DNA of 64,000 bases, taken from NCBI RefSeq assembly GCF_001936335.1, contig NZ_CP018888.1, forward strand, positions 558,001 to 622,000, in the 5' to 3' direction. This DNA comes from Amylolactobacillus amylophilus DSM 20533 = JCM 1125. GTDB taxonomy: Bacteria > Bacillota > Bacilli > Lactobacillales > Lactobacillaceae. Both the position numbers and the translations under genes were made by a program. The notes under the pieces were generated by a model. The model ran no database searches and was not told the origin of the DNA. It saw nothing but the letters and a program-made list of their open reading frames with translations. This document shows positions 1 to 64,000 of the stretch, piece by piece (position 1 is the first letter of the stretch; the number at the start of each line of letters is the position of its first letter).

Positions 1-1155
1 GAATTCCGCTTAGTAGGAATTATCCTGGCAACACTTGCGGCAATCATTGCCTCTCAGGCACTGATCACAGGCTCCTTCACGCTTGTATCAGAGGCTGTTA
101 AGCTTAAGTTCCTACCAAGAATGAACATCGTTTTCCCTTCTAACCAACAGGGGCAAATATTCATTCCAGCAATCAATAAAATGCTCTGGGTGTCTACAAT
201 TGGCGTGGTTTTATTCTTCAAAAACTCCGCACATATGGAGGCAGCGTATGGCCTAGCAATCACTGTGACCATGCTGATGACAACCCTCTTATTAGATAAA
301 TTCATCGGAATGAAGGGGGCCAAACTATTCTGGCGCGCCCTCTTCTTAGTCTTCTTCGCTGCAATTGAAGGCATGTTCTTAATCTCCAGTTTAATCAAAT
401 TCGTTCACGGCGGATACGTCACGGTAATCATCGCTGGGGTAATTCTCTTCGCCATGTACGTTTGGTATTACGGCAACCGGATTCGGGATAAACGCGAGAA
501 CAAGAACTCATACGTCCGCCTTGATAAATACACTGACATGTTGACGGATTTGAGCCACGACAATGGCTATCCAACCTATGCGACTAACTTAGTCTATATG
601 GCAAAGGTGAAGCACGATAAATTTATCAAACGTGAGATTCTCTACTCCATCTTGGATAAAAGACCTAAGCGAGCTCACGCCTACTGGTTCGTGACCGTGA
701 ATGTTACTGATGAACCTTTCACTGCCGAATACGCAATTAACACCTATGGTACAAAAAACGTGATAAACATCCAATTATACCTTGGGTTTAGACAGGAGCA
801 ACGGGTTAATGTCTATCTGAGACACATCGTACATGACTTAATCGAGAACAAGACTATTGAGTCACAGCCGCAAGAATATACAACCACGCCAGGGCGCGAC
901 GTTGGTGATTTCAGTTTCGTCATCGTACAAGATGTTATTTCACCGCAAACAGAGCTCACGAGCTATGAGAAGTGGATCATTCAAGCGCGTGTCTGGCTGC
1001 AGAATCTTTCAAGTAACCCCGCTAGTTGGTTTGGCCTTGAATACTCTGATACCGTCATTGAGAAGGTACCACTGATCTTGGGTAAACAAGGGAAACACCG
1101 CATTCGCGAAATCACACCGGAACGTAAAGCAAGATTCGACCAGTTACCAAAATAA
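1..1155 (+). CDS. kup: Kup-family potassium uptake protein, C-terminal part
   Basis: Potassium:proton symporter of the KUP/HAK/KT family in the cytoplasmic membrane. The frame is open at base 1, so only the last 384 residues are present and the 5' end lies outside the window. The fragment starts in a conserved membrane segment (ASQALITGSFTLVSEA, followed by KLKFLPRM). Several hydrophobic helices follow up to about residue 155, then a long soluble C-terminal domain of about 225 residues, as in bacterial Kup proteins (usual length about 670). The frame ends normally and a strong terminator follows. An ATG lies at position 121, but the homologous sequence upstream shows it is internal. Confidence 0.93.
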   Translation, partial: EFRLVGIILATLAAIIASQALITGSFTLVSEAVKLKFLPRMNIVFPSNQQGQIFIPAINKMLWVSTIGVVLFFKNSAHMEAAYGLAITVTMLMTTLLLDKFIGMKGAKLFWRALFLVFFAAIEGMFLISSLIKFVHGGYVTVIIAGVILFAMYVWYYGNRIRDKRENKNSYVRLDKYTDMLTDLSHDNGYPTYATNLVYMAKVKHDKFIKREILYSILDKRPKRAHAYWFVTVNVTDEPFTAEYAINTYGTKNVINIQLYLGFRQEQRVNVYLRHIVHDLIENKTIESQPQEYTTTPGRDVGDFSFVIVQDVISPQTELTSYEKWIIQARVWLQNLSSNPASWFGLEYSDTVIEKVPLILGKQGKHRIREITPERKARFDQLPK

Positions 1156-1163
1156 TGACAAAT

Positions 1164-1195
1164 AAAAACCCAGATGCGTAAACATCTGGGTTTTT
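1164..1195. terminator. Rho-independent terminator after kup
   Basis: Perfect 13-bp stem (AAAAACCCAGATG / CATCTGGGTTTTT) with a 6-nt loop, 8 bases after the kup stop codon. The A and T flanks let it work on both strands. Confidence 0.93.
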
Positions 1196-1417
1196 ATTTA
1201 GATTAAACGATCCGCTGATATTTAAAAGAAAGAAGGTAAAAACAAATTAGAATTACGAAAAGGAAAAAAACGATTATCAGTATATTACTGGATATTTGGT
1301 ATTAAAGGATTTACTAACCTATTGTATTGGTTGCGAGTCTATTTAGCAGAAATACGGATCTGTTCATCTAGTTTAGTGATTGAGTGTAAGCTGGTCTCCC
1401 CCTGAAGCAATAAGCAT

Positions 1418-1432
1418 TGTTACCGCTTACAT
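1418..1432. promoter_or_regulatory. Consensus cre (CcpA) site without an evident target gene
   Basis: The minus strand reads ATGTAAGCGGTAACA, which matches all 15 positions of WTGNAAGCGNWWNCA. The flanking genes kup and the small membrane gene converge on it, so it does not sit in either gene's promoter. Confidence 0.5.
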
Positions 1433-1487
1433 TATTAATATAACAGTGTTTTAACCATATGTCTAGATGTTTTTGGTGATTTTTTTG

Positions 1488-1694
1488 CTAGAAAACCACT
1501 ACATAGGTTAGGGCGAGCCACGCCAGAAGTAGTAGAACGATAAAAAATCTACTATGAGCGGTTAACCGCTGCTCATTTAACCTGCTAACTCGCGTTTTTG
1601 CTTGGTACTTTGTGCGCTTAACACTGTAGACAAGTACAGCAATCGGTACTAAATATCCGACCACCATGTAGAGGTATTCCCAAATTCGTGTCAC
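1488..1694 (-). CDS. Small two-helix membrane protein A
   Basis: Unrecognised 68-residue protein with two predicted membrane helices (about residues 6-24 and 48-66) joined by a basic loop. It is a paralogue of the protein at 1906-2115. Both share EY[LI]YM[VI][VI]G in helix 1, an arginine-rich loop and W-L-x-L-T-Y-x-V-V at the C terminus. I chose the GTG start at 1694 because it gives the same N-terminal length as the paralogue (MTRIWEYLYM against MSQTLEYIYM); a TTG two codons upstream is possible. The ribosome binding site is weak. Function is unknown; a small immunity or envelope-stress protein is conceivable but unproven. Confidence 0.6.
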   Translation of the reverse strand: MTRIWEYLYMVVGYLVPIAVLVYSVKRTKYQAKTRVSRLNEQRLTAHSRFFIVLLLLAWLALTYVVVF

Positions 1695-1746
1695 AATCAA
1701 CTACTCTGATCATCCATATTGTATCTTGAACTAGTCTATTTTAACA

Positions 1747-1786
1747 AAAAAGCCCAAAACTAGAATGAACTAATTTTGAGCTTTTA
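1747..1786. terminator. Imperfect hairpin between the small membrane genes
   Basis: AAAAAGCCCAAAACTAG pairs imperfectly with CTAATTTTGAGCTTTT around a short loop and is flanked by A and T runs. It is a likely bidirectional terminator. Confidence 0.55.
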
Positions 1787-1828
1787 GCAATTATATCACT
1801 TAACATAGTTATCGGTATTTATCTTTGA

Positions 1829-1891
1829 TTAAGCACGTCTCTTACGATCAACACCGGCTAAAGCAAGGATCCCTGAAACAATTGCTAAGCA
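1829..1891 (-). pseudogene. Possible remnant of a cell-wall-anchored protein C terminus
   Basis: The minus strand encodes, directly before a stop codon, a hydrophobic stretch followed by a basic tail (LAIVSGILALAG then DRKRRA). This is the layout of the membrane and charged part of an LPxTG sorting signal. No LPxTG and no upstream coding sequence remain; a stop codon lies just before the fragment. It lies next to another broken surface-protein gene, which fits a decayed surface locus. It is short, so chance similarity is possible. Confidence 0.35.
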
Positions 1892-1905
1892 TCAGCTAGA
1901 ATTGA

Positions 1906-2115
1906 TTATTTAATTACTACCATGTAAGTAAGCACAAGCCAGCCAATAAATAAAATAGAGCCCATTACCCATGCCTGCTGCGTAATTTTACGCTTATAAA
2001 AACGATCCACGCGCGAATCGCCAACTCGCGGCCTTCTAAGTAATGTTGCCGCAATTGCAAGAACGCCAATTACGCCACCAATAATCATGTAAATATATTC
2101 CAAAGTCTGACTCAT
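1906..2115 (-). CDS. Small two-helix membrane protein B
   Basis: Unrecognised 69-residue membrane protein, paralogous to the one at 1488-1694. Helix 1 spans about residues 5-26, a basic loop (RRPRVGDSRVDRFYKRK) follows, and helix 2 spans about residues 49-67, ending WLVLTYMVVIK. A GAGGAG ribosome binding site 6-7 bases before the ATG makes this a well-supported gene. Conservation between the copies is strongest in helix 1 and at the C-terminal WLxLTY. This argues for a conserved function rather than generic hydrophobicity. It follows the broken surface-protein gene on the same strand. No function is assigned. Confidence 0.7.
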   Translation of the reverse strand: MSQTLEYIYMIIGGVIGVLAIAATLLRRPRVGDSRVDRFYKRKITQQAWVMGSILFIGWLVLTYMVVIK

Positions 2116-2170
2116 TATTACTCCTCAAAAAAAGATAGATAGCGCAAGGCTATTTATCTTTAATTTTACC

Positions 2171-3118
2171 CTATTTACCTAACTTATTGAGGATTTTTTT
2201 TGGAGTGGGAAATTTTCCACTCATAATTGTTGCTCCGGCACCGAGACCAAGACCTAGGGTAGCAATCGCTGCAAGTGCAACGACCAATGGCACAGAACTT
2301 CTATTGGTGTTCTTGGCATGCGCTTTTTTCGCAATTTTTTGTGTATTATTAGTCCTCTGTTGCTTACGTTTGTTACTACGTGCGGGTGTTTCATTTTCAC
2401 CAAAAGCAATTATATTATGCCTTAGACGAGCGTTACTTCTCAGGGAACTTGCTTTCTTCTTGGTGGTTGCTCTATGGACACCTTGAGTTACTGCATGGGC
2501 TCTTTAGGATTACTGCTTGCCTCGTGTTCTTGTGCACTTTGAGCGTTTGAAAAAACAAACGCCTCAGCCTCATTGTTGGCAACTGGCAGAACTTGAGTAT
2601 TTTCTACAACATTTGTTGCGACAGAATTACCTGGCGTTTCAGCATCATTAGCGTGATTATCACCAGTCTCATAGTTATCCACTTGTTCTGCAACCTGATT
2701 AGGCTCTGCAACGTTTAGACCATTATCTTGATTATCATAGGACACATTGGTGTAGACTGACTCACCAACTTTAAAACCGGTAAATTCTTTGTCATTAGTT
2801 GGATCATCATCGGTATTATCATAGAACTCGTCCGTAACCGAATCACCATCGACCTTCGTGTTAATAACCTCGTGGTTGTTGCTCAGCACTATCCTTGCTA
2901 ACAGATAGCGGTTCACCAACTTGTGTGCCAGAAATATTTAGATTATTTTCAGTATCAACATCCGTGTTGTGGTACGCATTAGTCGTCGAAACAGGTTCGC
3001 CTAATGATTCCTTGTTTTCATAGTAATCTTCGGCGTCTGAACTAAACATAATCCCCGTCATACCTACAGCTAGTTCCCATAGTATTGCCTGCGTTTTAAA
3101 AGTACGCTCCATCATCAT
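2171..3118 (-). pseudogene. Frameshifted repeat-containing surface protein gene
   Basis: Three consecutive minus-strand frames together describe one acidic, Asn/Asp-rich protein of about 315 residues. Frame 1 (3118 to about 2880) has a start with an AGGGAG site and a short hydrophobic N terminus, then acidic sequence. Frame 2 (about 2900 to 2488) continues it. Frame 3 (about 2490 to 2171) adds a Lys-rich segment, a C-terminal membrane helix rich in Leu, Gly and Ala, and a short basic tail. The acidic part carries degenerate repeats of about 35-45 residues marked by VG[ED][PS][VL]. At least two frameshifts, near 2880 and 2490, break it. It was probably a surface-exposed stalk protein; no LPxTG is visible and the exact family is not recognised. 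Confidence 0.6.
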
Positions 3119-3452
3119 CTCCACTCCCTAATAACTGATATTTCCTAAATTTCACATACAACATAGCACGATAAATTCTGTTTTTAGTTTTATAACTAGA
3201 AATCTTTCAGTCACCATAATTGGTCCATACCTGTTTGCCGAACGTCTGCTATTAGAGCGTTTAAGATGCCACTATTGTTACCCGTTTCCAAATGTCTAGG
3301 CCAGAATCCTTATATGGACTATACTTTTCATTTCATAACGCAGGTTGAGTTGACAAGATTGAATAACAAACGTTTTAGTCTAACTTCTAATCGATTTGGG
3401 GCACACAAAAAAACGAAGCTGCAGCTTCGTTTTCCATCTATCATCTTTACTT
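3119..3452. other. Gene-free stretch upstream of the broken surface gene
   Basis: About 330 bases holding the 5' flank of the broken surface gene and, at its right end, the pepO terminator. No further gene, RNA or repeat is supported. Confidence 0.5.
3409..3433. terminator. Terminator of pepO
   Basis: Self-complementary AAAACGAAGCTGCAGCTTCGTTTT 20 bases after the minus-strand pepO stop, with a T-rich flank. Confidence 0.8.
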
Positions 3453-5405
3453 TTACCAAATATTAACGCGCTTCTCAGGTTCTAGATACATGCCATCTTC
3501 TGGCTGAACGTCGAATGCCTCATAGAATTCAGCGAAGTTTTGTGGTTGCACATTGGCCCGCATTGGACCTGGAGCGTGCACATCGACCGCCAGCAACATA
3601 TTAATATACTCTGGTGAAGCCTTCATTGCCCAGACGCGAGCCCAATTCTCAAAGAGCTCTTTCATATTAGCATCAGCCTCCGACTTAGCCGCCTCGATAG
3701 CGTTGGACAATCCACCGACATCAGCAACGTTCTCCGAGACAACCAACTTACCATTAATCTTGCCCCCGCCGTATTCGATACCGTCAAAAAGATCAATCTC
3801 TGCCTGAGTTCTTGTTTTGAACTGCTTAAAGTCCTCGTCCGTCCACCAGTTCACCATGTTTCCGAATTCATCGAATTGTGCACCGTTGTTATCGAATGCG
3901 TGTGAAATTTCGTGGGCAATTACTGCACCAATTCCACCATAATTTGTTGAGCTTGAAGCCTGCAGATCATAGAATGGTGCCTGCAGAATTGCTGCTGGGA
4001 AGGTCAAGTCGTTCTTCGATGGGTCATAACCGGCATTGACCAAATTACCAGGCATGTTCCAGGTTGTCCGATCAACATCTTGATCCAACTTCTCTAGGTT
4101 ATACTTAATCTGTTCCAGACGAGCAGCATGAAGGTTCTCGTACAACGAACCGCCCTTGCTAGTAGGCTTAATCTGGTAACGTGAATAAATCTCTTCGATT
4201 TTGTCAGGGTAACCAACCTTCAGCACCATTGCCTGCAACTTAACCTTGGCCTTATCCTTCGTTGCCTGAGAAAGCCAATCATTGTTCGATAGGCGTTGTT
4301 CATAGATGCTAATCATCTTGTGAATCATCGAGATTACATCGGCCTTAGCATCATCACCAAGATATTTCTTACCGTAATAGATTCCGACCACTTCATCGAA
4401 AAGTCCGTTAGCAGTCTGATAAGCATTCTTCTCAGGATCAGCTAGTTCCTTCACACCAAACATTGCTTGTCTGTATGGGAAACCAGCATCCCGGAATTCC
4501 TGACTCAACGAATTCGTCACGCCATTAATAAACTTCACAAACATCCATCCCTTGATTTCAGCGAAGTTTGCTTCATTGACAAGTGATTCAGCGTTCTCAA
4601 GGAAACGAGGATCAGCTTCAATCACCCGCTCCGGTACCTTACCAACAATCTGCTGTACGAAACCAGTCACATCAAAGCTCTTGAAGTATTTAGCAAAGTC
4701 GTCAAAGTCGTATGGATTGTAACTTGCAGGATAGTCAGCCCACTCCTCATTACTCTTAACAATCTTCGCAACCTTAGCATCGAATTTCAGGGCAGCACTG
4801 ACATACTGAGCGGCTTCTTCAGCGCTAAGACCGGCCAATTGCAACAGATTTTCACTCTGTGACTCAAAGACCTTGAGTAACTTATCTCCAGCTTCAGTAC
4901 CGTACTGGGTCGTATCTTGGAGGAAGATGCTTGGTCCACTCGTTGCGAGAACATGGTGCTTCGTATCCTTCATATCGGTATCAACACCAAAATCTACAGG
5001 TACAGCGAAACCGTTCAATGAGAAATCAGCAGCCTTCTTGTTGAAATCAGCAAAATCCTTTAAATCCGCTAATTTTTGTAGTGCTCCCTGAATTGGTTTT
5101 GCACCGTCAGCATTTCTCTGCTCGAAATCTAGTGCTTGACGGTACAATTCGACCGCATTCTGAAACTCGGTGCCGGCAGGCGTCTCTTTCTCGCCACTGG
5201 CGAAAGCGGCAAATTCAGCCATCAAGGCCTTTTCCACATTTTCTGCCAAGACATTGAAGCTTCCTGTTGCCGGCTTGTCAGCAGGAATTTCAGCATTCTT
5301 TAAGTATTCTGCATTTACAGCAAGATACAAGTTATCTTGTGGGCGTGCATTCTCTGGTACGGTTACATCACCAGCACCGCCACGAACTGTCATAAATTTA
5401 GACAT
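3453..5405 (-). CDS. pepO: M13-family zinc endopeptidase (PepO, neprilysin-like)
   Basis: Cytoplasmic oligopeptidase of 650 residues that cuts peptides brought in by oligopeptide transport, part of the lactobacillus peptide-utilisation set. The M13 signature is intact: HEISH (HExxH, two zinc ligands plus the catalytic Glu), followed about 60 residues later by ENVADVGG (ExxxD, third zinc ligand). The protein ends in the typical ...VNIW, and its length is normal for PepO (about 630-650). There is no signal peptide or membrane anchor. I chose the ATG at 5405 because AAGGTGG lies 8 bases upstream; a start at 5417 would overlap that site. It is monocistronic with its own terminator. Confidence 0.95.
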   Translation of the reverse strand: MSKFMTVRGGAGDVTVPENARPQDNLYLAVNAEYLKNAEIPADKPATGSFNVLAENVEKALMAEFAAFASGEKETPAGTEFQNAVELYRQALDFEQRNADGAKPIQGALQKLADLKDFADFNKKAADFSLNGFAVPVDFGVDTDMKDTKHHVLATSGPSIFLQDTTQYGTEAGDKLLKVFESQSENLLQLAGLSAEEAAQYVSAALKFDAKVAKIVKSNEEWADYPASYNPYDFDDFAKYFKSFDVTGFVQQIVGKVPERVIEADPRFLENAESLVNEANFAEIKGWMFVKFINGVTNSLSQEFRDAGFPYRQAMFGVKELADPEKNAYQTANGLFDEVVGIYYGKKYLGDDAKADVISMIHKMISIYEQRLSNNDWLSQATKDKAKVKLQAMVLKVGYPDKIEEIYSRYQIKPTSKGGSLYENLHAARLEQIKYNLEKLDQDVDRTTWNMPGNLVNAGYDPSKNDLTFPAAILQAPFYDLQASSSTNYGGIGAVIAHEISHAFDNNGAQFDEFGNMVNWWTDEDFKQFKTRTQAEIDLFDGIEYGGGKINGKLVVSENVADVGGLSNAIEAAKSEADANMKELFENWARVWAMKASPEYINMLLAVDVHAPGPMRANVQPQNFAEFYEAFDVQPEDGMYLEPEKRVNIW

Positions 5406-5566
5406 TTTATATACCACCTTTTCTAGTCATGAATCCATGATAGCATAATGAAAAGTTTTTTGGTGTTTTTAATTTTGCTCGTACAAACTTTTTTAAATCA
5501 ATCCACCTATTTTGCAATGTAAGCATATAATTAAGGAGATTAATAATAATGATAAGGAGTTTAACT

Positions 5567-6208
5567 ATGCCAAAACTTTTGTACGTAATAGCCCACCCCG
5601 GAACCGCTGAGAAGTCGCTCACATTAAAGGTTAGCGACACGTTCATCAATGCTTGGGAACAGAATAACCCTGAAGGAACTGTTGATGTCGTCAACTTGTT
5701 CGAGCAGGAGCCACCATACTACACGCAAGGCTCTTTCGACACAATTGCAAAGGAGAAATTCAGTACCATCACCGGTCAAGAACTAACATCGGAGGAGACT
5801 GAAGTGATGCACCAATTTAACTACTACTTCAATGCGTTCGATGAGGCCGATGTAGTAGTCTTCGCAAACCCAATGTGGAACTACTTCTTACCTGCCGAGT
5901 TAAAGCAATACCTCGATTTAATCCAAGTTTCTGGTAAATCATTTAAATACACGGCAGAGGGACCAGTTGGTTTGCTCCAGGATAAGGAAATCGTCCACAT
6001 TCAGGCCGCAGGTGGTTTCTATCACGGAACAGCAATGGAAGACGAGGATCTCGGTTCGAAATACATTGACCACGTGATGCAATTTATTGGGCTCAACCAA
6101 GTCCACCACATCTACATCGAAGGCGCTGCATTTGCGCCAGATAAGGCAGATAGTATCTTGCAAAATGCAAAAGATCAGGCAACTCAGTTAGCTGCTAAGT
6201 TAGTGTAA
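5567..6208 (+). CDS. azoR: FMN-dependent NADH:quinone/azo reductase (flavodoxin-like fold)
   Basis: 213-residue flavoprotein of the AzoR/ModaB-like family. It reduces quinones and azo compounds by two-electron transfer from NAD(P)H and is usually linked to electrophile or quinone stress. The N terminus has the flavodoxin-fold start (KLLYVIAHPGTAEKSLT, FMN phosphate loop). The central FANPMWNYFLPAELKQYLD motif and the AGGFYHG loop (about residue 145) contact FMN in this family. The ATG at 5567 has AAGGAG 7 bases upstream. An alternative start at 5549 has a second AAGGAG but would add six residues not usual for the family. It is divergent from pepO. Confidence 0.9.
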   Translation: MPKLLYVIAHPGTAEKSLTLKVSDTFINAWEQNNPEGTVDVVNLFEQEPPYYTQGSFDTIAKEKFSTITGQELTSEETEVMHQFNYYFNAFDEADVVVFANPMWNYFLPAELKQYLDLIQVSGKSFKYTAEGPVGLLQDKEIVHIQAAGGFYHGTAMEDEDLGSKYIDHVMQFIGLNQVHHIYIEGAAFAPDKADSILQNAKDQATQLAAKLV

Positions 6209-6384
6209 TTTATTTTCCGAAGAGGTTTGACTCCTTTCTTGCATATTTATATATAGATGGGAGGAAAAATATTCCATTCTAAACCATGGAATTAAAAGCA
6301 ACGTTAGTATCATTATCTAGGTGTTTTTACTAAGATATAGTAAATATAACTACTATATGATTAATTTTAGATGGGGGCATTTTG

Positions 6385-6675
6385 ATGGCAACGACAGAGA
6401 AACGTAAAATTCAGGTCCAGATAGATCAACCTGTTACTATTAAAGCTGAAAAAATCATGCAGCAACTCGGTATAACACCAAGCGTAGCAGTAAATGCCCT
6501 TTACTCTCGAATTGTTGCAACCGGTGGTCTTCCATTTCCTCTACAGCTTACCAAAGATGAGCAAGTTGCAGAGCGGTTACATGCTGCAACAGAACGAGCG
6601 ATAGCAGAGAGTCGGATTGAATCCAGCAGTCTGAAAACACCAGAAGAAATTAAATCATGGTTAGAAGAAGAATAG
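6385..6675 (+). CDS. RelB/DinJ-type antitoxin
   Basis: 96-residue protein with an N-terminal ribbon-helix-helix segment (KIQVQIDQPVTIKAEKIMQQLGITPSVAVNALYSRIVATGGLPFPL), typical of RelB/DinJ antitoxins. It binds its own promoter and neutralises a partner toxin through its C terminus, which here is a charged helix. The GGGGG site upstream and the ATG at 6385 fit, with a TTG just before as a less likely start. The gene directly downstream (gap 10 bases) resembles a toxin but is degenerate. The antitoxin itself looks intact. Confidence 0.8.
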   Translation: MATTEKRKIQVQIDQPVTIKAEKIMQQLGITPSVAVNALYSRIVATGGLPFPLQLTKDEQVAERLHAATERAIAESRIESSSLKTPEEIKSWLEEE

Positions 6676-6685
6676 TCTATCTTAG

Positions 6686-6940
6686 ATGCAGGAAAATGAT
6701 ATTTACACTGTTTATGTTGGTTACGCTGGTAACCAGGGAGGGAAGCGTAGACCTGTTTGGCTAAGTTCAGTTAATCAGTCCACAATTAGCGTGTTTCGCA
6801 TTACAACAAAGTATCAGAGTAAATCTGTCAATATTAAGAAAAGACTGATTTTATTACATGATTGGCAAATATTTTATTGGGTTAGTTTCCTGCTCAAGAA
6901 GTGCGGAATAACCAAAAATATGAAAAAAACAAATACATAA
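6686..6940 (+). pseudogene. Degenerate MazF/PemK-like toxin gene downstream of the antitoxin
   Basis: An 84-codon frame begins 10 bases after the antitoxin stop. Its first about 60 residues resemble the small LAB toxin family that starts with a DIY-x-V strand, a GGKRRPV turn and a Ser/Thr-rich TTKYQSKS segment ending near HDWQ. After HDWQ the sequence turns into unrelated hydrophobic and basic residues and stops early, so the C-terminal half of the toxin fold is missing. There is no clear ribosome binding site. I read it as an inactivated toxin whose antitoxin survives; a short functional variant cannot be excluded. Confidence 0.5.
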
Positions 6941-7006
6941 CAGGTGTTAAATTCTAGAATTTTGTATTATTCTTTAGCCAACTAATCAATGGATGGGGGA
7001 AAAATC

Positions 7007-7609
7007 ATGGCAGCGAAAAACACAAAAACCGAATAAAAACAAAACACAAATGATGAACTACCATCGAACGGTCTAATCACACTCTTATTTTGGCTGATCA
7101 TCGCTACATGGTTTTATCTTGCAAACTTTATTTGTGACTACTTATTGAACCTAAATGACGCACCTTGGTCCGTCTTTATTACGGCCTTGTTACTTATTTT
7201 TTATTTTGGTTATAACTGCTTTTTCGTTTTGTTTAAACTGTTTGGTTATCATCCGAAACCCACAGCCATCAAATTAGGCGGATCTAGGCTAAGAATGAGC
7301 GTGCCAGTTTTTACCCCCATGACACCTGAATTTAAACAATTAATCGCTTCCAGATTAACGTTGGTGAGATTTTACCAAGGATTATTTACGATTACTAAAT
7401 TTTGTTTTTTAATTATTTTTGCTTATCTATGTGGCAAGTACGCTTTCTACAACACGGAAATATGGCAATTAATTGTTGGGCTCAGTTCCCTCTTTATTAT
7501 CTTCTTGATGAACACGATTATAACTTGGATCTTTGTCCACGCATTCCGATTAAATGTTATAGCCAAGGAGTTCAATCGCCCGATTTTCAACTTAGAAGAG
7601 AGGCAATAG
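7007..7609 (+). pseudogene. Membrane protein gene with an in-frame stop at codon 10
   Basis: A GGGGG ribosome binding site precedes an ATG at 7007 that reads MAAKNTKTE and then meets TAA at 7034-7036. The same frame continues without further stops to 7609 and encodes about 190 residues with four hydrophobic segments (about 7075-7145, 7160-7230, 7380-7440 and 7465-7525). The strong start signals and the open continuation indicate one gene disabled by a nonsense mutation. Re-initiation at the TTG at 7145 would give a 154-residue product lacking helix 1. Family not recognised. Confidence 0.6.
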
Positions 7610-7664
7610 TTCAACTATTTCCAGCTCCGATTTCTTCATAAATCAAAGTCGTTGAGCGACAAAA

Positions 7665-7700
7665 AGACCCAGACGTGGCTAACGAGCCATATCTGGGTCT
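7665..7700. terminator. Bidirectional terminator between converging genes
   Basis: AGACCCAGA..TGGCT pairs with AGCCA..TCTGGGTCT around an AACG loop. It lies between the membrane pseudogene and the 3' end of lacD. Confidence 0.85.
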
Positions 7701-7744
7701 GTTTCGAACAAAATTTCAATTAAATTATATTGTTTATCTGTAAA

Positions 7745-8734
7745 CTATTTTACTTCAACCTTTTGGTGCCAGTCTTTAGCGCCACCAAGCACAGCATTCA
7801 GAGCTTCAATATTTGCCTTACCCTGAGTTTGTAACCACTGCCGACCAGCTTCTTCTCCTTCAGCAGCGAATGGCTGAATACCTGGTTTCCAAGTTGCACG
7901 GCCACAAAGCACACCGTTAAAGTCTGCACCAGCTTCAGTTGCCATCTTGATTTCGTCGATGAACAATTCTGATGTTACGCCGGCTGACAAGAAGATGTAT
8001 GGCAACTTCGTTGCATCACTTTGTTCCTTGAATAACTTCTTGGCCTCATCCTTCGTCCAGACTACTTCACCATCACCATATCCTTCAACGTACTTGATGT
8101 TAAACGGTACTTCAACCTTCAATACAGTGACGTTGTATTCAGGCTTTGAGAATTCCTTCATCATTTCTAGGACTTTGTGTGGCTTAACCTTTGCATATTC
8201 AACGCTCTGCACGTCATCAATCTTGGCATCGTAAGAAACGAGTTCCAAGAAGAATGGTAAACCAACTTCTTTGGCTTCTGCACCAACACGCTCAACGAAA
8301 GCGTGTTTTCTGTCGTTAATATCTTGATCCTCATCTGTATCGTAGTAAAGCAGGAACTTCACTGCGTCAGCGCCTTCTTCTTTCAGACGGCGTGCTGACC
8401 AGTGTGTTAAAAGATCTGGGAAACGGCCTGGCTCCGTTGCGTCATAACCGGTCTTTTCGTAAGCAGTCAACAAACCACAGTTTGCATCACGTACTTTTGC
8501 TGCTGGTAAGCCATATTCTGGGTCAAGCAAGATGGCTGAAGCATACTTGGTTAATTCCTTTGATACAGCAACTTTGAAGTCAACGATTGTTTCCTCGTCG
8601 GCTGGCTTATTTGCTGCTGCAGCAAGCATCTTCTTCAGTGAACCACGTTGATCAATCGCAAGGGCACTGATAACACCATCCTTATTTGATAAATTCTCTA
8701 AATGTTTTGCAACTTCTGTTGAAATAGCAGTCAT
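7745..8734 (-). CDS. lacD: Tagatose 1,6-diphosphate aldolase
   Basis: 329-residue class I aldolase that splits tagatose-1,6-bisphosphate into dihydroxyacetone phosphate and glyceraldehyde-3-phosphate, the last step of the tagatose-6-phosphate pathway. The LacD hallmarks are present: SALAIDQRGSLKKML near the N terminus, DPEYGLPA, DAVKFLLYYD, and the Schiff-base Lys region VTVLKVEVP. Length is standard. AAGGAG lies upstream of the ATG. The gene stands alone: lacA, lacB and lacC are not in the window, so its substrate may come from lactose, galactitol or GalNAc routes encoded elsewhere. Expression is expected to be strongly glucose-repressed, given three cre-like sites at its promoter. Confidence 0.95.
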   Translation of the reverse strand: MTAISTEVAKHLENLSNKDGVISALAIDQRGSLKKMLAAAANKPADEETIVDFKVAVSKELTKYASAILLDPEYGLPAAKVRDANCGLLTAYEKTGYDATEPGRFPDLLTHWSARRLKEEGADAVKFLLYYDTDEDQDINDRKHAFVERVGAEAKEVGLPFFLELVSYDAKIDDVQSVEYAKVKPHKVLEMMKEFSKPEYNVTVLKVEVPFNIKYVEGYGDGEVVWTKDEAKKLFKEQSDATKLPYIFLSAGVTSELFIDEIKMATEAGADFNGVLCGRATWKPGIQPFAAEGEEAGRQWLQTQGKANIEALNAVLGGAKDWHQKVEVK

Positions 8735-8782
8735 GAAAAAATCTCCTTTTGTCCTAGTTAATTTAACTTCCGCACACCACTT

Positions 8783-8810
8783 ATTATAAGGACATAGAAA
8801 GCGTTGTCAA
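8783..8810 (-). promoter_or_regulatory. lacD promoter
   Basis: On the minus strand TTGACA (8805-8810) and TATAAT (8783-8788) are separated by 16 bases. Both hexamers are consensus. One cre-like site lies in the spacer and -35 region. Confidence 0.85.
8795..8809. promoter_or_regulatory. cre-like site 1 at the lacD promoter
   Basis: TAGAAAGCGTTGTCA matches 13 of 15 positions of WTGNAAGCGNWWNCA and overlaps the -35 box and spacer. Confidence 0.55.
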
Positions 8811-8824
8811 AGGGTCTAAAAACG

Positions 8825-8839
8825 AAGAAAGCGCTATCA
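8825..8839. promoter_or_regulatory. cre-like site 2 upstream of lacD
   Basis: AAGAAAGCGCTATCA matches 14 of 15 positions of the cre consensus. Confidence 0.7.
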
Positions 8840-8847
8840 TTTGTGCT

Positions 8848-8862
8848 GGGTAACGCTTCCAA
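8848..8862. promoter_or_regulatory. cre-like site 3 upstream of lacD
   Basis: The minus strand reads TTGGAAGCGTTACCC, 14 of 15 positions of the cre consensus. Centre spacing to site 2 is 23 bases. Confidence 0.65.
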
Positions 8863-8916
8863 GAATTTTAAAATATTTTTTCGTTTTTGTTCTATTTTTT
8901 TCGTTTTTGTTATTTT

Positions 8917-9564
8917 TTACTGACGTACAATTCCTTCGTCCAACAACTTGGTGAAGAGCTTAACTTTCTCGATTAATTTATCCATCTCTCCGATCTCTGT
9001 AATCTCGCCAGGAACAGCTTGAATATCCCGCATAACGAGGTTGAGAATCGCCCCCATCACCGCCTGCACGTATTCCTCCACCAGCTTTTTGTCGACATCC
9101 TCGCGCACATTCATGTTAGCCAAAATTTGTTTACTCAACTTCTGGCTCAGTGCGATTGACTCCTGCAGAATAAAGCCCAGCTTTTCTTGGATTGATTTAG
9201 GTAGGATGGCAATTTCGGAATAAGCGTGCACAATAATCTTGAATTGGTGCGGGTACTGGCGCTCCAACTGCATCTTGTAGTTGGTGCTACGAACAATTAA
9301 CTCGGCGAAGTCATGAATATCCTGCCACTCAGTGAAATCATAAACCGCAAGAATCTGCTCGTACGCAGTTCTAATTGCGGTGACATAGAGGTTTTCTTTT
9401 GAGTCAAAGTAATTGAAGACCGTCCCCTTTGAGACGCCTGCCTGCTCCGCAATGACGTCGGTACTCCCCTTCTCATAGCCCTTTAAGCCAAATTCTACAG
9501 TGGCCGCCTGAAGGATTGCCTCTGTTTTCGCCGGATTATTTTTCTTGTTCGCCGTTTTACCCAT
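8917..9564 (-). CDS. TetR-family regulator of the adjacent ABC exporter
   Basis: 215-residue one-component repressor. The N-terminal helix-turn-helix is typical of TetR (STDVIAEQAGVSKGTVFNYFDSKENLYVTAI, about residues 34-64); the rest is a helical ligand-binding and dimerisation domain. It is the third gene of a minus-strand operon, 14 bases after the permease gene. It probably represses its own operon through the palindrome at 12159-12189. The inducing ligand is unknown but is probably a compound exported by the transporter. The 3' flank consists of two T-rich direct repeats. Confidence 0.88.
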   Translation of the reverse strand: MGKTANKKNNPAKTEAILQAATVEFGLKGYEKGSTDVIAEQAGVSKGTVFNYFDSKENLYVTAIRTAYEQILAVYDFTEWQDIHDFAELIVRSTNYKMQLERQYPHQFKIIVHAYSEIAILPKSIQEKLGFILQESIALSQKLSKQILANMNVREDVDKKLVEEYVQAVMGAILNLVMRDIQAVPGEITEIGEMDKLIEKVKLFTKLLDEGIVRQ

Positions 9565-9578
9565 AATTCACCATATTC

Positions 9579-11189
9579 TTAAACTAAATCCTTTCTACGA
9601 TAACCGATAATGCTAACAAAAATCAAGCTAAAAGCAATCACGCAAAGCGTGGTAATCGCGGCTAAATCGAGACTCTTCACCGGAATATCCTGCAACCAGC
9701 CAAATGGTGTCAACTTCTGAATGTTACCATCTAATTTCAGCAAACCACCAAAATAAATTGAGCCAAAGCCAAAGACGAGGTAGAGCCAATTCAGCATGTA
9801 TAACTTGGGCAGATAAACCGTGAAGACCAGGGCCAGACCAATGAAGATGCCAATTGCCGGCAGATATGCGAGGTACATCTCCCAGTATTGGCTGAATTCA
9901 ATGGGCTTCTCCAGTACCGAATTACCAGCAAAGTAGAGTCCAAGTACACCAGCAAAAAAGACGATTGCCGCTCCAAGCAAAGAAACGGTGAGGTAACTTG
10001 TCACGAACTTAACGCGTGAAACCGCCTTTGATTCGAGTAATTCGAGCATTCCTTTGGTCTGCTCTGTCTGCAATTTATGGATGATGTTACTGCCGAAAAT
10101 TACGGCCATCACAGCAAAAACCACAGCTAACAACGCCACGAACTGTAGCGCCACTTTCTGTGAGAGCGCGTTTTGCTGATTGGCACCAATCAATTGTGCG
10201 AGCGTTTTGTTATTTTTTACCAAATCGTCAAATGAACCAAAAATTGATCCGTAGGTTGCACCGAAGACTAAGGCAGCAACGCTCCACCAGAGCAGTCCCG
10301 CTCGCTCAAGCCGTACGCGCAGAGAATAGAGGCCGCGGAGGGCTGAGCCCGCGCGACTATTACCCGGTCTCTGAGCTAACAGTCCCACACCGACATCACG
10401 GTTTCGTGAGACCAGAAAAATTGCGCAGCCTAATAAGAAACTTGCCGTCAAGAAGTAGACCAACGGAAAGTAATCATCATAAATATACGGCTGTGTCTGT
10501 CCCAGCCAGCTGAAAGGGCTGAGCCAATCTAGCCCCAGGTCCGAGACATTGTTCATCATCGTCAGAACATAGAAGACACCAATCGCCCCGAAACTAGCTG
10601 CGCTAACAGTGCGGGTATTCTCAAAGATTTGAGCTAAGAAGATCGCCAGGAGACCAAATAGTAGCCCCACGGCTCCTTGAACTAGCCCCAGTAAGAATGC
10701 CCCTTTAAGCGAGCCACCGTAAATGCCAGAGTTTCCCACCAACAAGCCGATACCAAGTGCATAGACACCGTTCAGGAGCACCAGCTCCCCAATTGCTGCC
10801 AGGTTCACGCTACCACGACCAACTGGACGAGAACGGAGCAGCTCAACCACGCCATCCTCTTCAGCTCCTCGTGTATTTTTAACCACAATGAGCACACTCA
10901 TAATTGCCGCAATAATTGACATGAAGAGATTCATCTCCGCTGCAAAAACCATGGCTGTAGTCAACGTTTGAACGTGGGGCATCTTACCAAGCAAGGCAAC
11001 CATAGATGGCGTATTCAAAGTCTCAGCCATGGATGTAAGCTCGGCCTTGGTACCATAGAGAGTATTCATGTATGGACCTGTATAGGCGAATAAGCCCAGT
11101 AACATGACCAACCATAATGTAAGTTTCAGCCAATCCTTGCGAAGGTTCAAGAGTAACAACCGCCACGTTCGTGCGAAATTATTTGTCAT
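9579..11189 (-). CDS. ABC exporter permease, twelve-helix ABC-2 type
   Basis: 536-residue integral membrane protein with two similar halves of about six helices each. The N-terminal half includes the RNTRGAEEDGVVELLRSRPVGR region, and the C-terminal half QTEQTKGMLELLESKAVSR. The repeated ELL(R/E)S-x-(P/A)V-(G/S)R motif in both halves shows the internal duplication. This organisation resembles the permeases annotated as exporters of polyketide-type antibiotics. It pairs with the ATPase gene 11 bases upstream. The likely role is drug or toxic-compound efflux; the substrate cannot be read from sequence. Confidence 0.85.
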   Translation of the reverse strand: MTNNFARTWRLLLLNLRKDWLKLTLWLVMLLGLFAYTGPYMNTLYGTKAELTSMAETLNTPSMVALLGKMPHVQTLTTAMVFAAEMNLFMSIIAAIMSVLIVVKNTRGAEEDGVVELLRSRPVGRGSVNLAAIGELVLLNGVYALGIGLLVGNSGIYGGSLKGAFLLGLVQGAVGLLFGLLAIFLAQIFENTRTVSAASFGAIGVFYVLTMMNNVSDLGLDWLSPFSWLGQTQPYIYDDYFPLVYFLTASFLLGCAIFLVSRNRDVGVGLLAQRPGNSRAGSALRGLYSLRVRLERAGLLWWSVAALVFGATYGSIFGSFDDLVKNNKTLAQLIGANQQNALSQKVALQFVALLAVVFAVMAVIFGSNIIHKLQTEQTKGMLELLESKAVSRVKFVTSYLTVSLLGAAIVFFAGVLGLYFAGNSVLEKPIEFSQYWEMYLAYLPAIGIFIGLALVFTVYLPKLYMLNWLYLVFGFGSIYFGGLLKLDGNIQKLTPFGWLQDIPVKSLDLAAITTLCVIAFSLIFVSIIGYRRKDLV

Positions 11190-11200
11190 TTGAAAGCCCC

Positions 11201-12103
11201 CTACAGATCCATGCCAGATTCTTCATAATAATGCATGAAGAGATCCTCAAGTGTTGGCGGCGTACTCTGAATGCTCAAAATTCCGAGGTTCCCCAAATCA
11301 GCCATCACGTGCTCCAGGTGGTCTGCTTCAACCTGCATAGTGGCACTATTGTCACCCTTCAGCTCAAAGGCGTGGACTCCAGCTGCCTCGGATAAATCCG
11401 TGAGACTTTGTTTCGTCGTGACACTCATTTGTACCCGCGTGAATTGACGCATTGAGTCCAGCGTTCCTTCCTCAATAATCTCGCCAGAACGGATAATTGC
11501 CACTCGGTCACACATCTTCTCCACTTCTGAAAGGATATGACTAGAGAGCAACACACTCTTCCCTTTTTCTTTTAGCTGTAGCACTTCTTGCTGGAAAATC
11601 ACCTCTTGCAACGGATCGAGTCCACTCGTGGGTTCATCAAAGATATACAAGTCGGCGTCAGTAGACAATGCTGCGATGATGGCTACTTTTTGACGATTAC
11701 CCTTTGAATATGTCCGAGCCTTCTTACTGGTATCTAACTCGAAACGGCGAATCAACTCATCTGTTCTGGTCGTGTGCTTTTGACCACCCAATTTCAGGAG
11801 TAAGTCGATGACTTCTCCCCCAGTAAGATTTGGCCAAAGATAAACATCTCCTGGCACGTATGCAAGTCTGCGGTGAATCTTGACGCTATCATGCCAGACA
11901 TCAAGTCCGAATATCGTTGCACTACCACCAGTCGCCTGCAACAGTCCCAATAATGTTCTGATGGTGGTTGATTTACCCGCACCATTTGGTCCAATGAATC
12001 CTAGCACCTCACCAGCATGCAGCTCAAAGTTAATATCTTTCAGTGCCTTAAATTTACCGAAATTCTTTGATAAATGCTTTATTTCAAGCATTTTTTCTGT
12101 CAT
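11201..12103 (-). CDS. ABC exporter ATP-binding protein
   Basis: 300-residue cytoplasmic ATPase, first gene of the efflux operon. Walker A is GPNGAGKST (about residue 38), the signature is YSKGNRQKV (a drug/CcmA-type variant of LSGGQ), Walker B is DLYIFDEPTSGLDP, and the H-loop is LLSSHILSE. An extra C-terminal domain of about 80 residues is usual for DrrA-like exporter ATPases. It is translated from an ATG preceded by GGAGG. The promoter at 12146-12174 overlaps a palindrome that is probably the TetR operator. Confidence 0.92.
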   Translation of the reverse strand: MTEKMLEIKHLSKNFGKFKALKDINFELHAGEVLGFIGPNGAGKSTTIRTLLGLLQATGGSATIFGLDVWHDSVKIHRRLAYVPGDVYLWPNLTGGEVIDLLLKLGGQKHTTRTDELIRRFELDTSKKARTYSKGNRQKVAIIAALSTDADLYIFDEPTSGLDPLQEVIFQQEVLQLKEKGKSVLLSSHILSEVEKMCDRVAIIRSGEIIEEGTLDSMRQFTRVQMSVTTKQSLTDLSEAAGVHAFELKGDNSATMQVEADHLEHVMADLGNLGILSIQSTPPTLEDLFMHYYEESGMDL

Positions 12104-12145
12104 TGTTATCTCCTCCGAAATCTTTCTCTATCAATGATGACCCGT

Positions 12146-12174
12146 ATTATATTCTCATATGACTGACTAGTCAA
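12146..12174 (-). promoter_or_regulatory. Promoter of the ABC exporter-tetR operon
   Basis: Minus strand TTGACT (12169-12174), 17-base spacer, TATAAT (12146-12151), about 43 bases before the ATPase start codon. Confidence 0.85.
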
Positions 12175-12189
12175 TGACTTATCAGTCAT
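12159..12189. promoter_or_regulatory. Probable TetR operator palindrome
   Basis: 31-bp imperfect inverted repeat with outer arms ATGACTGA and TCAGTCAT centred at 12174. It covers the -35 box and most of the spacer. TetR binding here would block RNA polymerase, giving autorepression of the operon. Confidence 0.7.
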
Positions 12190-12201
12190 TTTTTGTCAAA
12201 T

Positions 12202-12221
12202 AAAAAAACGCCGTAGCGTTT
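12202..12221 (-). terminator. Terminator of the ATP-grasp ligase gene
   Basis: AAACGC/GCGTTT stem with a 4-base loop followed on the minus strand by seven Ts, about 30 bases after the stop codon. Confidence 0.75.
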
Positions 12222-12249
12222 AGAATGATTAGTAGCGAATTCAACTATG

Positions 12250-13512
12250 TTACTTAAAGTCCCTACCCTTATTTTCCTCGAAGTATTTCTGATAACGTTT
12301 GAAATAATTGTGGAACATGTACCGCATTAGGATATTGTGTTTCAGGCCGCGATCGCCCTTATAAAAGACAGTTGTACCAACACGACCTTGCTTAATTAAC
12401 TCAAGTGCCTTCCTCTTTGAATCATTCTCTGTGGCGTATTTGACGAATACTTTGGTCGGAACGCCTAACCATAAACGATAGCTATTCTTAATCTTATTTG
12501 CGTAGACGGTCTCCCGTTCGTTGAGTTCCCCAGTCACATAATCTTCAACATACCACTTAGCAAGATTGTACCCATTGAGCGTTACATAAAAACTTGAACG
12601 GCCTTGACGCAAGTTGATCTCGAAGAATTTGAACTGACCATCACGGGCGTCATATTTAATATCAAAGTTTGCAAACCCAACGTAGTCAAGCTCCTCGAGG
12701 AAACTCTGAACCGTTTCATAAAGATTCTGATTATATTCAGGCAAGATTGCCGCGTAATTGCCGATTGATTGTGGTGCCGGATCCTCTAGCAATGGATGTC
12801 CGAGACACATCATCTTCACCTGATGATTCTGGTCAACATACGCATTCAAGACACGCATGTTGCTATCGTCACCTGGAATGAAATCTTGCATAATCAAGTC
12901 TGCCTCGTAGCCATTAGTGTAAATCTTCCCCACCACGTCGGCTAGTTCTGCCTCATCATGAATAATAAAAGCCTTTTTGCGCCCAGCAAACTGCACACCA
13001 AGCCAGGTTACACTGTCAGCCGGCTTCAAGGCCACCGGGAAATTAAAGGGAATAGTTAGGTAATTTTCAGCCTGATAATCTGCCTTTGTAATGATTTTTG
13101 TCTTTGGAAATGGTAGGCCGTGCTCCTCAGCTATCTGATAGAACTTCTCCTTATTAATCAGCTGCTGCAGTAAATCATAATTAGTGTACGGCACGATAAA
13201 GGTTGACTCTAATTCTGCCTTATGTTTCGACAATAATTCAGCATAGCCATCACCGCAAGAAATCAATATTACAGGTCCAGGGTGGTTTGCGTATTGCTTC
13301 ATTTGTTCCTGCATTACTTCAAAAAAGACGGGATCTTCGCCGAAGCCCTCATGTACCTCTAAATCGACAATTTGTGAATACTTTGTAGCCGCCAAATGTG
13401 CCGCTGCCAACGCTTTAACCTTTATGCCATATGCCTCGTGAAAGGAGCGCGCCATACCATAAACATTGATGTCGCTCCCTAATAAGATAGGTGTAAAATC
13501 TGGATTTGTCAT
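12250..13512 (-). CDS. ATP-grasp carboxylate-amine ligase, probably D-aspartate ligase type
   Basis: 420-residue cytoplasmic ATP-grasp enzyme. The N terminus (DFTPILLGSDINVYGMARSFHEAYG) and overall length match the LAB/enterococcal family that includes D-aspartate ligase, which adds D-Asp to the Lys side chain of the peptidoglycan precursor. ATP-grasp elements are visible: a Lys-containing strand (FPVALKPADS), an acidic loop (LIMQDFIPGDDSNMRVL) and the metal-binding FFEINLRQGRSS near residue 300. I chose the ATG at 13512 because a GAGG site precedes it. It is monocistronic and divergent from the oxidase gene. The substrate remains inferred; a related amino-acid ligase is possible. Confidence 0.75.
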   Translation of the reverse strand: MTNPDFTPILLGSDINVYGMARSFHEAYGIKVKALAAAHLAATKYSQIVDLEVHEGFGEDPVFFEVMQEQMKQYANHPGPVILISCGDGYAELLSKHKAELESTFIVPYTNYDLLQQLINKEKFYQIAEEHGLPFPKTKIITKADYQAENYLTIPFNFPVALKPADSVTWLGVQFAGRKKAFIIHDEAELADVVGKIYTNGYEADLIMQDFIPGDDSNMRVLNAYVDQNHQVKMMCLGHPLLEDPAPQSIGNYAAILPEYNQNLYETVQSFLEELDYVGFANFDIKYDARDGQFKFFEINLRQGRSSFYVTLNGYNLAKWYVEDYVTGELNERETVYANKIKNSYRLWLGVPTKVFVKYATENDSKRKALELIKQGRVGTTVFYKGDRGLKHNILMRYMFHNYFKRYQKYFEENKGRDFK

Positions 13513-13696
13513 ACAATACCTCAATTCTTGTTCAGTCCCGATTTTACACTAAATTATGTCCAAAAAAAAGTTTACTATGCGCAAAAAACCTTTAGCTTAA
13601 TGAAACTAGAATATTGTTCACAATTTATTCTCTAAATATCTTCCGCTATTCTGTGTAAATGTTAAAATGAAGTCGGTTACATAAAGGAGGATTCAA

Positions 13697-15238
13697 ATGG
13701 AAAATAAAATTAATACTGACTATTTTTTCGATGAAGCTGCATTCAATACCCACGATGGCGGTTATGTACCACTTGAGGTCTATGATGCACCAGAAGTTCC
13801 GCTTGCAATCCCGCCCCTCTTAGAGCCCGATCAAGAGACCGCGACGGATGCATACTACACAGTTGAGGCCCAGGCCGGAGAAACGCAAATTCTCCCTGGT
13901 GCGAAAACTAAGACATGGGGCTATAATGCCAGCTTACTGGGCAAAACCATTGTCTATCATGTCGGCAAACACAATCACGTGACACTAAAGAATAGCCTAC
14001 CAGAGCTAACAACCTTCCACTGGCACGGTTTAGGCGTTTCCGGACCATACATAGATGGTGGCTGCCACGCTCCCGTCTATCCTGGCGAAGAAAGCAAAAT
14101 CGAATTTACATTACATCAACCAGCTGCGACTACCTGGTTACATGCACATCCCTGCCCATCGACAGCGGAACAGGTTTGGCATGGACTAGCAACGATGGTC
14201 ATTGTAAAGGATGAACACGAGGAAAGCTTACCACTGCCACGGAATTACGGCGTGGACGATATTCCTCTAGTTTTGCAAGACCGGCGCTTCCATGAGAACA
14301 ACCAGTGGGATTACCGCGAAGACTACGATCCAGATGGTGTTCAGGGACCAACAGCTCTAATCAACGGAACTGTCAATCCGTATTTCGACGTAACGACCCA
14401 GAAGCTACGGCTACGAATCTTGGACGGTGCTAACAGACGTGAGTGGCGGCTCCACTTCTCAGACAACCTCGAATTTACGCAGATTGCCGGAGACAGCAGT
14501 CTTTTGCCAGAGCCGGTTAAATTCACAAAGTTGATGCTGACGTGCGCAGAGCGGGCTGAAATAATCGTTGACTTCAAGGACTACAAGGAAGGGGACGTGG
14601 TCACATTATTCAGTGATGATGTGCCAATCGTTCGTTTTAGAATCCACGATTTCACGCCAGACAACACAGTTGTACCTGACAAATTAATTGACTTACCAAA
14701 GGAAGAGGCCGATCCTGACCTACCAGTGCGTGCAATTCTAATGAGTGGCATGGATGAAGAAGTGATGCTCAATGGCAAGAAATTCAACATGCAGCGCATT
14801 GACGCCACACAGCCGGTTGGCAAAGCGCAGTACTGGGATATTACGAATAGTAACGATATGGTTGGCGGCATGGTGCATCCCTTCCACGTGCATGGCACGG
14901 AATTCCTCGTAATCTCAAGAAATGGCCACGAACCTTACGCAAACGAGCACGGCTACAAGGATACCGTCGGGGTGAATCCCGGTGAGACGGTTCGGATTCT
15001 CGTCAGATTTGCGCAAACCGGTGTCTACATGTACCACTGCCACATCATTGAACACGAGGATGGTGGTATGATGGCGCAGATTCAATCATACGATCCAGCA
15101 GAGAAGGAACTAAAGAAGTACAAGCTGATGGATATGGATACTCTGATGAACGCTTTCGCAGAGGAACGGGGCATTAAGACTGAGGAGCTCTGGATGGCTG
15201 GCATGGAGAGCTACGAGAAGATGGGAATGGAAATGTAA
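13697..15238 (+). CDS. Multicopper oxidase (laccase/CueO-like), cytoplasmic
   Basis: 513-residue three-domain multicopper oxidase that couples one-electron oxidation of four substrate equivalents to reduction of O2 to water. All four copper signatures are present: HWHG (about 108-111), HAH (149-151), HPFHVHG (about 397) and HCHIIEHEDGGMM (about 451). The last provides T1 and T2/T3 ligands. There is no Sec or Tat signal, so it should act inside the cell, like the laccase-type oxidases described in lactobacilli and pediococci. The C terminus is Met-rich (WMAGMESYEKMGMEM), perhaps for copper binding. AAAGGAGG precedes the ATG. It neighbours a metal/redox block, suggesting copper or phenolic/amine detoxification. 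Confidence 0.93.
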   Translation: MENKINTDYFFDEAAFNTHDGGYVPLEVYDAPEVPLAIPPLLEPDQETATDAYYTVEAQAGETQILPGAKTKTWGYNASLLGKTIVYHVGKHNHVTLKNSLPELTTFHWHGLGVSGPYIDGGCHAPVYPGEESKIEFTLHQPAATTWLHAHPCPSTAEQVWHGLATMVIVKDEHEESLPLPRNYGVDDIPLVLQDRRFHENNQWDYREDYDPDGVQGPTALINGTVNPYFDVTTQKLRLRILDGANRREWRLHFSDNLEFTQIAGDSSLLPEPVKFTKLMLTCAERAEIIVDFKDYKEGDVVTLFSDDVPIVRFRIHDFTPDNTVVPDKLIDLPKEEADPDLPVRAILMSGMDEEVMLNGKKFNMQRIDATQPVGKAQYWDITNSNDMVGGMVHPFHVHGTEFLVISRNGHEPYANEHGYKDTVGVNPGETVRILVRFAQTGVYMYHCHIIEHEDGGMMAQIQSYDPAEKELKKYKLMDMDTLMNAFAEERGIKTEELWMAGMESYEKMGMEM

Positions 15239-15246
15239 CAAATAAA

Positions 15247-15678
15247 GTTGTGACACCCCACGCTTAGTTTCTGAGCACTAACGAACTTGGCTAGCAATCA
15301 CAAAGTGATTGGTAAGACAAGAAGTTAGGCGGAGGAAGTTGTGGGGTGGAACACGTTTAACAAGTTGTGACACCCCACGCTTAGTTTCTGAGCACTAACG
15401 AACTTGGCTAGCAATCACAAAGTGATTGGTAAGACAAGAAGTTAGGCGGAGGAAGTTGTGGGGTGGAACACGTTTAACAAGTTGTGACACCCCACGCTTA
15501 GCTTCTGAGCACTAACGAACTTGGCTAGCCATCACAAAGTGATTGGTAAGACAAGAAGTTAGGCGGAGGAAGTTGTGGGGTGGAACACGTTTAACAAGTT
15601 GTGACACCCCACGCTTAGTTTCTGAGCACTAACGAACTTGGCTAGCAATCACAGAGTGATTGGTAAGACAAGAAGTTG
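15247..15678. repeat. Tandem array of 117-bp repeats (three full, one partial)
   Basis: Direct repeats start at 15247, 15364, 15481 and 15598, exactly 117 bases apart; the fourth copy ends near 15678. Copies differ at only a few positions (for example TTAGTTTC/TTAGCTTC, CACAAAG/CACAGAG). Each unit has complementary ends (CACCCCAC and GTGGGGTG) and a central hairpin AATCAC-AAA-GTGATT. No coding potential is evident. The units are reverse-orientation relatives of the repeats at 34409-34590 and 43537-43750. Confidence 0.93.
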
Positions 15679-15707
15679 TGCCACCCAATTATGCAGTTAA
15701 ATACTAC

Positions 15708-15740
15708 AAAACCCACAAGCCAAATTTGCTTGTGGGTTTT
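15708..15740. terminator. Strong bidirectional terminator
   Basis: 13-bp perfect stem AAAACCCACAAGC / GCTTGTGGGTTTT with a 7-base loop, next to the 3' end of the Crp/Fnr gene. Confidence 0.92.
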
Positions 15741-15750
15741 CTGTTCTGTT

Positions 15751-16428
15751 CTAAATTAAAAAGCTCAACTCATCCTCGTCTACAATCTCTATCGTGTTGT
15801 GTGGCAGATTTTTGATCAGCTCGTCTTTCTCCAAGTTTTTCAACTGACGCGATAATGTTTCTGGTGTCAAATCCAGTAAATTAGCCAACTCATATTTCTT
15901 AAAAGGTAACACGAATCGCTTATCATTCACCTGATTACTGTATTCAAGCAGATAGCTAGCCACCCGCCCACGTGCATCCGTTGTCGAATTTCGAACAGAT
16001 TCCTTCTGTTGTTTAACCAGCTTATTACCAAATGCATTGAGCAGGTGTAAGGCCAGTTGGGGCGACTCTTGAATGACCTCTTGGAATACGTCACGCTTAA
16101 CAACGCAGGCCTCACCGTTAGTCACAGCCACCCCATATAAGGTATGCTCCTCCGGTTCAAACAGGCTGGCCGTTCCGTCGAAGTCACCCGCTTGTAGCAA
16201 AGAAACAATCTTTTCCTGACCTTCACTACCATAACTAGTCAGCTTAACCTGGCCCTGATGTAAGATCAGTAACTTATTAGCGACCTCGCCGGGCCCGAAA
16301 AGGGTCTCACCTTTGGCAAACTTTTCGTGGGTAACAATCGCATCAATCTTCCGCAAATCCGCCTCGGCGAGTCCTGCAAAAATCGGCACGATGGATAAAC
16401 ATGAATTATACTCTGCTGTCTCCGTCAT
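15751..16428 (-). CDS. Crp/Fnr-family regulator, FLP-like
   Basis: 225-residue transcription factor: N-terminal cyclic-nucleotide-type beta-barrel, dimerisation helix, and C-terminal winged helix with KYELANLLDLTPETLSRQLKNLEKDELI (about residues 170-200). It has only two cysteines, Cys10 near the N terminus and Cys108 in the barrel. This pair resembles the redox-switch cysteines of the FNR-like protein FLP of Lactobacillus casei; there is no four-Cys iron-sulfur set. I prefer the ATG at 16428 (AGG site 9 bases upstream). TTGAC-N4-GTCAA boxes at 17514 and 19501 are likely targets, linking it to the metal-efflux and Dps genes next door. Confidence 0.87.
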   Translation of the reverse strand: MTETAEYNSCLSIVPIFAGLAEADLRKIDAIVTHEKFAKGETLFGPGEVANKLLILHQGQVKLTSYGSEGQEKIVSLLQAGDFDGTASLFEPEEHTLYGVAVTNGEACVVKRDVFQEVIQESPQLALHLLNAFGNKLVKQQKESVRNSTTDARGRVASYLLEYSNQVNDKRFVLPFKKYELANLLDLTPETLSRQLKNLEKDELIKNLPHNTIEIVDEDELSFLI

Positions 16429-16467
16429 CTTAAGCAACCTCATTTCATTCCATCAATAATATCGAAA

Positions 16468-16493
16468 AAATAGAAGACTTCCATCTCCTATTT
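16468..16493 (-). terminator. Terminator after the dps-like gene
   Basis: Minus strand AAATAGGAGA pairs with TCTTCTATTT (one G-U), followed by Ts, about 80 bases after the dps-like stop. It separates that gene from the regulator gene. Confidence 0.75.
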
Positions 16494-16573
16494 TAACCGA
16501 TTAATTGATATTTACTATTAATTCCAACTATACCTTTGTTAATTCTCGTGTGCTACCCGCTGAACTGCGCACT

Positions 16574-17131
16574 CTAGTCTTCGTCATCCTCGTCGACTTC
16601 AACGATATCTTCCCAAGCAGTCTTGCCCAAGATGGCCTGCAACTTTCTCTGCATCCGATTATTGTAGCGACGTAAGTCAACCAAATACTGTGCCAACGCT
16701 GGCCGATTCTCTCTTTCGGCCAACTTGATAGCCCGATCGATAAACATATCCTGTGTGACAAAGTCTGCGGCGGTCTGTCCAACTAATTCTGCGCTGTCGA
16801 GGTACTTATAGCTGCCATCCTCCGTCAGTTTACCGTATTCGTGTACTTCCTTAGTTGTGGTTGGGACAACTTCGTTCTCATCCAAAAGCAGTTCGCCCAG
16901 CTCATCGATATTCGCCCGGTTCTTTGCAATCATCTCATCAAACAACGGTTGTGCTGCCACGGCAAGGGCGCCTGTCAGATACCACTTTGCTTGGTGCAAC
17001 TTCAGTTCGAACACCCAGAAGTTTGCCAAGATATGGCCGGTCATTGCACCGGCTGTTGGCTTGTGGTGGTCAAGATCAGCTTGTTTTACTTCGGCCTCAT
17101 ACTTAGCCGCAACATTTTTAGGATCACTCAT
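16574..17131 (-). CDS. dps: Dps/ferritin-like protein with altered ferroxidase site
   Basis: 185-residue four-helix protein of the Dps family, which forms 12-subunit shells that protect DNA and store iron. Aligned by eye with Listeria innocua Dps, the ferroxidase ligands H31 and H43 are replaced by Lys49 and Gln61, while the acidic ligands (Asp65, Asp76, Glu80) remain. Iron oxidation may therefore be lost or changed. It is longer than usual, with an N-terminal extension of about 18 residues and an acidic C-terminal tail (DEDDED). It lies 72 bases downstream of the metallochaperone gene on the same strand, ending at a terminator, and is probably co-transcribed with it. Confidence 0.88.
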   Translation of the reverse strand: MSDPKNVAAKYEAEVKQADLDHHKPTAGAMTGHILANFWVFELKLHQAKWYLTGALAVAAQPLFDEMIAKNRANIDELGELLLDENEVVPTTTKEVHEYGKLTEDGSYKYLDSAELVGQTAADFVTQDMFIDRAIKLAERENRPALAQYLVDLRRYNNRMQRKLQAILGKTAWEDIVEVDEDDED

Positions 17132-17203
17132 GTTTCTCTACCTCAATTTCATTTTTCTTATTTACTCTTATTTATCTGTCTTTATTAAAATTGCACTTGA
17201 AAC

Positions 17204-17440
17204 CTAGATGTCTTTAACTTTGGTGCTCTCAACTTCATACCCCAGTCCGGCAACCACGCTTGACAGGTTCTCAGCTGATGTTTGGCCATCATCGAATTCT
17301 GCCTTCACCTTACCCGAGTTGAACAGGACCTTCACGCTATCACCGTTCACACCTGGTGTATTCTTCACGGCAGTCTCAATCTTGGTCAAGCAAGATGGGC
17401 ATGTTAGTTCATCCAATTGCATAATAATTTTTTTACTCAT
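17204..17440 (-). CDS. Heavy-metal-associated (HMA) domain metallochaperone, CopZ-like
   Basis: 78-residue single HMA-domain protein. The metal-binding loop is LTCPSCLTKIE (CxxC, here CPSC), in the beta-alpha-beta-beta-alpha-beta pattern. It would carry Cu(I) or another soft metal in the cytosol to the P-type ATPase encoded just upstream, which lacks its own HMA domain. GGAGG precedes the ATG at 17440. A separate promoter with an Fnr-type box at -41.5 lies inside the end of the ATPase gene, so it can be expressed independently of the pump. Confidence 0.88.
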   Translation of the reverse strand: MSKKIIMQLDELTCPSCLTKIETAVKNTPGVNGDSVKVLFNSGKVKAEFDDGQTSAENLSSVVAGLGYEVESTKVKDI

Positions 17441-17471
17441 TTTTGTTACCTCCATTATTTTCTAAGCTTTC

Positions 17472-19418
17472 TTAATTCTTACCTGTAGTATATGCTGCAG
17501 GCTCGTTTGAAAAATTGATCTGGGTCAATTTTTGTTCTTTTGTCCGAAATTTCAATAGCCGCATCGCATTCAGGATGACAACCAAGATGCTTGCTTCGTG
17601 AACAAACATTCCGCTGGCCATGTAGATGAATCCGAGTAAGAGACCAATCAACAAGAAGATGACGACGCCGATTGAAATAGCAATATTCTCACGTGTATTC
17701 AGAACTGTCTTTTTCGCGAGCTTGTAGGCGAATAGCAGCTGGCTCATGGAACTTGCCATCAAGACGACATCAGAAGTCTCAATCGCTACATCAGTACCGG
17801 AACCCATCGCAATCCCGATGTCTGCTGTCGCTAGAGAGGGGCTGTCGTTGATTCCGTCACCGATGAAGGCGACACGATTACCGTCATGCATCAATTGCTT
17901 GATAATCTCCGCCTTTTGGTCAGGCAGTAGATCAGCCCGCACCTCATCTAAGCCCAGCTTTTTGCCAACATAATCAGCCGTCACTTGGTTATCACCAGTC
18001 AACATGATAAGCTTCTTCGCTCCCGCGGCTTTCAAAGCTGCCAAACGATCCTTCGCCTCGGGCCGCATCTCGTCTGAGATACCGATCAATGCCAGCACTT
18101 TTTGCTCGTTCATCACGATTACTAATGAACTACCAGTTTCCTTAATTTGTTGAATCTCATCTAACTGTTCGTCAGTAGCACTGACTTTTTGCTCACGGAG
18201 CATCTTTTCGTTACCCAAGAGTAACTTATTAGCACCGAAGTTCACGACTAGTCCCTGACCTTTAACAGCCTCATTGTGGTCAATGACGAGATTCTGGAAG
18301 TCTAACTTCTTATTATTAACGTAGTTGATAATTGCCGTACCGAGCGGATGGTCTGACAGGCTCTCAGCCTTCGCCACCTGCTGCAATAACTCATTTTCGG
18401 TGACATCTTCGTCAGCACCCAGGTAGGAGATGTAATTAGTTACCGTGGTTTTACCAGTAGTCAACGTCCCTGTTTTGTCGAACACGAACGTATCAATCTT
18501 CGCGAATTCGTCCATCACTGATGCACCCTTGACGAGCACACCATGCTTTGCACCATTACCAATTCCGGCAACGTTCGAGACCGGTGCGCCGATGACGAGG
18601 GCACCAGGGCAACCAAGCACGAGAACGGTGATCGCCAGCTTAATATCTTGGCTGAAGATGAAGACAATCAGGGCAATCAGCAGCACAGCCGGCGTGTAGT
18701 ACTTCGCAAATTTATCGATGAATTTCTCGGCTTTCGACTTCGTATCCTGTGCATCCTCGACCAACTCTAAGATCTTGGCGAATGTAGTATCCTCACCAAC
18801 CTTGGTCGCCTCAATTGTCAGGAAGCCGTTGCTCAAGACAGCTCCAGAGTAAACACTATCGCCAATTTCCTTCTTAACCTCACGCGACTCACCTGTGATG
18901 GCAGACTCGTCTAGGTAACCGTGGCCTTCTATGACCGCCCCATCAACGGGCGTCTGGGCACCAGGCTTGACCAGGATGTGATCACCAATTAGAACGTCAT
19001 CGACGTCAACTTCTTCTGTTGATCCATCATCCTGGAGCACTAAAGCCGTTGTTGGTGCCATCTCAGCCAAGGACTTGATTGACGATCTTGTTTTTGCCAG
19101 TGTCTTCTGTTCGAGGAAATCCCCGAACAAGAACAGGAACGTGACGATGGCTGATTCATTGTACTCGCCAATGATGAACGCACCAATCACCGCGATGGAA
19201 ACCAGCAATTCGATGCTGACCACCTTAGCCCTAAGCGCTGAATATGCCCGAATGATAATCGGGAAACCTGCGATAACGGAAGCTGCCGCCAACAAAATGT
19301 TACTGATGATGGTCAGCGGCCCCAAATACTTAGTTACTAGACCGAGGACAATCAATATTGCCGCGATCAATGTGATGTGCGTGCTATGTGTTCGTAGAAA
19401 CTTCTGTAGTTTAATCAT
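17472..19418 (-). CDS. P1B-type heavy-metal-translocating ATPase with CPG motif
   Basis: 648-residue metal-transporting ATPase. It has no N-terminal HMA domain. Seen in order: N-terminal membrane helices, actuator motif TGES (about 175-178), the membrane CPx motif as CPG-x6-P (C270-P271-G272...P279), phosphorylation loop DKTGTLTTGK (Asp314), the SDHPLG nucleotide loop, and GDGINDSPSLATADIGIAMG. Copper and zinc/cadmium pumps normally have CPC, so the CPG variant leaves the metal uncertain. I chose the ATG at 19418; a TTG at 19442 is less likely. A separate CPSC metallochaperone gene follows. The promoter carries an Fnr-type box, suggesting redox control by the nearby regulator. Confidence 0.9.
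   Translation of the reverse strand: MIKLQKFLRTHSTHITLIAAILIVLGLVTKYLGPLTIISNILLAAASVIAGFPIIIRAYSALRAKVVSIELLVSIAVIGAFIIGEYNESAIVTFLFLFGDFLEQKTLAKTRSSIKSLAEMAPTTALVLQDDGSTEEVDVDDVLIGDHILVKPGAQTPVDGAVIEGHGYLDESAITGESREVKKEIGDSVYSGAVLSNGFLTIEATKVGEDTTFAKILELVEDAQDTKSKAEKFIDKFAKYYTPAVLLIALIVFIFSQDIKLAITVLVLGCPGALVIGAPVSNVAGIGNGAKHGVLVKGASVMDEFAKIDTFVFDKTGTLTTGKTTVTNYISYLGADEDVTENELLQQVAKAESLSDHPLGTAIINYVNNKKLDFQNLVIDHNEAVKGQGLVVNFGANKLLLGNEKMLREQKVSATDEQLDEIQQIKETGSSLVIVMNEQKVLALIGISDEMRPEAKDRLAALKAAGAKKLIMLTGDNQVTADYVGKKLGLDEVRADLLPDQKAEIIKQLMHDGNRVAFIGDGINDSPSLATADIGIAMGSGTDVAIETSDVVLMASSMSQLLFAYKLAKKTVLNTRENIAISIGVVIFLLIGLLLGFIYMASGMFVHEASILVVILNAMRLLKFRTKEQKLTQINFSNEPAAYTTGKN
17487..17529 (-). 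promoter_or_regulatory. Predicted Fnr-activated promoter of the metallochaperone gene
   Basis: The palindrome ATTGACCCAGATCAAT (17514-17529, minus strand) matches the Fnr pattern TTGAY-N4-RTCAA. A TATACT -10 lies at 17487-17492. With a start site about 7 bases after the -10, the box is centred near -41.5, the class II activator position. The box is within the last codons of the ATPase gene. Confidence 0.6.
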
Positions 19419-19472
19419 TTTTCTCACCCAACTTTTACTCAACTAATATTTCTTTCGCTCATTTACAAAACC

Positions 19473-19516
19473 TATCATAGCCCGCACTCGGCCTTAAGAA
19501 ATTGACGTAGGTCAAT
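19473..19516 (-). promoter_or_regulatory. Predicted Fnr-activated promoter of the P1B ATPase
   Basis: Palindrome ATTGACGTAGGTCAAT (19501-19516) with perfect 6-bp arms. On the minus strand a TATGAT -10 lies at 19473-19478 and only a poor -35 (TTTCTT). The box centre is about 42 bases before the predicted start site, as for class II Crp/Fnr activation. Confidence 0.65.
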
Positions 19517-19554
19517 ATTTACTTTTTTTCTCAAAAAGTTGAAAACGTTTTAAG

Positions 19555-19569
19555 TAAGGCTAACCTAAA
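19555..19569. promoter_or_regulatory. Candidate MntR/DtxR-type operator before mntH
   Basis: TAAGGCTAACCTAAA resembles the DtxR-superfamily box (TTAGG/CCTAA half-sites). It lies just upstream of a possible mntH promoter (TTTACA 19577-19582, TATGAT 19599-19604, spacer 16). The assignment rests on similarity and position only. Confidence 0.4.
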
Positions 19570-19645
19570 CTCTATATTTACATACTCTAAAATAGGCGTA
19601 TGATAATAGGTGGTTAAAATAACTGGAGGAAATGGAGGAAGTTGT

Positions 19646-21010
19646 ATGAAAGATAACAAACAGGAATCACACAAGCTGATTCACTACGCTAACGGACCAA
19701 GTCTCGAGGAGATCAATGATACGGTTGCAATTCCAAAGGGAGGTAACTTCTGGAAGAATCTGCTCGCATTCTCCGGTCCTGGCGCGCTCGTTGCCGTCGG
19801 CTACATGGATCCGGGTAACTGGGTAACTTCAATCGGTGGTGGTGCACAATATGGCTACCTATTAATGTCAGTAATCTTAATCTCAAGCTTAATTGCGATG
19901 TTATTGCAATACATGGCCGCTAAGCTTGGAATTGTGACTAATATGGATCTGGCTCAAGCCACGCGGGCACATACCGGTAAAAAAATGGGCATTTTCCTCT
20001 GGATCACGACAGAACTCGCCATCATGGCGACAGATATTGCCGAGGTAATCGGTGGCGCGATCGCTCTGAAACTATTATTCGGCTTCCCACTCACGGTCGG
20101 TGTTGCCTTGACAGTGCTCGATGTGCTCCTACTATTGTTGCTAACGAAACTAGGTTTTAGAAAAATCGAGGCGATCGTAGTTGCACTGATCGTTGTCATT
20201 CTGGTCGTATTCATCTACCAAGTTGTGATTGCCCGCCCAGATATGGCGGCCGCCTTCTCAAACCTGGTACCAAGAAAAGAAATTCTCCACCCCGGACAAC
20301 TACACATGGCACTGGGAATTGTCGGTGCGACGGTCATGCCTCATAACTTGTACCTACACTCGTCAATCTCCCAAACCAGACAATTCGACCGCAAGGACGA
20401 ATCATCTGTACGTCAAGCAATCAAGTACACCACTTGGGATTCCAATTTACAACTGACGGCGGCATTCGTTGTTAACTGTCTCCTTTTATTAGTTGGTGCA
20501 GCACTATTCTTCGGCAAGGATGCTTCCCAACTTGGGACATTCGGTCAACTCTATGATGCTTTACAAGATCCCAAGATGGCTGGGGCAGTGGCTTCACCCG
20601 TACTCTCAATGCTGTTCGCCGTCGCTCTACTCGCATCGGGCCAAAACTCGACGATCACCGGTACTTTGACTGGACAAATCGTCATGGAGGGTTTCGTCAA
20701 CTTGCAGATGCCCCTTTGGGCTCGGCGCTTGATCACACGACTCATCTCAGTTGTGCCGGTACTGATTATCGCCATTATTTTCCATGGTCAAGAATCGGCG
20801 CTCGACTCGCTATTAGTTAACTCACAAGTATTCCTGTCAATCGCGCTACCATTCTCGATGATTCCCCTCACAATCTTCACCAGCTCGAAGAAGATCATGG
20901 GTGAATTCGTCAACAGCAAGTGGGTGACCATCCTAGCTTGGATCTGTACGATCACTTTGACTGTCCTAAATCTGCAGATTGTATTATCATCGATTCAAGG
21001 ACTTTTCTAA
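19646..21010 (+). CDS. mntH: Nramp-family divalent metal (Mn2+) transporter
   Basis: 454-residue membrane protein with eleven predicted helices that imports Mn2+ (and Fe2+) with protons. The helix 1 metal motif DPGNW (in [11 protein letters not shown]) and the helix 6 motif MPHNLYLHS are intact; Asp, Asn and the Met-Pro-His turn form the metal site. GGAGG lies upstream of the ATG at 19646. It is followed 14 bases later by a UspA gene, so the two form an operon. Manganese import serves as the non-enzymatic oxidant defence of many lactobacilli, which fits the nearby H2O2-forming lactate oxidase. Confidence 0.95.
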
Positions 21011-21024
21011 GAGAGGTGTAAAGG

Positions 21025-21474
21025 ATGACTGAAGAATTAAAGGATATTTATTTCAAAAATATTTTGGTAGCGGTTGACGACTCAGATGACGCAATCTTGG
21101 CGTTCAAGTATGCGATTCATCGGGCAATCAAGGATAACGTCGGGTTGAACCTGGTCTCGATTCTCGAGAAAGACGACATGAACGTCTTTCAAGCGTTGAG
21201 CAAGGACTTCGTCCATGGTAAACGCGAAGATTTGGAGAAACACCTACGTGAATACAAGCAGATTGCGAACGATGCCGGCGTGAAGAAGGTCCACTCAATC
21301 ATCGCTACAGGGGATAATCCTGGCCAGGTGATCGTCGAGGAAGTTATCCCCCGCGTCCACCCCGATTTATTGATTATCGGTTCGAAATCGAAGAAAGGGA
21401 TTGCGAAACGCTTCGGTAGTCAGGCTGCCTACATGGCAAAGTACTCACCCGTTTCGGTACTCGTAGTTCGGTAA
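21025..21474 (+). CDS. Universal stress protein (UspA family)
   Basis: 149-residue UspA-domain protein. The N-terminal strand ILVAVDDSDDA and the C-terminal ATP-binding loop GSKSKKGIAKRFGSQAAYMAKYSPVSVLVVR (G-2x-G-9x-G(S/T)-like) are recognisable. It lies 14 bases downstream of mntH, preceded by GAGAGGTG, and ends at a strong terminator. Such mntH-usp pairs are common in lactobacilli. The likely role is stress adaptation; the precise function is unknown. Confidence 0.88.
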   Translation: MTEELKDIYFKNILVAVDDSDDAILAFKYAIHRAIKDNVGLNLVSILEKDDMNVFQALSKDFVHGKREDLEKHLREYKQIANDAGVKKVHSIIATGDNPGQVIVEEVIPRVHPDLLIIGSKSKKGIAKRFGSQAAYMAKYSPVSVLVVR

Positions 21475-21497
21475 GATAGAGAAATAAGTTACAACTA

Positions 21498-21545
21498 AAA
21501 TAACCACTTGGGCAGCAACTTTAAGCTGATTTCAAGTGGTTATTT
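21498..21545. terminator. Terminator of the mntH-usp operon
   Basis: 13-bp stem AAATAACCACTTG / CAAGTGGTTATTT with a longer inner loop. It can also serve the converging vanZ gene. Confidence 0.85.
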
Positions 21546-21563
21546 ATATCTAATCTAAAAAAT

Positions 21564-22136
21564 TTATATTTCCGTTTTTCTCAGTATTGGCGTAATAGCG
21601 GATAACAGAGCAAATCCCAGTAATCCTCCAGTAGTATTCAAAATGACATCGCCAATATCAAAAATACGGTTGCCTAAGTAAAAGTAGTTCATTACTAACT
21701 GAATTATTTCAATTGCCACAGTGCTGAATAAAACCAACAAAATCGAATATTTAAAACTACGACTTTTTTTAAACAACACACCCACAAATAGAGGAAGTGG
21801 CATAAGCAACAAAATATTACCAACAATTTGTAGAGTTGAATATTTTGTCCAAGCCAACGGATTTAATTCAAACATAATCTGCAAGCCAAATGAAAATTCA
21901 TTAATTATGCTTGTTTGTTTAAACAAAAGCACTGGGAATATCGTTAATGAAATAACAAAATATAGGTAGCCGAGAAATAGCCAAAATGGCAGGACGCTTT
22001 TACTCTTTTTCCTATGCAATAAAATCATTGTGGAGATGATTCCAACAAGGATGAGGAACGGAATGAGTACAACCGAATTAATAATTACGTCCGGGGCAAA
22101 ACCGTGGTGCCCATCCTCACTGACGATACTAATCAT
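21564..22136 (-). CDS. VanZ-family membrane protein
   Basis: 190-residue membrane protein with about five hydrophobic helices. The VanZ signature is at the C terminus (NRIFDIGDVILNTTGGLLGF), preceded by SILLVLFSTVAIEIIQ. In vanA-type operons VanZ gives low-level teicoplanin resistance, but most chromosomal members have unknown roles. It stands alone and is AT-rich. Confidence 0.87.
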   Translation of the reverse strand: MISIVSEDGHHGFAPDVIINSVVLIPFLILVGIISTMILLHRKKSKSVLPFWLFLGYLYFVISLTIFPVLLFKQTSIINEFSFGLQIMFELNPLAWTKYSTLQIVGNILLLMPLPLFVGVLFKKSRSFKYSILLVLFSTVAIEIIQLVMNYFYLGNRIFDIGDVILNTTGGLLGFALLSAITPILRKTEI

Positions 22137-22551
22137 GAATAGAACCTGTTAACTTTTTCAATTAGTTGATCTCCTTTTGTTTCTGTCCGTTGCAACATAA
22201 TAAAAGTATCATAATTAATTATATTTATAAATGTTTTTTAATTATTTTATTTCAAACAACGTTAACTCAGTCCTCTAATTTATCAAATTTATGTCAGATA
22301 TCAAGAAAATTCACTTTTATTTTTATTTGTGAAGATAATAATTTTCTAGTCCATTTTTAGTGCCCACTACCCCAACAAAGTTTTTTAATAACATGTAAAC
22401 CCTTGTTCACAATTGATATTTACCAACTGCAAATGTAAATTATAAATTTTATAAGTATGTGAAAAAATTTCATATTAACTATCAAAATTAACCCTGAACA
22501 CCTGTTACATCAGTATTTGTGGTCAAAGATTAATAGTTGAGGTACAAATGG

Positions 22552-22581
22552 TTGCGTCCTCGAGCCGTTTTCCGCTATACT
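22552..22581 (+). promoter_or_regulatory. Promoter of the lactate oxidase gene
   Basis: TTGCGT (22552-22557), 18-base spacer, TATACT (22576-22581). Confidence 0.65.
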
Positions 22582-22586
22582 CCTAC

Positions 22587-22601
22587 TTGTAAGCGATTAC
22601 A
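22587..22601. promoter_or_regulatory. Perfect cre site at the lactate oxidase start site
   Basis: TTGTAAGCGATTACA fits all 15 positions of WTGNAAGCGNWWNCA and lies directly after the -10 box, over the expected start point. CcpA bound here should repress. Confidence 0.88.
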
Positions 22602-22629
22602 TAAAATTTATTTAGGAGGATTAGTTAAC

Positions 22630-23775
22630 ATGTCAGATTTCATTACAAGTAACGCAGAGGGACCTATCGAAAATTTTTTCAACGTTTACGATTTGGAACC
22701 AATGGCTCAAAAAGTGATTCCTAAAGGAGCATTTGGCTATATCGCAAGTGGTGCCGGAGATACATTCACCCTGCGCGAGAACATTCGCTCATTTGATCAT
22801 AAGTTAATCGTACCCCACGTATTGATGAACGTAGAGAATCCGGATACCTCCATCGAATTCGACGGTGACAAGCTCACCTCACCAATCATGTTGGCACCAG
22901 TCGCCGCCCATAAGTTAGCCCACGTTGATGGTGAAGTAAAGAGTGCCCAAGCGGTGCACGACTACAACACAATCTACACCATTAGCTCATACTCAACTGT
23001 TGACCTCCCACCAGTAACGGAGGCCTTGCAAGGGACACCCGAATGGTTCCAATTCTACTTCAGCAAAGATGACGGCATTAACCGCCACATTATGGATCGT
23101 GTGAAGGAGCAGGGAATCAAGGCAATCGTACTCACAACAGATGCAACAGTTGGTGGCAACCGAGAAACGGACGCTAGAAACGGCTACGTTTTCCCTGTTG
23201 GCATGCCAATTGTCGAAGATTATCTACCAAATGGCGCTGGTAAGACCATGGATTTTGTTTATAAGAGTGCTAAACAGAAACTATCACCAAGGGATGTTGA
23301 ATTCATCGCCTCTTATTCAGGACTACCCGTATATGTCAAAGGCCCACAAAGTGCAGATGACGTTGAGCGTTCACTAGATGCAGGTGCAAGCGGGATTTGG
23401 GTAACTAACCACGGCGGGCGCCAACTAGATGGCGGGCCAGCAGCATTTGATTCACTCCAGGAAGTAGCAAAGGCCGTTAATAAGAGAGTCCCAATCGTCT
23501 TCGACTCCGGCGTTCGGCGCGGCCAACACGTCTTCAAAGCTCTAGCATCAGGCGCAGATCTCGTGGCAATCGGTCGACCAGTAATGTATGGCCTTGCTGC
23601 CGGCGGACGCACAGGTGTTAAGCAAGTCTTTGATAAACTCACCAGCGAACTGGAGATGGTCATGCAATTAGCAGGTACGCAGACCATCGCAGATGTGAAG
23701 AATTTCGAGTTGCGTGACAACCCTTATGATCCTGGTTTCGGTAGCTACAATCCAGATGCACTGCAGCTTTATTAA
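22630..23775 (+). CDS. lox: L-lactate oxidase (FMN-dependent alpha-hydroxyacid oxidase)
   Basis: 381-residue cytoplasmic flavoenzyme converting L-lactate and O2 to pyruvate and H2O2. Family landmarks: GYIASGAGDTFTLREN with the substrate-binding Tyr37, LAPVAAHKLAH, the QFYFSKD loop, the FMN and substrate Lys region PVYVKGP, and the catalytic TNHGGRQLDGGPA (His and Arg). The C-terminal barrel has VFDSGVRRGQHVFKALASGADLVAIGRP. It is closest to bacterial lactate oxidases (Ala after LAPVA) rather than glycolate oxidase. The ATG at 22630 has TTAGGAGGA upstream. It is followed by a lactate permease gene and is under a perfect cre. Confidence 0.93.
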   Translation: MSDFITSNAEGPIENFFNVYDLEPMAQKVIPKGAFGYIASGAGDTFTLRENIRSFDHKLIVPHVLMNVENPDTSIEFDGDKLTSPIMLAPVAAHKLAHVDGEVKSAQAVHDYNTIYTISSYSTVDLPPVTEALQGTPEWFQFYFSKDDGINRHIMDRVKEQGIKAIVLTTDATVGGNRETDARNGYVFPVGMPIVEDYLPNGAGKTMDFVYKSAKQKLSPRDVEFIASYSGLPVYVKGPQSADDVERSLDAGASGIWVTNHGGRQLDGGPAAFDSLQEVAKAVNKRVPIVFDSGVRRGQHVFKALASGADLVAIGRPVMYGLAAGGRTGVKQVFDKLTSELEMVMQLAGTQTIADVKNFELRDNPYDPGFGSYNPDALQLY

Positions 23776-23814
23776 ACACCTGGTTCAGTCGTCACTGAAA
23801 TTTGGAGGATAATT

Positions 23815-25371
23815 ATGTTACCATCTTGGGCTTTAGTTATTTGTGCAATCATTCCCATTATTTGGCTGATTATCTCCCTGGCAGTCCTTAAGATGCCCGG
23901 GCAACGCGCCATTCCAATCGGCCTGATAATCACTATCGGACTGGCCATCTTTGCCTTTCAGATGCCCGTGCTTGACTCACTGACAGCGGCGCTCCAAGGA
24001 ATTGTGAATGGTCTTTGGCCAATCGTCTACATCATCATTGCGGCTGTTTTCACCTACAATGTGGTCACCAAATCCGGCGGGATGGATACCATCAAGGCGA
24101 TGCTTTCAAGCGTCTCAAATGATAAAAGAATACTGGTTCTCATCCTGGCCTGGGGACTTGGCGGCTTCTTAGAGGCAATTGCGGGGTTCGGGACGGCTGT
24201 GGCCATTCCGGCGGGAATACTCGCGGCATTCGGCATGAATCCAGTCCTCGCCGCCGTGATCTGTTTGGTGGCCAATACGACGCCAACGGCTTTTGGTGCA
24301 ATTGGGCTGCCGGTTTCGACACTGGCACAGGTTGGTGGTCTAGATCCACTTCAGCTTTCACTCTTTGTGTCGTTACAACTTTTCTTACTTATCTTAATCG
24401 TACCGTTCATTCTGGTCTTCCTGGCTGGCGGTGGTTTAAAAGGTCTAAAAGGCGTGTTTTTGATCACACTAGCAGCAGGCCTCTCCTTCGCTATTCCCCA
24501 GGTGATTATCGCGCGATTCCTTGGTCCTGAACTACCAGCGATTCTCGGCTCACTTGTGACCCTTGGCACGGTAATTCTGATTGCTAGCAAAATGAAGAAG
24601 AAAAACGCTGGTTTTGACTTTGCCAAGACCCAGGACGATACCGCGCAACCAAAGCTGACGTTCAGTAAGGCGCTGAACGCTTGGGCACCGTTCATTCTCG
24701 TGTTTACATTCATCATCCTAGCCTCCCCACTCGTCCCGCCAATTAACCAGGGGCTGAAGAGCATCACAACCTCTATTTCCATTTACCAGGGCACGGGGCA
24801 TGCGCCATTAGTTGTGGATTGGCTTGGTAATCCGGGCACACTCATTATTCTCGCTACAGTAATAGGCGGTTTAATTCAGAAGTTGTCATTCGGCCAAATA
24901 TTCCAGACACTTTGGCAGACAATCGTTCAGCTGCGCAAGTCTGCGGTAACCGTCATGGGAATTGTGGGTCTGGCCAAAGTAATGACGTACAGCGGCATGA
25001 TTGGCTCCATCTCAACGTTCTTAGTTGCAACCACCGGGCCAATCTACCCGATTATCGCCCCAATTATCGGCGCCCTTGGCACGTTCATCACCGGTAGTGA
25101 TACATCAAGTAACATCTTGTTCGGTCGCCTGCAGGTCGATGCCGCCAACTCACTAGGCGCCAACCCCTACTGGATCGCGAGCGCGAACATGGCTGGTGCC
25201 ACTGCCGGCAAAATGATCTCACCACAGAGCATCTCGGTAGCCACGGCCGCCACCGGAATGGTTGGCGAGGAAGGAAATATCTTGAAACGGGTGGCAAAAT
25301 ACTGTTTCATCTACGTCGCCCTTATCTGTATCGTGGTTTACGGCGTGGGCCTAATTGCCCACTTGGTCTAA
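23815..25371 (+). CDS. lctP: L-lactate permease (LctP family)
   Basis: 518-residue membrane carrier with 12-14 helices, importing lactate with protons. The LctP features include the early FLEAIAGFGTAVAIPAG motif and LVANTTPTAFGAIGLP. The C-terminal ITGSDTSSNILFGRLQ with NMAGATAGKMISPQSISVA is also characteristic. It lies 39 bases after lox with its own TTGGAGGA site and shares the cre-controlled promoter. Together they take up external lactate and oxidise it to pyruvate. A strong terminator follows. Confidence 0.95.
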   Translation: MLPSWALVICAIIPIIWLIISLAVLKMPGQRAIPIGLIITIGLAIFAFQMPVLDSLTAALQGIVNGLWPIVYIIIAAVFTYNVVTKSGGMDTIKAMLSSVSNDKRILVLILAWGLGGFLEAIAGFGTAVAIPAGILAAFGMNPVLAAVICLVANTTPTAFGAIGLPVSTLAQVGGLDPLQLSLFVSLQLFLLILIVPFILVFLAGGGLKGLKGVFLITLAAGLSFAIPQVIIARFLGPELPAILGSLVTLGTVILIASKMKKKNAGFDFAKTQDDTAQPKLTFSKALNAWAPFILVFTFIILASPLVPPINQGLKSITTSISIYQGTGHAPLVVDWLGNPGTLIILATVIGGLIQKLSFGQIFQTLWQTIVQLRKSAVTVMGIVGLAKVMTYSGMIGSISTFLVATTGPIYPIIAPIIGALGTFITGSDTSSNILFGRLQVDAANSLGANPYWIASANMAGATAGKMISPQSISVATAATGMVGEEGNILKRVAKYCFIYVALICIVVYGVGLIAHLV

Positions 25372-25407
25372 GCTTAAGCAACGCATAACCATATTAGAGT
25401 ACAAACC

Positions 25408-25457
25408 AAAAAGACATTAACCAATCGGAATTAATTTCGATCAAGTTAATGTCTTTT
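25408..25457. terminator. Terminator of the lox-lctP operon
   Basis: 13-bp stem AAAAGACATTAAC / GTTAATGTCTTTT separated by about 23 bases, with A and T flanks; probably bidirectional. Confidence 0.85.
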
Positions 25458-25510
25458 ATTATTAATTTTTTCGCTAAATAGAGTCGACTATTGTATTAGT
25501 ACAACTAGGA

Positions 25511-26195
25511 TTAAATTCCTGCAAAGAGATCGTTAAACGTCTCCGCCATCGTTGGGTGGGAATAGATTTGGTCACGGAGTGCAGTTGCTGGAATCTGCTG
25601 GTTCATCGCAAGCGAGATGAGATTGATAATCTCGTATGATTCTTCGTCGTAGATAGTTGCACCAAGAATCAGCTTCGTCTTCTTGCCTACGATAGCTTGG
25701 AAAATTCCTCTTGGATCGCCAATTACCTTATATTTCGGCGCGGTTTTGGTCAGAACAGAGACCACATCAACAGCCAAATTCTGTTCCTTCGCAGCTTTCG
25801 CACTCAGGCCAATGGTCGCTACTGCTGGGTGTAAGAAAGTTGTGTTTGGATAGATTGGGCGATTGGTCAACGTTCTTGTCTGATCGCCAAACAGTTGGTT
25901 ATTGACAATTCTGTAGTCATCGAGTGAAATATAGGTAAACTGTGGTCCACCGTTCAAATCACCCAATGCCCAAACACCGGGTACATTAGTCTCCAGCTTC
26001 TCGTTCACAGGTACGCTACCGCGTGGACCAACATTTAGGCTGGTATTCTCAAGCACTAATTCCTTGGTATTCGGTGTTCTACCAGTAGCCACCAGCAAGC
26101 CGTCAACCACGAGCTTCTCACTTACGCCACCAACCTCATAGGTTAATTCGACTTGGTCAGCGACATCGCGTACTTGTTTCAGACCGGCACCAACA
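25511..26195 (-). pseudogene. C-terminal half of a class I pyridine nucleotide-disulfide oxidoreductase
   Basis: Only the last about 225 residues of a glutathione-reductase-fold flavoenzyme remain. Seen: GLLVATGRTPNT (end of the NAD domain), GVWALGDLNGGPQFTYISLDD (second FAD motif), the dimerisation domain with PAVATIGLS, and the C-terminal HPTMAE motif with the His-Glu pair. The FAD-binding N terminus, the redox CxxxxC and the NAD loop are missing. Homology stops near 26195, where DNA of a surface-protein gene in the opposite direction begins. The short upstream codons up to 26248 are not part of the family. Confidence 0.85.
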
Positions 26196-26722
26196 CAAGT
26201 GGCACAACTGTCCAAGCCCTTCCAGGCGAACAGATTCATGAAGAGCACACTTTTAAATTAACAGCTCTTGGTAACAAAAAACTGCCAATCACCGGTCAGA
26301 CCGTGACCCTATACTTACCACCACAAACAACATTTGTACCCCGCTCACTAAAGATTAACGGCCAAACTTACACGACTAACATCACCACCACTGGTAATAA
26401 AATCACTCTGCCAAACGGTTTGGTTAAGCTAAATGATGAGGTCAAGCTTGAGTTTGACTACAAGATGAATACGACCTTTAATTCGACTGTGCAGACTCAC
26501 GTTGGTAGTTTCGACGGTAGCGTCACAAGTGGCGCAACAACAAAGCCAATTATCGCTTCCAGCAATACTAATACAATTACATATCCTGCTGAGGAATTGA
26601 CCTTGCTAGAGGCTCCAAAGAGCGTGAACTTCGGCAGTCAAGAACTACCATTTCGGCGGACCACCTATAACGCTCAAGCTGCTGTAGGTGGTCGTAATAT
26701 TGCTCCATCTCCTGCTAGTAGC
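26190..26722 (+). pseudogene. Internal fragment of a WxL/DUF11-type surface protein gene
   Basis: Plus-strand frame of about 175 codons without its own start. It reads as extracellular beta-sandwich sequence rich in Thr, Asn and Ser (TVTLYLPPQTTFVPRSLKIN, then KLEFDYKMNTTFNSTV), followed by LTLLEAPKSVNFGSQELP, which resembles the beginning of a WxL domain (xAPxSLDFGxQ). Both ends are abrupt: at about 26190 it joins an oxidoreductase gene and at about 26722 a HAD phosphatase gene, each on the other strand. It is a captured gene piece, not a functional gene. Confidence 0.6.
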
Positions 26723-27077
26723 CCGGTGAAGCCGTACGAAGGATATAGGCGCTTCTAGCACCGCAGACAGTAATATCCAGGTGAGGTACATCTTGGACAA
26801 TTTCCAGCACCTTAGCAACCCGTGCCGCACTGAAGAAGTGAGTTTGATAGATGTGGTCCATCGACCTGATGTACGCGCCGTTCTCCGCAATATAAATGGT
26901 GTCTGGATATTCCGCAAAAAATGATTGGAGTTTATAATATTGGTTCCCGCTAGCAACCACAAACTTGATTCCCTGGGCCACCATCTGCTGGTGCACATCA
27001 GCAAATAACGATCTGTCGTATGTCTTGTCATCGCGCAGAAATGTCCCATCCATATCGGTGGCAATCAATTTAATCAT
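26715..27077 (-). pseudogene. N-terminal part of a Cof-type HAD phosphatase
   Basis: The first about 118 residues of a Cof/YidA-like sugar phosphatase. Motif I is intact (IKLIATDMDGTFLRDD), motif II lies in KFVVASGNQY, and the cap domain begins after AENGAYI. Homology ends near 26722; motifs III and IV are missing, so it should be inactive. The ATG at 27077 has AGAGGA upstream. It is truncated by the same rearrangement as its two left neighbours. Confidence 0.82.
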
Positions 27078-27134
27078 CGCAGTTAAATCCTCTTCCAGCA
27101 TCTAATTTACCTTCACATTACCAGATGGAGCTAG

Positions 27135-27215
27135 CTATGGTAACGGATAGTTGATACTTAGTTTCTTAGCTAGTGAGAAGGCGCGGAGATACTCCTCTTC
27201 CCATTCGTCATAAAA
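27135..27215 (-). pseudogene. Possible 3' remnant of an unidentified gene
   Basis: Directly after the asnB terminator the minus strand reads YDEWEEEYLRAFSLAKKL then SINYPLP and a stop. This looks like a natural protein tail but has no start or upstream body. Family not recognised. It may be a leftover of the deletions that shaped 25.5-27.2 kb. Confidence 0.25.
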
Positions 27216-27239
27216 AAGCCCCCAAACTGGAGGCTTTTC
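27213..27239 (-). terminator. Terminator of asnB
   Basis: AAAGCC-(T/C)-CC stem with GTTT loop and a T run on the minus strand, about 20 bases after the asnB stop codon. Confidence 0.75.
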
Positions 27240-27257
27240 TTTTAGGGATTTTTCCAA

Positions 27258-29213
27258 TCAAGTATTCACCAACAACCCTTGCTCCTGTAGTTCCTCAACC
27301 TCAGGTTGGATGCGTTGGTACTTCTTGACCGTATTCTCGTAATCGACGAAATACAGCTTATACCAAGTCAGAAAAGTAAAGACAGTCCAGACCTGGCGCC
27401 GCTTCGAACCATCACCATGATAGTTATCATCGAGTAACTGCAGCACCTTTTCTTGGTCAAATATGTCATTGACAAATGGTTCTGCGAATAATTCGCGTAT
27501 TTGTTTATAGTATTGTTCATCATGGAGCCATTCCTTGACTGGTACCGGGAAACCCAGTTTAGGTCTGTTAGACCATGATGCCGGCAATACGCTCTTACTT
27601 GCTTCGCGTAACGCATACTTGGTGTCATGGCTGTTCATCAGGTAGCTGGTTGGGATTGAGTTCGCAAGTTCTGCTACCTTGCGATCTAGATACGGCACTC
27701 GCAACTCCAATGAATGGGCCATCGATATTTTATCCGCTTTTTGCAAAATATCGTTCACCAAGAAGTGATGGAGGTCAATATATTGCATCTGCTTTACCGC
27801 ATCAGCATCCTTAACCTTCACGAAATCTTTCTTGTAAAGGAGGTTTGTAGTTAATTTATTCCTATATGTCGGCTGGAGGATATCATTCGCATCCTTTGCA
27901 GTAAAGACCGTTGGGTAGTTCATGTCGTAAATCACGGATTGACCAACGAAATATTCTGACGGTTCCGCTAAGTTAGTATAGAAATTGACTTTGCCATGGA
28001 AATCAGACAGCTTACGAACACCACGGGCTAGCTTGCCTTTAATACCCTTAGGTAACTTCTTCAATCCAGCGGTGAAGACCTTGATGACAGAGCTATGTGT
28101 GTGCATCCCGTAGTTCACGTAGCCGGCAAATAACTCGTCGGCCCCCTCACCAGACAACGCCACAGTTACATGCTTGCGCGCCAATTTCGTTAGGTACCAT
28201 AGTGGTACCACGCTTGGGTTGGCATCCGGTTCATCCATGTGATACTGCATCTCCGGAAAATCCCGGAAGGCCTCCGCACCACTAACGCGATCCTCGTAAA
28301 ATTCGAAGTTTTTGAGCTTAGCTAAGTCCCGTGCGTTTTTGACCTCATCAAAAGTCCGGTCGTCAAAGCCGATGCTGAAAACCTTCTCCGGCTTCAAAAC
28401 ACTGGTAACATAGCTAGAGTCAATTCCCTCGGATAAGAAACTGCCCACGGGTACATCTGCGATATTATGGAGCGCAACGGATTCTTCGATTGAGTCCTGA
28501 ATTCGCTCCACTGTCTCCTCGAAGCTCAGGCTGTTCTCAACGTAACTTGCATCCCAGTATTGGTTAATATCCATCTGACCATCTTTAAAGCTGAACCAAT
28601 TTCCAGCAGGAAACTTGTGCACACCCTTAAAGAAGGTCTCGTTCAAATCGTTGTATTGATTCATCAAATATGGCTTCACAGCAGTCATATTAAGCTCTTT
28701 AACGAAACCAGGATATGCGAGAAATGACTTAATCTCGCTTCCAACAATTAGTTCCTGACCGTCTTGATAGTAGTAAAGTGGCTTAATACCAAAGAAGTCG
28801 CGTGCACCAAAGAGTGTCTTGATGTTATCGTCCCAAATCATGAAGCCAAACATTCCGCGAACCTTCTGCAACAAGCCGTCCATTCCATATTCTTCATAGC
28901 CGTGAAGTAAAACCTCAGTATCGGATTTCGTCGTGAACACATGACCAGCCTGGATTAATTCTTCTCTTATTTCTTGGTAATTATAGATTTCACCGTTAAA
29001 CGTGATTGCACGCGAATGATCCTCATTATAGATAGGCTGCATTCCACCAGTTAAATCAATGATTGAGAGACGCCGAAAGCCAAGCGCCACCTCATCATTG
29101 GTATATTCACCAGAGCTATTAGGACCACGATGCTTAATCGTATCCATCATCTTATTAATTGCGGTTTTTTTATCATCAATTTCTGGATTCACAAAGCCGA
29201 TTATTCCACACAT
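27258..29213 (-). CDS. asnB: Asparagine synthase (glutamine-hydrolysing)
   Basis: 651-residue cytoplasmic enzyme making asparagine from aspartate, ATP and glutamine. The N-terminal nucleophile Cys2 (MCGIIGF) and glutaminase residues (RGPNSSGE, FNGEIYNYQE, SDTEV) are intact. The synthetase domain has the PP-loop as SFLSEGIDSSY (SxGxDSS with Glu in place of the more usual second Gly or Ser) and VALSGEGADELFAGY. Length is normal for this AsnB type. The ATG follows CCGGAG, and a TATACT -10 lies at 29272-29277 (minus strand). It is monocistronic with a terminator. Confidence 0.95.
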   Translation of the reverse strand: MCGIIGFVNPEIDDKKTAINKMMDTIKHRGPNSSGEYTNDEVALGFRRLSIIDLTGGMQPIYNEDHSRAITFNGEIYNYQEIREELIQAGHVFTTKSDTEVLLHGYEEYGMDGLLQKVRGMFGFMIWDDNIKTLFGARDFFGIKPLYYYQDGQELIVGSEIKSFLAYPGFVKELNMTAVKPYLMNQYNDLNETFFKGVHKFPAGNWFSFKDGQMDINQYWDASYVENSLSFEETVERIQDSIEESVALHNIADVPVGSFLSEGIDSSYVTSVLKPEKVFSIGFDDRTFDEVKNARDLAKLKNFEFYEDRVSGAEAFRDFPEMQYHMDEPDANPSVVPLWYLTKLARKHVTVALSGEGADELFAGYVNYGMHTHSSVIKVFTAGLKKLPKGIKGKLARGVRKLSDFHGKVNFYTNLAEPSEYFVGQSVIYDMNYPTVFTAKDANDILQPTYRNKLTTNLLYKKDFVKVKDADAVKQMQYIDLHHFLVNDILQKADKISMAHSLELRVPYLDRKVAELANSIPTSYLMNSHDTKYALREASKSVLPASWSNRPKLGFPVPVKEWLHDEQYYKQIRELFAEPFVNDIFDQEKVLQLLDDNYHGDGSKRRQVWTVFTFLTWYKLYFVDYENTVKKYQRIQPEVEELQEQGLLVNT

Positions 29214-29301
29214 ATTTCCAACTCCGGTTTTATTTATTTAATACCCCTCGTTATTTGACGTAACTAGTTTCAGTATAATGTTAATTTGCAGTAATTTACA
29301 A

Positions 29302-30687
29302 TTAAATTCTAAATACCCGACGAAAACTAGCTGCGCCATAGCCGAATACCTGCAGTATTTGGCGCTCTAAGTCGACATTCAGCACGTAACCGGTAGCCTC
29401 TGACGGATGGTCAATCTTCCTATCCCAGCGTTTGTTATAGGAAGTAGTGAGGGCATAACCCTTGCCCATCAGTGCACTACAGTTTAGGAGAATGTACTGA
29501 ATACCGTTGATTTTGTACTGATCTTCGACGTGCCGGTGCCCACAGACATAGGCGAAGATTCGGCTGTCTGTAATCTGCGAGAAATCAAAACCGTTATACA
29601 GCTCAAACTCTTCTGGTACGTCACTAGTATGCAAGTGCCCCTTTGCCCGCTGATTATACGCTACCAGTAGCTCGTGCAACGTCCTACCATTGTATTTTAA
29701 GACGTTATTACCCTTGCGGTTAATGATATTCGCATGGCCTAACACCATAATCTCTTTGCCAGAGCTCTCCGATAGCACTTCGATTAGCTCCTCTATCTGA
29801 TCTTCTCTTACTGCAAGCGTCAGTTTGGTGTCGTACTTTTTGATGCCATTCTCATTCACCAAGTAGGGTACGTCACTGGTGTTGATGAAAATAACCCGTA
29901 ATTTACCGAAGTCAAAATAGCCCAAGCCATTTTTCTTCGTCACATACCTGATTGAAGGCTGGCGGTACATCGCTGGCCACATGATTGACTCAAATTCACC
30001 CTCAGAGAAACTGACGAAGCGGTCATTATGCTCATCGAACTTATCGTTGTCATCGTGGTTGCCCTTAACATTAATGTATGGTGTCTTATTACTAGCAAAA
30101 GCATCGCGGAGACCCACTAATCTTTCCGCAGAGACGAAGCCGGCATCGGAACCGTCAATCCAGTCACCTAGGTGAGCCTTCAGATCTAAGATACCACTAC
30201 TTTCTAGGCGATTAAACTCCTTCACATGCTGCAAGCCATTGGTCCCATAAAAGTCGATGGCATCGACATCCTTGTCATGTGTATCGGTAATAACGCCAAT
30301 ATTGATAGAGTTTGCCGTAATCGAATCCTGTACCCGAGTCGCAAATGAATCAAGGTACTTTTCTACACGATAGCGTGTGCCTTTATTCACATTATAAAAT
30401 GCCCGAAACCGGTGAATTCGCTTATCAAAGACCCGCACATACTCAGGGGTCAAATCCTGTGCACCGCTCGGAACAAGCGACTGCACTAATTCATCATTAT
30501 TATTCTTGGTCACCACTAGCTGGAATTCCTTGCCATCAGGGGTGACCTCCGCTGAATCAACATTATAAACACCTGGCTTAGTGTAGTGCTGCATCTCATC
30601 AAATGGCACTGTTTTCTGCAATCCAAGCTTACGGCTTAAAGTACGCATTCTAATTAACATAGACGAATCATTCTTCCATAATTTCAT
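29302..30687 (-). CDS. Calcineurin-like metallophosphoesterase
   Basis: 461-residue protein with all metallophosphoesterase metal motifs: ITDTHD (DxH), HLGDWIDG (GDxxD), VKGNHDD (GNHD), VLGHANI and CGHRHVED (GHxH). A preceding domain of about 120 residues and a C-terminal tail of about 60 are not recognised. There is no signal peptide, so it is probably cytoplasmic. The start at 30687 lies inside the last codons of the phosphorylase gene, with GAGGAG correctly placed upstream, giving a 20-base overlap and translational coupling. The substrate is unknown; coupling to a nucleoside enzyme suggests a nucleotide or phosphodiester, but this is inference. Confidence 0.82.
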   Translation of the reverse strand: MKLWKNDSSMLIRMRTLSRKLGLQKTVPFDEMQHYTKPGVYNVDSAEVTPDGKEFQLVVTKNNNDELVQSLVPSGAQDLTPEYVRVFDKRIHRFRAFYNVNKGTRYRVEKYLDSFATRVQDSITANSINIGVITDTHDKDVDAIDFYGTNGLQHVKEFNRLESSGILDLKAHLGDWIDGSDAGFVSAERLVGLRDAFASNKTPYINVKGNHDDNDKFDEHNDRFVSFSEGEFESIMWPAMYRQPSIRYVTKKNGLGYFDFGKLRVIFINTSDVPYLVNENGIKKYDTKLTLAVREDQIEELIEVLSESSGKEIMVLGHANIINRKGNNVLKYNGRTLHELLVAYNQRAKGHLHTSDVPEEFELYNGFDFSQITDSRIFAYVCGHRHVEDQYKINGIQYILLNCSALMGKGYALTTSYNKRWDRKIDHPSEATGYVLNVDLERQILQVFGYGAASFRRVFRI

Positions 30688-31972
30688 AAATTAGCTCCTC
30701 TGCAGGCGGCTGGACGGCCGATAAATGATATGCCTGATGGATACTACTTTGTACTTGGTCATCATCGAAACTATTGGCATGGACGGTGACCAGTGGCTCA
30801 CCTCGATGCACATAGTCCCCTACTTTCTTGTGGATCACTAGACCCACGCCCGGATCAATCTTATCTGTTTTCTTAAGCCGGCCACCACCCAGGTAGACAA
30901 CCAGCATCCCTAGATCATTAGTATCAATTGCATTCACGTAGCCATCATCTAGCGCAGTAACCACAATCTGATTCTTGGCGTGGGGCATGAGTTGGTAGTT
31001 GTCAACAACGCGTACGTCTCCACCTTCTGCCTCAACCAGCTCCTTAAACTTAGCTAATGCACTACCGTCTGCAATCTTTTCCTGCAGGATCGTCCTCGCT
31101 GTCTGAATATCCTTTGCTTGCTCTGCCAGAACCAGCATGTACGCCCCTAACTCAATCGTTAGTTTCGTCGTATCCTCTGGACCCTGACCCTTCAGGATAT
31201 CGATCGACTCCTCTACCTCAAGTGTATTGCCCACCTTCACACCGAGGGGCTGATTCATGTTCGTGATTAAAGCAACCATCTTGGTTTGATGCGCCTGACC
31301 GATATCTAGCAGCTGCTTAGCTAATGAACGTGCGTCATCGAAATCCTGCATAAAGGCACCCGAGCCGGTTTTGACATCCAGCACGAGAGCGTTGGTCCCA
31401 GAAGCCAGCTTCTTACTCATAATGGAGCTAGCGATTAACGGGATGGAATCCACGGTACCCGTCGTATCCCGCAGCGCGTAAATTTTCTTATCTGCCGGCG
31501 CAACATCCTGCGTGGCACTGATAATAGCTGTACCGATGGCCGATACCTGGTCAATAAAATCATCCTCGGTCAAATTAACATTAAAACCGGGAATTGCCTC
31601 TAGTTTATCAAGCGTCCCGCCCGTGTGACCAAGGCCACGCCCTGAGATCATCGGATTTTTGACACCAGCCGCCGCAACAAGCGGTGCGAGTGGAATACTA
31701 ATCTTATCACCCACGCCACCGGTAGAATGTTTATCAACCTTGATTCCCGGAATTAAGCTCAGGTCGAGGACGTCACCGGAATGGAGCATGCTGTCGGCCA
31801 AAATACTGGTCTCCTTCGCCGTCATGCCGCGCAAATAAATGGCCATCAACAACGCGCTAGCCTGATAGTCCGGAATCTGACCTTTCGTGTATTCGGTAAC
31901 GAAGAATTGCAGTTCTGCAGCTGTCAGTTCGTTCCCATCTCGTTTTTTCTTAATGATATCAAGTATCTGCAT
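30668..31972 (-). CDS. pdp: Pyrimidine-nucleoside phosphorylase
   Basis: 434-residue cytoplasmic enzyme that cleaves uridine and thymidine (deoxy)nucleosides with phosphate to the base and (deoxy)ribose-1-phosphate. The thymidine/pyrimidine phosphorylase signature SGRGLGHTGGTLDKLE is intact, as are KHSTGGVGDK and the C-terminal domain (VHRGEPLVTVHA). Length is typical. The ATG at 31972 fits the family N terminus (MQILDIIKKKRDG), but the ribosome binding site is poor and a hairpin with six Ts ends only about 10 bases before it. Confidence 0.93.
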   Translation of the reverse strand: MQILDIIKKKRDGNELTAAELQFFVTEYTKGQIPDYQASALLMAIYLRGMTAKETSILADSMLHSGDVLDLSLIPGIKVDKHSTGGVGDKISIPLAPLVAAAGVKNPMISGRGLGHTGGTLDKLEAIPGFNVNLTEDDFIDQVSAIGTAIISATQDVAPADKKIYALRDTTGTVDSIPLIASSIMSKKLASGTNALVLDVKTGSGAFMQDFDDARSLAKQLLDIGQAHQTKMVALITNMNQPLGVKVGNTLEVEESIDILKGQGPEDTTKLTIELGAYMLVLAEQAKDIQTARTILQEKIADGSALAKFKELVEAEGGDVRVVDNYQLMPHAKNQIVVTALDDGYVNAIDTNDLGMLVVYLGGGRLKKTDKIDPGVGLVIHKKVGDYVHRGEPLVTVHANSFDDDQVQSSIHQAYHLSAVQPPAEELIYEIMEE

Positions 31973-31981
31973 ATTTTTACC

Positions 31982-32011
31982 AAAAAAGGTCCAGACAAAC
32001 GTGTCCAGACC
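31982..32011 (-). terminator. Hairpin with T run immediately before pdp
   Basis: Minus-strand RNA GGTCTGGACA pairs with TGTCTGGACC (two G-U pairs) around CGTT, followed by TTTTTT. The wobble pairs make it strong only on the minus strand. It terminates the upstream gene and limits read-through into pdp. Confidence 0.75.
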
Positions 32012-32020
32012 TCCCCTCTA

Positions 32021-32509
32021 TTAAGCTTGGTGCTCCAATGCGTAAGTAGCTAATCCAAGCGACAAAATTGCGTCTTTAGAAACATGTTGTTTTAATGCCT
32101 CTACACCAATGACCGGCACAACCGCGCCAATCACTTTGAGTCCATAACTAAGAACGTGGAAGTCGACTTTACGGTCATACTTACCTTCCGCAAACGGATC
32201 CTCATGATTATAGGTGAAATTGATCTCGCCCTGATTGACGAAGCCGTCTACATGGTTGGTCAGAATTCTGTCAGTAGTTGCTTTAATGGGTTGGTCAAGA
32301 TTCTGAAGCGTCAGTTTATGATCGGCTTCCTCCTCATAATACTGTTCCTGTGTTAGCTCAAAATACTCGTTGATTGGTCGATTGAGCACCTGCATATAAT
32401 CAAGCACAGCATAGATGCGCTTACTATCAAGAAATTGTTGGTGTTTGATGATGGCCTCGGCTGAGATAGTTAGGTCGTCAGCTAACGTCATTACGTCTAA
32501 ATTATCCAT
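32021..32509 (-). CDS. Protein of unknown function, 162 residues
   Basis: Not recognised. An acidic, soluble N-terminal two-thirds contains a run around Tyr-Glu-Glu-Glu; the C-terminal part is hydrophobic (LKVIGAVVPVIGVEALKQ, then ILSLGLATYAL). No signal peptide or clear membrane helix. A GGGAGG site precedes the ATG. It lies between the CDF transporter gene and pdp on the same strand and ends 10 bases before a terminator. Confidence 0.7.
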   Translation of the reverse strand: MDNLDVMTLADDLTISAEAIIKHQQFLDSKRIYAVLDYMQVLNRPINEYFELTQEQYYEEEADHKLTLQNLDQPIKATTDRILTNHVDGFVNQGEINFTYNHEDPFAEGKYDRKVDFHVLSYGLKVIGAVVPVIGVEALKQHVSKDAILSLGLATYALEHQA

Positions 32510-32563
32510 GTTTGCCTCCCAAATTACTGATTCCAGTATACCAAAGTGGGACTCAATTTGCAG

Positions 32564-33757
32564 TTATATTAGCGACTTATCTGCGCCCAAGTCTGTGTGG
32601 TCAAAATTAATTTGGACGGTGACGTCCCCTAGTTTCTTGCGCAAATCTTGATTAATTTCTACCAGCCATTCCTCGTCCGAGAACCGGGAATTCTCGGGCA
32701 CGACAATGTCAAACTGCAGCAGGAAATCACCATTTTTCAACCGTTCAACGTGAAAATCATGAATCTTGAGCCCTGCATGGTAGCCGTTAATCGTCTCCTG
32801 ACTAATAACGAAAAAACGGGAGAATTTCTTAGAATGGATGTCGATTGGATCAACGTGCACGACCATACTAATTGCATATTTGCGCTGGAAATCACGCTCA
32901 ATGTGGTCGACAATCTCGTGGGCATAGTCTAAGCTAAAGCTACTATCAAGTTCGATATGCACGATTGCATAGACCATATCGGGACCGTATTGATGAATCA
33001 TCAAATCATGGAAGCCCAGAATATGGTCGTATTCATCTAGTTGTTGAGTTATTTCTTCAATTAATGCATCATTCGGACGTTGTCCCATCAGCGAATCAAT
33101 GAAATTCTTAATCAGTAGCACACTAGAGATCACAATAAATAGCGCCACAACAACACCAATGTAGCCATCCAAATTCAAATTGGTCGTCACAGAAATCACA
33201 ATTGCGATTAAGATGCCAAACGTCGTGAGTGCGTCGTTTCTGGCGTCGCTCGCTGCGGTCATAATCGTCTTTGAGCCGACACTTTGACCGACCTTGCTGT
33301 AAATCAGGCGTTGCCACAATTTGATGACAATTGAAAGGAGTAATAATCCGACAGACCAGTAGTTGAGCTCGACAGCAACGGGATGGAGGATTTTCAAGAT
33401 CGATGAATAGATAAACTGTAATCCAACGTACAGCATAATCATCGCAGTGATGAACCCGGCAATATCCTCAAAGCGTTGGTGGCCGTAGGGATGGCCCTTA
33501 TCCGGTTGTTTCCCTGAAACGTAGAATCCAACAACAGTCATCACGGATGAAACGAAGTCGAACAGCGAATTGACGGCATCGGCAATAATCGCTACCGAAC
33601 CCGAGATTAGTCCTACGAAAATTTTGATTGCGAACAAAAGGACGTTAGAGAATAGGCCAACAATGCCCACACTAACCCCGGCACGAACACGCGAATATAA
33701 CTTATTTCGTGATTGCGCCTTTTGCGTAATTTTGTCTAAAATAAACTTAGTAAACAT
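32564..33757 (-). CDS. Cation diffusion facilitator family metal exporter
   Basis: 397-residue CDF protein with six membrane helices and a long cytoplasmic C-terminal domain, exporting Zn2+, Mn2+ or similar against protons. Helix 2 has the metal motif AIIADAVNSLFDF (xxxDxxxS/N-type), helix 5 TAASDARNDALTTFG, and the loop GKQPDKGHPYGHQRFED is typical. The C-terminal domain (about 230-397) is unusually long, with two ferredoxin-like stretches. The DxxxD arrangement in helix 5 (SDARND) is common in Mn/Fe/Zn exporters of lactobacilli, so the metal is not certain. TGGGGA precedes the ATG. Confidence 0.88.
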   Translation of the reverse strand: MFTKFILDKITQKAQSRNKLYSRVRAGVSVGIVGLFSNVLLFAIKIFVGLISGSVAIIADAVNSLFDFVSSVMTVVGFYVSGKQPDKGHPYGHQRFEDIAGFITAMIMLYVGLQFIYSSILKILHPVAVELNYWSVGLLLLSIVIKLWQRLIYSKVGQSVGSKTIMTAASDARNDALTTFGILIAIVISVTTNLNLDGYIGVVVALFIVISSVLLIKNFIDSLMGQRPNDALIEEITQQLDEYDHILGFHDLMIHQYGPDMVYAIVHIELDSSFSLDYAHEIVDHIERDFQRKYAISMVVHVDPIDIHSKKFSRFFVISQETINGYHAGLKIHDFHVERLKNGDFLLQFDIVVPENSRFSDEEWLVEINQDLRKKLGDVTVQINFDHTDLGADKSLI

Positions 33758-33819
33758 CGCTAATCCCCACGTCTTACTAACTTTAATTATATCATCACAA
33801 CAAATGAAAGAAGATAATT

Positions 33820-34410
33820 ATGACTACTAAAAAAAACGAATTAAGTTCAACTAAAGCACTAGTGCGCTGCTCCTGGGGTGCGACTAACGAACCATTAATG
33901 CAGGAATACCACGACCAAATTTGGGGTAAGTTCACCACCAACGATACTGAATTATTCGAGTATCTTACTTTAGAAATATTTCAGGCCGGTCTCAGTTGGT
34001 CAACTATTATTAATAAGCAAGCTGCATTCAAAACCGCTTTTGCCGGCTATGACTTAAGTCAGATTGCCGCTTTCTCAGATAAAGAGGTAGCGCGATTGTT
34101 AAATAATCCGGCAATTATTCGTAATCGCCTCAAGATTAACGCAACCATCAATAATGCAAGAATCGTGCAAGTTCTACAGCAAGAATATGGCTCCTTCAAC
34201 GCCTATCTCCTATCCGTTTGGCCCGAGATTGTCGACAACCAACCAACAACCGACGAAGAGGTTCCCGCCATATCTGAAGCGGCGATTGCGTTAACCAAGC
34301 AACTAAAAAAAGCCGGTCTGAAATTTATCGGACCGACCATTACCTATTCATTTTTAGAAGCAACCGGAAGAATTAACGATCACCTCGTTAGTTGCTCGTT
34401 CAAGTACTAA
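33820..34410 (+). CDS. tag: DNA-3-methyladenine glycosylase I
   Basis: 196-residue base-excision repair enzyme removing 3-methyladenine. The zinc-binding set of Tag is complete: Cys17 (RCSWG), His31 (EYHDQIWG) and the C-terminal His and Cys in NDHLVSCSFKY. The core LTLEIFQAGLSWSTIINKQ contains the conserved aromatic and acidic residues of the active site. Weak AGAAGA upstream. It stands alone, divergent from the CDF gene, and is followed by an intergenic repeat cluster. Confidence 0.93.
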   Translation: MTTKKNELSSTKALVRCSWGATNEPLMQEYHDQIWGKFTTNDTELFEYLTLEIFQAGLSWSTIINKQAAFKTAFAGYDLSQIAAFSDKEVARLLNNPAIIRNRLKINATINNARIVQVLQQEYGSFNAYLLSVWPEIVDNQPTTDEEVPAISEAAIALTKQLKKAGLKFIGPTITYSFLEATGRINDHLVSCSFKY

Positions 34411-34590
34411 CCACTCGCACAAGCACTCTTCTCTAGTGCTCAGAAGCTAACCGTTCGCACAAGCACTCTTCTCTAAATGTGCTTCGCCTTGCAACACTCT
34501 CCGCACAACTTATCACCATTCAAGTCACTCTGTGACTTTCTGGTAATCTTGTTGTTGCTCGGTGTAACCCGCAAGTCATTGCACTCTTCT
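34409..34590. repeat. Intergenic repeat cluster, relative of the 117-bp family
   Basis: A 21-base motif (from 34415 to 34435) recurs at 34455-34475, with a shorter third copy near 34576-34593. Between them, from 34491, lies a unit with CTCCGCACAACTT, the hairpin AAGTCAC-TCT-GTGACTT and a GTTGCTCGG end. TAGTGCTCAGAAGCTAA at 34434 is nearly identical to the reverse complement of the 15.2 kb repeats. It fills the gap between tag and the phosphonate-type operon. Confidence 0.8.
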
Positions 34591-35403
34591 CTATATTAGT
34601 CTCTTTCTAATCGTCCCTGAGACATAGTCCACCAATGTGACCATTACAATAATACCCAACAAGATGATACCGACCCGACTCCAGCTTCTTGTCTGCAAAG
34701 CAAAGATGAGCGGTGTACCAATACCACCAGCACCAACAATACCAAGAATTGAAGCCGACCGAATGGCCAATTCAAATCTATAAAGTGTGTTTGAGACCAG
34801 TTCCGGTAATAACTGTGGCATTGTAGCGAACATAATGACGTTAAACTTCGAACCCCCCGTTGCTACAACGGATTCGTTTGGCCCATCCTCTAAGTTCTCT
34901 ATTGCCTCACCGAAAAGCTTCGCAAGCATCCCCACAGAGTGGGTACCAACGGCAAGTACACCCGCAAATGCTCCAGGACCTACCGCCTTCGTAAACATTA
35001 ACGCCAGTACGATTTCTGGGAAAGTCCGCACAAATGACAGGAAGAACTTACCCGAGCCAGAAACAAGCCAGTTAATCCTACTGTTCTTATTTCTCGCCGC
35101 CCAAAAGGCGAATGGCAAACTAATGATCGCCGAGATAAATGTCCCAAGAAAAGCAATTGCCACCGTTAGTAGCAGCGTAGTAATCAAGTCTTCACCATCA
35201 CCGCGCCAGACGTAGCCCCAATCGGGATGAATCAAGCCCTCGAATATTGCTTGACTAACTTTAACAGCATTATCCTTAATCCCGTCAAAGGGGATGTCGG
35301 TAAATGACCAAATTAACAGAGCAGCGAGGACCACGATAACGGCCCAGTTTCTAATCTTACGGATTTTTGCTTTAGGTGGTTGTGGTAATAATTTCATTTC
35401 CAT
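34591..35403 (-). CDS. phnE: Phosphonate-type ABC transporter permease 2
   Basis: 270-residue membrane permease of the PhnE family, six predicted helices. The EAA-like coupling loop is in AIENLEDGPNESVVATGGSKFNVIMFATMPQLLPE, followed by GIVGAGGIGTPLIFALQT. Its ATG overlaps the stop of the first permease (TAATG), so the two are translationally coupled and probably form a heterodimeric channel. It is the last gene of the operon. Confidence 0.9.
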   Translation of the reverse strand: MEMKLLPQPPKAKIRKIRNWAVIVVLAALLIWSFTDIPFDGIKDNAVKVSQAIFEGLIHPDWGYVWRGDGEDLITTLLLTVAIAFLGTFISAIISLPFAFWAARNKNSRINWLVSGSGKFFLSFVRTFPEIVLALMFTKAVGPGAFAGVLAVGTHSVGMLAKLFGEAIENLEDGPNESVVATGGSKFNVIMFATMPQLLPELVSNTLYRFELAIRSASILGIVGAGGIGTPLIFALQTRSWSRVGIILLGIIVMVTLVDYVSGTIRKRLI

Positions 35404-36194
35404 TATTTGATCAACGCCTCCCGCGAAATGTTACTTACATAATCGATCACCAGGACAACTGCGAAAATCACAAGTACAATTAATCCCGTTTGATCATAAC
35501 GATAGAGACTAAGACTGCGTTGCAAGAACATTCCGATACCACCGGCACCGATGTAGCCAAGCACCGTTGAGGCACGAATATTTATTTCGAATGCATACAG
35601 GACGTAACTAATGAAATACGTCTGGATCTGAGGGAAAACGGCGTACTGAATAATCTGGAGCTTGTTAGCACCGGCGGCCGTCAGCGCCTCAATTGGACCC
35701 TCGTCAATCGTCTCGACAGCCTCATAGAACAGCTTACCCACCATGCCAAAAGTGAAGAACGCGAGCGAAATAATACCGGCAACCGGTCCGATCCCAACGA
35801 TAGCGACGAATATCGCACCAAGAAGCAAGTCAGGGATTGTCCTGACAATATTGAGAATAAAACGAAAGATACTCGTTACGATTTTGTTCTTAACAATATT
35901 ACGCGAGATGAGTAAAGCGTACGGAAATGCGAGTGCGGCGCCAATCACCGTACCCAGGATGGCCATCTTAATCGTCTCAATCAGCGGCGCAATCACATAG
36001 TATGAATAAGACCAGTCGGGGCGAGCCATTTCACCGAAAATCGCACCAAATTGGTCCAGATTACTAAAGAATTCGCCAAAATCTGCACCCGTTGCGCTGA
36101 TCGAAACAAACAGCCCAATCACCATGACAGCCGTCAGAATCCACTTAGTCGGCCGCAGTGGCCGCTTAGGTAAAGAAATCTCAGGTTTATCCAT
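35403..36194 (-). CDS. phnE: Phosphonate-type ABC transporter permease 1
   Basis: 263-residue PhnE-like permease, paralogous to the next gene. The coupling loop is AVETIDEGPIEALTAAGANKLQIIQYAVFPQIQ, then GYIGAGGIGMFLQRSL. The start codon overlaps the ATPase stop in a TAATG. Two different permeases are usual for Gram-positive phosphate/phosphite/phosphonate importers. Confidence 0.9.
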   Translation of the reverse strand: MDKPEISLPKRPLRPTKWILTAVMVIGLFVSISATGADFGEFFSNLDQFGAIFGEMARPDWSYSYYVIAPLIETIKMAILGTVIGAALAFPYALLISRNIVKNKIVTSIFRFILNIVRTIPDLLLGAIFVAIVGIGPVAGIISLAFFTFGMVGKLFYEAVETIDEGPIEALTAAGANKLQIIQYAVFPQIQTYFISYVLYAFEINIRASTVLGYIGAGGIGMFLQRSLSLYRYDQTGLIVLVIFAVVLVIDYVSNISREALIK

Positions 36195-36967
36195 TATGAT
36201 TCCTCCACTTGACCCGCGTAGATTTCAGCGATTTGGGCATCGCTAGTCTCGCTCACAGGTCCGTCAAAAACGACCTCTCCGGCACGAATCCCAATAATTC
36301 TCGTCCCAAACTCTTTCGCAAGTTCTACGCTGTGGAGGTTTACGATCACAGTCATACCCAGCTCTTGGTTGATCTTTTTCAGGTCAGTCATCACTTTGTG
36401 TGTTGTCTGTGGATCAAGCGAAGCCACCGGTTCATCTGCCAGGATGATCTTCGGCGCCTGGCTGAGTACTCGGGCAATCGACACACGCTGTTGCTGCCCA
36501 CCACTGAGCTCATCCGCCCGGTTATAAACTTTTTCTGCCATATCAACCCGTTGTAGAGCTTCATAGGCCCTTTGTTTATCTTCTTTAGAGAAGAGGTTGA
36601 ACGTTGTCTTGTAGGCTGGGTAGTATGCCACCCTGCCAGTCAGCACGTTCCGCAAGACTGATGCTCGCTTCACCAGGTTGAAGCTTTGGAAAATCATGCC
36701 GATATCGCGGCGAATGTTTCTCAACGACTTACCACGCGCTTCCGTGATGGATTCACCATCGATTAAAATATTACCCTTCGAAATATCGTGTAGTCTGTTG
36801 ATTGCGCGAAGCAACGTACTTTTGCCGGCACCGGAAAGGCCAACGATCACAACGAATTCACCGTGATTAATATTTAAATCAATGTCTTTTAGACCAACCG
36901 TACCATTAGGATAAATCTTTGTAACATGTTGAAGCTCAATAATCGGTTTTGCAGCGACGTCCGCCAT
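36194..36967 (-). CDS. phnC: Phosphonate-type ABC transporter ATP-binding protein
   Basis: 257-residue ATPase of the PhnC family. Walker [11 protein letters not shown]-loop [11 protein letters not shown], signature LSGGQQQRV, Walker [15 protein letters not shown]-loop VNLHSVE. The ATG at 36967 follows GGGGGAAA; an earlier ATG-like start would skip that site. A terminator separates it from phnD upstream, so it depends on read-through or a second promoter. Confidence 0.93.
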
Positions 36968-37074
36968 TAGTTTTCCCCCAATAAATGTCAATAATTATCA
37001 TTACTAATGATATCAAATTTTCGCCAAAATTATAGTGGCAAATAACTCTCATTTTGATTATTTACATACATAAA

Positions 37075-37117
37075 AACAGGTCTGTCGTAAACGGAACAAT
37101 TTACGTCAGACCTGTTA
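37075..37117 (-). terminator. Hairpin between phnD and phnC
   Basis: AACAGGTCTG-T-CGTAAA pairs with TTTACG-T-CAGACCTGTT across an 8-base loop, just after phnD. Partial termination here would give more binding protein than transporter. Confidence 0.82.
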
Positions 37118-37133
37118 CTTTAATTTAATGGAT

Positions 37134-38063
37134 TTATTGGCCGACTTTTTCGCTGTACTTACGTACGATGTCAAAGTTTGCATCCTTCGCCTTGACATAG
37201 CCTTCGTGGCTGTAAACCTCGGACACAATCTTGTGACCCGCTTTAGTCTTAGCAATCTTAATGAATGCATCGGCTAACTTGTCACGGAACTTATCACTCA
37301 TGTCTGACCGAACACTGATAGTATCGTTTGGAATACCCTTAGTGAAGTAGATTGGGACAACTTTATCCATGATGTCAGGCACATCACTCTTCACAATGTT
37401 TCTAGCATCTTCGAAGACGAATGCTGCATCAACGTCACCGTTAAGTACTGCCATTACACCTTGATCGTGGCCCTTCACAGTGGTTAAGGTAGCATCTTTC
37501 TCGATATCAACGCCCTTTTCCTTTAATTCAGCAGCTGGGTAGATGTAACCAGATGTCGATGAAACATCTTGTGTTGCAATCTTCTTACCCTTCAAGTCCT
37601 TGATGTCCTTGATCTTGCTACCCTTCTTGACAATGATTTCTGACCGGTAGAAGTCAACGAGCTTGTCTGTCTGTTGACCACCCGGTTGCTTGATACCAAA
37701 GCGCTCAGCCTGGAGTAAGACATCTGCAGCCTTACGCTTGTGCGCCATCACGTAACCATCAGGTGGTAAGAATCCAACGTCAATCTTCTTTGAAGACATC
37801 GCTTCAACCATTGAGTTGTAGTCTGTTGAAACACTAACCTTCACAGGAATTCCCAATTCCTTCTTCAAAAGCTTTTCTAATGGGCGGGCTTTTGCTTCCA
37901 ATGTGTTTGCTTGTGAGCTAGGTACGAACTGAACGGTTAAGGTCTTTGGTGTATAGCCGTCCTTCGTATCTTTGCTTTCGTTACTGCCATTCGAACATGC
38001 AGCAACCACGAACGCAACCAGCACAGTCAAAGTACCAAGAAGTACTTTCTTGAATGTCTTCAT
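37134..38063 (-). CDS. phnD: Phosphonate/phosphite-type substrate-binding lipoprotein
   Basis: 309-residue extracellular binding protein. The N terminus is a lipoprotein signal (KTFKKVLLGTLTVLVAFVVAAC, cleavage before Cys). The body matches the PhnD/PtxB family: KIDVGFLPPDGYVMAHK, TQDVSSTSGYIYPAAEL and NGDVDAAFVFEDARN. GGAGGA precedes the ATG. No C-P lyase or phosphonatase genes are in the window, so the ligand may be phosphite, phosphate esters or a phosphonate handled elsewhere. Confidence 0.92.
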   Translation of the reverse strand: MKTFKKVLLGTLTVLVAFVVAACSNGSNESKDTKDGYTPKTLTVQFVPSSQANTLEAKARPLEKLLKKELGIPVKVSVSTDYNSMVEAMSSKKIDVGFLPPDGYVMAHKRKAADVLLQAERFGIKQPGGQQTDKLVDFYRSEIIVKKGSKIKDIKDLKGKKIATQDVSSTSGYIYPAAELKEKGVDIEKDATLTTVKGHDQGVMAVLNGDVDAAFVFEDARNIVKSDVPDIMDKVVPIYFTKGIPNDTISVRSDMSDKFRDKLADAFIKIAKTKAGHKIVSEVYSHEGYVKAKDANFDIVRKYSEKVGQ

Positions 38064-38201
38064 GTGTTAAATTCCTCCAAAAAATTTATATGTCATGTTC
38101 CAATGACCATTATATATCACGCGTACCACAATATGTAGTAATATTTCCATTCTAATAATCCCAGAGACGAACATTAGCAGTTAAACATCACTACAGCGAT
38201 A

Positions 38202-38239
38202 AAAGAAGCTACCAAACTTGGGGGTTTGGTAGCTTCTTT
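38202..38239. terminator. Terminator of the second uspA gene
   Basis: Perfect 16-bp stem AAAGAAGCTACCAAAC / GTTTGGTAGCTTCTTT with a 6-base loop, about 95 bases after the usp stop codon. Confidence 0.9.
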
Positions 38240-38333
38240 ACTTAAGTATCTTTTCATCGTTCTCTCAAAAACGGCAGCGATTACTTTTGTGAAAATTAGC
38301 GGTTAAAAAAGCCGTGTTATCGTTAAAAGATTA

Positions 38334-38807
38334 CTATTTAACCTTATTGTTATCAAGGTCGGTTCTCACAATCAAGACATCGCTCAGAGCGTGCTGGTTC
38401 ACGTATTCGGTGACCGAGCCCATCAGAACCCTCTCAACCGCATTTAGTCCAGTCGCACCCATGATAATCAAATCATTGTGGTGATCTTTGATGAAATCTA
38501 CAGATATTACCCGCTTAGGACTACCATAACGTACGTGATAATCAACTTGTGCAAAACCGAACTTCTCCTGGGCAAAGCCAACCAGGTTCTGCAGGTAGGC
38601 TTCAGCATCCTGCGTCATTTGATAAATCGTGTCGCCGCCAATGAGTGAGTCCTGCATGTCACCCATAAACTGGCGCGTATCAATAATGTTCAATACGTCA
38701 ACGTGTGTTTTATTAGCCATCGCGATTTTGATTGCTTTATCAAAGGCTCTCTCTGCAGTTTCAGAGCCATCGACGGGTACTAAAATATTCTGATAATCTG
38801 TTGTCAT
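38334..38807 (-). CDS. Universal stress protein (UspA family)
   Basis: 157-residue Usp-domain protein with an ATP-binding-type loop (IMGATGLNAVERVLMGSVTEYVNQHALSDVLIVR; G-2x-G-9x-GS). The N-terminal strand is NILVPVDGSETAERAF. I chose the ATG at 38807 because GGAG lies 9 bases upstream. Monocistronic. Only distantly similar to the other Usp at 21025. Confidence 0.88.
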   Translation of the reverse strand: MTTDYQNILVPVDGSETAERAFDKAIKIAMANKTHVDVLNIIDTRQFMGDMQDSLIGGDTIYQMTQDAEAYLQNLVGFAQEKFGFAQVDYHVRYGSPKRVISVDFIKDHHNDLIIMGATGLNAVERVLMGSVTEYVNQHALSDVLIVRTDLDNNKVK

Positions 38808-38987
38808 ATCCATCATCTCCATTCGTAACTTCATTTTAGCATAGTTAATAGTTGCACCGCTTAATCCACAGCTAAAAATATTTTACACAAGTATCAACAA
38901 GAGGTGGATAATATAGTATAAGATAAGTTAGTATATATAGTGATGGCTATTAATAGCCAATAATTAGCTAGGTATAGGAGCGGGACA

Positions 38988-39776
38988 ATGGAAAACAAAT
39001 TAATCGGTATCAAGTCCGGTCGTAACTTTCGTGAGCTTGGTGGCTACCAAACATCTAATGGTAAGACCATTAAGATGCATAAAATACTGCGTAGCGGTCA
39101 TTTGGCAGAGCTTGATGACGTTGATATTGGCCTCCTTAAGAACTATCAGCTGAAATACGATATCGACTTTCGTTCAAAGGAGGAGGTGGAGAAGGAACCC
39201 GATCGCGTGCCAGAAGGCGTGCAATACCTCTATAATCCCGTCTTCTCCAGTGACTTGACCGATAATTCGAAGAGTATTGATGAATTGTTGGAGGAGACCG
39301 ATAGCGACCCAAATTTCGGCTTCAACAATATGATGCTTTCGTATGAAGATATTGTGACTAGTAGTGATGCGCAACACGCCTACCGGACCTTCTTCCAGTT
39401 TCTCTTAGAGAATACAGAGGAAAAAGAGACCCTGCTATTCCACTGCACCGCCGGTAAAGACCGTACGGGCATGGGAGCAGTCTTCTTACTGAATGCTCTC
39501 GGCGTGGACTTTTCTACCATTAAGCAAGACTATCTCATGAGCAACGTGACCACCAAGGAAAACTACGATCGCCTGACTAAATTAGTTCGCGATCGTGGTG
39601 GCAACGAAAATACCGTCCAAGCAGTGCAGGCACTGATGCGTGTTGATGAACGCTATCTCAATCACGCCATGAACATCATCAACAATAATTATGGTGGTTT
39701 GAACGAATATACTAAGAATATTTTCTGGATGGACCACGATAATATTAGTCAATTACGAAACATCTACCTGGCATAA
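38988..39776 (+). CDS. Tyrosine-type protein phosphatase (LipA/IphP-like)
   Basis: 262-residue dual-specificity/tyrosine phosphatase with P-loop HCTAGKDRTG (HCxxGxxRT, nucleophile Cys at about 154, followed by KDRT as in LipA-type enzymes). The N-terminal SGRNFRELGGYQTSNGKTIK and LRSGHLAELDDVD are typical of this group. AGGAG precedes the ATG. No signal peptide. It may act on phosphoproteins or phosphoinositides; the substrate is unknown. A GntR gene follows 48 bases later on the same strand. Confidence 0.9.
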   Translation: MENKLIGIKSGRNFRELGGYQTSNGKTIKMHKILRSGHLAELDDVDIGLLKNYQLKYDIDFRSKEEVEKEPDRVPEGVQYLYNPVFSSDLTDNSKSIDELLEETDSDPNFGFNNMMLSYEDIVTSSDAQHAYRTFFQFLLENTEEKETLLFHCTAGKDRTGMGAVFLLNALGVDFSTIKQDYLMSNVTTKENYDRLTKLVRDRGGNENTVQAVQALMRVDERYLNHAMNIINNNYGGLNEYTKNIFWMDHDNISQLRNIYLA

Positions 39777-39824
39777 ATAAGTCAGGGTATTTTTTCACCC
39801 AAATATACTAATGGAGCGATACAC

Positions 39825-40544
39825 ATGGTAATTCCAAAGTACCTTAGAATAAAAAACGACTTAAAACAACAAATACTGAATGGCAAATTCGAATATGGCG
39901 ACCTCTTCTACAGCGAGTCGGAATTAGAGAAGAAGTATCAGGTCAGCTCGATCACCGTCATCAGGTCCATTAAAGAGCTGGTCAAAGAGGGCTATCTGGT
40001 CCGCTATCAGGGAAAAGGCACATTTGTCTCACGTTCCAGGAAGCAAAGACCCGTGCGTCTAACCGACATCGAGGTCTTCACCGGCTCGTACGACCACGAC
40101 AACGTCAAGGTCCTCTCGATCGTTAAGGGGAACAATTCCGAGATTCTGGAAGAAATGGGACTCACGCCACATGACAGCTACTACGAGTTCATCAGATTGA
40201 GGGAGGTTGCGGACATTCCGTTCATGCTCCACTACTCGTATATCCCCGCCCGCTTCGTGCGGGGTGACCTGAACGACAAGGAACGCTTCACCTCAATCTA
40301 CAAGAGACTGGTTGAAGACTTCGGCATCCACCTCTTCGATGAGCCTTTTACCGAGGTGGACGAAATTGTGGCTCCCTCCTTACCCGAGGTAACGAACCTC
40401 TTGCACGTCGACAACAACCAACCCGTCGTCAAGCAGACGAAGAAGACCTTCCTCTCAGGCGAGGACAATGCCGTCGCGGAATACGTGATTGCCTACAAGA
40501 AATGGGGCTTCTTCAAGATCAAATATTCTACAATCGACGCATAG
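39825..40544 (+). CDS. GntR-family regulator with UTRA domain
   Basis: 239-residue repressor: N-terminal winged helix (KYLRIKNDLKQQILNGKFEYGDLFYSESELEKKYQVSSITVIRSIKELVKEGYLVRYQGKGTFVSR) and C-terminal UTRA ligand domain. UTRA domains usually bind sugar phosphates, and the gene lies directly upstream of a mannose-family PTS operon, so it probably controls that operon. A terminator separates the two. Confidence 0.88.
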   Translation: MVIPKYLRIKNDLKQQILNGKFEYGDLFYSESELEKKYQVSSITVIRSIKELVKEGYLVRYQGKGTFVSRSRKQRPVRLTDIEVFTGSYDHDNVKVLSIVKGNNSEILEEMGLTPHDSYYEFIRLREVADIPFMLHYSYIPARFVRGDLNDKERFTSIYKRLVEDFGIHLFDEPFTEVDEIVAPSLPEVTNLLHVDNNQPVVKQTKKTFLSGEDNAVAEYVIAYKKWGFFKIKYSTIDA

Positions 40545-40647
40545 GTATATACCAAAAATATCAATTGGTCTGGTCCAAAGAGCTAATTTTCCTCCGACCA
40601 TAAGAGAAAAGTTCCAAAAAAATATTTATTCAATATATCAAGTGCTT

Positions 40648-40692
40648 CAAAGCCCATCAAACGAGCCAAATGGCGGTTTGTCAGGGCTTTTT
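40648..40692 (+). terminator. Terminator after the GntR gene
   Basis: AAAGCCC-CAAAC-CC pairs with GG-GTTTG-GGGCTTT, followed by Ts. Confidence 0.75.
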
Positions 40693-40740
40693 CTTTGCTA
40701 AATTTTGATGAATTGAGTTTTTTACGGGTAAAAATATATC

Positions 40741-40781
40741 ATAAAAGCGGTTTCAATTTCCGAAAAACATATTACTATAAT
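40741..40781 (+). promoter_or_regulatory. PTS operon promoter with overlapping cre
   Basis: ATAAAAGCGGTTTCA (40741-40755) matches 14 of 15 cre positions and overlaps the -35 area (TTCAAT 40752-40757). TATAAT lies at 40776-40781 after 18 bases. No sigma-54 (-24/-12) promoter is visible. Confidence 0.65.
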
Positions 40782-40860
40782 AAGTGAATCCGCGGTATTC
40801 GTGAATCAGTCAGCTCGAAATTCGGGTTTCATACTATTATTTCATTGGGAGGAAATAGAT

Positions 40861-41337
40861 ATGAGTATTATCGCAGTTCGTGTCGATGGCCGTTTAGTCC
40901 ACGGTCAAGTGGCAAACTTATGGACAACCAAGTTGAACATTTCAAGAATTATGGTTGTTGACAATGATATCGTAAACAACGATATCGAAAAAAGTGGTCT
41001 TAAACTTTCTACACCAGCGGGTGTCAAGTTGAGTGTCTTACCAGTCGAAAAGGCTGTAAACAACATTTTGGCGGGGAAATACGACTCACAACGTTTATTC
41101 ATCGTTGCACGGCGCCCACAAACCTTCCTAGATATGGCAGAAGACGGCGTACCGTTTGACACTATCAACGTCGGGAATATGTCTCAATCTGATGAGACTC
41201 GTTCCATTTCACATTCAATTAATGTGACCGATGACGATGTCAAAGCATTCGAAGCTTTAAACGCTAAGGGGATTAAATTAACTGCACAAATGGTTCCAAG
41301 TGACAACACCAACGACTTAATGAAGATGCTTAAATAA
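40861..41337 (+). CDS. PTS mannose/fructose/sorbose-family IIB component
   Basis: 158-residue cytoplasmic phosphocarrier. The phosphorylated His14 is in VDGRLVHGQVANLWT, the family signature; later RPQTFLDMAEDG and NVGNMSQSDETRSISHSINVT are typical. GGGAGG precedes the ATG at 40861; a longer frame upstream has no support. First gene of a IIB-IIC-IID-IIA operon. Sequence pattern and neighbours (nagA, agaS) suggest an N-acetylgalactosamine or related hexosamine substrate, but mannose-family specificity cannot be read reliably. Confidence 0.92.
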   Translation: MSIIAVRVDGRLVHGQVANLWTTKLNISRIMVVDNDIVNNDIEKSGLKLSTPAGVKLSVLPVEKAVNNILAGKYDSQRLFIVARRPQTFLDMAEDGVPFDTINVGNMSQSDETRSISHSINVTDDDVKAFEALNAKGIKLTAQMVPSDNTNDLMKMLK

Positions 41338-41356
41338 TAAATAGGGGGAACTATAA

Positions 41357-42232
41357 ATGATTTTATGGTGGCAGATACTTTTACTTACGTTATACGCAGG
41401 CTATCAAATTATTGATGAATTGCAAATCTATTCATCACTTTCTGCTCCTGTTGCTGCCGGCTTCGTTGCTGGCATCATCATGGGCGACGTCAAGAACGGA
41501 TTAATCATCGGTGGTTCAATGCAATTGATGGTTCTGGGTGTTGGTACCTTCGGTGGTGCATCAAAGATCGATGCCAACTCAGGTACTGTCCTAGCTACAG
41601 CGCTCGCTGTTGGTCTAAAGATGGATCCACAACAAGCAATCGCAACGGTGGCCGTACCGGTTGCCGCATTGATGGTTAGTTTGGATGTTCTCGGTCGTTT
41701 TGCTAACACATACTTTGCACACAGAATCGATGCCAAAGTTAAAGCAAATGACTACAAGGGAATTGAAAGAAACTTCTTAATGGGTATTATCCCATGGTCA
41801 TTCTCAAGAATGATTCCTGTTGGCTTGGCCCTAGCCTTTGGCTCCGGCTTAGTTAAACAAATCGTTAATTACCTGAATGGACCACTCAAATGGTTGGGTG
41901 ATGGTTTAACCGTTGCTGGTGCCGTATTGCCAGCCGTTGGTTTCGCCATTCTGTTACGCTACTTACCAGTTAAGAAACACTTTGCTTACTTAATTCTCGG
42001 TTTCACATTCACCACGTTATTCACGACCATCTTTGGCTACATCCAAATGGCTACTGGTCAGATTAAGGGATTCACCGGTGTTATTAATGGTTTACCAATG
42101 CTTGCAATTGCCCTAATCGGTTTTGGTTTCGCCGCAGTTTCTTATCAGACAGGTCAGAAGATTGGTAACGCACCACGTGCAAACGGCTCAAATGACAATG
42201 ATGAGGGGGAAATTGAAGATGACGAAATCTAA
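41357..42232 (+). CDS. PTS mannose/fructose/sorbose-family IIC component
   Basis: 291-residue membrane subunit with several helices, including the family stretch GFVAGIIMGDVKNGLIIGGSMQLMVLGVGTFGGASKIDANSG. It forms the sugar channel with IID. It lies 19 bases after IIB with AGGGGG upstream. The C-terminal 14 bases overlap the IID start. The C-terminal tail is hydrophilic and acidic (NDNDEGEIEDDEI). Confidence 0.92.
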   Translation: MILWWQILLLTLYAGYQIIDELQIYSSLSAPVAAGFVAGIIMGDVKNGLIIGGSMQLMVLGVGTFGGASKIDANSGTVLATALAVGLKMDPQQAIATVAVPVAALMVSLDVLGRFANTYFAHRIDAKVKANDYKGIERNFLMGIIPWSFSRMIPVGLALAFGSGLVKQIVNYLNGPLKWLGDGLTVAGAVLPAVGFAILLRYLPVKKHFAYLILGFTFTTLFTTIFGYIQMATGQIKGFTGVINGLPMLAIALIGFGFAAVSYQTGQKIGNAPRANGSNDNDEGEIEDDEI

Positions 42233-43031
42233 CTACAAATTAACTGATAAAGACTTCCGTCAAGTTAACATGAGAAGTTTGTTCGGCTTCCAACTAGGTT
42301 GGAACTACGAACGGATGCAAGGATCAGGTTACCTGTACCACATCCTGCCACAATTGCGGAAGATTTACAGTGATGACACACCTGAATTAAGTGAAATGAT
42401 GAAGATTCATACACAATTCTTCAACACTTCAAACTTCTTCAATACGATTATCACCGGGATTGACTTGGCAGTCGAAGAGAGCCAAGGAATTGAGGGTAAG
42501 GAAACAGTCTCAGGTTTGAAAGTTGGTCTGATGGGACCATTTGCTGCCATCGGTGACTCAATCTTCGGCTCACTCGTTCCAACTATCTTCGGTGCCTTAG
42601 CAGCATCAATGGCTGCTCAAGGAAATCCTACCGGTATCTTCATCTGGATTGCAGCTCAAATTGCCGTAATGGTCTTCCGTTGGGTCCAATTGAAGTTTGC
42701 CTATAAGGAAGGTGTCAACCTGGTTACTACCATGCAGGATAAGCTGAATGCTTTGACTGATGCTGCAACCATCATGGGTGTCTTCATGGTTGGTGCACTT
42801 GTAGCAACGATGGTTAACATTAAATTCGCTATCGTACCAAAAATCGGCGGTGTAACAATGGATATCCAGAACAACTTGGATATGATCTTGCCTCGTCTGC
42901 TACCAGCATTAGTTGTTGGTGGCGTATACTGGCTATTAGGTAAGAAAGGCATGACATCTACTAAGGCAATCTTTATTGTGTTAATTGTTGTCGTTGCCCT
43001 TTCCGCAGCCGGTATCGTTTCAAAAATGTAA
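42219..43031 (+). CDS. PTS mannose/fructose/sorbose-family IID component
   Basis: 270-residue membrane subunit. Family motifs: NMRSLFGFQLGWNYERMQGSGYLYHILPQL, FFNTSNFF and GLKVGLMGPFAAIGDSIFGSLVPTI. I chose the ATG at 42219 (GAGGGGG upstream), giving a 14-base overlap with IIC and translational coupling. Confidence 0.92.
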   Translation: MTKSNYKLTDKDFRQVNMRSLFGFQLGWNYERMQGSGYLYHILPQLRKIYSDDTPELSEMMKIHTQFFNTSNFFNTIITGIDLAVEESQGIEGKETVSGLKVGLMGPFAAIGDSIFGSLVPTIFGALAASMAAQGNPTGIFIWIAAQIAVMVFRWVQLKFAYKEGVNLVTTMQDKLNALTDAATIMGVFMVGALVATMVNIKFAIVPKIGGVTMDIQNNLDMILPRLLPALVVGGVYWLLGKKGMTSTKAIFIVLIVVVALSAAGIVSKM

Positions 43032-43054
43032 TTAATTAAAGGACAGAAATTAAA

Positions 43055-43462
43055 ATGACAGAATTAGTATTGATTAGTCACGGAAACTTATGTGTTGAAT
43101 TAAAGAAGAGTGCGGAGATGATTATGGGTCCACAAGAACATATTCACGCTGTTCCTCTCCTACCAGCCGAGGGTCAGGAAGATTTCCTCAAGAAGTTTGA
43201 TGACTTAGTACAAGATTTTGATGACTACGTGGTCTTCTCAGACTTACTTGGTGGAACACCTGCCAATACAATCTCGAAACAGATCATGCTCGGTCGTGAC
43301 ATTCAATTGTACGCTGGCATGAATCTTCCAATGGTAATCGAATTCGTTAACAGTACATTAGTTGGTAACGAACCTGACTACATCGCAACAACTAAGGATA
43401 GTATCGTCAAGATCAATGATCTGCTGGCTGCTCAAGCTGACGATGATGACGAAGACGAGTAA
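43055..43462 (+). CDS. PTS mannose/fructose/sorbose-family IIA component
   Basis: 135-residue cytoplasmic phosphocarrier receiving phosphate from HPr on His9 (LVLISHGNL). SDLLGGTPAN is the family motif; the C-terminal tail is acidic (DDDDEDE). Last gene of the operon; the IIA is a separate protein rather than fused to IIB. Confidence 0.92.
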   Translation: MTELVLISHGNLCVELKKSAEMIMGPQEHIHAVPLLPAEGQEDFLKKFDDLVQDFDDYVVFSDLLGGTPANTISKQIMLGRDIQLYAGMNLPMVIEFVNSTLVGNEPDYIATTKDSIVKINDLLAAQADDDDEDE

Positions 43463-43480
43463 TAGTTTATTAGTCAAGCT

Positions 43481-43516
43481 AGAGGGGTCATTCAGCAAAG
43501 CTGGATGGCTCTTTTA
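43481..43516 (+). terminator. Terminator of the PTS operon
   Basis: AGAG-CATTCAGC pairs with GCTGGATG-CTCT, followed by TTTT, about 20 bases after the IIA stop codon. Confidence 0.7.
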
Positions 43517-43536
43517 TTGTGGTAACCTTCATGAAT

Positions 43537-43750
43537 GCAACACCCTGCACGCAACTTGTTACCATTCAAATCTATTCGACTTTCTGGCAACTTCTTTGCT
43601 GTTCGGGCGTTACCCGCAAAGTAATGCATTCTTTTTAAACGTGCTCTTCCTTGCAACACCCTCCGCACAACTTATCACCATTCAAGTCACCCAGTGACTT
43701 TCTGGTAATCTAGTTGTTGCTCAGGTGTAACCCGCCAGGAATCGCACTCT
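43537..43750. repeat. Two tandem 116-bp repeat units
   Basis: Units begin at 43537 and 43653 (GCAACACCC), 116 bases apart. The second is close to the 34.5 kb unit (CTCCGCACAACTTATCACC, hairpin AAGTCAC-CCA-GTGACTT, GTAACCCGC end). The first is more diverged and its hairpin is degraded. Linker TTTAAACGTG also occurs, reversed, in the 15.2 kb array. Confidence 0.85.
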
Positions 43751-43758
43751 CAGTTATA

Positions 43759-43787
43759 TTGACAACCGCTTCCAATAGGTTTAAATT
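43759..43787 (+). promoter_or_regulatory. Promoter before the single IIB gene, with cre-like site
   Basis: TTGACA (43759-43764), 17 bases, TAAATT (43782-43787). The minus strand across 43761-43775 reads TTGGAAGCGGTTGTC, 13 of 15 cre positions. Confidence 0.5.
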
Positions 43788-43861
43788 GGTTAAGCATAAT
43801 AATAAAATTTATGTTGAAAAGAACTAGTTCGTTAGATGATTAAAATTCGGGGGAATTTTCA

Positions 43862-44170
43862 ATGAGTAAGGAAATTAAATTTGCTGCAGCCTGCGGCGCT
43901 GGTGAGAATGCATCCCACCAAATCAAGGATGCAGTTGAGACAGCAATGGCCAAGCGCGGATTTGCGGTGACTGTTGATGCATTTAAAACATCAGAGATTA
44001 CACCTGATTTGCTCAGCAACTACGCTGGCTATTTAACGGTGGCCAACACAAAGCTCAACTTTGCACCAAAAGTACCTGTGGTTGATGCAGGCGCTGTATT
44101 ATACGGCTTCGATGCCATGACAGAACCTGTTATTGACCAGATAGAAAAGTTATATAAAGCAACAAAGTAA
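43862..44170 (+). CDS. Stand-alone PTS IIB-like protein (galactitol/lactose-type Cys phosphocarrier)
   Basis: 102-residue protein with a Rossmann-like start and a P-loop-like AAACGAGENASHQIK, where Cys11 would be phosphorylated as in galactitol-type IIB. No IIA or IIC partner of that family is adjacent; the nearest PTS is the mannose-family operon, whose IIB uses His. It has its own promoter (with a cre-like site), GGGGG ribosome binding site and terminator. It may serve a PTS encoded elsewhere or have a regulatory role. Confidence 0.72.
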   Translation: MSKEIKFAAACGAGENASHQIKDAVETAMAKRGFAVTVDAFKTSEITPDLLSNYAGYLTVANTKLNFAPKVPVVDAGAVLYGFDAMTEPVIDQIEKLYKATK

Positions 44171-44191
44171 GCCGCTTTCCTAAGTAAATGA

Positions 44192-44223
44192 AAAAGCCCG
44201 ATTCAACTGAGAATCGGGCTTTT
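44192..44223. terminator. Terminator after the single IIB gene
   Basis: AAAAGCCCGATT / AATCGGGCTTTT, 12-bp perfect stem, loop of 8; usable by both converging genes. Confidence 0.9.
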
Positions 44224-44254
44224 ATTTACGATGAATTGAAAAATATTTCAGTAA

Positions 44255-44605
44255 CTAAACCAATTGGAAAATTGTTCTAGCTTTAGCAATCACCATTCGT
44301 AAAGCACCACGCGGCAGTGATTCCAAGTACTGCGTCTCACGCACCTCATAGTCGATGGTGGTCAGTTGATCCAGAATGATTTTTCCTCTTGTTTGCAGCT
44401 CATCAGTGCCAAGACTGGACAAGTCAAGATAGAGTGGATAGGATCGTCTCGTTGTAGTAATTGGTGCAACAATTACTACATTGCTAGTCTGTGCAATCAA
44501 GTCGTGGCTAAGAACTAAGTAAGGACGTCGTCCAACCTGCTTGTGTCCAAAACGTGGTGCCGTATCTAACAGTAAAATATCCCCTTGTTTTGGTACTTTT
44601 ACCAT
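44255..44605 (-). CDS. mazF: MazF/PemK-family endoribonuclease toxin
   Basis: 116-residue toxin of the MazF/PemK family, a ribosome-independent mRNA interferase. Typical start KVPKQGDILLLDTAPRFGHKQVGRRPYLVLSHD (GDI, GRRP), then VAPITTTRRSYPLYLDL and GKIILDQLTTID with the conserved Asp-Gln segment. It overlaps the upstream antitoxin gene by 7 bases, the usual toxin-after-antitoxin order. Looks intact. Confidence 0.9.
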   Translation of the reverse strand: MVKVPKQGDILLLDTAPRFGHKQVGRRPYLVLSHDLIAQTSNVVIVAPITTTRRSYPLYLDLSSLGTDELQTRGKIILDQLTTIDYEVRETQYLESLPRGALRMVIAKARTIFQLV

Positions 44606-44865
44606 TCTTCATTACCTTGTGGCTGCCCCAAATCCCGCAATGTAACATGCTCATTTCGGTCCACACGATAGTCAGCAAAAAGCTCTTCGATTGTAAATTC
44701 TTCGACCGAATTTGCGGGTTCCACAATCAATTGCCTTCGGCCCAGCACTTCTCTAGGTGAGACACTTACCTCATCACCCACATCTACATGCAAGAAGTTG
44801 CTAAGATTCTTGGGTAGACGTAACCCACGACTATTACCCCACTTTCTGATTACTAGTCTTTCCAT
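44599..44865 (-). CDS. mazE: MazE/AbrB-type antitoxin
   Basis: 88-residue antitoxin with N-terminal SpoVT/AbrB DNA-binding fold (MERLVIRKWGNSRGLRLPKNLSNFLHVDVGDEVSVS) and an acidic C terminus that should wrap MazF. AGGAGG lies just before the ATG at 44865. First gene of the pair; the complex should repress its own promoter. Confidence 0.9.
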   Translation of the reverse strand: MERLVIRKWGNSRGLRLPKNLSNFLHVDVGDEVSVSPREVLGRRQLIVEPANSVEEFTIEELFADYRVDRNEHVTLRDLGQPQGNEEW

Positions 44866-44969
44866 GGTATCCTCCTGCATAAGTTTAGTTCTATCCGCAA
44901 AACTAGTTATACATAATTATCCCGGCTTTAGCCAGTTAGCCAAACTTTTTATTTAAATATATCAGACAA

Positions 44970-45004
44970 AAACAGCAATCACTTCAATACAGTGATTGCT
45001 GTTT
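44970..45004. terminator. Terminator of the nagA operon
   Basis: 14-bp perfect stem AAACAGCAATCACT / AGTGATTGCTGTTT, 25 bases after the nagA stop codon. Confidence 0.9.
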
Positions 45005-45028
45005 AACGTTTAAACTAAGTTACTCTAA

Positions 45029-46183
45029 TTAAGCTTCGTACTTCTTGTCACCATCAATATAGGTTGCAGCAACGGTCATGTCTGGGTTTAAGACGATGAA
45101 GTCTGCATCTTTATCCGGTGCAATATAACCACAAACGTCGTCAATCTTCGCGCTCTTAGCCGGAACATAAGATGCCATCATCACAGCATCCTCAGGTGTA
45201 ACAACATTCCAATCAACAATATTCTTGACACCATCCTTCATCTGCAGGATTGAACCAGCCAAGTTATCGCCATCCTTAAGTCTTGCCATCCCGTCTTTGA
45301 CATAAACGGGGAATTCACCGAGGGTATAATCTCCATCTGGCATCATACCGGCCTTCATGCAATCGGTGATCAATGCAATATGTTCCGGACCCTTGGCGTT
45401 CACAAGCGCACGCACTACTGGTTCTTGGACGTGGTGCCCATCAGTAATCAACTCATCATCCATCAGACGAGTAGCCATTGCGGCGCCTGCCATCCCAGGG
45501 GCGTGGTGGCTCATTGGGCTCATTCCGTTGAATGTGTGTGTGAACATGCTTGCACCGGCTTCGATACATGCACGGGCCTGTTCATAAGTTGCATCCGAAT
45601 GACCCAAGGCAACTACTGCACCGTCTGCAACGGCCTTTCTAGTAAATTCAGCAGCACCTTCACGTTCTGCAGCAATTGAAATCTTCTTCAGCATTCCGTG
45701 AGCAGATTCCTGCCATTTCTCGTATTTAACGATATCAGGATTGCTGAAGTACTTCGGATTCTGGGCACCCTTGTGCTTCTCTGTGTAGAATGGTCCCTCA
45801 AAGTGGATTCCGCGAATCTTAGCACCCTTGGCCTCGGTATAGTGTGCACCAATAATCTTGCAGACCTCATTTAAGTCATCGAAGCTTGCCGTCAAAGTTG
45901 TTGGTAACCATGACGTCACACCAGCCTTCAACAAGCCTTCAGACATTGCTTCGATTCCTTCCCAGTCCAAATCCATCACATCATGGCCCAAAAGTCCGTG
46001 AATATGTGTATCAACGTAACCAGGGGCAATCCACTTGCCCGGCTGCTCCACAATCTTGCCTGCCGGCTTGTTGTCCTCATGGTAGTAAACACCAAACTTA
46101 CCATCGTCAGTCACTTCAAGGTAGCCACCGATTTCCGTAATGTTTTTTAAAAAGAACTTATCTGCATGAATATAGTAACTCAC
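45029..46183 (-). CDS. nagA: N-acetylhexosamine-6-phosphate deacetylase
   Basis: 384-residue amidohydrolase that removes acetate from GlcNAc-6-P (or GalNAc-6-P in aga-type pathways). Metal and catalytic residues are visible: GYVDTHIHG, HFEGPFY (Glu), LGHSDA (His), HTFNGMSP (His) and ITDCMKAG (catalytic Asp). The start is GTG at 46183 with AGGAGG properly spaced. It follows the broken agaS and a GntR gene on the same strand; this neighbourhood favours the GalNAc form. Confidence 0.93.
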   Translation of the reverse strand: MSYYIHADKFFLKNITEIGGYLEVTDDGKFGVYYHEDNKPAGKIVEQPGKWIAPGYVDTHIHGLLGHDVMDLDWEGIEAMSEGLLKAGVTSWLPTTLTASFDDLNEVCKIIGAHYTEAKGAKIRGIHFEGPFYTEKHKGAQNPKYFSNPDIVKYEKWQESAHGMLKKISIAAEREGAAEFTRKAVADGAVVALGHSDATYEQARACIEAGASMFTHTFNGMSPMSHHAPGMAGAAMATRLMDDELITDGHHVQEPVVRALVNAKGPEHIALITDCMKAGMMPDGDYTLGEFPVYVKDGMARLKDGDNLAGSILQMKDGVKNIVDWNVVTPEDAVMMASYVPAKSAKIDDVCGYIAPDKDADFIVLNPDMTVAATYIDGDKKYEA

Positions 46184-46243
46184 TATTACTTCCTCCTCAG
46201 GAATCTAAAAATTATTACTTGCACTTAATATTACTACACTAAA

Positions 46244-47094
46244 CTAGTTAAATGGATGAATTGTGACACCCTTAACCACCCGGTTCACTGTGCCACTCGC
46301 CGATGGGGTATCTGGCGTGTTGCTAACCTTAATGGATGTCAGTAGCGACACCGTCTGGGCGACCATGACGTCTGCTAGCGCCAAGTACCCGTCTGGGAGG
46401 TCCGCCACGTCAAAATTAAACTGTGTGCCACTGAAATTATTGGCCTGTGGCATCCCCACCGAGACCACTACGGGCACAATCTCATCAGCCTTGATCTCCT
46501 CCATAATATCCACGTCATATTGGCGTGTATATTGCTCGTTGCTGACGAAGTCGAAGACCACTGTTTTGCCATCCAAGAATGACTTAGGACCATGCCTGAA
46601 GCCCATCGACGTATCAAAGATTGTTGCAACCTGCCCAGCCGTCAGCTCCAGAATTTTCAGCGCGGCCTCTTGGGTCAAGCCACCAAGGGTACCCGAGCCT
46701 AAGTAAGCGATACGGTTGAAATCTACATCAAGCAGTTGAGCGATCGTGTCCTCTCTCTTGATTACGCTCTCGCCGAGCCGTGCAATAGTATCGACGTACT
46801 CTTTCTTTGAGCTATCACCAGCTGTGTCAAAGACGAGCAACGACATGAGGCTCATGCAGGAGAAGCTACCCGTCATAGCAAAGCCCTTGTCGTTTGAACG
46901 CGCGCAGGCATCAACAACAACAGATTATTTACTTCGTTCTCCGCCTTTTGCGCTAAGTGGCCGTCTGGGGCGCACGTGATTGACACTTGGTAGATGGACC
47001 AAGTTTCGTGCCACAACTCAGGTTGTTGCTGAATCTCACGGGTCGTAATCACAGCGCCCATCTTAGTTAATTCTGCATCAGATTTACTAAACAT
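46244..47094 (-). pseudogene. agaS: Broken AgaS-like ketose/aldose isomerase (SIS domain)
   Basis: AgaS deaminates/isomerises galactosamine-6-phosphate to tagatose-6-phosphate. Two frames here cover the family's N terminus (ELTKMGAVITTREIQQQPELWHETWSIYQ) and its second half (ITCAPDGHLAQKA, MTGSFSCMSLMSLLVFD, DTSMGFRHGPKSF). About 100 residues between IYQ and ITCAPDG, most of the first SIS domain, are missing. In addition an extra CG in the run at 46899-46905 shifts the frame. The remaining codons total about 280 against about 385 normally. A GAGGG site still precedes the start. The product should be inactive. Confidence 0.85.
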
Positions 47095-47109
47095 ATATGT
47101 CCCTCACGT

Positions 47110-47850
47110 CTATTTATTCTCGCCAGTCAACACCCGACGATTACTCTGTTTTGTGCGGTAAACAAAGTGATCGCCCCGTGCGACGGACTTAGTAAACTCG
47201 ATTGGTACATTATGGTCGTTAATGGAACGGCGGTAAATGGTCAGACACGGATCATGCTCTGCAATCTCCAGCGCCTGCGCTTCCCTTGTGGTAACTGCTC
47301 CAGCTTCAATGTCCTCAAAGGCCATCACAACGGTCTCGTGAAAAGATTCTTTCATCACCACGTAGAGCGGCGTACCCGAAATCATCTGCATCGTTAGGTC
47401 AGGGAAATGCTCAATCGGGAGGTATGTTTCCTCAAAAATGAGGGGTTCATTATCCGCCATCCGTAATCTCGTCAAACAGTAAGCCTCCGCACCATCAGTC
47501 AGATTGAGTTGCTCACGCACCGGTTGTTCCGGGCGGATTAACTCTAGTGCAAGGTTAAAGGTGATTGGATTACGACCAGCATCCCTCATTTCTTGGGTGA
47601 AACTGTACATGGAACCCAGATCGGTCTGGTTGACTAAGCGGGGCGAGACGAAAGTTCCCTTCCCATGAAGGCGGTAGATAAGTCCACGCTGCTCTAAGTC
47701 ATCAAGTGCTAAGCGAATCGTATTTCTACTAACCTCATATTGATCCATCAAAGTACGCTCCGACGGCAGCTTCGCATTACTCTCAAATTGTTCCCTAATC
47801 TTAGTTTGCAAATCGAGCATTACAAGTTGATACAGCGGTTTATTCATCAT
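47110..47850 (-). CDS. GntR-family regulator with UTRA domain (AgaR/NagR-like)
   Basis: 246-residue repressor: winged helix (KLPSERTLMDQYEVSRNTIRLALDDLEQRGLIYRLHGKGTFVSP) and UTRA domain (EAYCLTRLRMADNEPLIFEETYLP; VPIEFTKSVARGDHFVYR). First gene of the gntR-agaS-nagA operon, so it probably senses an amino-sugar phosphate. Its promoter (TTGACT, TATACT) has a palindrome just downstream of the -10 box. The start at 47850 (MMNKPLYQ) gives the family N terminus; the ribosome binding site is weak. Confidence 0.88.
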   Translation of the reverse strand: MMNKPLYQLVMLDLQTKIREQFESNAKLPSERTLMDQYEVSRNTIRLALDDLEQRGLIYRLHGKGTFVSPRLVNQTDLGSMYSFTQEMRDAGRNPITFNLALELIRPEQPVREQLNLTDGAEAYCLTRLRMADNEPLIFEETYLPIEHFPDLTMQMISGTPLYVVMKESFHETVVMAFEDIEAGAVTTREAQALEIAEHDPCLTIYRRSINDHNVPIEFTKSVARGDHFVYRTKQSNRRVLTGENK

Positions 47851-47870
47851 TATCACTTCACTTTTCAACT

Positions 47871-47918
47871 GGTTGGTACCACCTCTGTTAGTATATGAAG
47901 TTCCCACTCTAAAGTCAA
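47871..47918 (-). promoter_or_regulatory. Promoter and candidate operator of the gntR-agaS-nagA operon
   Basis: Minus strand TTGACT (47913-47918), 17 bases, TATACT (47890-47895). GGTGGTACCAACC at 47871-47883, a near palindrome centred on GGTACC, lies over the expected start region and is a plausible GntR autoregulatory site. Confidence 0.65.
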
Positions 47919-48025
47919 CCGTTTTCGCGCCACAAAATTATAAATAACGGATAACTCTAATATTTACTGAAGATTTAGAGATTTAACCGCGTAGGACACC
48001 GCTTTTAAGCTATAATGGAACTACT

Positions 48026-51000
48026 ATGGAAAATCTATCAAGCAACTCCAAACAACCATTAAATACAATTCAGAAATTAATTCGATTGAAAAAGTCTGAC
48101 ACAAGCTACGACGGCGAATTCCTCTCCGGAGAGAAACTGCGAATTTCGTGGCTTTCAGAACAAATTCTCCGCGTACAGATTACCACAGGCGAATTACAGG
48201 ACTATCCCATCCCTGACGAACCTGCGCACACGGCAAGGATGACAGTGCTGCCAGTAGAAGGTCCAGCCGAGGTCTTCAAAGCGAGTGAGCTGTTGGATAC
48301 TGCCGAGAATTATCGGATTCGTTTTGGCCGCTACACGTTAATCTACAAGAAGGATCCAGCCGTCATGGCCCTCTATGATGAAGCCAAAAGTCGCTTTATT
48401 CTGCGCCAGGTGCTGCCCGTCAGTCTCACCCAGACAACCAGTACGGAAGTGTTGCATCAGGATACGAACGAATTCTACTTTGGTGGTGGCACGCAGAACG
48501 GGCATTTCAGCCACAAGGGCCACAAGATTAAGGTGGCTAACACGAATGTCTGGACAGACGGCGGCGTCTCCTCACCGAACCCCTTCTTCTGGTCCAATAG
48601 CGGCTTTGGTTTACTGCGCAATACTTGGCGTCCCGGCTTATACGATTTCGGTACAAATAGGAAGAACCAGACGGGTATCACACATAAAGATCCTACCTTT
48701 GATAACATCTATCTCCTGGGTGATTCCCCCGCCGAGATTCTCAAGCACTATTACGAACTAACCGGTCAACCCATCTTGTTGCCGAAGTTTGGCTTCTATG
48801 AGGCCCACTTGAATGCCTACAACCGCGACATCTGGGTGCAATCCGATTCGAAGAACGCCATCGAATTCGAGGATGGCGCAACATACGAGGAGTACCTCCC
48901 TCAGAAGGTGGCTGCCGATAAGGGCATTAAGGAATCACTCAACGGCGAGCACGATAATTATCAGTTCTCCGCCCGTGCCGTCATCGACAGGTACCAAAAG
49001 CATGACATTCCATTAGGCTGGTTCATTCCAAACGATGGCTATGGTGCAGGTTATGGCCAGACCGACACGTTCAAGGGTGACCTCAATAACCTGGAGGCTT
49101 TCGCAAATTACGCGAATAAACACGGGGTAGCACTCGGGTTGTGGGCCCAAAGCAACCTCCATCCAGTTGACCCCGCTAATCCCCAAAAAGGGGAACGGGA
49201 TCTTAACGCCGAGATTAAGCAAGCCAATTTGGCGGCCTTAAAAACCGATGTTGCCTGGGTCGGTGCCGGTTACTCCTTCGGACTGAACGCATTGCAGGAT
49301 GCCACGGTGGCTTTCACTACAGCTACAGCCGGCCAGACTCGGCCTTTTAGCCTCACGGTTGATGGCTGGGCTGGCACGCAGCGTTATGGCGCCGTTTGGA
49401 CCGGTGACCAGATCGGTGGCGAGTGGGAATACATCCGCTTCCAGATTCCGACATACATCGGTACAAGTCTCTCGGGTCAGCCAAACGTTGGCTCAGACAT
49501 GGATGGTATCTATGGCGGCGGTAATCCCGAGGTCAATGTGCGCGACTACCAGTGGAAGACCTTCACCCCTATCCAACTCAACATGGATGGTTGGGGAACC
49601 AACAGCAAGAATCCTTTCACTTTTGGCAAAAAAGCGACGCAGATCAATCGTGCGTACCTCAAGCTGAAATCACAGATGCTACCATACACCTATTCACTGG
49701 CCCATGAAGCACTGACGGGCAAACCAATGATTCGCGCGATGTTCCTCGAATTCCCTCACGAGAAGATTAACTACACCAAACTAGTCCAGTACCAGTACAT
49801 GTGGGGGCCAAACTTCCTGGTCGCACCCATCTATACGGCTGAACAGAACAATGCCGGCAACTCACTCCGGCACAATGTCTACCTCCCAGATGCACACCAG
49901 ATGTGGGTTGATTTCTTCACAGGCGAGAAGTACATGGGCGGAACTACGGTGGATAACCTCGTGTATGCCCACTGGCACACTCCGTTATTCGTCAAGGCCG
50001 GCGCCATTGTTCCGCTTACGCGCGCCAATAATAATCCAAACGAAATTGACCGTACTAACAGGATTTTCAACTTCTACCCTGCTGGTCGAAGCACTTTCAC
50101 GTTAATCGATGACGACGGCAAGTCAACGGATTATCTGGAAGGTGCAGTAGCTAAAACCGAGCTAGAAAGCACACTCGTTGGCACAGAGCTGACCATCGAC
50201 ATCCACAAAACCACTGGTAGTTATGATGGTTTCGCCAAGGAACAAAGTACGCTGTTGAATATCCTCTGTGACAGACATCCAGGTGAAGTAACTGTCACAT
50301 TAAACGGACAAGAGATTGATTTACCGGAGGTAGACAACCGCCTTTCATTTGACCAGGCAGAGATGGGCTACATGTACTGTGCTGAGTTTAGTCCATCTGA
50401 ATACTTCGACCTTTTCAGCAGCAAAGTTAAGCAACAACACGCGCTACAAATCAAGCTACCACCACTCGATATCACGAAATACGCCCTGTCGGTAGACGTC
50501 AAGAATCTCACCTACGGTGCGAAGACAAGCTCCGCCCAGATTATCGATTCGGCCATGCGTGTTCCGCGCAACTTTGCGGTTGACTTAGCACAAACGGGAC
50601 CAACATCACTGCACTTAGTCTGGCAACAACCTGAGCAAATCGATTCATTCGAAATTTTAGTTAACGGTCAACGCCACGTGAACATTAAAGGTAGTGACTT
50701 TACCGTAACGGAACTAGATTTCGACACGGTGTACAGCTTCAAGATTCGCAGCAAGCGATTGAACAAGGTCTCAGAATGGTCGGAACAAATCAAGGGGAAG
50801 ACGAGTGCCGATCCGCTAACCAACGTAATTAAGGGTATCAAGGCATCTAGCAATGTCTTCGATCAACCAGAACGAGAGATTAAATACTTGGTCGATCAGA
50901 ACCTAACAACCGAGTGGTCAACCGATCCAGAGACGGCGCTAGCAGACCCAGATAATGGCCAATTTACCGAGCTCACATTCGAGTTTGACCAACAATATCA

Positions 51001-51247
51001 ACTAGATCACTTAGAATATGTACCAAGAACGGTAACGCAGCTTGGTGAACTGGAAGAGATTGCACTCAGCTTTAGTACAGATGGCCAGAACTGGTCCACT
51101 TTCGGTGCCCCAATCACATTCAGTGATGACGAAAAGGCTAAGGTTGTGCCACTAAATGGAACAAGGACCAAGGCAATTAAGTTACGTGTGTTGAAGTCGA
51201 AGGGTGATTTAGCGGCAGGTCGTGAGCTCTTCTTCTACCACTTATAA
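48026..51247 (+). CDS. GH31 glycoside hydrolase with Fn3 and discoidin-type domains
   Basis: 1073-residue enzyme. An N-terminal beta-sandwich precedes the GH31 barrel (about 250-620). Candidate nucleophile Asp408 is in LKTDVAWVGAGY and candidate acid/base Asp461 in WTGDQIGGEW; NVGSDMDGIYGGGNPE follows. Then come beta-sandwich domains, a fibronectin type III-like domain (about 850-930) and an F5/8C (CBM32-like) domain to the end. This architecture resembles the GH31 group of alpha-N-acetylgalactosaminidases known from Enterococcus faecalis. No signal peptide or anchor is visible, so it is cytoplasmic or leaves by another way. It is divergent from the gntR-agaS-nagA operon, supporting an amino-sugar glycan role. 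Substrate is inferred. Confidence 0.82.
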   Translation: MENLSSNSKQPLNTIQKLIRLKKSDTSYDGEFLSGEKLRISWLSEQILRVQITTGELQDYPIPDEPAHTARMTVLPVEGPAEVFKASELLDTAENYRIRFGRYTLIYKKDPAVMALYDEAKSRFILRQVLPVSLTQTTSTEVLHQDTNEFYFGGGTQNGHFSHKGHKIKVANTNVWTDGGVSSPNPFFWSNSGFGLLRNTWRPGLYDFGTNRKNQTGITHKDPTFDNIYLLGDSPAEILKHYYELTGQPILLPKFGFYEAHLNAYNRDIWVQSDSKNAIEFEDGATYEEYLPQKVAADKGIKESLNGEHDNYQFSARAVIDRYQKHDIPLGWFIPNDGYGAGYGQTDTFKGDLNNLEAFANYANKHGVALGLWAQSNLHPVDPANPQKGERDLNAEIKQANLAALKTDVAWVGAGYSFGLNALQDATVAFTTATAGQTRPFSLTVDGWAGTQRYGAVWTGDQIGGEWEYIRFQIPTYIGTSLSGQPNVGSDMDGIYGGGNPEVNVRDYQWKTFTPIQLNMDGWGTNSKNPFTFGKKATQINRAYLKLKSQMLPYTYSLAHEALTGKPMIRAMFLEFPHEKINYTKLVQYQYMWGPNFLVAPIYTAEQNNAGNSLRHNVYLPDAHQMWVDFFTGEKYMGGTTVDNLVYAHWHTPLFVKAGAIVPLTRANNNPNEIDRTNRIFNFYPAGRSTFTLIDDDGKSTDYLEGAVAKTELESTLVGTELTIDIHKTTGSYDGFAKEQSTLLNILCDRHPGEVTVTLNGQEIDLPEVDNRLSFDQAEMGYMYCAEFSPSEYFDLFSSKVKQQHALQIKLPPLDITKYALSVDVKNLTYGAKTSSAQIIDSAMRVPRNFAVDLAQTGPTSLHLVWQQPEQIDSFEILVNGQRHVNIKGSDFTVTELDFDTVYSFKIRSKRLNKVSEWSEQIKGKTSADPLTNVIKGIKASSNVFDQPEREIKYLVDQNLTTEWSTDPETALADPDNGQFTELTFEFDQQYQLDHLEYVPRTVTQLGELEEIALSFSTDGQNWSTFGAPITFSDDEKAKVVPLNGTRTKAIKLRVLKSKGDLAAGRELFFYHL

Positions 51248-51282
51248 AATCAGATTAGATAAAAGAATTATTCTAGATGACT

Positions 51283-51320
51283 AATATAGCCACCTCCCGA
51301 GTTTGGGAAGTGGCTATATT
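51283..51320. terminator. Terminator of the GH31 gene
   Basis: AATATAGCCAC-TCCC pairs with GGGA-GTGGCTATATT, followed by TTT. The same TAGCCAC core recurs in the hairpin at 51779. Confidence 0.9.
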
Positions 51321-51613
51321 TTTGTTCTGTTAGTTCCACAAGGCGACAAAAAAGTATTTTTAGTTTTCATTAATTTTATCATTGCATTATCATAGTTCAA
51401 ATAGCATAATCGTATTATGTACAAATTAATCCAATAATATTTCGGTGAAGCTCATCCGATTGTCCTCCCTGAAATTACACAAATTAAGTTTAATATGATT
51501 TCTCACCAACAGATTTTAATTTGAATTATTGGAGGACTCTGCCTATAACTAGACATAGCACAGATTTATACACAAAAATAGTACGCCAAAACACTTTTAA
51601 AACAAACATTCAA

Positions 51614-51643
51614 GCTGGACTGACAACAACTCTTGTCGGTCGC
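51614..51643. other. Stable hairpin of unknown role
   Basis: GGACTGACAA and TTGTCGGTC with outer CAGTCC form a stem-loop directly upstream of the small toxin-like frame at 51651. It could be a 5' regulatory structure of that locus. The other bases of the 51321-51892 stretch show no further supported gene. Confidence 0.35.
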
Positions 51644-51650
51644 AGTCCAT

Positions 51651-51724
51651 ATGATTGATCTCTTCTATTTTTTGTGGGACTGGTAGTCGTACTGGTCGAT
51701 CACTGGTTAGATGACCGGCGGTAA
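51651..51724 (+). pseudogene. Possible Fst-like type I toxin relic
   Basis: An ATG at 51651 reads MIDLFYF. After a run of six Ts a different frame reads FVGLVVVLVDHWLDDRR and a stop. One added T would fuse them into a 24-residue peptide: hydrophobic helix, then WLDxR, the pattern of the Fst/Ldr type I toxins of Gram-positive bacteria. A stem-loop precedes it, and a strong bidirectional terminator (51779-51812) follows, as in fst-type loci where toxin and antisense RNA share a terminator. No clear ribosome binding site. It may be a relic or a coincidence. Confidence 0.3.
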
Positions 51725-51778
51725 CCAGCAAGTTGCCACTAACCCACACGCCTAACCCGTCGCATATAGGCGAAAAAA

Positions 51779-51812
51779 AATAGCCACTTTCCCGGCATGG
51801 AAAGTGGCTATT
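51779..51812. terminator. Bidirectional terminator
   Basis: 14-bp perfect stem AATAGCCACTTTCC / GGAAAGTGGCTATT with a 6-base loop. Confidence 0.9.
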
Positions 51813-51892
51813 GTGTCTTATTACTAGATTTTCTTACTTTGTCGCAAGTAAATTATAGCGTATCAAACCTTGAAAATGTCAAACAATGCCTT

Positions 51893-52492
51893 TCAAACAT
51901 TCATCTCTCTTTTAATTTTATAGATAGTCATTCTGGAAACTCCAGTTTGTCGATATATTTCGACAATTGGAGTATTTTTTTTCAATAAGCTAACTACTTT
52001 TTCATATAATACTCGATACTTTGGATTTTTACTTGTTGCAGAATAAAGTGTGTTACTACCTTGATAGACTCCCCTAGCCTTGGATAGGTCAATTCCCTCA
52101 CGTTGCCGTGATTTTATTTTTTTTCGCTCTTCTTCAGCTGTATATTTATATATTTCCATGACTAAGTTTGAAAGTAGCGCTTTTAAGTTCTTATCCTGAA
52201 CACCATCAAAGGTTGGAAGATCAAGGATATTAATTACGGCACCTTTTGATCTAATTTCTTCAATTATAGTAGTTAAATCCTGGGAATTTCTCCCAAGTCT
52301 ATCTAGACTAGTAACAACAACTTCGTCATCATCGTGAATATACTGCAACATTTCACGTAACTTAGGTCTGCTACGATCTTTACCTGATATCTTCTCTGCA
52401 AAAATCTTCTTTATTCCTAAACCTTCAAATTGTTTCAATTGTCGATCTAGGTTTTGATCAGTCGAACTAACTCTTGCATACCCAATTTGCAT
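51893..52492 (-). CDS. Serine site-specific recombinase (resolvase/invertase)
   Basis: 199-residue recombinase. Catalytic Ser9 lies in IGYARVSSTDQNLDRQ; SLDRLGRNSQDL contains the conserved Asp and Arg residues; the E-helix region and a C-terminal helix-turn-helix (NTPIVEIYRQTGVSRMTIYKIKRE) follow. Length and order match plasmid- and transposon-borne resolvases. AAGGGG precedes the ATG. It marks the left part of the mobile island; a partner inverted or direct res site was not identified. Confidence 0.92.
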   Translation of the reverse strand: MQIGYARVSSTDQNLDRQLKQFEGLGIKKIFAEKISGKDRSRPKLREMLQYIHDDDEVVVTSLDRLGRNSQDLTTIIEEIRSKGAVINILDLPTFDGVQDKNLKALLSNLVMEIYKYTAEEERKKIKSRQREGIDLSKARGVYQGSNTLYSATSKNPKYRVLYEKVVSLLKKNTPIVEIYRQTGVSRMTIYKIKREMNV

Positions 52493-52547
52493 TTTTAATC
52501 CCCTTGCCGTTTGTACAACCCTGATTATACATTAAAATCAAAAATAA

Positions 52548-52573
52548 AAAAGCAGCTAAAAACCGCTACTTTT
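52548..52573 (-). terminator. Terminator upstream of the recombinase gene
   Basis: Minus strand AAAAGTAGC / GCTGCTTTT (one G-U) with loop GGTTTTTA and a T run; it ends the 52655-52921 gene. Confidence 0.7.
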
Positions 52574-52654
52574 ATAGTGTAATCTTGAAATCAAGATCAA
52601 ATAAATATTTTGTCTATTCAGCCACACCCAGATTAGACGACAGTCCTCTAACTT

Positions 52655-52921
52655 TTATCTATCCGAGTCCTGATTACGTTGCTTTAACCGCTGAAGACGC
52701 TTTATTTTATCTCTTTTGGATATCTCTTCAGTTATTCCTAGCTCATCATGAAAATATTTGAGCGTGGTAAATTTAAACTTCGGAGGTAACTTACCACTTC
52801 CAACAATTGAGGTATAGTACTCATCAGCAAACCCATTTACTTTATTAATAATCATAGCTTTATTTTTGAGAATAAAGCTTACCTCTTTTGCGTTGACCTT
52901 TGGTTTTTTTATAATTAACAT
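52655..52921 (-). CDS. Hypothetical protein of the mobile island
   Basis: 88-residue, strongly basic, Lys-rich protein (SKRDKIKRLQRLKQRNQDSDR at the C terminus), not recognised. No signal peptide or membrane helix. AT-rich like the neighbouring IS remnants. It lies upstream of the recombinase gene on the same strand but is separated from it by a terminator. No clear ribosome binding site, so it could be a fragment of a longer gene. Confidence 0.45.
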   Translation of the reverse strand: MLIIKKPKVNAKEVSFILKNKAMIINKVNGFADEYYTSIVGSGKLPPKFKFTTLKYFHDELGITEEISKRDKIKRLQRLKQRNQDSDR

Positions 52922-53063
52922 ATCCAGACTCAGAGATAACTACCATTTTTGTTGTGTCAAGTCCTGGTGCATATCTAGAATCATTTCTCTGCTCCTATGT
53001 CAATAAATGGCACATCTTTTTCTAAACACTCGTTCTAATTCTGTCGGAATTAAACCAACTGAT

Positions 53064-53645
53064 CTAATTTGAGGTTCGGATTACCAAGTCCTCAAAATTG
53101 GAAAAAGTTGTTTGAAAGGCAAACTCTCTCTTCAACAATGAGTGAAAAGCTTCAATTGGCCCATTATCATAAGGATAACCTTGTTTTGAGTATGAGTGGC
53201 TAATCTGATGCCGTTCAAGTAAAGTTTCAACTTCGTTGCTGGTGTACTGTGAACCCATGTCAGAGTGAAAATATTGTGGCTTTTGATGACATTCAAGCGC
53301 CTGATTAATCGTTTCTACAACTAACGTCGCCTCCATCTGACGACCAATCTTGAAAGCAAGAACTTGATGAACCTTTGGTTCGTAAATAGAACTGAGATAA
53401 ACCCAGGTTCCTGGACGTAATTCCAAATAAGTAATGTCAGCACGCCATATCCTTGCATTGGGCTGGTGCTTGATTAAATTGGGGCGTTGTGAATGATCCA
53501 CATGAGTGCCAGGTTTTTTAAATCGCCGATTCATTAAAGAGTGAATCTCCATTTCCCTCATTAATCGTAAAATTCGTTTTGACCCAACACAGATGCCTGA
53601 CTTGCGAAGCACCATCGTTATTCGTGGATAACCATAGGCACGATA
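53064..53645 (-). mobile_element. IS3-family transposase (orfB) fragment, cut at both ends
   Basis: About 190 codons of an IS3/IS150-type OrfB. Start region YRAYGYPRITMVLRKSGICVG, integrase core with all three catalytic acids (RADITYLEL; FHSDMGSQY; GPIEAFHSLLKREF). The N-terminal about 40 residues are replaced by acetyltransferase codons and the C-terminal about 40 are missing after FSNFEDLV. No terminal inverted repeats are seen. Immobile remnant. Confidence 0.82.
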
Positions 53646-53952
53646 ATTATTTTCCCAAATCATATGATACTCTTTTGAATCAGTCTCAGTATCCATACCT
53701 ACACTGTCTATGATAAAATCTTTATTCTCATAAAAATTAACGGCATTAATATTATCTACATAGACTGAAAGTGTTAATTTGTCGTTTATTTGTTTTAGGT
53801 AATTAATTAATCGGCTACCAACACCTTGGTTTCTGTAGTTCATGTCAACAAATAATCCAGCTATGTAACCATCTAATTCGCCTAAAAAACCGATAGTTGT
53901 TTCATTATTCCTATACACAAAAATATTTGCTTCAGGCAACATTTTTTTAATG
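53646..53952 (-). pseudogene. 5'-truncated GNAT acetyltransferase fused in frame to a transposase
   Basis: About 100 codons of a GNAT N-acetyltransferase. The acetyl-CoA loop is YRNQGVGSRL (Q/RxxGxG/A), followed by LSVYVDNINAVNFYENKDF and a natural-looking end EYHMIWEN. The N-terminal about 40 residues are lost at the edge of the IS30-type element (53953). At the 3' end the frame runs directly into the IS3 transposase fragment without a stop, so a chimeric 292-residue frame exists. Confidence 0.8.
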
Positions 53953-54369
53953 TGGTAGATTGTAAAATTAAACCGAACACTTGAATAAAAAGCCGCAGCG
54001 CCTTTAATGGTAATTGTCTAAAACAACCATAAAGGAACTGCGACTCATGACTAGTTTATCATCTCAAGAACGCACTGTCATTCAAACTTTACTCGAATTG
54101 AATTATTCTGTTCGTGCCATTGTGCGCTTTATTAAACGCTCTCCTTCAACCGTTTCGATTGAAATTCATCAAGTTACACCCTATAAAGATGAGATTGCTC
54201 ATGCGTTGGCATATACCGAAAGAACACAAAATTGAAACAGTTAGCGCCAAAGAATTAGATCAAATTAATCATTGGATCAATGCGAGACCAATGAAAACAC
54301 TCAACTGGCAATCACCACGAAAGGTTTTTCAGCAGTTTGCAGTGTTCGGTTAATTCTTGCAATCTACCA
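53953..54369 (+). mobile_element. 417-bp internally deleted IS30-family element (MITE-like)
   Basis: Terminal inverted repeats of about 29 bp begin TGGTAGATTG and continue to AACCGAACACT (left at 53953, right ending 54369, a few mismatches). Inside, an AAAGGA site and ATG at 54047 start the IS30 helix-turn-helix protein (MTSLSSQERTVIQTLLELNY). A deletion then joins it, out of frame, to the last about 35 codons (INHWINARPMKTLNWQSPRK). The DDE domain is absent, so it could move only with a transposase supplied in trans. Confidence 0.85.
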
Positions 54370-54587
54370 AATCCATTTGAGATTAATCAAGTATTTTTGA
54401 TTTAGGAGTCTGGTCTAATGTTTACAACGTAATGCGATGTTTTGTCACAGAAATCTATTGTTAACTATTATCAATAAAACTTTATTAATAAGCTAACATG
54501 CTATACTTTGTGAAATGATGTTCATAAAACAAGCTGAATCATTTGATACCAAAACGATGAGCACAAGTGAATAAATCGTGAAAACGC

Positions 54588-54616
54588 TTGATATTAATTG
54601 TAAATTCGTATATAAT
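54588..54616 (+). promoter_or_regulatory. Pyruvate oxidase promoter
   Basis: TTGATA (54588-54593), 17-base spacer, TATAAT (54611-54616). Confidence 0.8.
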
Positions 54617-54629
54617 TTTATTTGTCGGA

Positions 54630-54644
54630 ATGAAAACGATTACA
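54630..54644. promoter_or_regulatory. cre site downstream of the pyruvate oxidase promoter
   Basis: ATGAAAACGATTACA contains TGAAAACGATTACA, a full match to TGWAANCGNTNWCA. It lies 14 bases after the -10 box, a road-block position for CcpA. Confidence 0.8.
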
Positions 54645-54675
54645 AAGCTTTCATGTTTAGGAGGAAAATAGTAGC

Positions 54676-56496
54676 ATGTCAGACAATAAAATTTCGGCCG
54701 GATTAGCGGCATTGAAAGTTATGTCAGGGTGGGGCGTCCACACAATGTATGGGATTCCATCAGGTACTTTGAGTGGTTTAATGAATGCAATGGGTGATCC
54801 AGAAAACAAAATCAAATTCTTGCAGGTTAAACACGAAGAAGTCGGTGCTATGGCAGCTGTCATGCAGTGGAAATTTGGTGGTAAATTGGGTGTGGCCGTT
54901 GGGTCTGGCGGTCCAGGTGCAACGCATTTAATAAATGGTCTTTATGACGCGGCAATGGATAATATCCCAGTATTGGCTATTTTAGGCTCTAAACCAGTAC
55001 GCGAGTTAAATATGGATTCGTTTCAAGAATTAAATCAGAATCCAATGTACGATAATATAGCTGTTTATAACCGTCGCGTCGCAACCGCAGAACAGTTGCC
55101 TCATCTTGTTGATGACGCCATTCGAACTGCAATTGCCAAACGTGGCGTAGCTGTACTAGAAGTACCGGCTGATTTTGGCTTTACAGAGATCGATGCTGAC
55201 TCACTGTATTCGACGCCACTGTATTCATCAGGCGTAACTTATAAAGAATATAAGTCCGCACCAGTCGACGAATCAGATATTTCTGCTGCTGTCGATATTC
55301 TTAACCAAGCTAAGCGTCCAGTGATTTATGCGGGAATTGGCACGATGGGGCATGGATCAGCAGTTCAAGCATTATCTCGTAAAATGAAAGCGCCAATTAT
55401 TACAACAGGTAAAAATTTTGAAACATTTGATTGGGATTTTGAAGGTTTCACTGGCTCCACTTTCCGTGTTGGTTGGAAGCCAGCTAACGAAGCTATTCTT
55501 GAAGCTGATAGTGTCCTGTTTGTTGGTACAAACTTCCCATTCTCCGAAGTTGAAGGCACTTTCCGAAACGTGAATAAGTTCATACAAATTGACAATAACC
55601 CAGCAATGTTGGGTAAGCGTCATCAAAATGACGTCGCTATTCTAGGGGATGCAGGTGAAGCGATTGCCGCCATTTTAGCTAAAGTATCACCCGTAAACGA
55701 TTCACCATGGTGGCAGGCGAACGTGGCTAACGTCAAAAATTGGCGTGACTATATGAATAAACTTGAGCAAAAAACGGAAGGTGATTTACAGGCCTATCAA
55801 GTTTATAATGCTATCAATAAATACGCAGCAGATGATGCTATTTTCTCAATTGATGTCGGTAATGTCACTCAAATGTCCGTACGTCATTTGCACATGACAG
55901 ACAAGAATATGTGGCGGACATCCCCATTGTTTGCCACAATGGGGATTGGTTTGCCAGGTGGAATTGGTGCCAAAAACACTTATCCGGATCGTCAAGTGTG
56001 GAACCTGATGGGAGATGGGGCATTCTCAATGACTTATCCAGATGTTGTTACTAACGTGCGCTATAAGTTGCCCGTCATTAACGTTGTATTTACTAATACA
56101 GAATACGGATTTATTAAAAATAAGTATGAAGACACGAATACGTACAATTTTGGTGTTGATTTCACAGATGTTGATTATGCTAAAATTGCCGAAGCGCAAG
56201 GTGCTGTTGGCTTGACTGTTAGTCGAATTGAAGATATTGATCAGGTGATGAAAGAAGCGCTTGATTATTACAATCAAGGTCGCGTAGTTGTGGTCGATGC
56301 AAAAATCACCAAAGACCGTCCTATTCCTGTTGAAACCCTAAAGTTAGACACTAATTTGTATAGCGAATCGGTTGTTGAGGCCTACAAGGAAAAATATGAA
56401 GCACAGGATTTAGTGCCATTCCGTGAGTACTTAGAAGCACAAGGTATGACGTCGAGATATATTAAAGACAATAACGACAATAAGTATAGTTTTTAA
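54676..56496 (+). CDS. pox: Pyruvate oxidase (thiamine diphosphate- and FAD-dependent)
   Basis: 606-residue enzyme converting pyruvate, phosphate and O2 to acetyl phosphate, CO2 and H2O2. The N-terminal ThDP pyrimidine-binding domain has the catalytic Glu in [11 protein letters not shown]; a central FAD domain follows; the C-terminal domain has the ThDP/Mg motif [15 protein letters not shown]. Length matches lactobacillus PoxB/streptococcal SpxB (about 590-606). AGGAGG precedes the ATG. Codon use is more AT-rich than in nearby chromosomal genes, and it lies between IS30/IS3 remnants and an IS150-type element, suggesting acquisition by transfer. Confidence 0.95.
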
Positions 56497-56500
56497 TCTT

Positions 56501-56534
56501 AAAAAGTAATTTCGCCCGCGAAGTTGCTTTTTTT
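56501..56534 (+). terminator. Terminator of the pyruvate oxidase gene
   Basis: AAAAAG-AA-TTCGC pairs with GCGAA-TT-CTTTTT, followed by Ts, immediately after the stop codon. Confidence 0.8.
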
Positions 56535-56729
56535 AATTGCAAAAATATGCTGTTTAATGCTTTTTTTGATAATCAGATGCAGACTAACTATTTAATGTTT
56601 ATTTTATTTATATTTTACAATCTACCTATTCAAAAACTACTCGAAAAAGAAGGCGTCTCAGGAGAAAGCATCAACCTCTATATTCAAAAAAACGTAACAA
56701 AGATGAATTTGTTTTCGATTAGGAGTGGG

Positions 56730-57640
56730 TTAGGCATATTTTTGTATATACATATTTCTCATTTCATTTGGCGTTTGCCAGTTATTTGATTGTCTAATTC
56801 GTTTGTAGTTGTAGTAATTAACCCAATTTGATATTGCTTGTTCCAAATCTTGCTGAGTTTTATACCGATGATTCAATACAGTTCCCACCTTTAACTGATG
56901 AATTAGACTCTCTGTTGGTGCGTTATCACACGGAGATGATTTTCGGGACATACTTTGCTTAACTTTATATTTTTTTAGTGCTGAATGATATTTACCTGAT
57001 TGGTATTGAGTCCCTTGATCTGAGTGTATAGTTGTCTTATATGGCACATCTTTAACCATTTCTAAGACGGGATTGAGCGACTCTAATACAAACTCGGTAT
57101 TTGGATGAAGTGAGGTGCTGTAAGACAATATTTCTCCTGAAAAGAAATCGGTAAATAAAGAAATATAAATTCGTTCGTCGGTGGTTTGAGAGCCAAAGCG
57201 AGCTTCTGTAACATCAGTTCCAATCTTCTGTAGTGGCCTGTCGGTTGAGAATCTACCCTTGATGTGGTTCTTGCACTCTCCACCTTGACTACCTTCATAG
57301 CTGCTATATTTGGCTGTTTTTTTCTTGTATGAATGACTTAGTAAATCATTTTGAAACATAATTCTTAGAACCCTCTTGTGATTAACTGGGAGCTCTTCAC
57401 GAGTCTCCCTAAGCTTGTTTACTAGCTGTGTTAGAGGTCGATAGCCCATACCCTCAGATTATTTATCAGTAGCCCTGATGGCTTTGATGTCTTCAATAAT
57501 TGAGTAATCAGAATCAAAGTGTGCTCCATAATTTCGTTTTCGTGCATCAAAGTAACTGCTAGAACTCATTTTGGCAATTTTAAGTAACATGGATAATCTG
57601 TATTTGGGCCGCAGTGAATCTATTGCCTTGGCTCTTTCCT
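56730..57640 (-). pseudogene. IS150-type OrfB (transposase) with an internal stop
   Basis: DDE transposase of the IS3 family, IS150 group. The frame overlaps the end of orfA and would be reached by -1 frameshifting near a run of seven As (about 57673). It reads SLRPKYRLSMLLKIAKMSSSSYFD, then IIEDIKAIRATDK, where TAA at 57459-57461 interrupts the motif that normally continues into GYRPLT. Downstream the integrase core is intact (GTDVTEARFG, IHSDQGTQY, APTESLIHQLK). The nonsense codon should abolish full-length transposase. Confidence 0.82.
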
Positions 57641-58117
57641 GGTTTGATCCATTACGGCCTTCAATTTTTTTAAGTAGGCATTCTCGGCTTCTAAATATTC
57701 TAGACGTTTTTTGAGTTCTTTGTTTTCTTCCGAAGGTGTTAACTTCTTCTTTTCAGTCATCGTGGGATCTCTCTTCCTGCGGTCAGAAAAGCCTTCGTAT
57801 CCATGAAGGTCGTATTGATGTTTCCATTGCCAGATGGTACCTGCATTTGGGATATCAAAGTGATCGGCGGTTTCTGGATACGATGCTTTGTGCTTTTCCA
57901 ACCAAGTTATGACTTTCATTTTGAAGGAAGAAGAGTAACTTGGCAATTTCTTTTTCCTGGTAATTCCATCAAGACCATGTTTATTCCATAAACGAAGCCA
58001 ATTTAGCACGGTTTCTGCCTTTGAAATACCCAGAATGTGAGCAACAGTTGTTGAACCAAGACCGCTATTGTAAAGTCTGATAGCTTCAATTTTTGTTTCA
58101 ATTTTATATTTGGCCAT
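57620..58117 (-). CDS. IS150-type OrfA (transposase helix-turn-helix protein)
   Basis: 165-residue DNA-binding part of an IS3-family transposase. Two helix-turn-helix units (KIEAIRLYNSGLGSTTVAHILGI and a second around WLEKHKASYPETADHFDIPN) precede a C-terminal Leu/Glu coiled coil (EENKELKKRLEYLEAENAYLKKL), as in IS150. ATG at 58117. It overlaps the start of the orfB frame for programmed -1 frameshifting. Confidence 0.88.
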   Translation of the reverse strand: MAKYKIETKIEAIRLYNSGLGSTTVAHILGISKAETVLNWLRLWNKHGLDGITRKKKLPSYSSSFKMKVITWLEKHKASYPETADHFDIPNAGTIWQWKHQYDLHGYEGFSDRRKRDPTMTEKKKLTPSEENKELKKRLEYLEAENAYLKKLKAVMDQTRKEPRQ

Positions 58118-58441
58118 AAAAACCACTTAAGTTGTTTTTCTCCAACTTAAGGGGTTCAGTTCACATGCTGAAACTGGCATGGCTATTTTTCTGGACTCAA
58201 AGCACGTATAAGCGGACTCCAATTGGATATCCAAAGACTCAAGAGAGTGGATAGTTGGGCCTGAAGGCGCGTAATAATCAGTCTGATGTCTCTATTTTTA
58301 ATTTGGTCATTATATTCTTGGCTATAATGATTTATTTCGAAATAGATTAGGATATTACCTAGTCCAACTTCTCTCTAACAAAAAATCCCCTCATCCGCAT
58401 TTCTGCTTCAAAGGGGAGTCATTCATTTAATTAATAGTATT
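58118..58441. other. Intergenic stretch between the IS and the pullulanase gene
   Basis: Holds the right end of the IS150-type element (to about 58165) and the pullulanase terminator. The bases between show no gene that I can support. Confidence 0.5.
58383..58420 (-). terminator. Terminator of the pullulanase-like gene
   Basis: Minus strand TCCCCT pairs with AGGGGA across about 22 bases, followed by TTTTTT. Confidence 0.65.
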
Positions 58442-61400
58442 CTATTCTGTTCTTTCGTCTTTCTTAAACATAAATGCTAACGCAACTCCAATTCCGATGA
58501 AGACTAATCCAATGATTGAAACCATTGGAGAGTTTGTTTCTCCTGTAAGAGGTAAATTGTCTTCTTCACTGTCTGTAGCTGCGTCTTCTTTAGTTGAATC
58601 ATCTGTGTCCGATCCGTCTGCTTCTTCTCCGCCAACTCCTGGTGTATCAGTTCCTGTACCAAGGCTTTCTGATCCAATATCAGCAACAATTGCTTCTAGC
58701 GCTGCAATTCGAGCGAGTAAGTCTGCAATTTCGGCATCCGTTACGGAGTCTAATCCACGTAATCGTTCATATTCTGCACGGATTACGTTCAACTCTTCAA
58801 CGAGTGCCGGGTTGTTTGTGGTGATTTCATCAATTGCTGTTTCTAAATCTTCTAAGCGATTTGCAATTTTATCTAAGCGCTCGTCGCCTGGTGTTTCAGG
58901 CTCAACTGGCTCTTCTGGATCAACTGGTTCTTCTGGATCAATTGGCTCTTCTGGATCAACTGGTTCTTCAACCGTGTCACCTGCAACTAAGATAACTGTA
59001 CCGCCATCCGCGTTCCCAGGGATGTCGATCGTTACTGTACCATCTGCTGCGACTACGTAAGTTACGTCATTATATACATCAATAACTTCTGAACCAGCCG
59101 CTAATCCTAGTGCAAACGTTGATTCTACTGCATCTTCATTCGTGTTTAACCCAACAAATATTTGTTCATTACCGTACGTACGAGCAAACACTGAGTAGCC
59201 TGTTTCGTTTGTTCCAGCTACATGTTGACGTGTTCCTTTTGAGAAGACATCTGAGTAGGCGGCACGAATATTTAATAGTTTCTTGTAGTGCATTAACATG
59301 TCGTTCTCGTCGTTTGCAATACTCCAGTCAAGGTTGTAACGGTTAGCATATTCATAAATGCCATTATCTTCGTCTGCTTTTAGACCTGACTGCCCAAGTT
59401 CTTCACCGTAGTAAATAACAGGTTGTCCTTTAGCGGTCATTTGCAAGGCAGCAGCAACTTTGAATAGTCCTTCGTTGCCGGCAGCACGCGTAACTAAGAA
59501 TCCGTCCTCGTCATGACTACTTAAAAATTGTCCCATCATCGCTGTGTTATCGATCAGACCGTTTCTAGTAGCTAACTCTGCTTCAATCTCATCAATATTT
59601 CCGTTGATGAACCGCTCTGCTTGCCCTTTAAAGTTAAAGTCTAGTAGAGAGTCCATACGACCTGAACGTAGCTGGTCTCCAGTGTTATTCACACTTGCGC
59701 CATACCATTCACCAATCATCTTGAAGTCTGGTTTGATTTTTGTTAATTCATTTTTGAATGCATTCCAAGTTGTGTTATCCACATGTTTAACCGTATCAAC
59801 TCGGAAGTAATCAATTGTATTGTCCTTGTCTGTTGTAAACTCTTGTAACTTCGTAATCCAATCAATTTGCCATTGAATCACTTGTTCGCGAACCGCTGGA
59901 TCTTCTGTTCTGAAATCAGGTAATCCTGATGATTCACCAATAATATCGTCTCCAGCAACTGGATTATCACGAATCATACCGTCAAATTGTTCCGCATCAT
60001 TCATGCCATATCCCGCATGGTTCAACACCACATCAACCATAATCTTCATGCCACGTTCGTGTGCTGAGTCAACTAAATTTTTCAGTGTTTCAACATCACC
60101 TAAGTGTTCGTCAATCTTTGTGAAATCTTTTGCCCAGTAACCATGGTATCCGTAGCGTTTGTCGCCATTCGCCATGTCCATACCTTCATCAATATTATCG
60201 ACAATTGGTGTAATCCAGATTGTGTTAATACCTAATTCATCTAGATAATCCAAGTTGTTAATAATACCTTGGAAGTCTCCTCCGTGGTAGCTTTCAGAAA
60301 GTTCTGAAGTCATACCATCTGGATTGTCGCCATCACTAAATCGGTCTGTCAGCATAAAGTAAATTCGTGCTTCATCCCAGTCAAAGTCTGCATCGTCTGT
60401 GATTTGACGCGGTTGTACTTCAACATCTACAGACGTGTTGTGTTTGTTTCCAAACTCATCAACCAATACGATGTCTAATGTTTTCACACCTGGAGTTATT
60501 GATTGATCAACCGCAATAGTGTGTTCCATTAATTCCGTATCGATTGCCACTTGTGCTGGTCCGCCTACTGGTGTTAAGTCGATGTAAGCTGCTCTTAACT
60601 CATAGTCATCTGATACTTCTGAAGCAATCGTTACCACTGCATTTTCATTGTATGAAATAGCTTTTCGATTGATCGATGTTTCAGCTGTAACAGTCGGCTG
60701 CGCAAATAATAATGTTGAGTGACCATCTTCGTTTGTGTTGTATGGATCTACAACTTCTTCCGTCTTTCCATCAACTGTTACGAGGAACGTATAGTCATAA
60801 TCCCCTGGTTCAATATTATCAATCGTATAGTACCAGTACTCGTTTACTTCGTCATATTCCATATCGTAAACATCTGCGTTGTCATTTGCAGTGATTTTCA
60901 ATTGTACGTTTTCAATTTTATCCATGTCACTTGTTAAGAATAATTCTGGATCACGGTAAAAGAACGTAGCGTTCCCATCTTCTAAAACTGGACCATCGAT
61001 AGATGGAACGGCAAAATATTCACCTTTTCCTTCTTCGATTGTTACTTTTGAAATCATTTCCCCTAAAGGAATGTCAATATAACGGTCTTCATTAAATGGA
61101 TCTTCTTCTACCCAGTCACCTTTACGAATCTTAAATCCTATTTTAGTCGTAGAATAACCAACTGGGATTCTTACAACGGCACCTTTGTCTGTAATTTCAT
61201 CGAAGAGAATCTCGTTATCTTTAACGCCTGTTCCCCACACCCATAAATTCCAGTCTTCGTAGTCATTATTCTTACGAACATACGTTAACTCGATGTAGCG
61301 TTGATCTAATAATTCAACATCATCTAGTGAGTAGTAAACTTCTGGGTTTCCACCGACAATCCAAACCTCAACAGACTTTTCACCTTCTGGAATCGTAATC

Positions 61401-62569
61401 ACTCGATCTGCTTCTTGAGAGTCCCAGTTTCCTAAACGAGTAATTAAATTCAATTTATCTGAAGCAAAGCTCACAGTTGATTGTACATAACCACCTGTTG
61501 ATTCTTCGCCAAATGCATAAGCACTTCCGTCGACATCTGCCGTCCACAACCATAAGCCCCAATCCGCTTGTTGCCCATCTGGACGCATGTAGTTGATGGT
61601 ATATTCGTACATTTCATCTGCGACAAAGATTGTGTGCGTTGCTTTATCTCCATCAAAAGTAGCATCAATTATAATTTCAGTTGCTGGTGAAATATCTTCC
61701 GAAATCGTTACCTTGTTGCCAGCGATTGTAACACCAGCGATTTCAGTTGCTAATGCAAAGTCTGCATCTACTACTTCTTTTTCGCCTTCGTCATTCACAT
61801 AAGTGGCTGTTAATGTAACAGTAGCACCTGGTTCAACGTCCTTATCTCCTTCGATAATTAAACCTGGAAGGATTAATTGGTTATTTCCATCGTTACCAGC
61901 GATTATATCGTTAGCTGGATCGTTTATCCAGTTATCACCATTCACAACGAATTTATATTCATAAACACCTGGTGTTACGTCAACCGTAACTGACCAAACA
62001 TCGTCCTCGCCTTTTTCCATTGAGAAGGCAGTTGCTTCCCAACCGTTAAAGCTTCCAGCAACATTGACAGTCTCTGTTGTTTCGTCACCTTCATAGCTAA
62101 ATGTCACGGTGCCATCTTCATTAATTACTGGTGATTCACCGTAGTCCGTTTCTTCTTCAGTTGGTTCCTCTGTTTCATTGTCTTCTGTGTCTGTACCTTC
62201 TTCTGGTACTACAGGTTCGTCTTCAGAATTTTCTGTATCTGAATCTGCTGCCGGCGTTTGGGATATCGCCACGTCGGTTTTCGTCGGCTGGTCAGCAGCT
62301 GGGTCGATGCTTGGCACCTGGTCCGTTTCGGCAACGGTTCCCGATTGTTCCGCGTTGGTTGTACCAGTTGTCGTTGTCGTTGCCGGTTTCGCAACCGATT
62401 GCACGGCCGTCGTGGTTGTTTGAGTATTTGACGGCGTATCCGCTTGCACTGTCGTGGTCGACAACCCCATACCGATTCCCATGGCTAAGATCGCACTTGA
62501 CGCATACAGCCACTGTTTCCCGTGTTTCCACATCCGCCAATTTTCCTGAACAACATCCTGATTATGCAT
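58442..62569 (-). CDS. Cell-wall-anchored GH13 pullulanase/neopullulanase-like enzyme
   Basis: 1375-residue secreted enzyme. N terminus: KxYKxGKxW-like signal (ENWRMWKHGKQWLYASSAILA). Then an acidic Thr/Glu linker; a CBM48-like domain (VNVAGSFNGWEATAFSMEK); an Ig-like domain; two CBM41-like starch-binding domains (ADWGLWLWTADVDG and EDWNLWVWGTGVKD); an early-set domain; and the GH13 barrel. Barrel regions: DVVLNH, DYFRVDTVKH (nucleophile), GEWYG (acid/base), SSHDEDG. Next a C-terminal beta domain, a PEEPVD repeat linker, a coiled coil (ANRLEDLETAIDEI) and an LPLTG sorting signal with helix and KKDERTE tail. It should degrade pullulan or alpha-glucans at the wall. ATG at 62569 (AGGGGG upstream). 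Base use changes sharply near 62265. Confidence 0.9.
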   Translation of the reverse strand: MHNQDVVQENWRMWKHGKQWLYASSAILAMGIGMGLSTTTVQADTPSNTQTTTTAVQSVAKPATTTTTGTTNAEQSGTVAETDQVPSIDPAADQPTKTDVAISQTPAADSDTENSEDEPVVPEEGTDTEDNETEEPTEEETDYGESPVINEDGTVTFSYEGDETTETVNVAGSFNGWEATAFSMEKGEDDVWSVTVDVTPGVYEYKFVVNGDNWINDPANDIIAGNDGNNQLILPGLIIEGDKDVEPGATVTLTATYVNDEGEKEVVDADFALATEIAGVTIAGNKVTISEDISPATEIIIDATFDGDKATHTIFVADEMYEYTINYMRPDGQQADWGLWLWTADVDGSAYAFGEESTGGYVQSTVSFASDKLNLITRLGNWDSQEADRVITIPEGEKSVEVWIVGGNPEVYYSLDDVELLDQRYIELTYVRKNNDYEDWNLWVWGTGVKDNEILFDEITDKGAVVRIPVGYSTTKIGFKIRKGDWVEEDPFNEDRYIDIPLGEMISKVTIEEGKGEYFAVPSIDGPVLEDGNATFFYRDPELFLTSDMDKIENVQLKITANDNADVYDMEYDEVNEYWYYTIDNIEPGDYDYTFLVTVDGKTEEVVDPYNTNEDGHSTLLFAQPTVTAETSINRKAISYNENAVVTIASEVSDDYELRAAYIDLTPVGGPAQVAIDTELMEHTIAVDQSITPGVKTLDIVLVDEFGNKHNTSVDVEVQPRQITDDADFDWDEARIYFMLTDRFSDGDNPDGMTSELSESYHGGDFQGIINNLDYLDELGINTIWITPIVDNIDEGMDMANGDKRYGYHGYWAKDFTKIDEHLGDVETLKNLVDSAHERGMKIMVDVVLNHAGYGMNDAEQFDGMIRDNPVAGDDIIGESSGLPDFRTEDPAVREQVIQWQIDWITKLQEFTTDKDNTIDYFRVDTVKHVDNTTWNAFKNELTKIKPDFKMIGEWYGASVNNTGDQLRSGRMDSLLDFNFKGQAERFINGNIDEIEAELATRNGLIDNTAMMGQFLSSHDEDGFLVTRAAGNEGLFKVAAALQMTAKGQPVIYYGEELGQSGLKADEDNGIYEYANRYNLDWSIANDENDMLMHYKKLLNIRAAYSDVFSKGTRQHVAGTNETGYSVFARTYGNEQIFVGLNTNEDAVESTFALGLAAGSEVIDVYNDVTYVVAADGTVTIDIPGNADGGTVILVAGDTVEEPVDPEEPIDPEEPVDPEEPVEPETPGDERLDKIANRLEDLETAIDEITTNNPALVEELNVIRAEYERLRGLDSVTDAEIADLLARIAALEAIVADIGSESLGTGTDTPGVGGEEADGSDTDDSTKEDAATDSEEDNLPLTGETNSPMVSIIGLVFIGIGVALAFMFKKDERTE

Positions 62570-62647
62570 ATTCTGCAACCCCCTAATAATATTCTGTTCA
62601 CCCTTGAATCTAAACCTAGACCCATTGATGCTCATACCACTATGCTA

Positions 62648-62663
62648 ATGGAAACGTTTCCAT
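62648..62663. promoter_or_regulatory. cre/LacI-type palindrome upstream of the pullulanase gene
   Basis: ATGGAAACGTTTCCAT is a perfect 16-bp palindrome; its first 15 bases match 14 of 15 cre positions. CcpA or a maltose-type LacI regulator is the likely ligand. Confidence 0.7.
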
Positions 62664-62696
62664 AACGCAAGCATTTTTCGAGAGCGTAAAATATCT

Positions 62697-62953
62697 TGTG
62701 TAAATGCATAAAAGATTTCTGAATTGTATAGAAATAGGGAATGCCTTCCCTTATGATATTTAGTAACCACAGAAAACATCACAGGAGGCATTCCCCATGA
62801 ATGAACTTACCACAGAAATTATCGCTGCACTAGCCCAAAAGCAAGATTTGGACGAAGTTTTTCGTCACCACCTCGAAATTGCGATTAACCAGCTGCTTCA
62901 AACCGAATTGGCAGAGTTTTTGGGTTACGAACGCTACTCATACGCTGGGATTA
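62697..62953 (+). mobile_element. Left end of an IS256-family element, truncated
   Basis: Begins with an IS256-type terminal sequence (GTGTAAATGCATAAA at 62698). An AGGAGG site and ATG at 62797 start the transposase: MNELTTEIIAALAQKQDLDE, then the LAEFLGYERYSYAGIN segment. After about 52 codons homology stops at about 62953, exactly at the 3' end of the ABC transporter gene. DDE domain and right end are missing. Confidence 0.85.
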
Positions 62954-62955
62954 AC

Positions 62956-64000
62956 CTACTCCGCCAGTTCATCTAAATTAATTATTCGGTCAAAGAGCTT
63001 TGCTTCCGCCGGCGAGACCCGGTGGGCTACCTCAATAACGGTCTTATTGGTATTCAAAATAACACCCTGAATACGTCTTGCTAGACCTTCATCCAAAGAA
63101 CTCGTAGGCTCATCCGCAATCAAGATTGGTCGATTGCGCAACAGCGCCCGTGCAATTTCTACCCGTTGCCTTTGGCCACCGGAGAGACGACTACCTTCCT
63201 CGCCGATTGTAGAATCAAGTCCAATCTGATCGACCAAATCGTCCAGGCCAGCTGACTTAATTGCTTCTAATACCTCACCATCTGAGGCATTGTATCCAAG
63301 CGTGATATTGAACCTCAAAGACTCGTCTAGTAACAATGGAGTCTGGTGAATAAAACTAAAATAGCGATGCGCCTGCTGCCAATTTCCGGCTAAGTTCATG
63401 CCGTCTATTTTAAATTCACCACTAGCAATCTCCTGTTCACCGGTCAAGATATTCAGTAACGTAGATTTTCCCCAACCAGATGGTGCTGTTAGTAATATTT
63501 TCTCGCCTCGTTTAATCTGCAAATTCAAATTTTTAATGACCGTTTTTTGATTATACTTAACAGTTACGTTTATCAGGTTAAGTTGCCTAAATTGCTGATC
63601 TTCAAGCGTAGTATTCATGCTATCTTTAACACCGCTTAACCGCCGCTTAGTTGTGCCGAGAAATTTCTGCCACATCGGGTTGGCCGCCGAGATATCATTC
63701 AAGTCATAGAAGAAATTGACGACCGGATTAATAAATTGATTAGCTAAGTTATCAATCATAAACAGGATTCCAAGGGAGATCTCGCCCCTTGTAACTAGGA
63801 TTACGCCGAGGATTGACGGGAGAATATTGCTGAATAAGAAGGCAGAGGTTTCCACTGATCGGTTGGAAATATCACGGAGAAAATTCATTTGAAATAATGA
63901 TTCTTCAAGGGAAACAGCCGCCCTCTTGAAACGATGCCAGATATTACCTTCTACATCGTACAGCCGTGCCGTTGGCGAGATTAGTTCACTATCCTTCACG
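62956..64000 (-). CDS. ABC transporter with fused membrane and ATPase domains, C-terminal part
   Basis: About 347 residues, open at the window edge; the GTG at 63999 is internal. The visible part has the end of an exporter-type membrane domain with two helices (SAFLFSNILPSILGVILVT and SLGILFMIDNLANQFINPVV). The ATPase follows: Walker A APSGWGKST, Q-loop SFIHQTPLLLDES, signature LSGGQRQR, Walker B ILIADEP, H-loop EVAHR. It is a half-transporter similar to peptide/bacteriocin or CydCD-type exporters. The substrate cannot be told. Its stop codon abuts the IS256 fragment. Confidence 0.88.
   Translation of the reverse strand, partial: VKDSELISPTARLYDVEGNIWHRFKRAAVSLEESLFQMNFLRDISNRSVETSAFLFSNILPSILGVILVTRGEISLGILFMIDNLANQFINPVVNFFYDLNDISAANPMWQKFLGTTKRRLSGVKDSMNTTLEDQQFRQLNLINVTVKYNQKTVIKNLNLQIKRGEKILLTAPSGWGKSTLLNILTGEQEIASGEFKIDGMNLAGNWQQAHRYFSFIHQTPLLLDESLRFNITLGYNASDGEVLEAIKSAGLDDLVDQIGLDSTIGEEGSRLSGGQRQRVEIARALLRNRPILIADEPTSSLDEGLARRIQGVILNTNKTVIEVAHRVSPAEAKLFDRIINLDELAE

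Follow-up and report, generated by a model that had tools for sequence, protein, structure and literature searches.

The ERIC repeats of enterobacteria are imperfect palindromes of about 127 bp in transcribed intergenic positions, and we know of no transposase for them. The attC sites of integrons carry paired core sites, RYYYAAC and GTTRRRY, at the ends of a hairpin and are accompanied by an integron integrase. According to the parts of the source available here, GTAG/CGTC REPs are 20-40 bp palindromes that bear an unpaired tag, GTAG or CGTC, and whose ends often provide the TAG stop codon of flanking ORFs; Firmicutes are absent from the phyla that it lists for GTAG REPs (PMC3733652). MRSC-65-2 is presented in the available sections of Narunsky and others 2024 as a single long stem with strong covariation and dozens of copies per genome, and was judged to be selfish; inconsistent orientation relative to genes is given there as a criterion for mobile or repeat candidates (PMC11109978). 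Efa-1 of Enterococcus faecalis is, in the available passages of Petrillo and others 2008, an intergenic element of 163 bp with 65 copies and two predicted adjacent stem-loops (PMC2267715). In the open-access literature, as covered by listings and passages, we found no description of the repeat family reported here; subscription papers lie mostly outside that scope.

The window analysed comprises 64,000 nucleotides (positions 558001-622000) of the single-contig, 1.61-Mb genome of Amylolactobacillus amylophilus DSM 20533. A multicopper oxidase gene (13697-15238, plus strand; taken from the ORF list, with Pfam domains Cu-oxidase_2 and Cu-oxidase_3) ends 5 nt ahead of a tandem repeat, which TRF places at 15245-15677 with a period of 117, 3.7 copies and 98% matches, confirming what an earlier note on this DNA had described. 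R1, a covariance model built from nine units, resolves the array into hairpin units at 15244-15359 (E 1.5e-28), 15361-15476 (E 2.3e-29), 15478-15593 (E 1.4e-28) and 15595-15709 (E 5.3e-13), all on the plus strand, which is the sense strand of the element here; TRF likewise detects the first. The fourth copy is present but decayed past about 15677, and BLAST aligns 82 of its 117 nt. A terminator-like hairpin, read by eye at 15708-15741 (plus strand), follows the array between convergent genes. The relatives at 34.4 and 43.5 kb, described earlier as lying in opposite orientation, were recovered by repeat search and BLAST, and the covariance model matches all units. At 34.4 kb the repeat is present, but the supposed cluster consists of one whole unit (34474-34588, minus strand; R1 E 1.7e-21), 2 nt past the stop codon of the gene at 34591-35403 (minus strand; Pfam BPD_transp_1), and two truncated 5' pieces at 34407-34473 (minus strand), recognised from the D11 repeat and by eye. 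The 43.5-kb pair consists of a unit at 43636-43746 (minus strand; R1 E 2.5e-23), antisense behind the gene at 43055-43462, and a degenerate neighbour at 43536-43618 (minus strand; partial R1 match, E 1.5e-6). The statement that all copies follow stop codons thus applies in the sense orientation at 15.2 and 34.4 kb, but not to the 43.5-kb pair, which is antisense and lies 73 nt behind the preceding gene. Elsewhere in the window, an 18-bp tandem repeat of 3.8 copies (58888-58970) lies inside a 1397-aa ORF (58442-62635, minus strand).

Over its length of about 115-121 nt, bounded by AGAG...GTTTA, every unit folds into a single long and imperfect hairpin. The sense-strand consensus reads AGA-GTGY-GA-(8-bp stem)-GGTTAG-(4-bp stem)-YGAGYA-(5-bp stem, often CTAAC)-(apical 35-52 nt)-(often GTTAG)-RCGGAR-(4 bp)-YT-(8 bp)-GA-RCAC-GTTTA. 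From the outside in, the hairpin is composed of a 4-bp stem GTGY/RCAC, a frequent tandem GA/GA mismatch, an 8-bp stem of variable sequence (123 distinct versions among 147 units), an internal loop GGTTAG/YT, a 4-bp stem, a second internal loop YGAGYA/RCGGAR, a 5-bp stem and a variable apical hairpin. CTAAC/GTTAG sits inside the hairpin and away from the ends, where the attC sites of integrons have their core sites. Arrays may mix unlike units: at 916 kb two types alternate, and at 501 kb three are present. Since the periods of 115, 116 and 117 nt do not hold frame, a coding repeat was rejected. One unit, at L127 1811-2027, reaches 217 nt, its apical part being about 100 nt longer than usual, possibly through a nested insertion.

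Rfam yields no match for the elements in the window and in loci L012 and L013 (searched to E 5), nor for those at 20 further loci (gathering score). The trpB motif (RF04312) barely exceeds its gathering score at L152 462-579 and L243 5105-5222, and in L152 it precedes an ORF that reads as trpB; this motif has no relation to the hairpin units. A group II intron match (RF00029), the sole one in the 20 loci scanned, lies at L237 1-76, about 250 nt from a unit of Paucilactobacillus nenjiangensis. Both were rejected as the identity of the element, because they are located elsewhere in the loci, off the units. L012 also contains a T-box leader match (9928-10100; 60.2 bits, gathering score 93) before an ORF reading as tryptophanyl-tRNA synthetase and, to judge by eye, an apparently single glycosidase gene (1387-4099) in pieces on either side of a transposase ORF (2379-3650).

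The fold is borne out by covariation. In the alignment of nine units, built from sequence alone, 24 of 28 pairs have changed on both sides; such cells number 72, whereas shuffling gives 22.0 on average and reached this value in none of 500 runs, and the signal is lost when the structure is slid along the alignment. All 28 pairs have changed on both sides in the alignment of 107 units, which come from many genera (1047 cells versus 298 shuffled), counts that call for caution, as this alignment was fitted to the covariance model; further pair types show no excess on that measure (95 versus 101 shuffled). An extra covarying pair is found within the second internal loop (C-G 61, T-A 43, of 122). 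The compensatory change in the hairpin arm, on which the earlier note had based its proposal of selection on the structure itself, is present as one among many, and the proposal is strongly supported by both alignments.

The composition of the pairs indicates which strand folds. On the sense strand, GU occurs 62 times and AC 31 times in 2499 cells, a ratio of 1.3-3.2 by bootstrap over 104 source loci. The parser rewarded Watson-Crick pairs alone and so did not favour wobble; out of 227 units, 78 were left out as near-duplicates, for containing N, or for falling outside 108-127 nt, and 2 of the other 149 parsed poorly, leaving 147. The two positions between the outer and the 8-bp stem read GA/GA in 69 of these 147, both Watson-Crick in 29 and mixed or other in 49, while TC/TC is never seen. 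Of these two tandem mismatches, GA/GA is stable but TC/TC is not. The excess of GU over AC and of GA/GA over TC/TC identifies the folding strand as that of the preceding gene's transcript. This evidence fits RNA and single-stranded DNA of the same strand alike. GU is less frequent in the units (2.5%) than in the stems of 20 tRNAs from the same loci (5.9%). Our first reading had been a DNA-only structure, because wobble seemed absent in the nine units and AC exceeded GT on the model strand in model-fitted alignments; the sense-strand recount without wobble bonus reversed that order.

The position relative to genes is similarly asymmetric. In Lactobacillaceae, 84 of 129 clusters start between -14 and +15 nt from a stop codon in sense orientation, compared with 3 in the mirror image and with 80 stop-adjacent cases among 2805 random positions in the same loci. 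These clusters were strand-separated under a distance limit, L057-L059 were left out of the Lactobacillaceae counts, and any open frame of 80 codons or more was accepted as an ORF, with no start codon required; under mixed-strand clustering, a gene points into the sense start of 98 out of 127 clusters. Away from stop codons are 45 of the 129, including the window's 43.5-kb pair. In the window's own genome, 15 of 19 examined clusters are stop-adjacent in sense and 1 is a mirror image; for other families the values are 19 of 32 and 1 (18 of 31 when the array represented by both L333 and L359 is counted once). At some loci the stop codon lies within the unit (gaps -3 to -10), as described for GTAG REPs in the available part of PMC3733652. 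A role of TAA/TAG as a mere target triplet was rejected: the stops beside elements (TAA 61, TAG 34, TGA 7) show no clear difference from the background (131, 52, 25; p 0.17). Sixteen genes in front of units were extracted from the window's genome, and the ten scanned for domains have unrelated functions, namely a multicopper oxidase, an ABC permease, Asp23, a pyridine nucleotide-disulphide oxidoreductase, an S1 protein, a GFO/IDH/MocA oxidoreductase, an ABC ATPase, a PTS EIIC, a uracil-5 RNA methyltransferase and a phosphoketolase. Of 157 clusters, 53 have a terminator-like hairpin no more than 150 nt away on the sense side and 13 on the opposite side, while shuffled stretches give 39 of 785; the U-run of those detected downstream lies at a median of 66 nt from the element's end.

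A young, near-uniform subfamily in Liquorilactobacillus, separated from the others by a motif of our choice, departs from this pattern: only 5 of 42 clusters are stop-adjacent, with 0 mirror images, although within 60 nt of a stop codon there are 11 sense and 0 mirror-image cases. Insertion therefore need not target stop codons. Where older, diverged copies sit tightly at stop codons, either selection or a different mode of insertion in other lineages may be responsible; we infer the former.

Genome-wide, R1 finds 42 places at E up to 1, including 37 with E below 1e-9, and R2, a model from 107 units, finds 43 matches at E up to 0.1; those at 252340, 1146542, 1344190 and 1348154 were obtained with R2 only. 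In this covariance-model search, which the earlier note had proposed, further copies appear in number, as does further covariation above, clearly the opposite of what would have spoken against a family. The first sample contained 175 units in 127 clusters, 93 of them single and the largest of five. Of 60 relatives, 17 have R1 matches, patchily distributed, and 14 of these belong to Lactobacillaceae. Over an even draw of Lactobacillales, R2 detects the family in 57 of 295 genomes, 28 of 75 genera and six families (E up to 1e-6); 12 candidates were scored per genome, so that these copy counts are lower bounds, and a rescan of 26 order-draw genomes outside Lactobacillaceae gave up to 57 copies. 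Carriers of the strict pattern among the matches listed are Periweissella, Liquorilactobacillus, Lacticaseibacillus, Secundilactobacillus, Ligilactobacillus, Paucilactobacillus, Loigolactobacillus and Trichococcus, the last a member of Carnobacteriaceae (NCBI taxonomy); R1 confirmed units in all 29 loci examined of the 80 strict-pattern loci listed, with 51 matches. One unit (L235 7373-7498, R1 E 1.4e-5) comes from a record that bears the name Sedimentibacter sp. SX930, a genus not in Lactobacillales, and could reflect a transfer or a mislabelled contig. Neither one strict pattern in viral_contigs nor one BLAST query in phages revealed a viral or phage carrier.

Copy numbers swing widely within a single genus: 14 Liquorilactobacillus genomes have 146, 78, 66, 36, 35, 33, 21, 14, 14, 5, 3, 1, 0 and 0 copies (E up to 1e-6), the first figure being a lower bound because it comes close to the maximum of 150 candidates scored. 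The repeated module in this genus measures about 175 nt and consists of a unit plus a terminator-like hairpin. Between species it is mostly 82-94% identical, compared with about 67-77% for flanking genes, and predicted mobilizable plasmids of L. hordei and L. nagelii carry it as well. The length of Efa-1 would fit a unit plus terminator; compared by the available description only, Efa-1 could be an unrecognised relative, and part of the family may therefore already have a name. Genomes G065 and G066, about 94-95% identical, can be compared at three sites, of which two differ in whether a unit is present and one is shared. In G068, an array of five units (L299 6231-6836) lies between the 3' end of a gene and a terminator-like hairpin, a junction at which none of eight relatives has a unit. 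The boundaries of the compared sites show no clear target-site duplication; one occupied/empty pair has a duplication-like 8-9 nt beside the unit, a case confounded by old terminator arms. MITEs are also marked by target-site duplications of fixed length and by terminal repeats in common with a parent insertion sequence. The units are non-autonomous and dispersed, with insertion/deletion differences between close genomes, as is characteristic of MITEs; together with the copy numbers, this agrees with the REP/MITE-like dispersal suggested earlier. The window's genome contains no REP-associated transposase of the kind that was to be looked for: the Y1 domain (PF01797) is lacking there, as it is in 9 of 14 Lactobacillaceae carrier genomes, and a Y1/RAYT transposase was rejected as the mover on these grounds. 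A reverse transcriptase was rejected likewise, since its domain occurs neither in the window's genome nor in the one richest in copies.

With REPs, as far as the available part of their description extends, the units share being short, dispersed, palindromic and downstream of coding regions, and the stop-near position corresponds to that of REPs lying within 15 nt of stop codons. They differ in measuring 115-121 nt, in having two conserved internal loops and in lacking the GTAG/CGTC-tagged palindrome of 20-40 bp; the absence of a Y1/RAYT gene from the window's genome sets them apart from the REP/RAYT system. ERIC, likened by description only, belongs to another phylum, and contact with stop codons and tandem arrays are features of the units here. 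MRSC-65-2 resembles them in its long single stem, covariation and copy numbers; going by the available description, it is distinguished by its repeat UYCCGG, which is not the consensus here, and by the criterion of inconsistent orientation, since orientation here is consistent.

On balance, we think it probable that the units are non-autonomous mobile hairpin DNA of Lactobacillales families, which many hosts have retained as a structured 3'UTR and which acts in a REP-like manner without being a REP. The fold with its covariation, the strand preference, position and orientation, spread, and the insertion/deletion differences are the observed part of this explanation. Given one orientation and stop adjacency, the hairpin would open the 3'UTR: in most lineages examined, the sense, stop-adjacent unit would be transcribed as its first structure, and roughly one case in three has a detectable terminator further on. 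RNA would then be the retained functional form, and by analogy with stop-near REPs the unit may slow the ribosome at termination and hinder 3'-5' decay of the mRNA. In our view, the most likely reason why sense stop-adjacent copies persist is that their hairpin, once transcribed, is of use at this position or does the least harm. Against this explanation count the young Liquorilactobacillus subfamily, the 45 of 129 clusters away from stop codons, a GU frequency below that of tRNA stems, strand evidence that suits single-stranded DNA equally well, and the searches for Y1 and reverse-transcriptase domains, which revealed no mover. Of the roles in RNA stability or termination considered in the earlier note, orientation and strand favour an RNA role behind genes, as judged from sequence, but the unit itself is not an intrinsic terminator, because its GTTTA end lacks a long U-run of its own and the detected terminators sit downstream of it. 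That the family ends transcription of the gene in front is thus most improbable; the stable fold behind genes and the terminator-like hairpin within the Liquorilactobacillus module would suit such a function, whereas the conserved internal loops that break the stem would not.

Purely selfish mobile DNA is possible, though rather unlikely: the fold would matter as single-stranded DNA or a cruciform for a putative transposase or recombinase, and the stop position would mark where insertions land or are tolerated. Such an origin would be in line with the large copy-number swings within one genus, the insertion/deletion differences between genomes, a covariation that is nearly Watson-Crick-only and the young amplified subfamily, most of which is not stop-adjacent. 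Tolerance alone does not, however, explain the 84 sense against 3 mirror placements, and the excess of GU over AC on the sense strand and a window genome with neither Y1 nor reverse-transcriptase domain also argue against it. More doubtful is that the element acts at the RNA level, its hairpin being recognised or inserted via the mRNA at the translation stop, for instance at the terminating ribosome or by insertion through RNA. Insertion of this kind would explain the single orientation, the contact with the stop codon and the head-to-tail arrays of unlike units, as each arrayed unit would restore the landing place for the next. We regard it as improbable that the unit is bound by one regulatory protein or serves a defined regulon as a cis-regulatory RNA; the conserved internal loops resemble recognition sites, but the ten checked genes in front are functionally unrelated and copy numbers range from 0 to at least 146 within one genus.

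The Lactobacillales repeat described here is elaborate in structure, has a fixed orientation at stop codons and lacks an Rfam match at the loci tested. If the retained mobile hairpin proves to be the correct explanation, the family would provide a system independent of the proteobacterial REPs for studying how mobile DNA joins the tails of mRNAs. It would allow one to ask what moves a repeat in the absence of a Y1 transposase, and whether a structure directly behind the stop codon tunes translation termination and mRNA decay.
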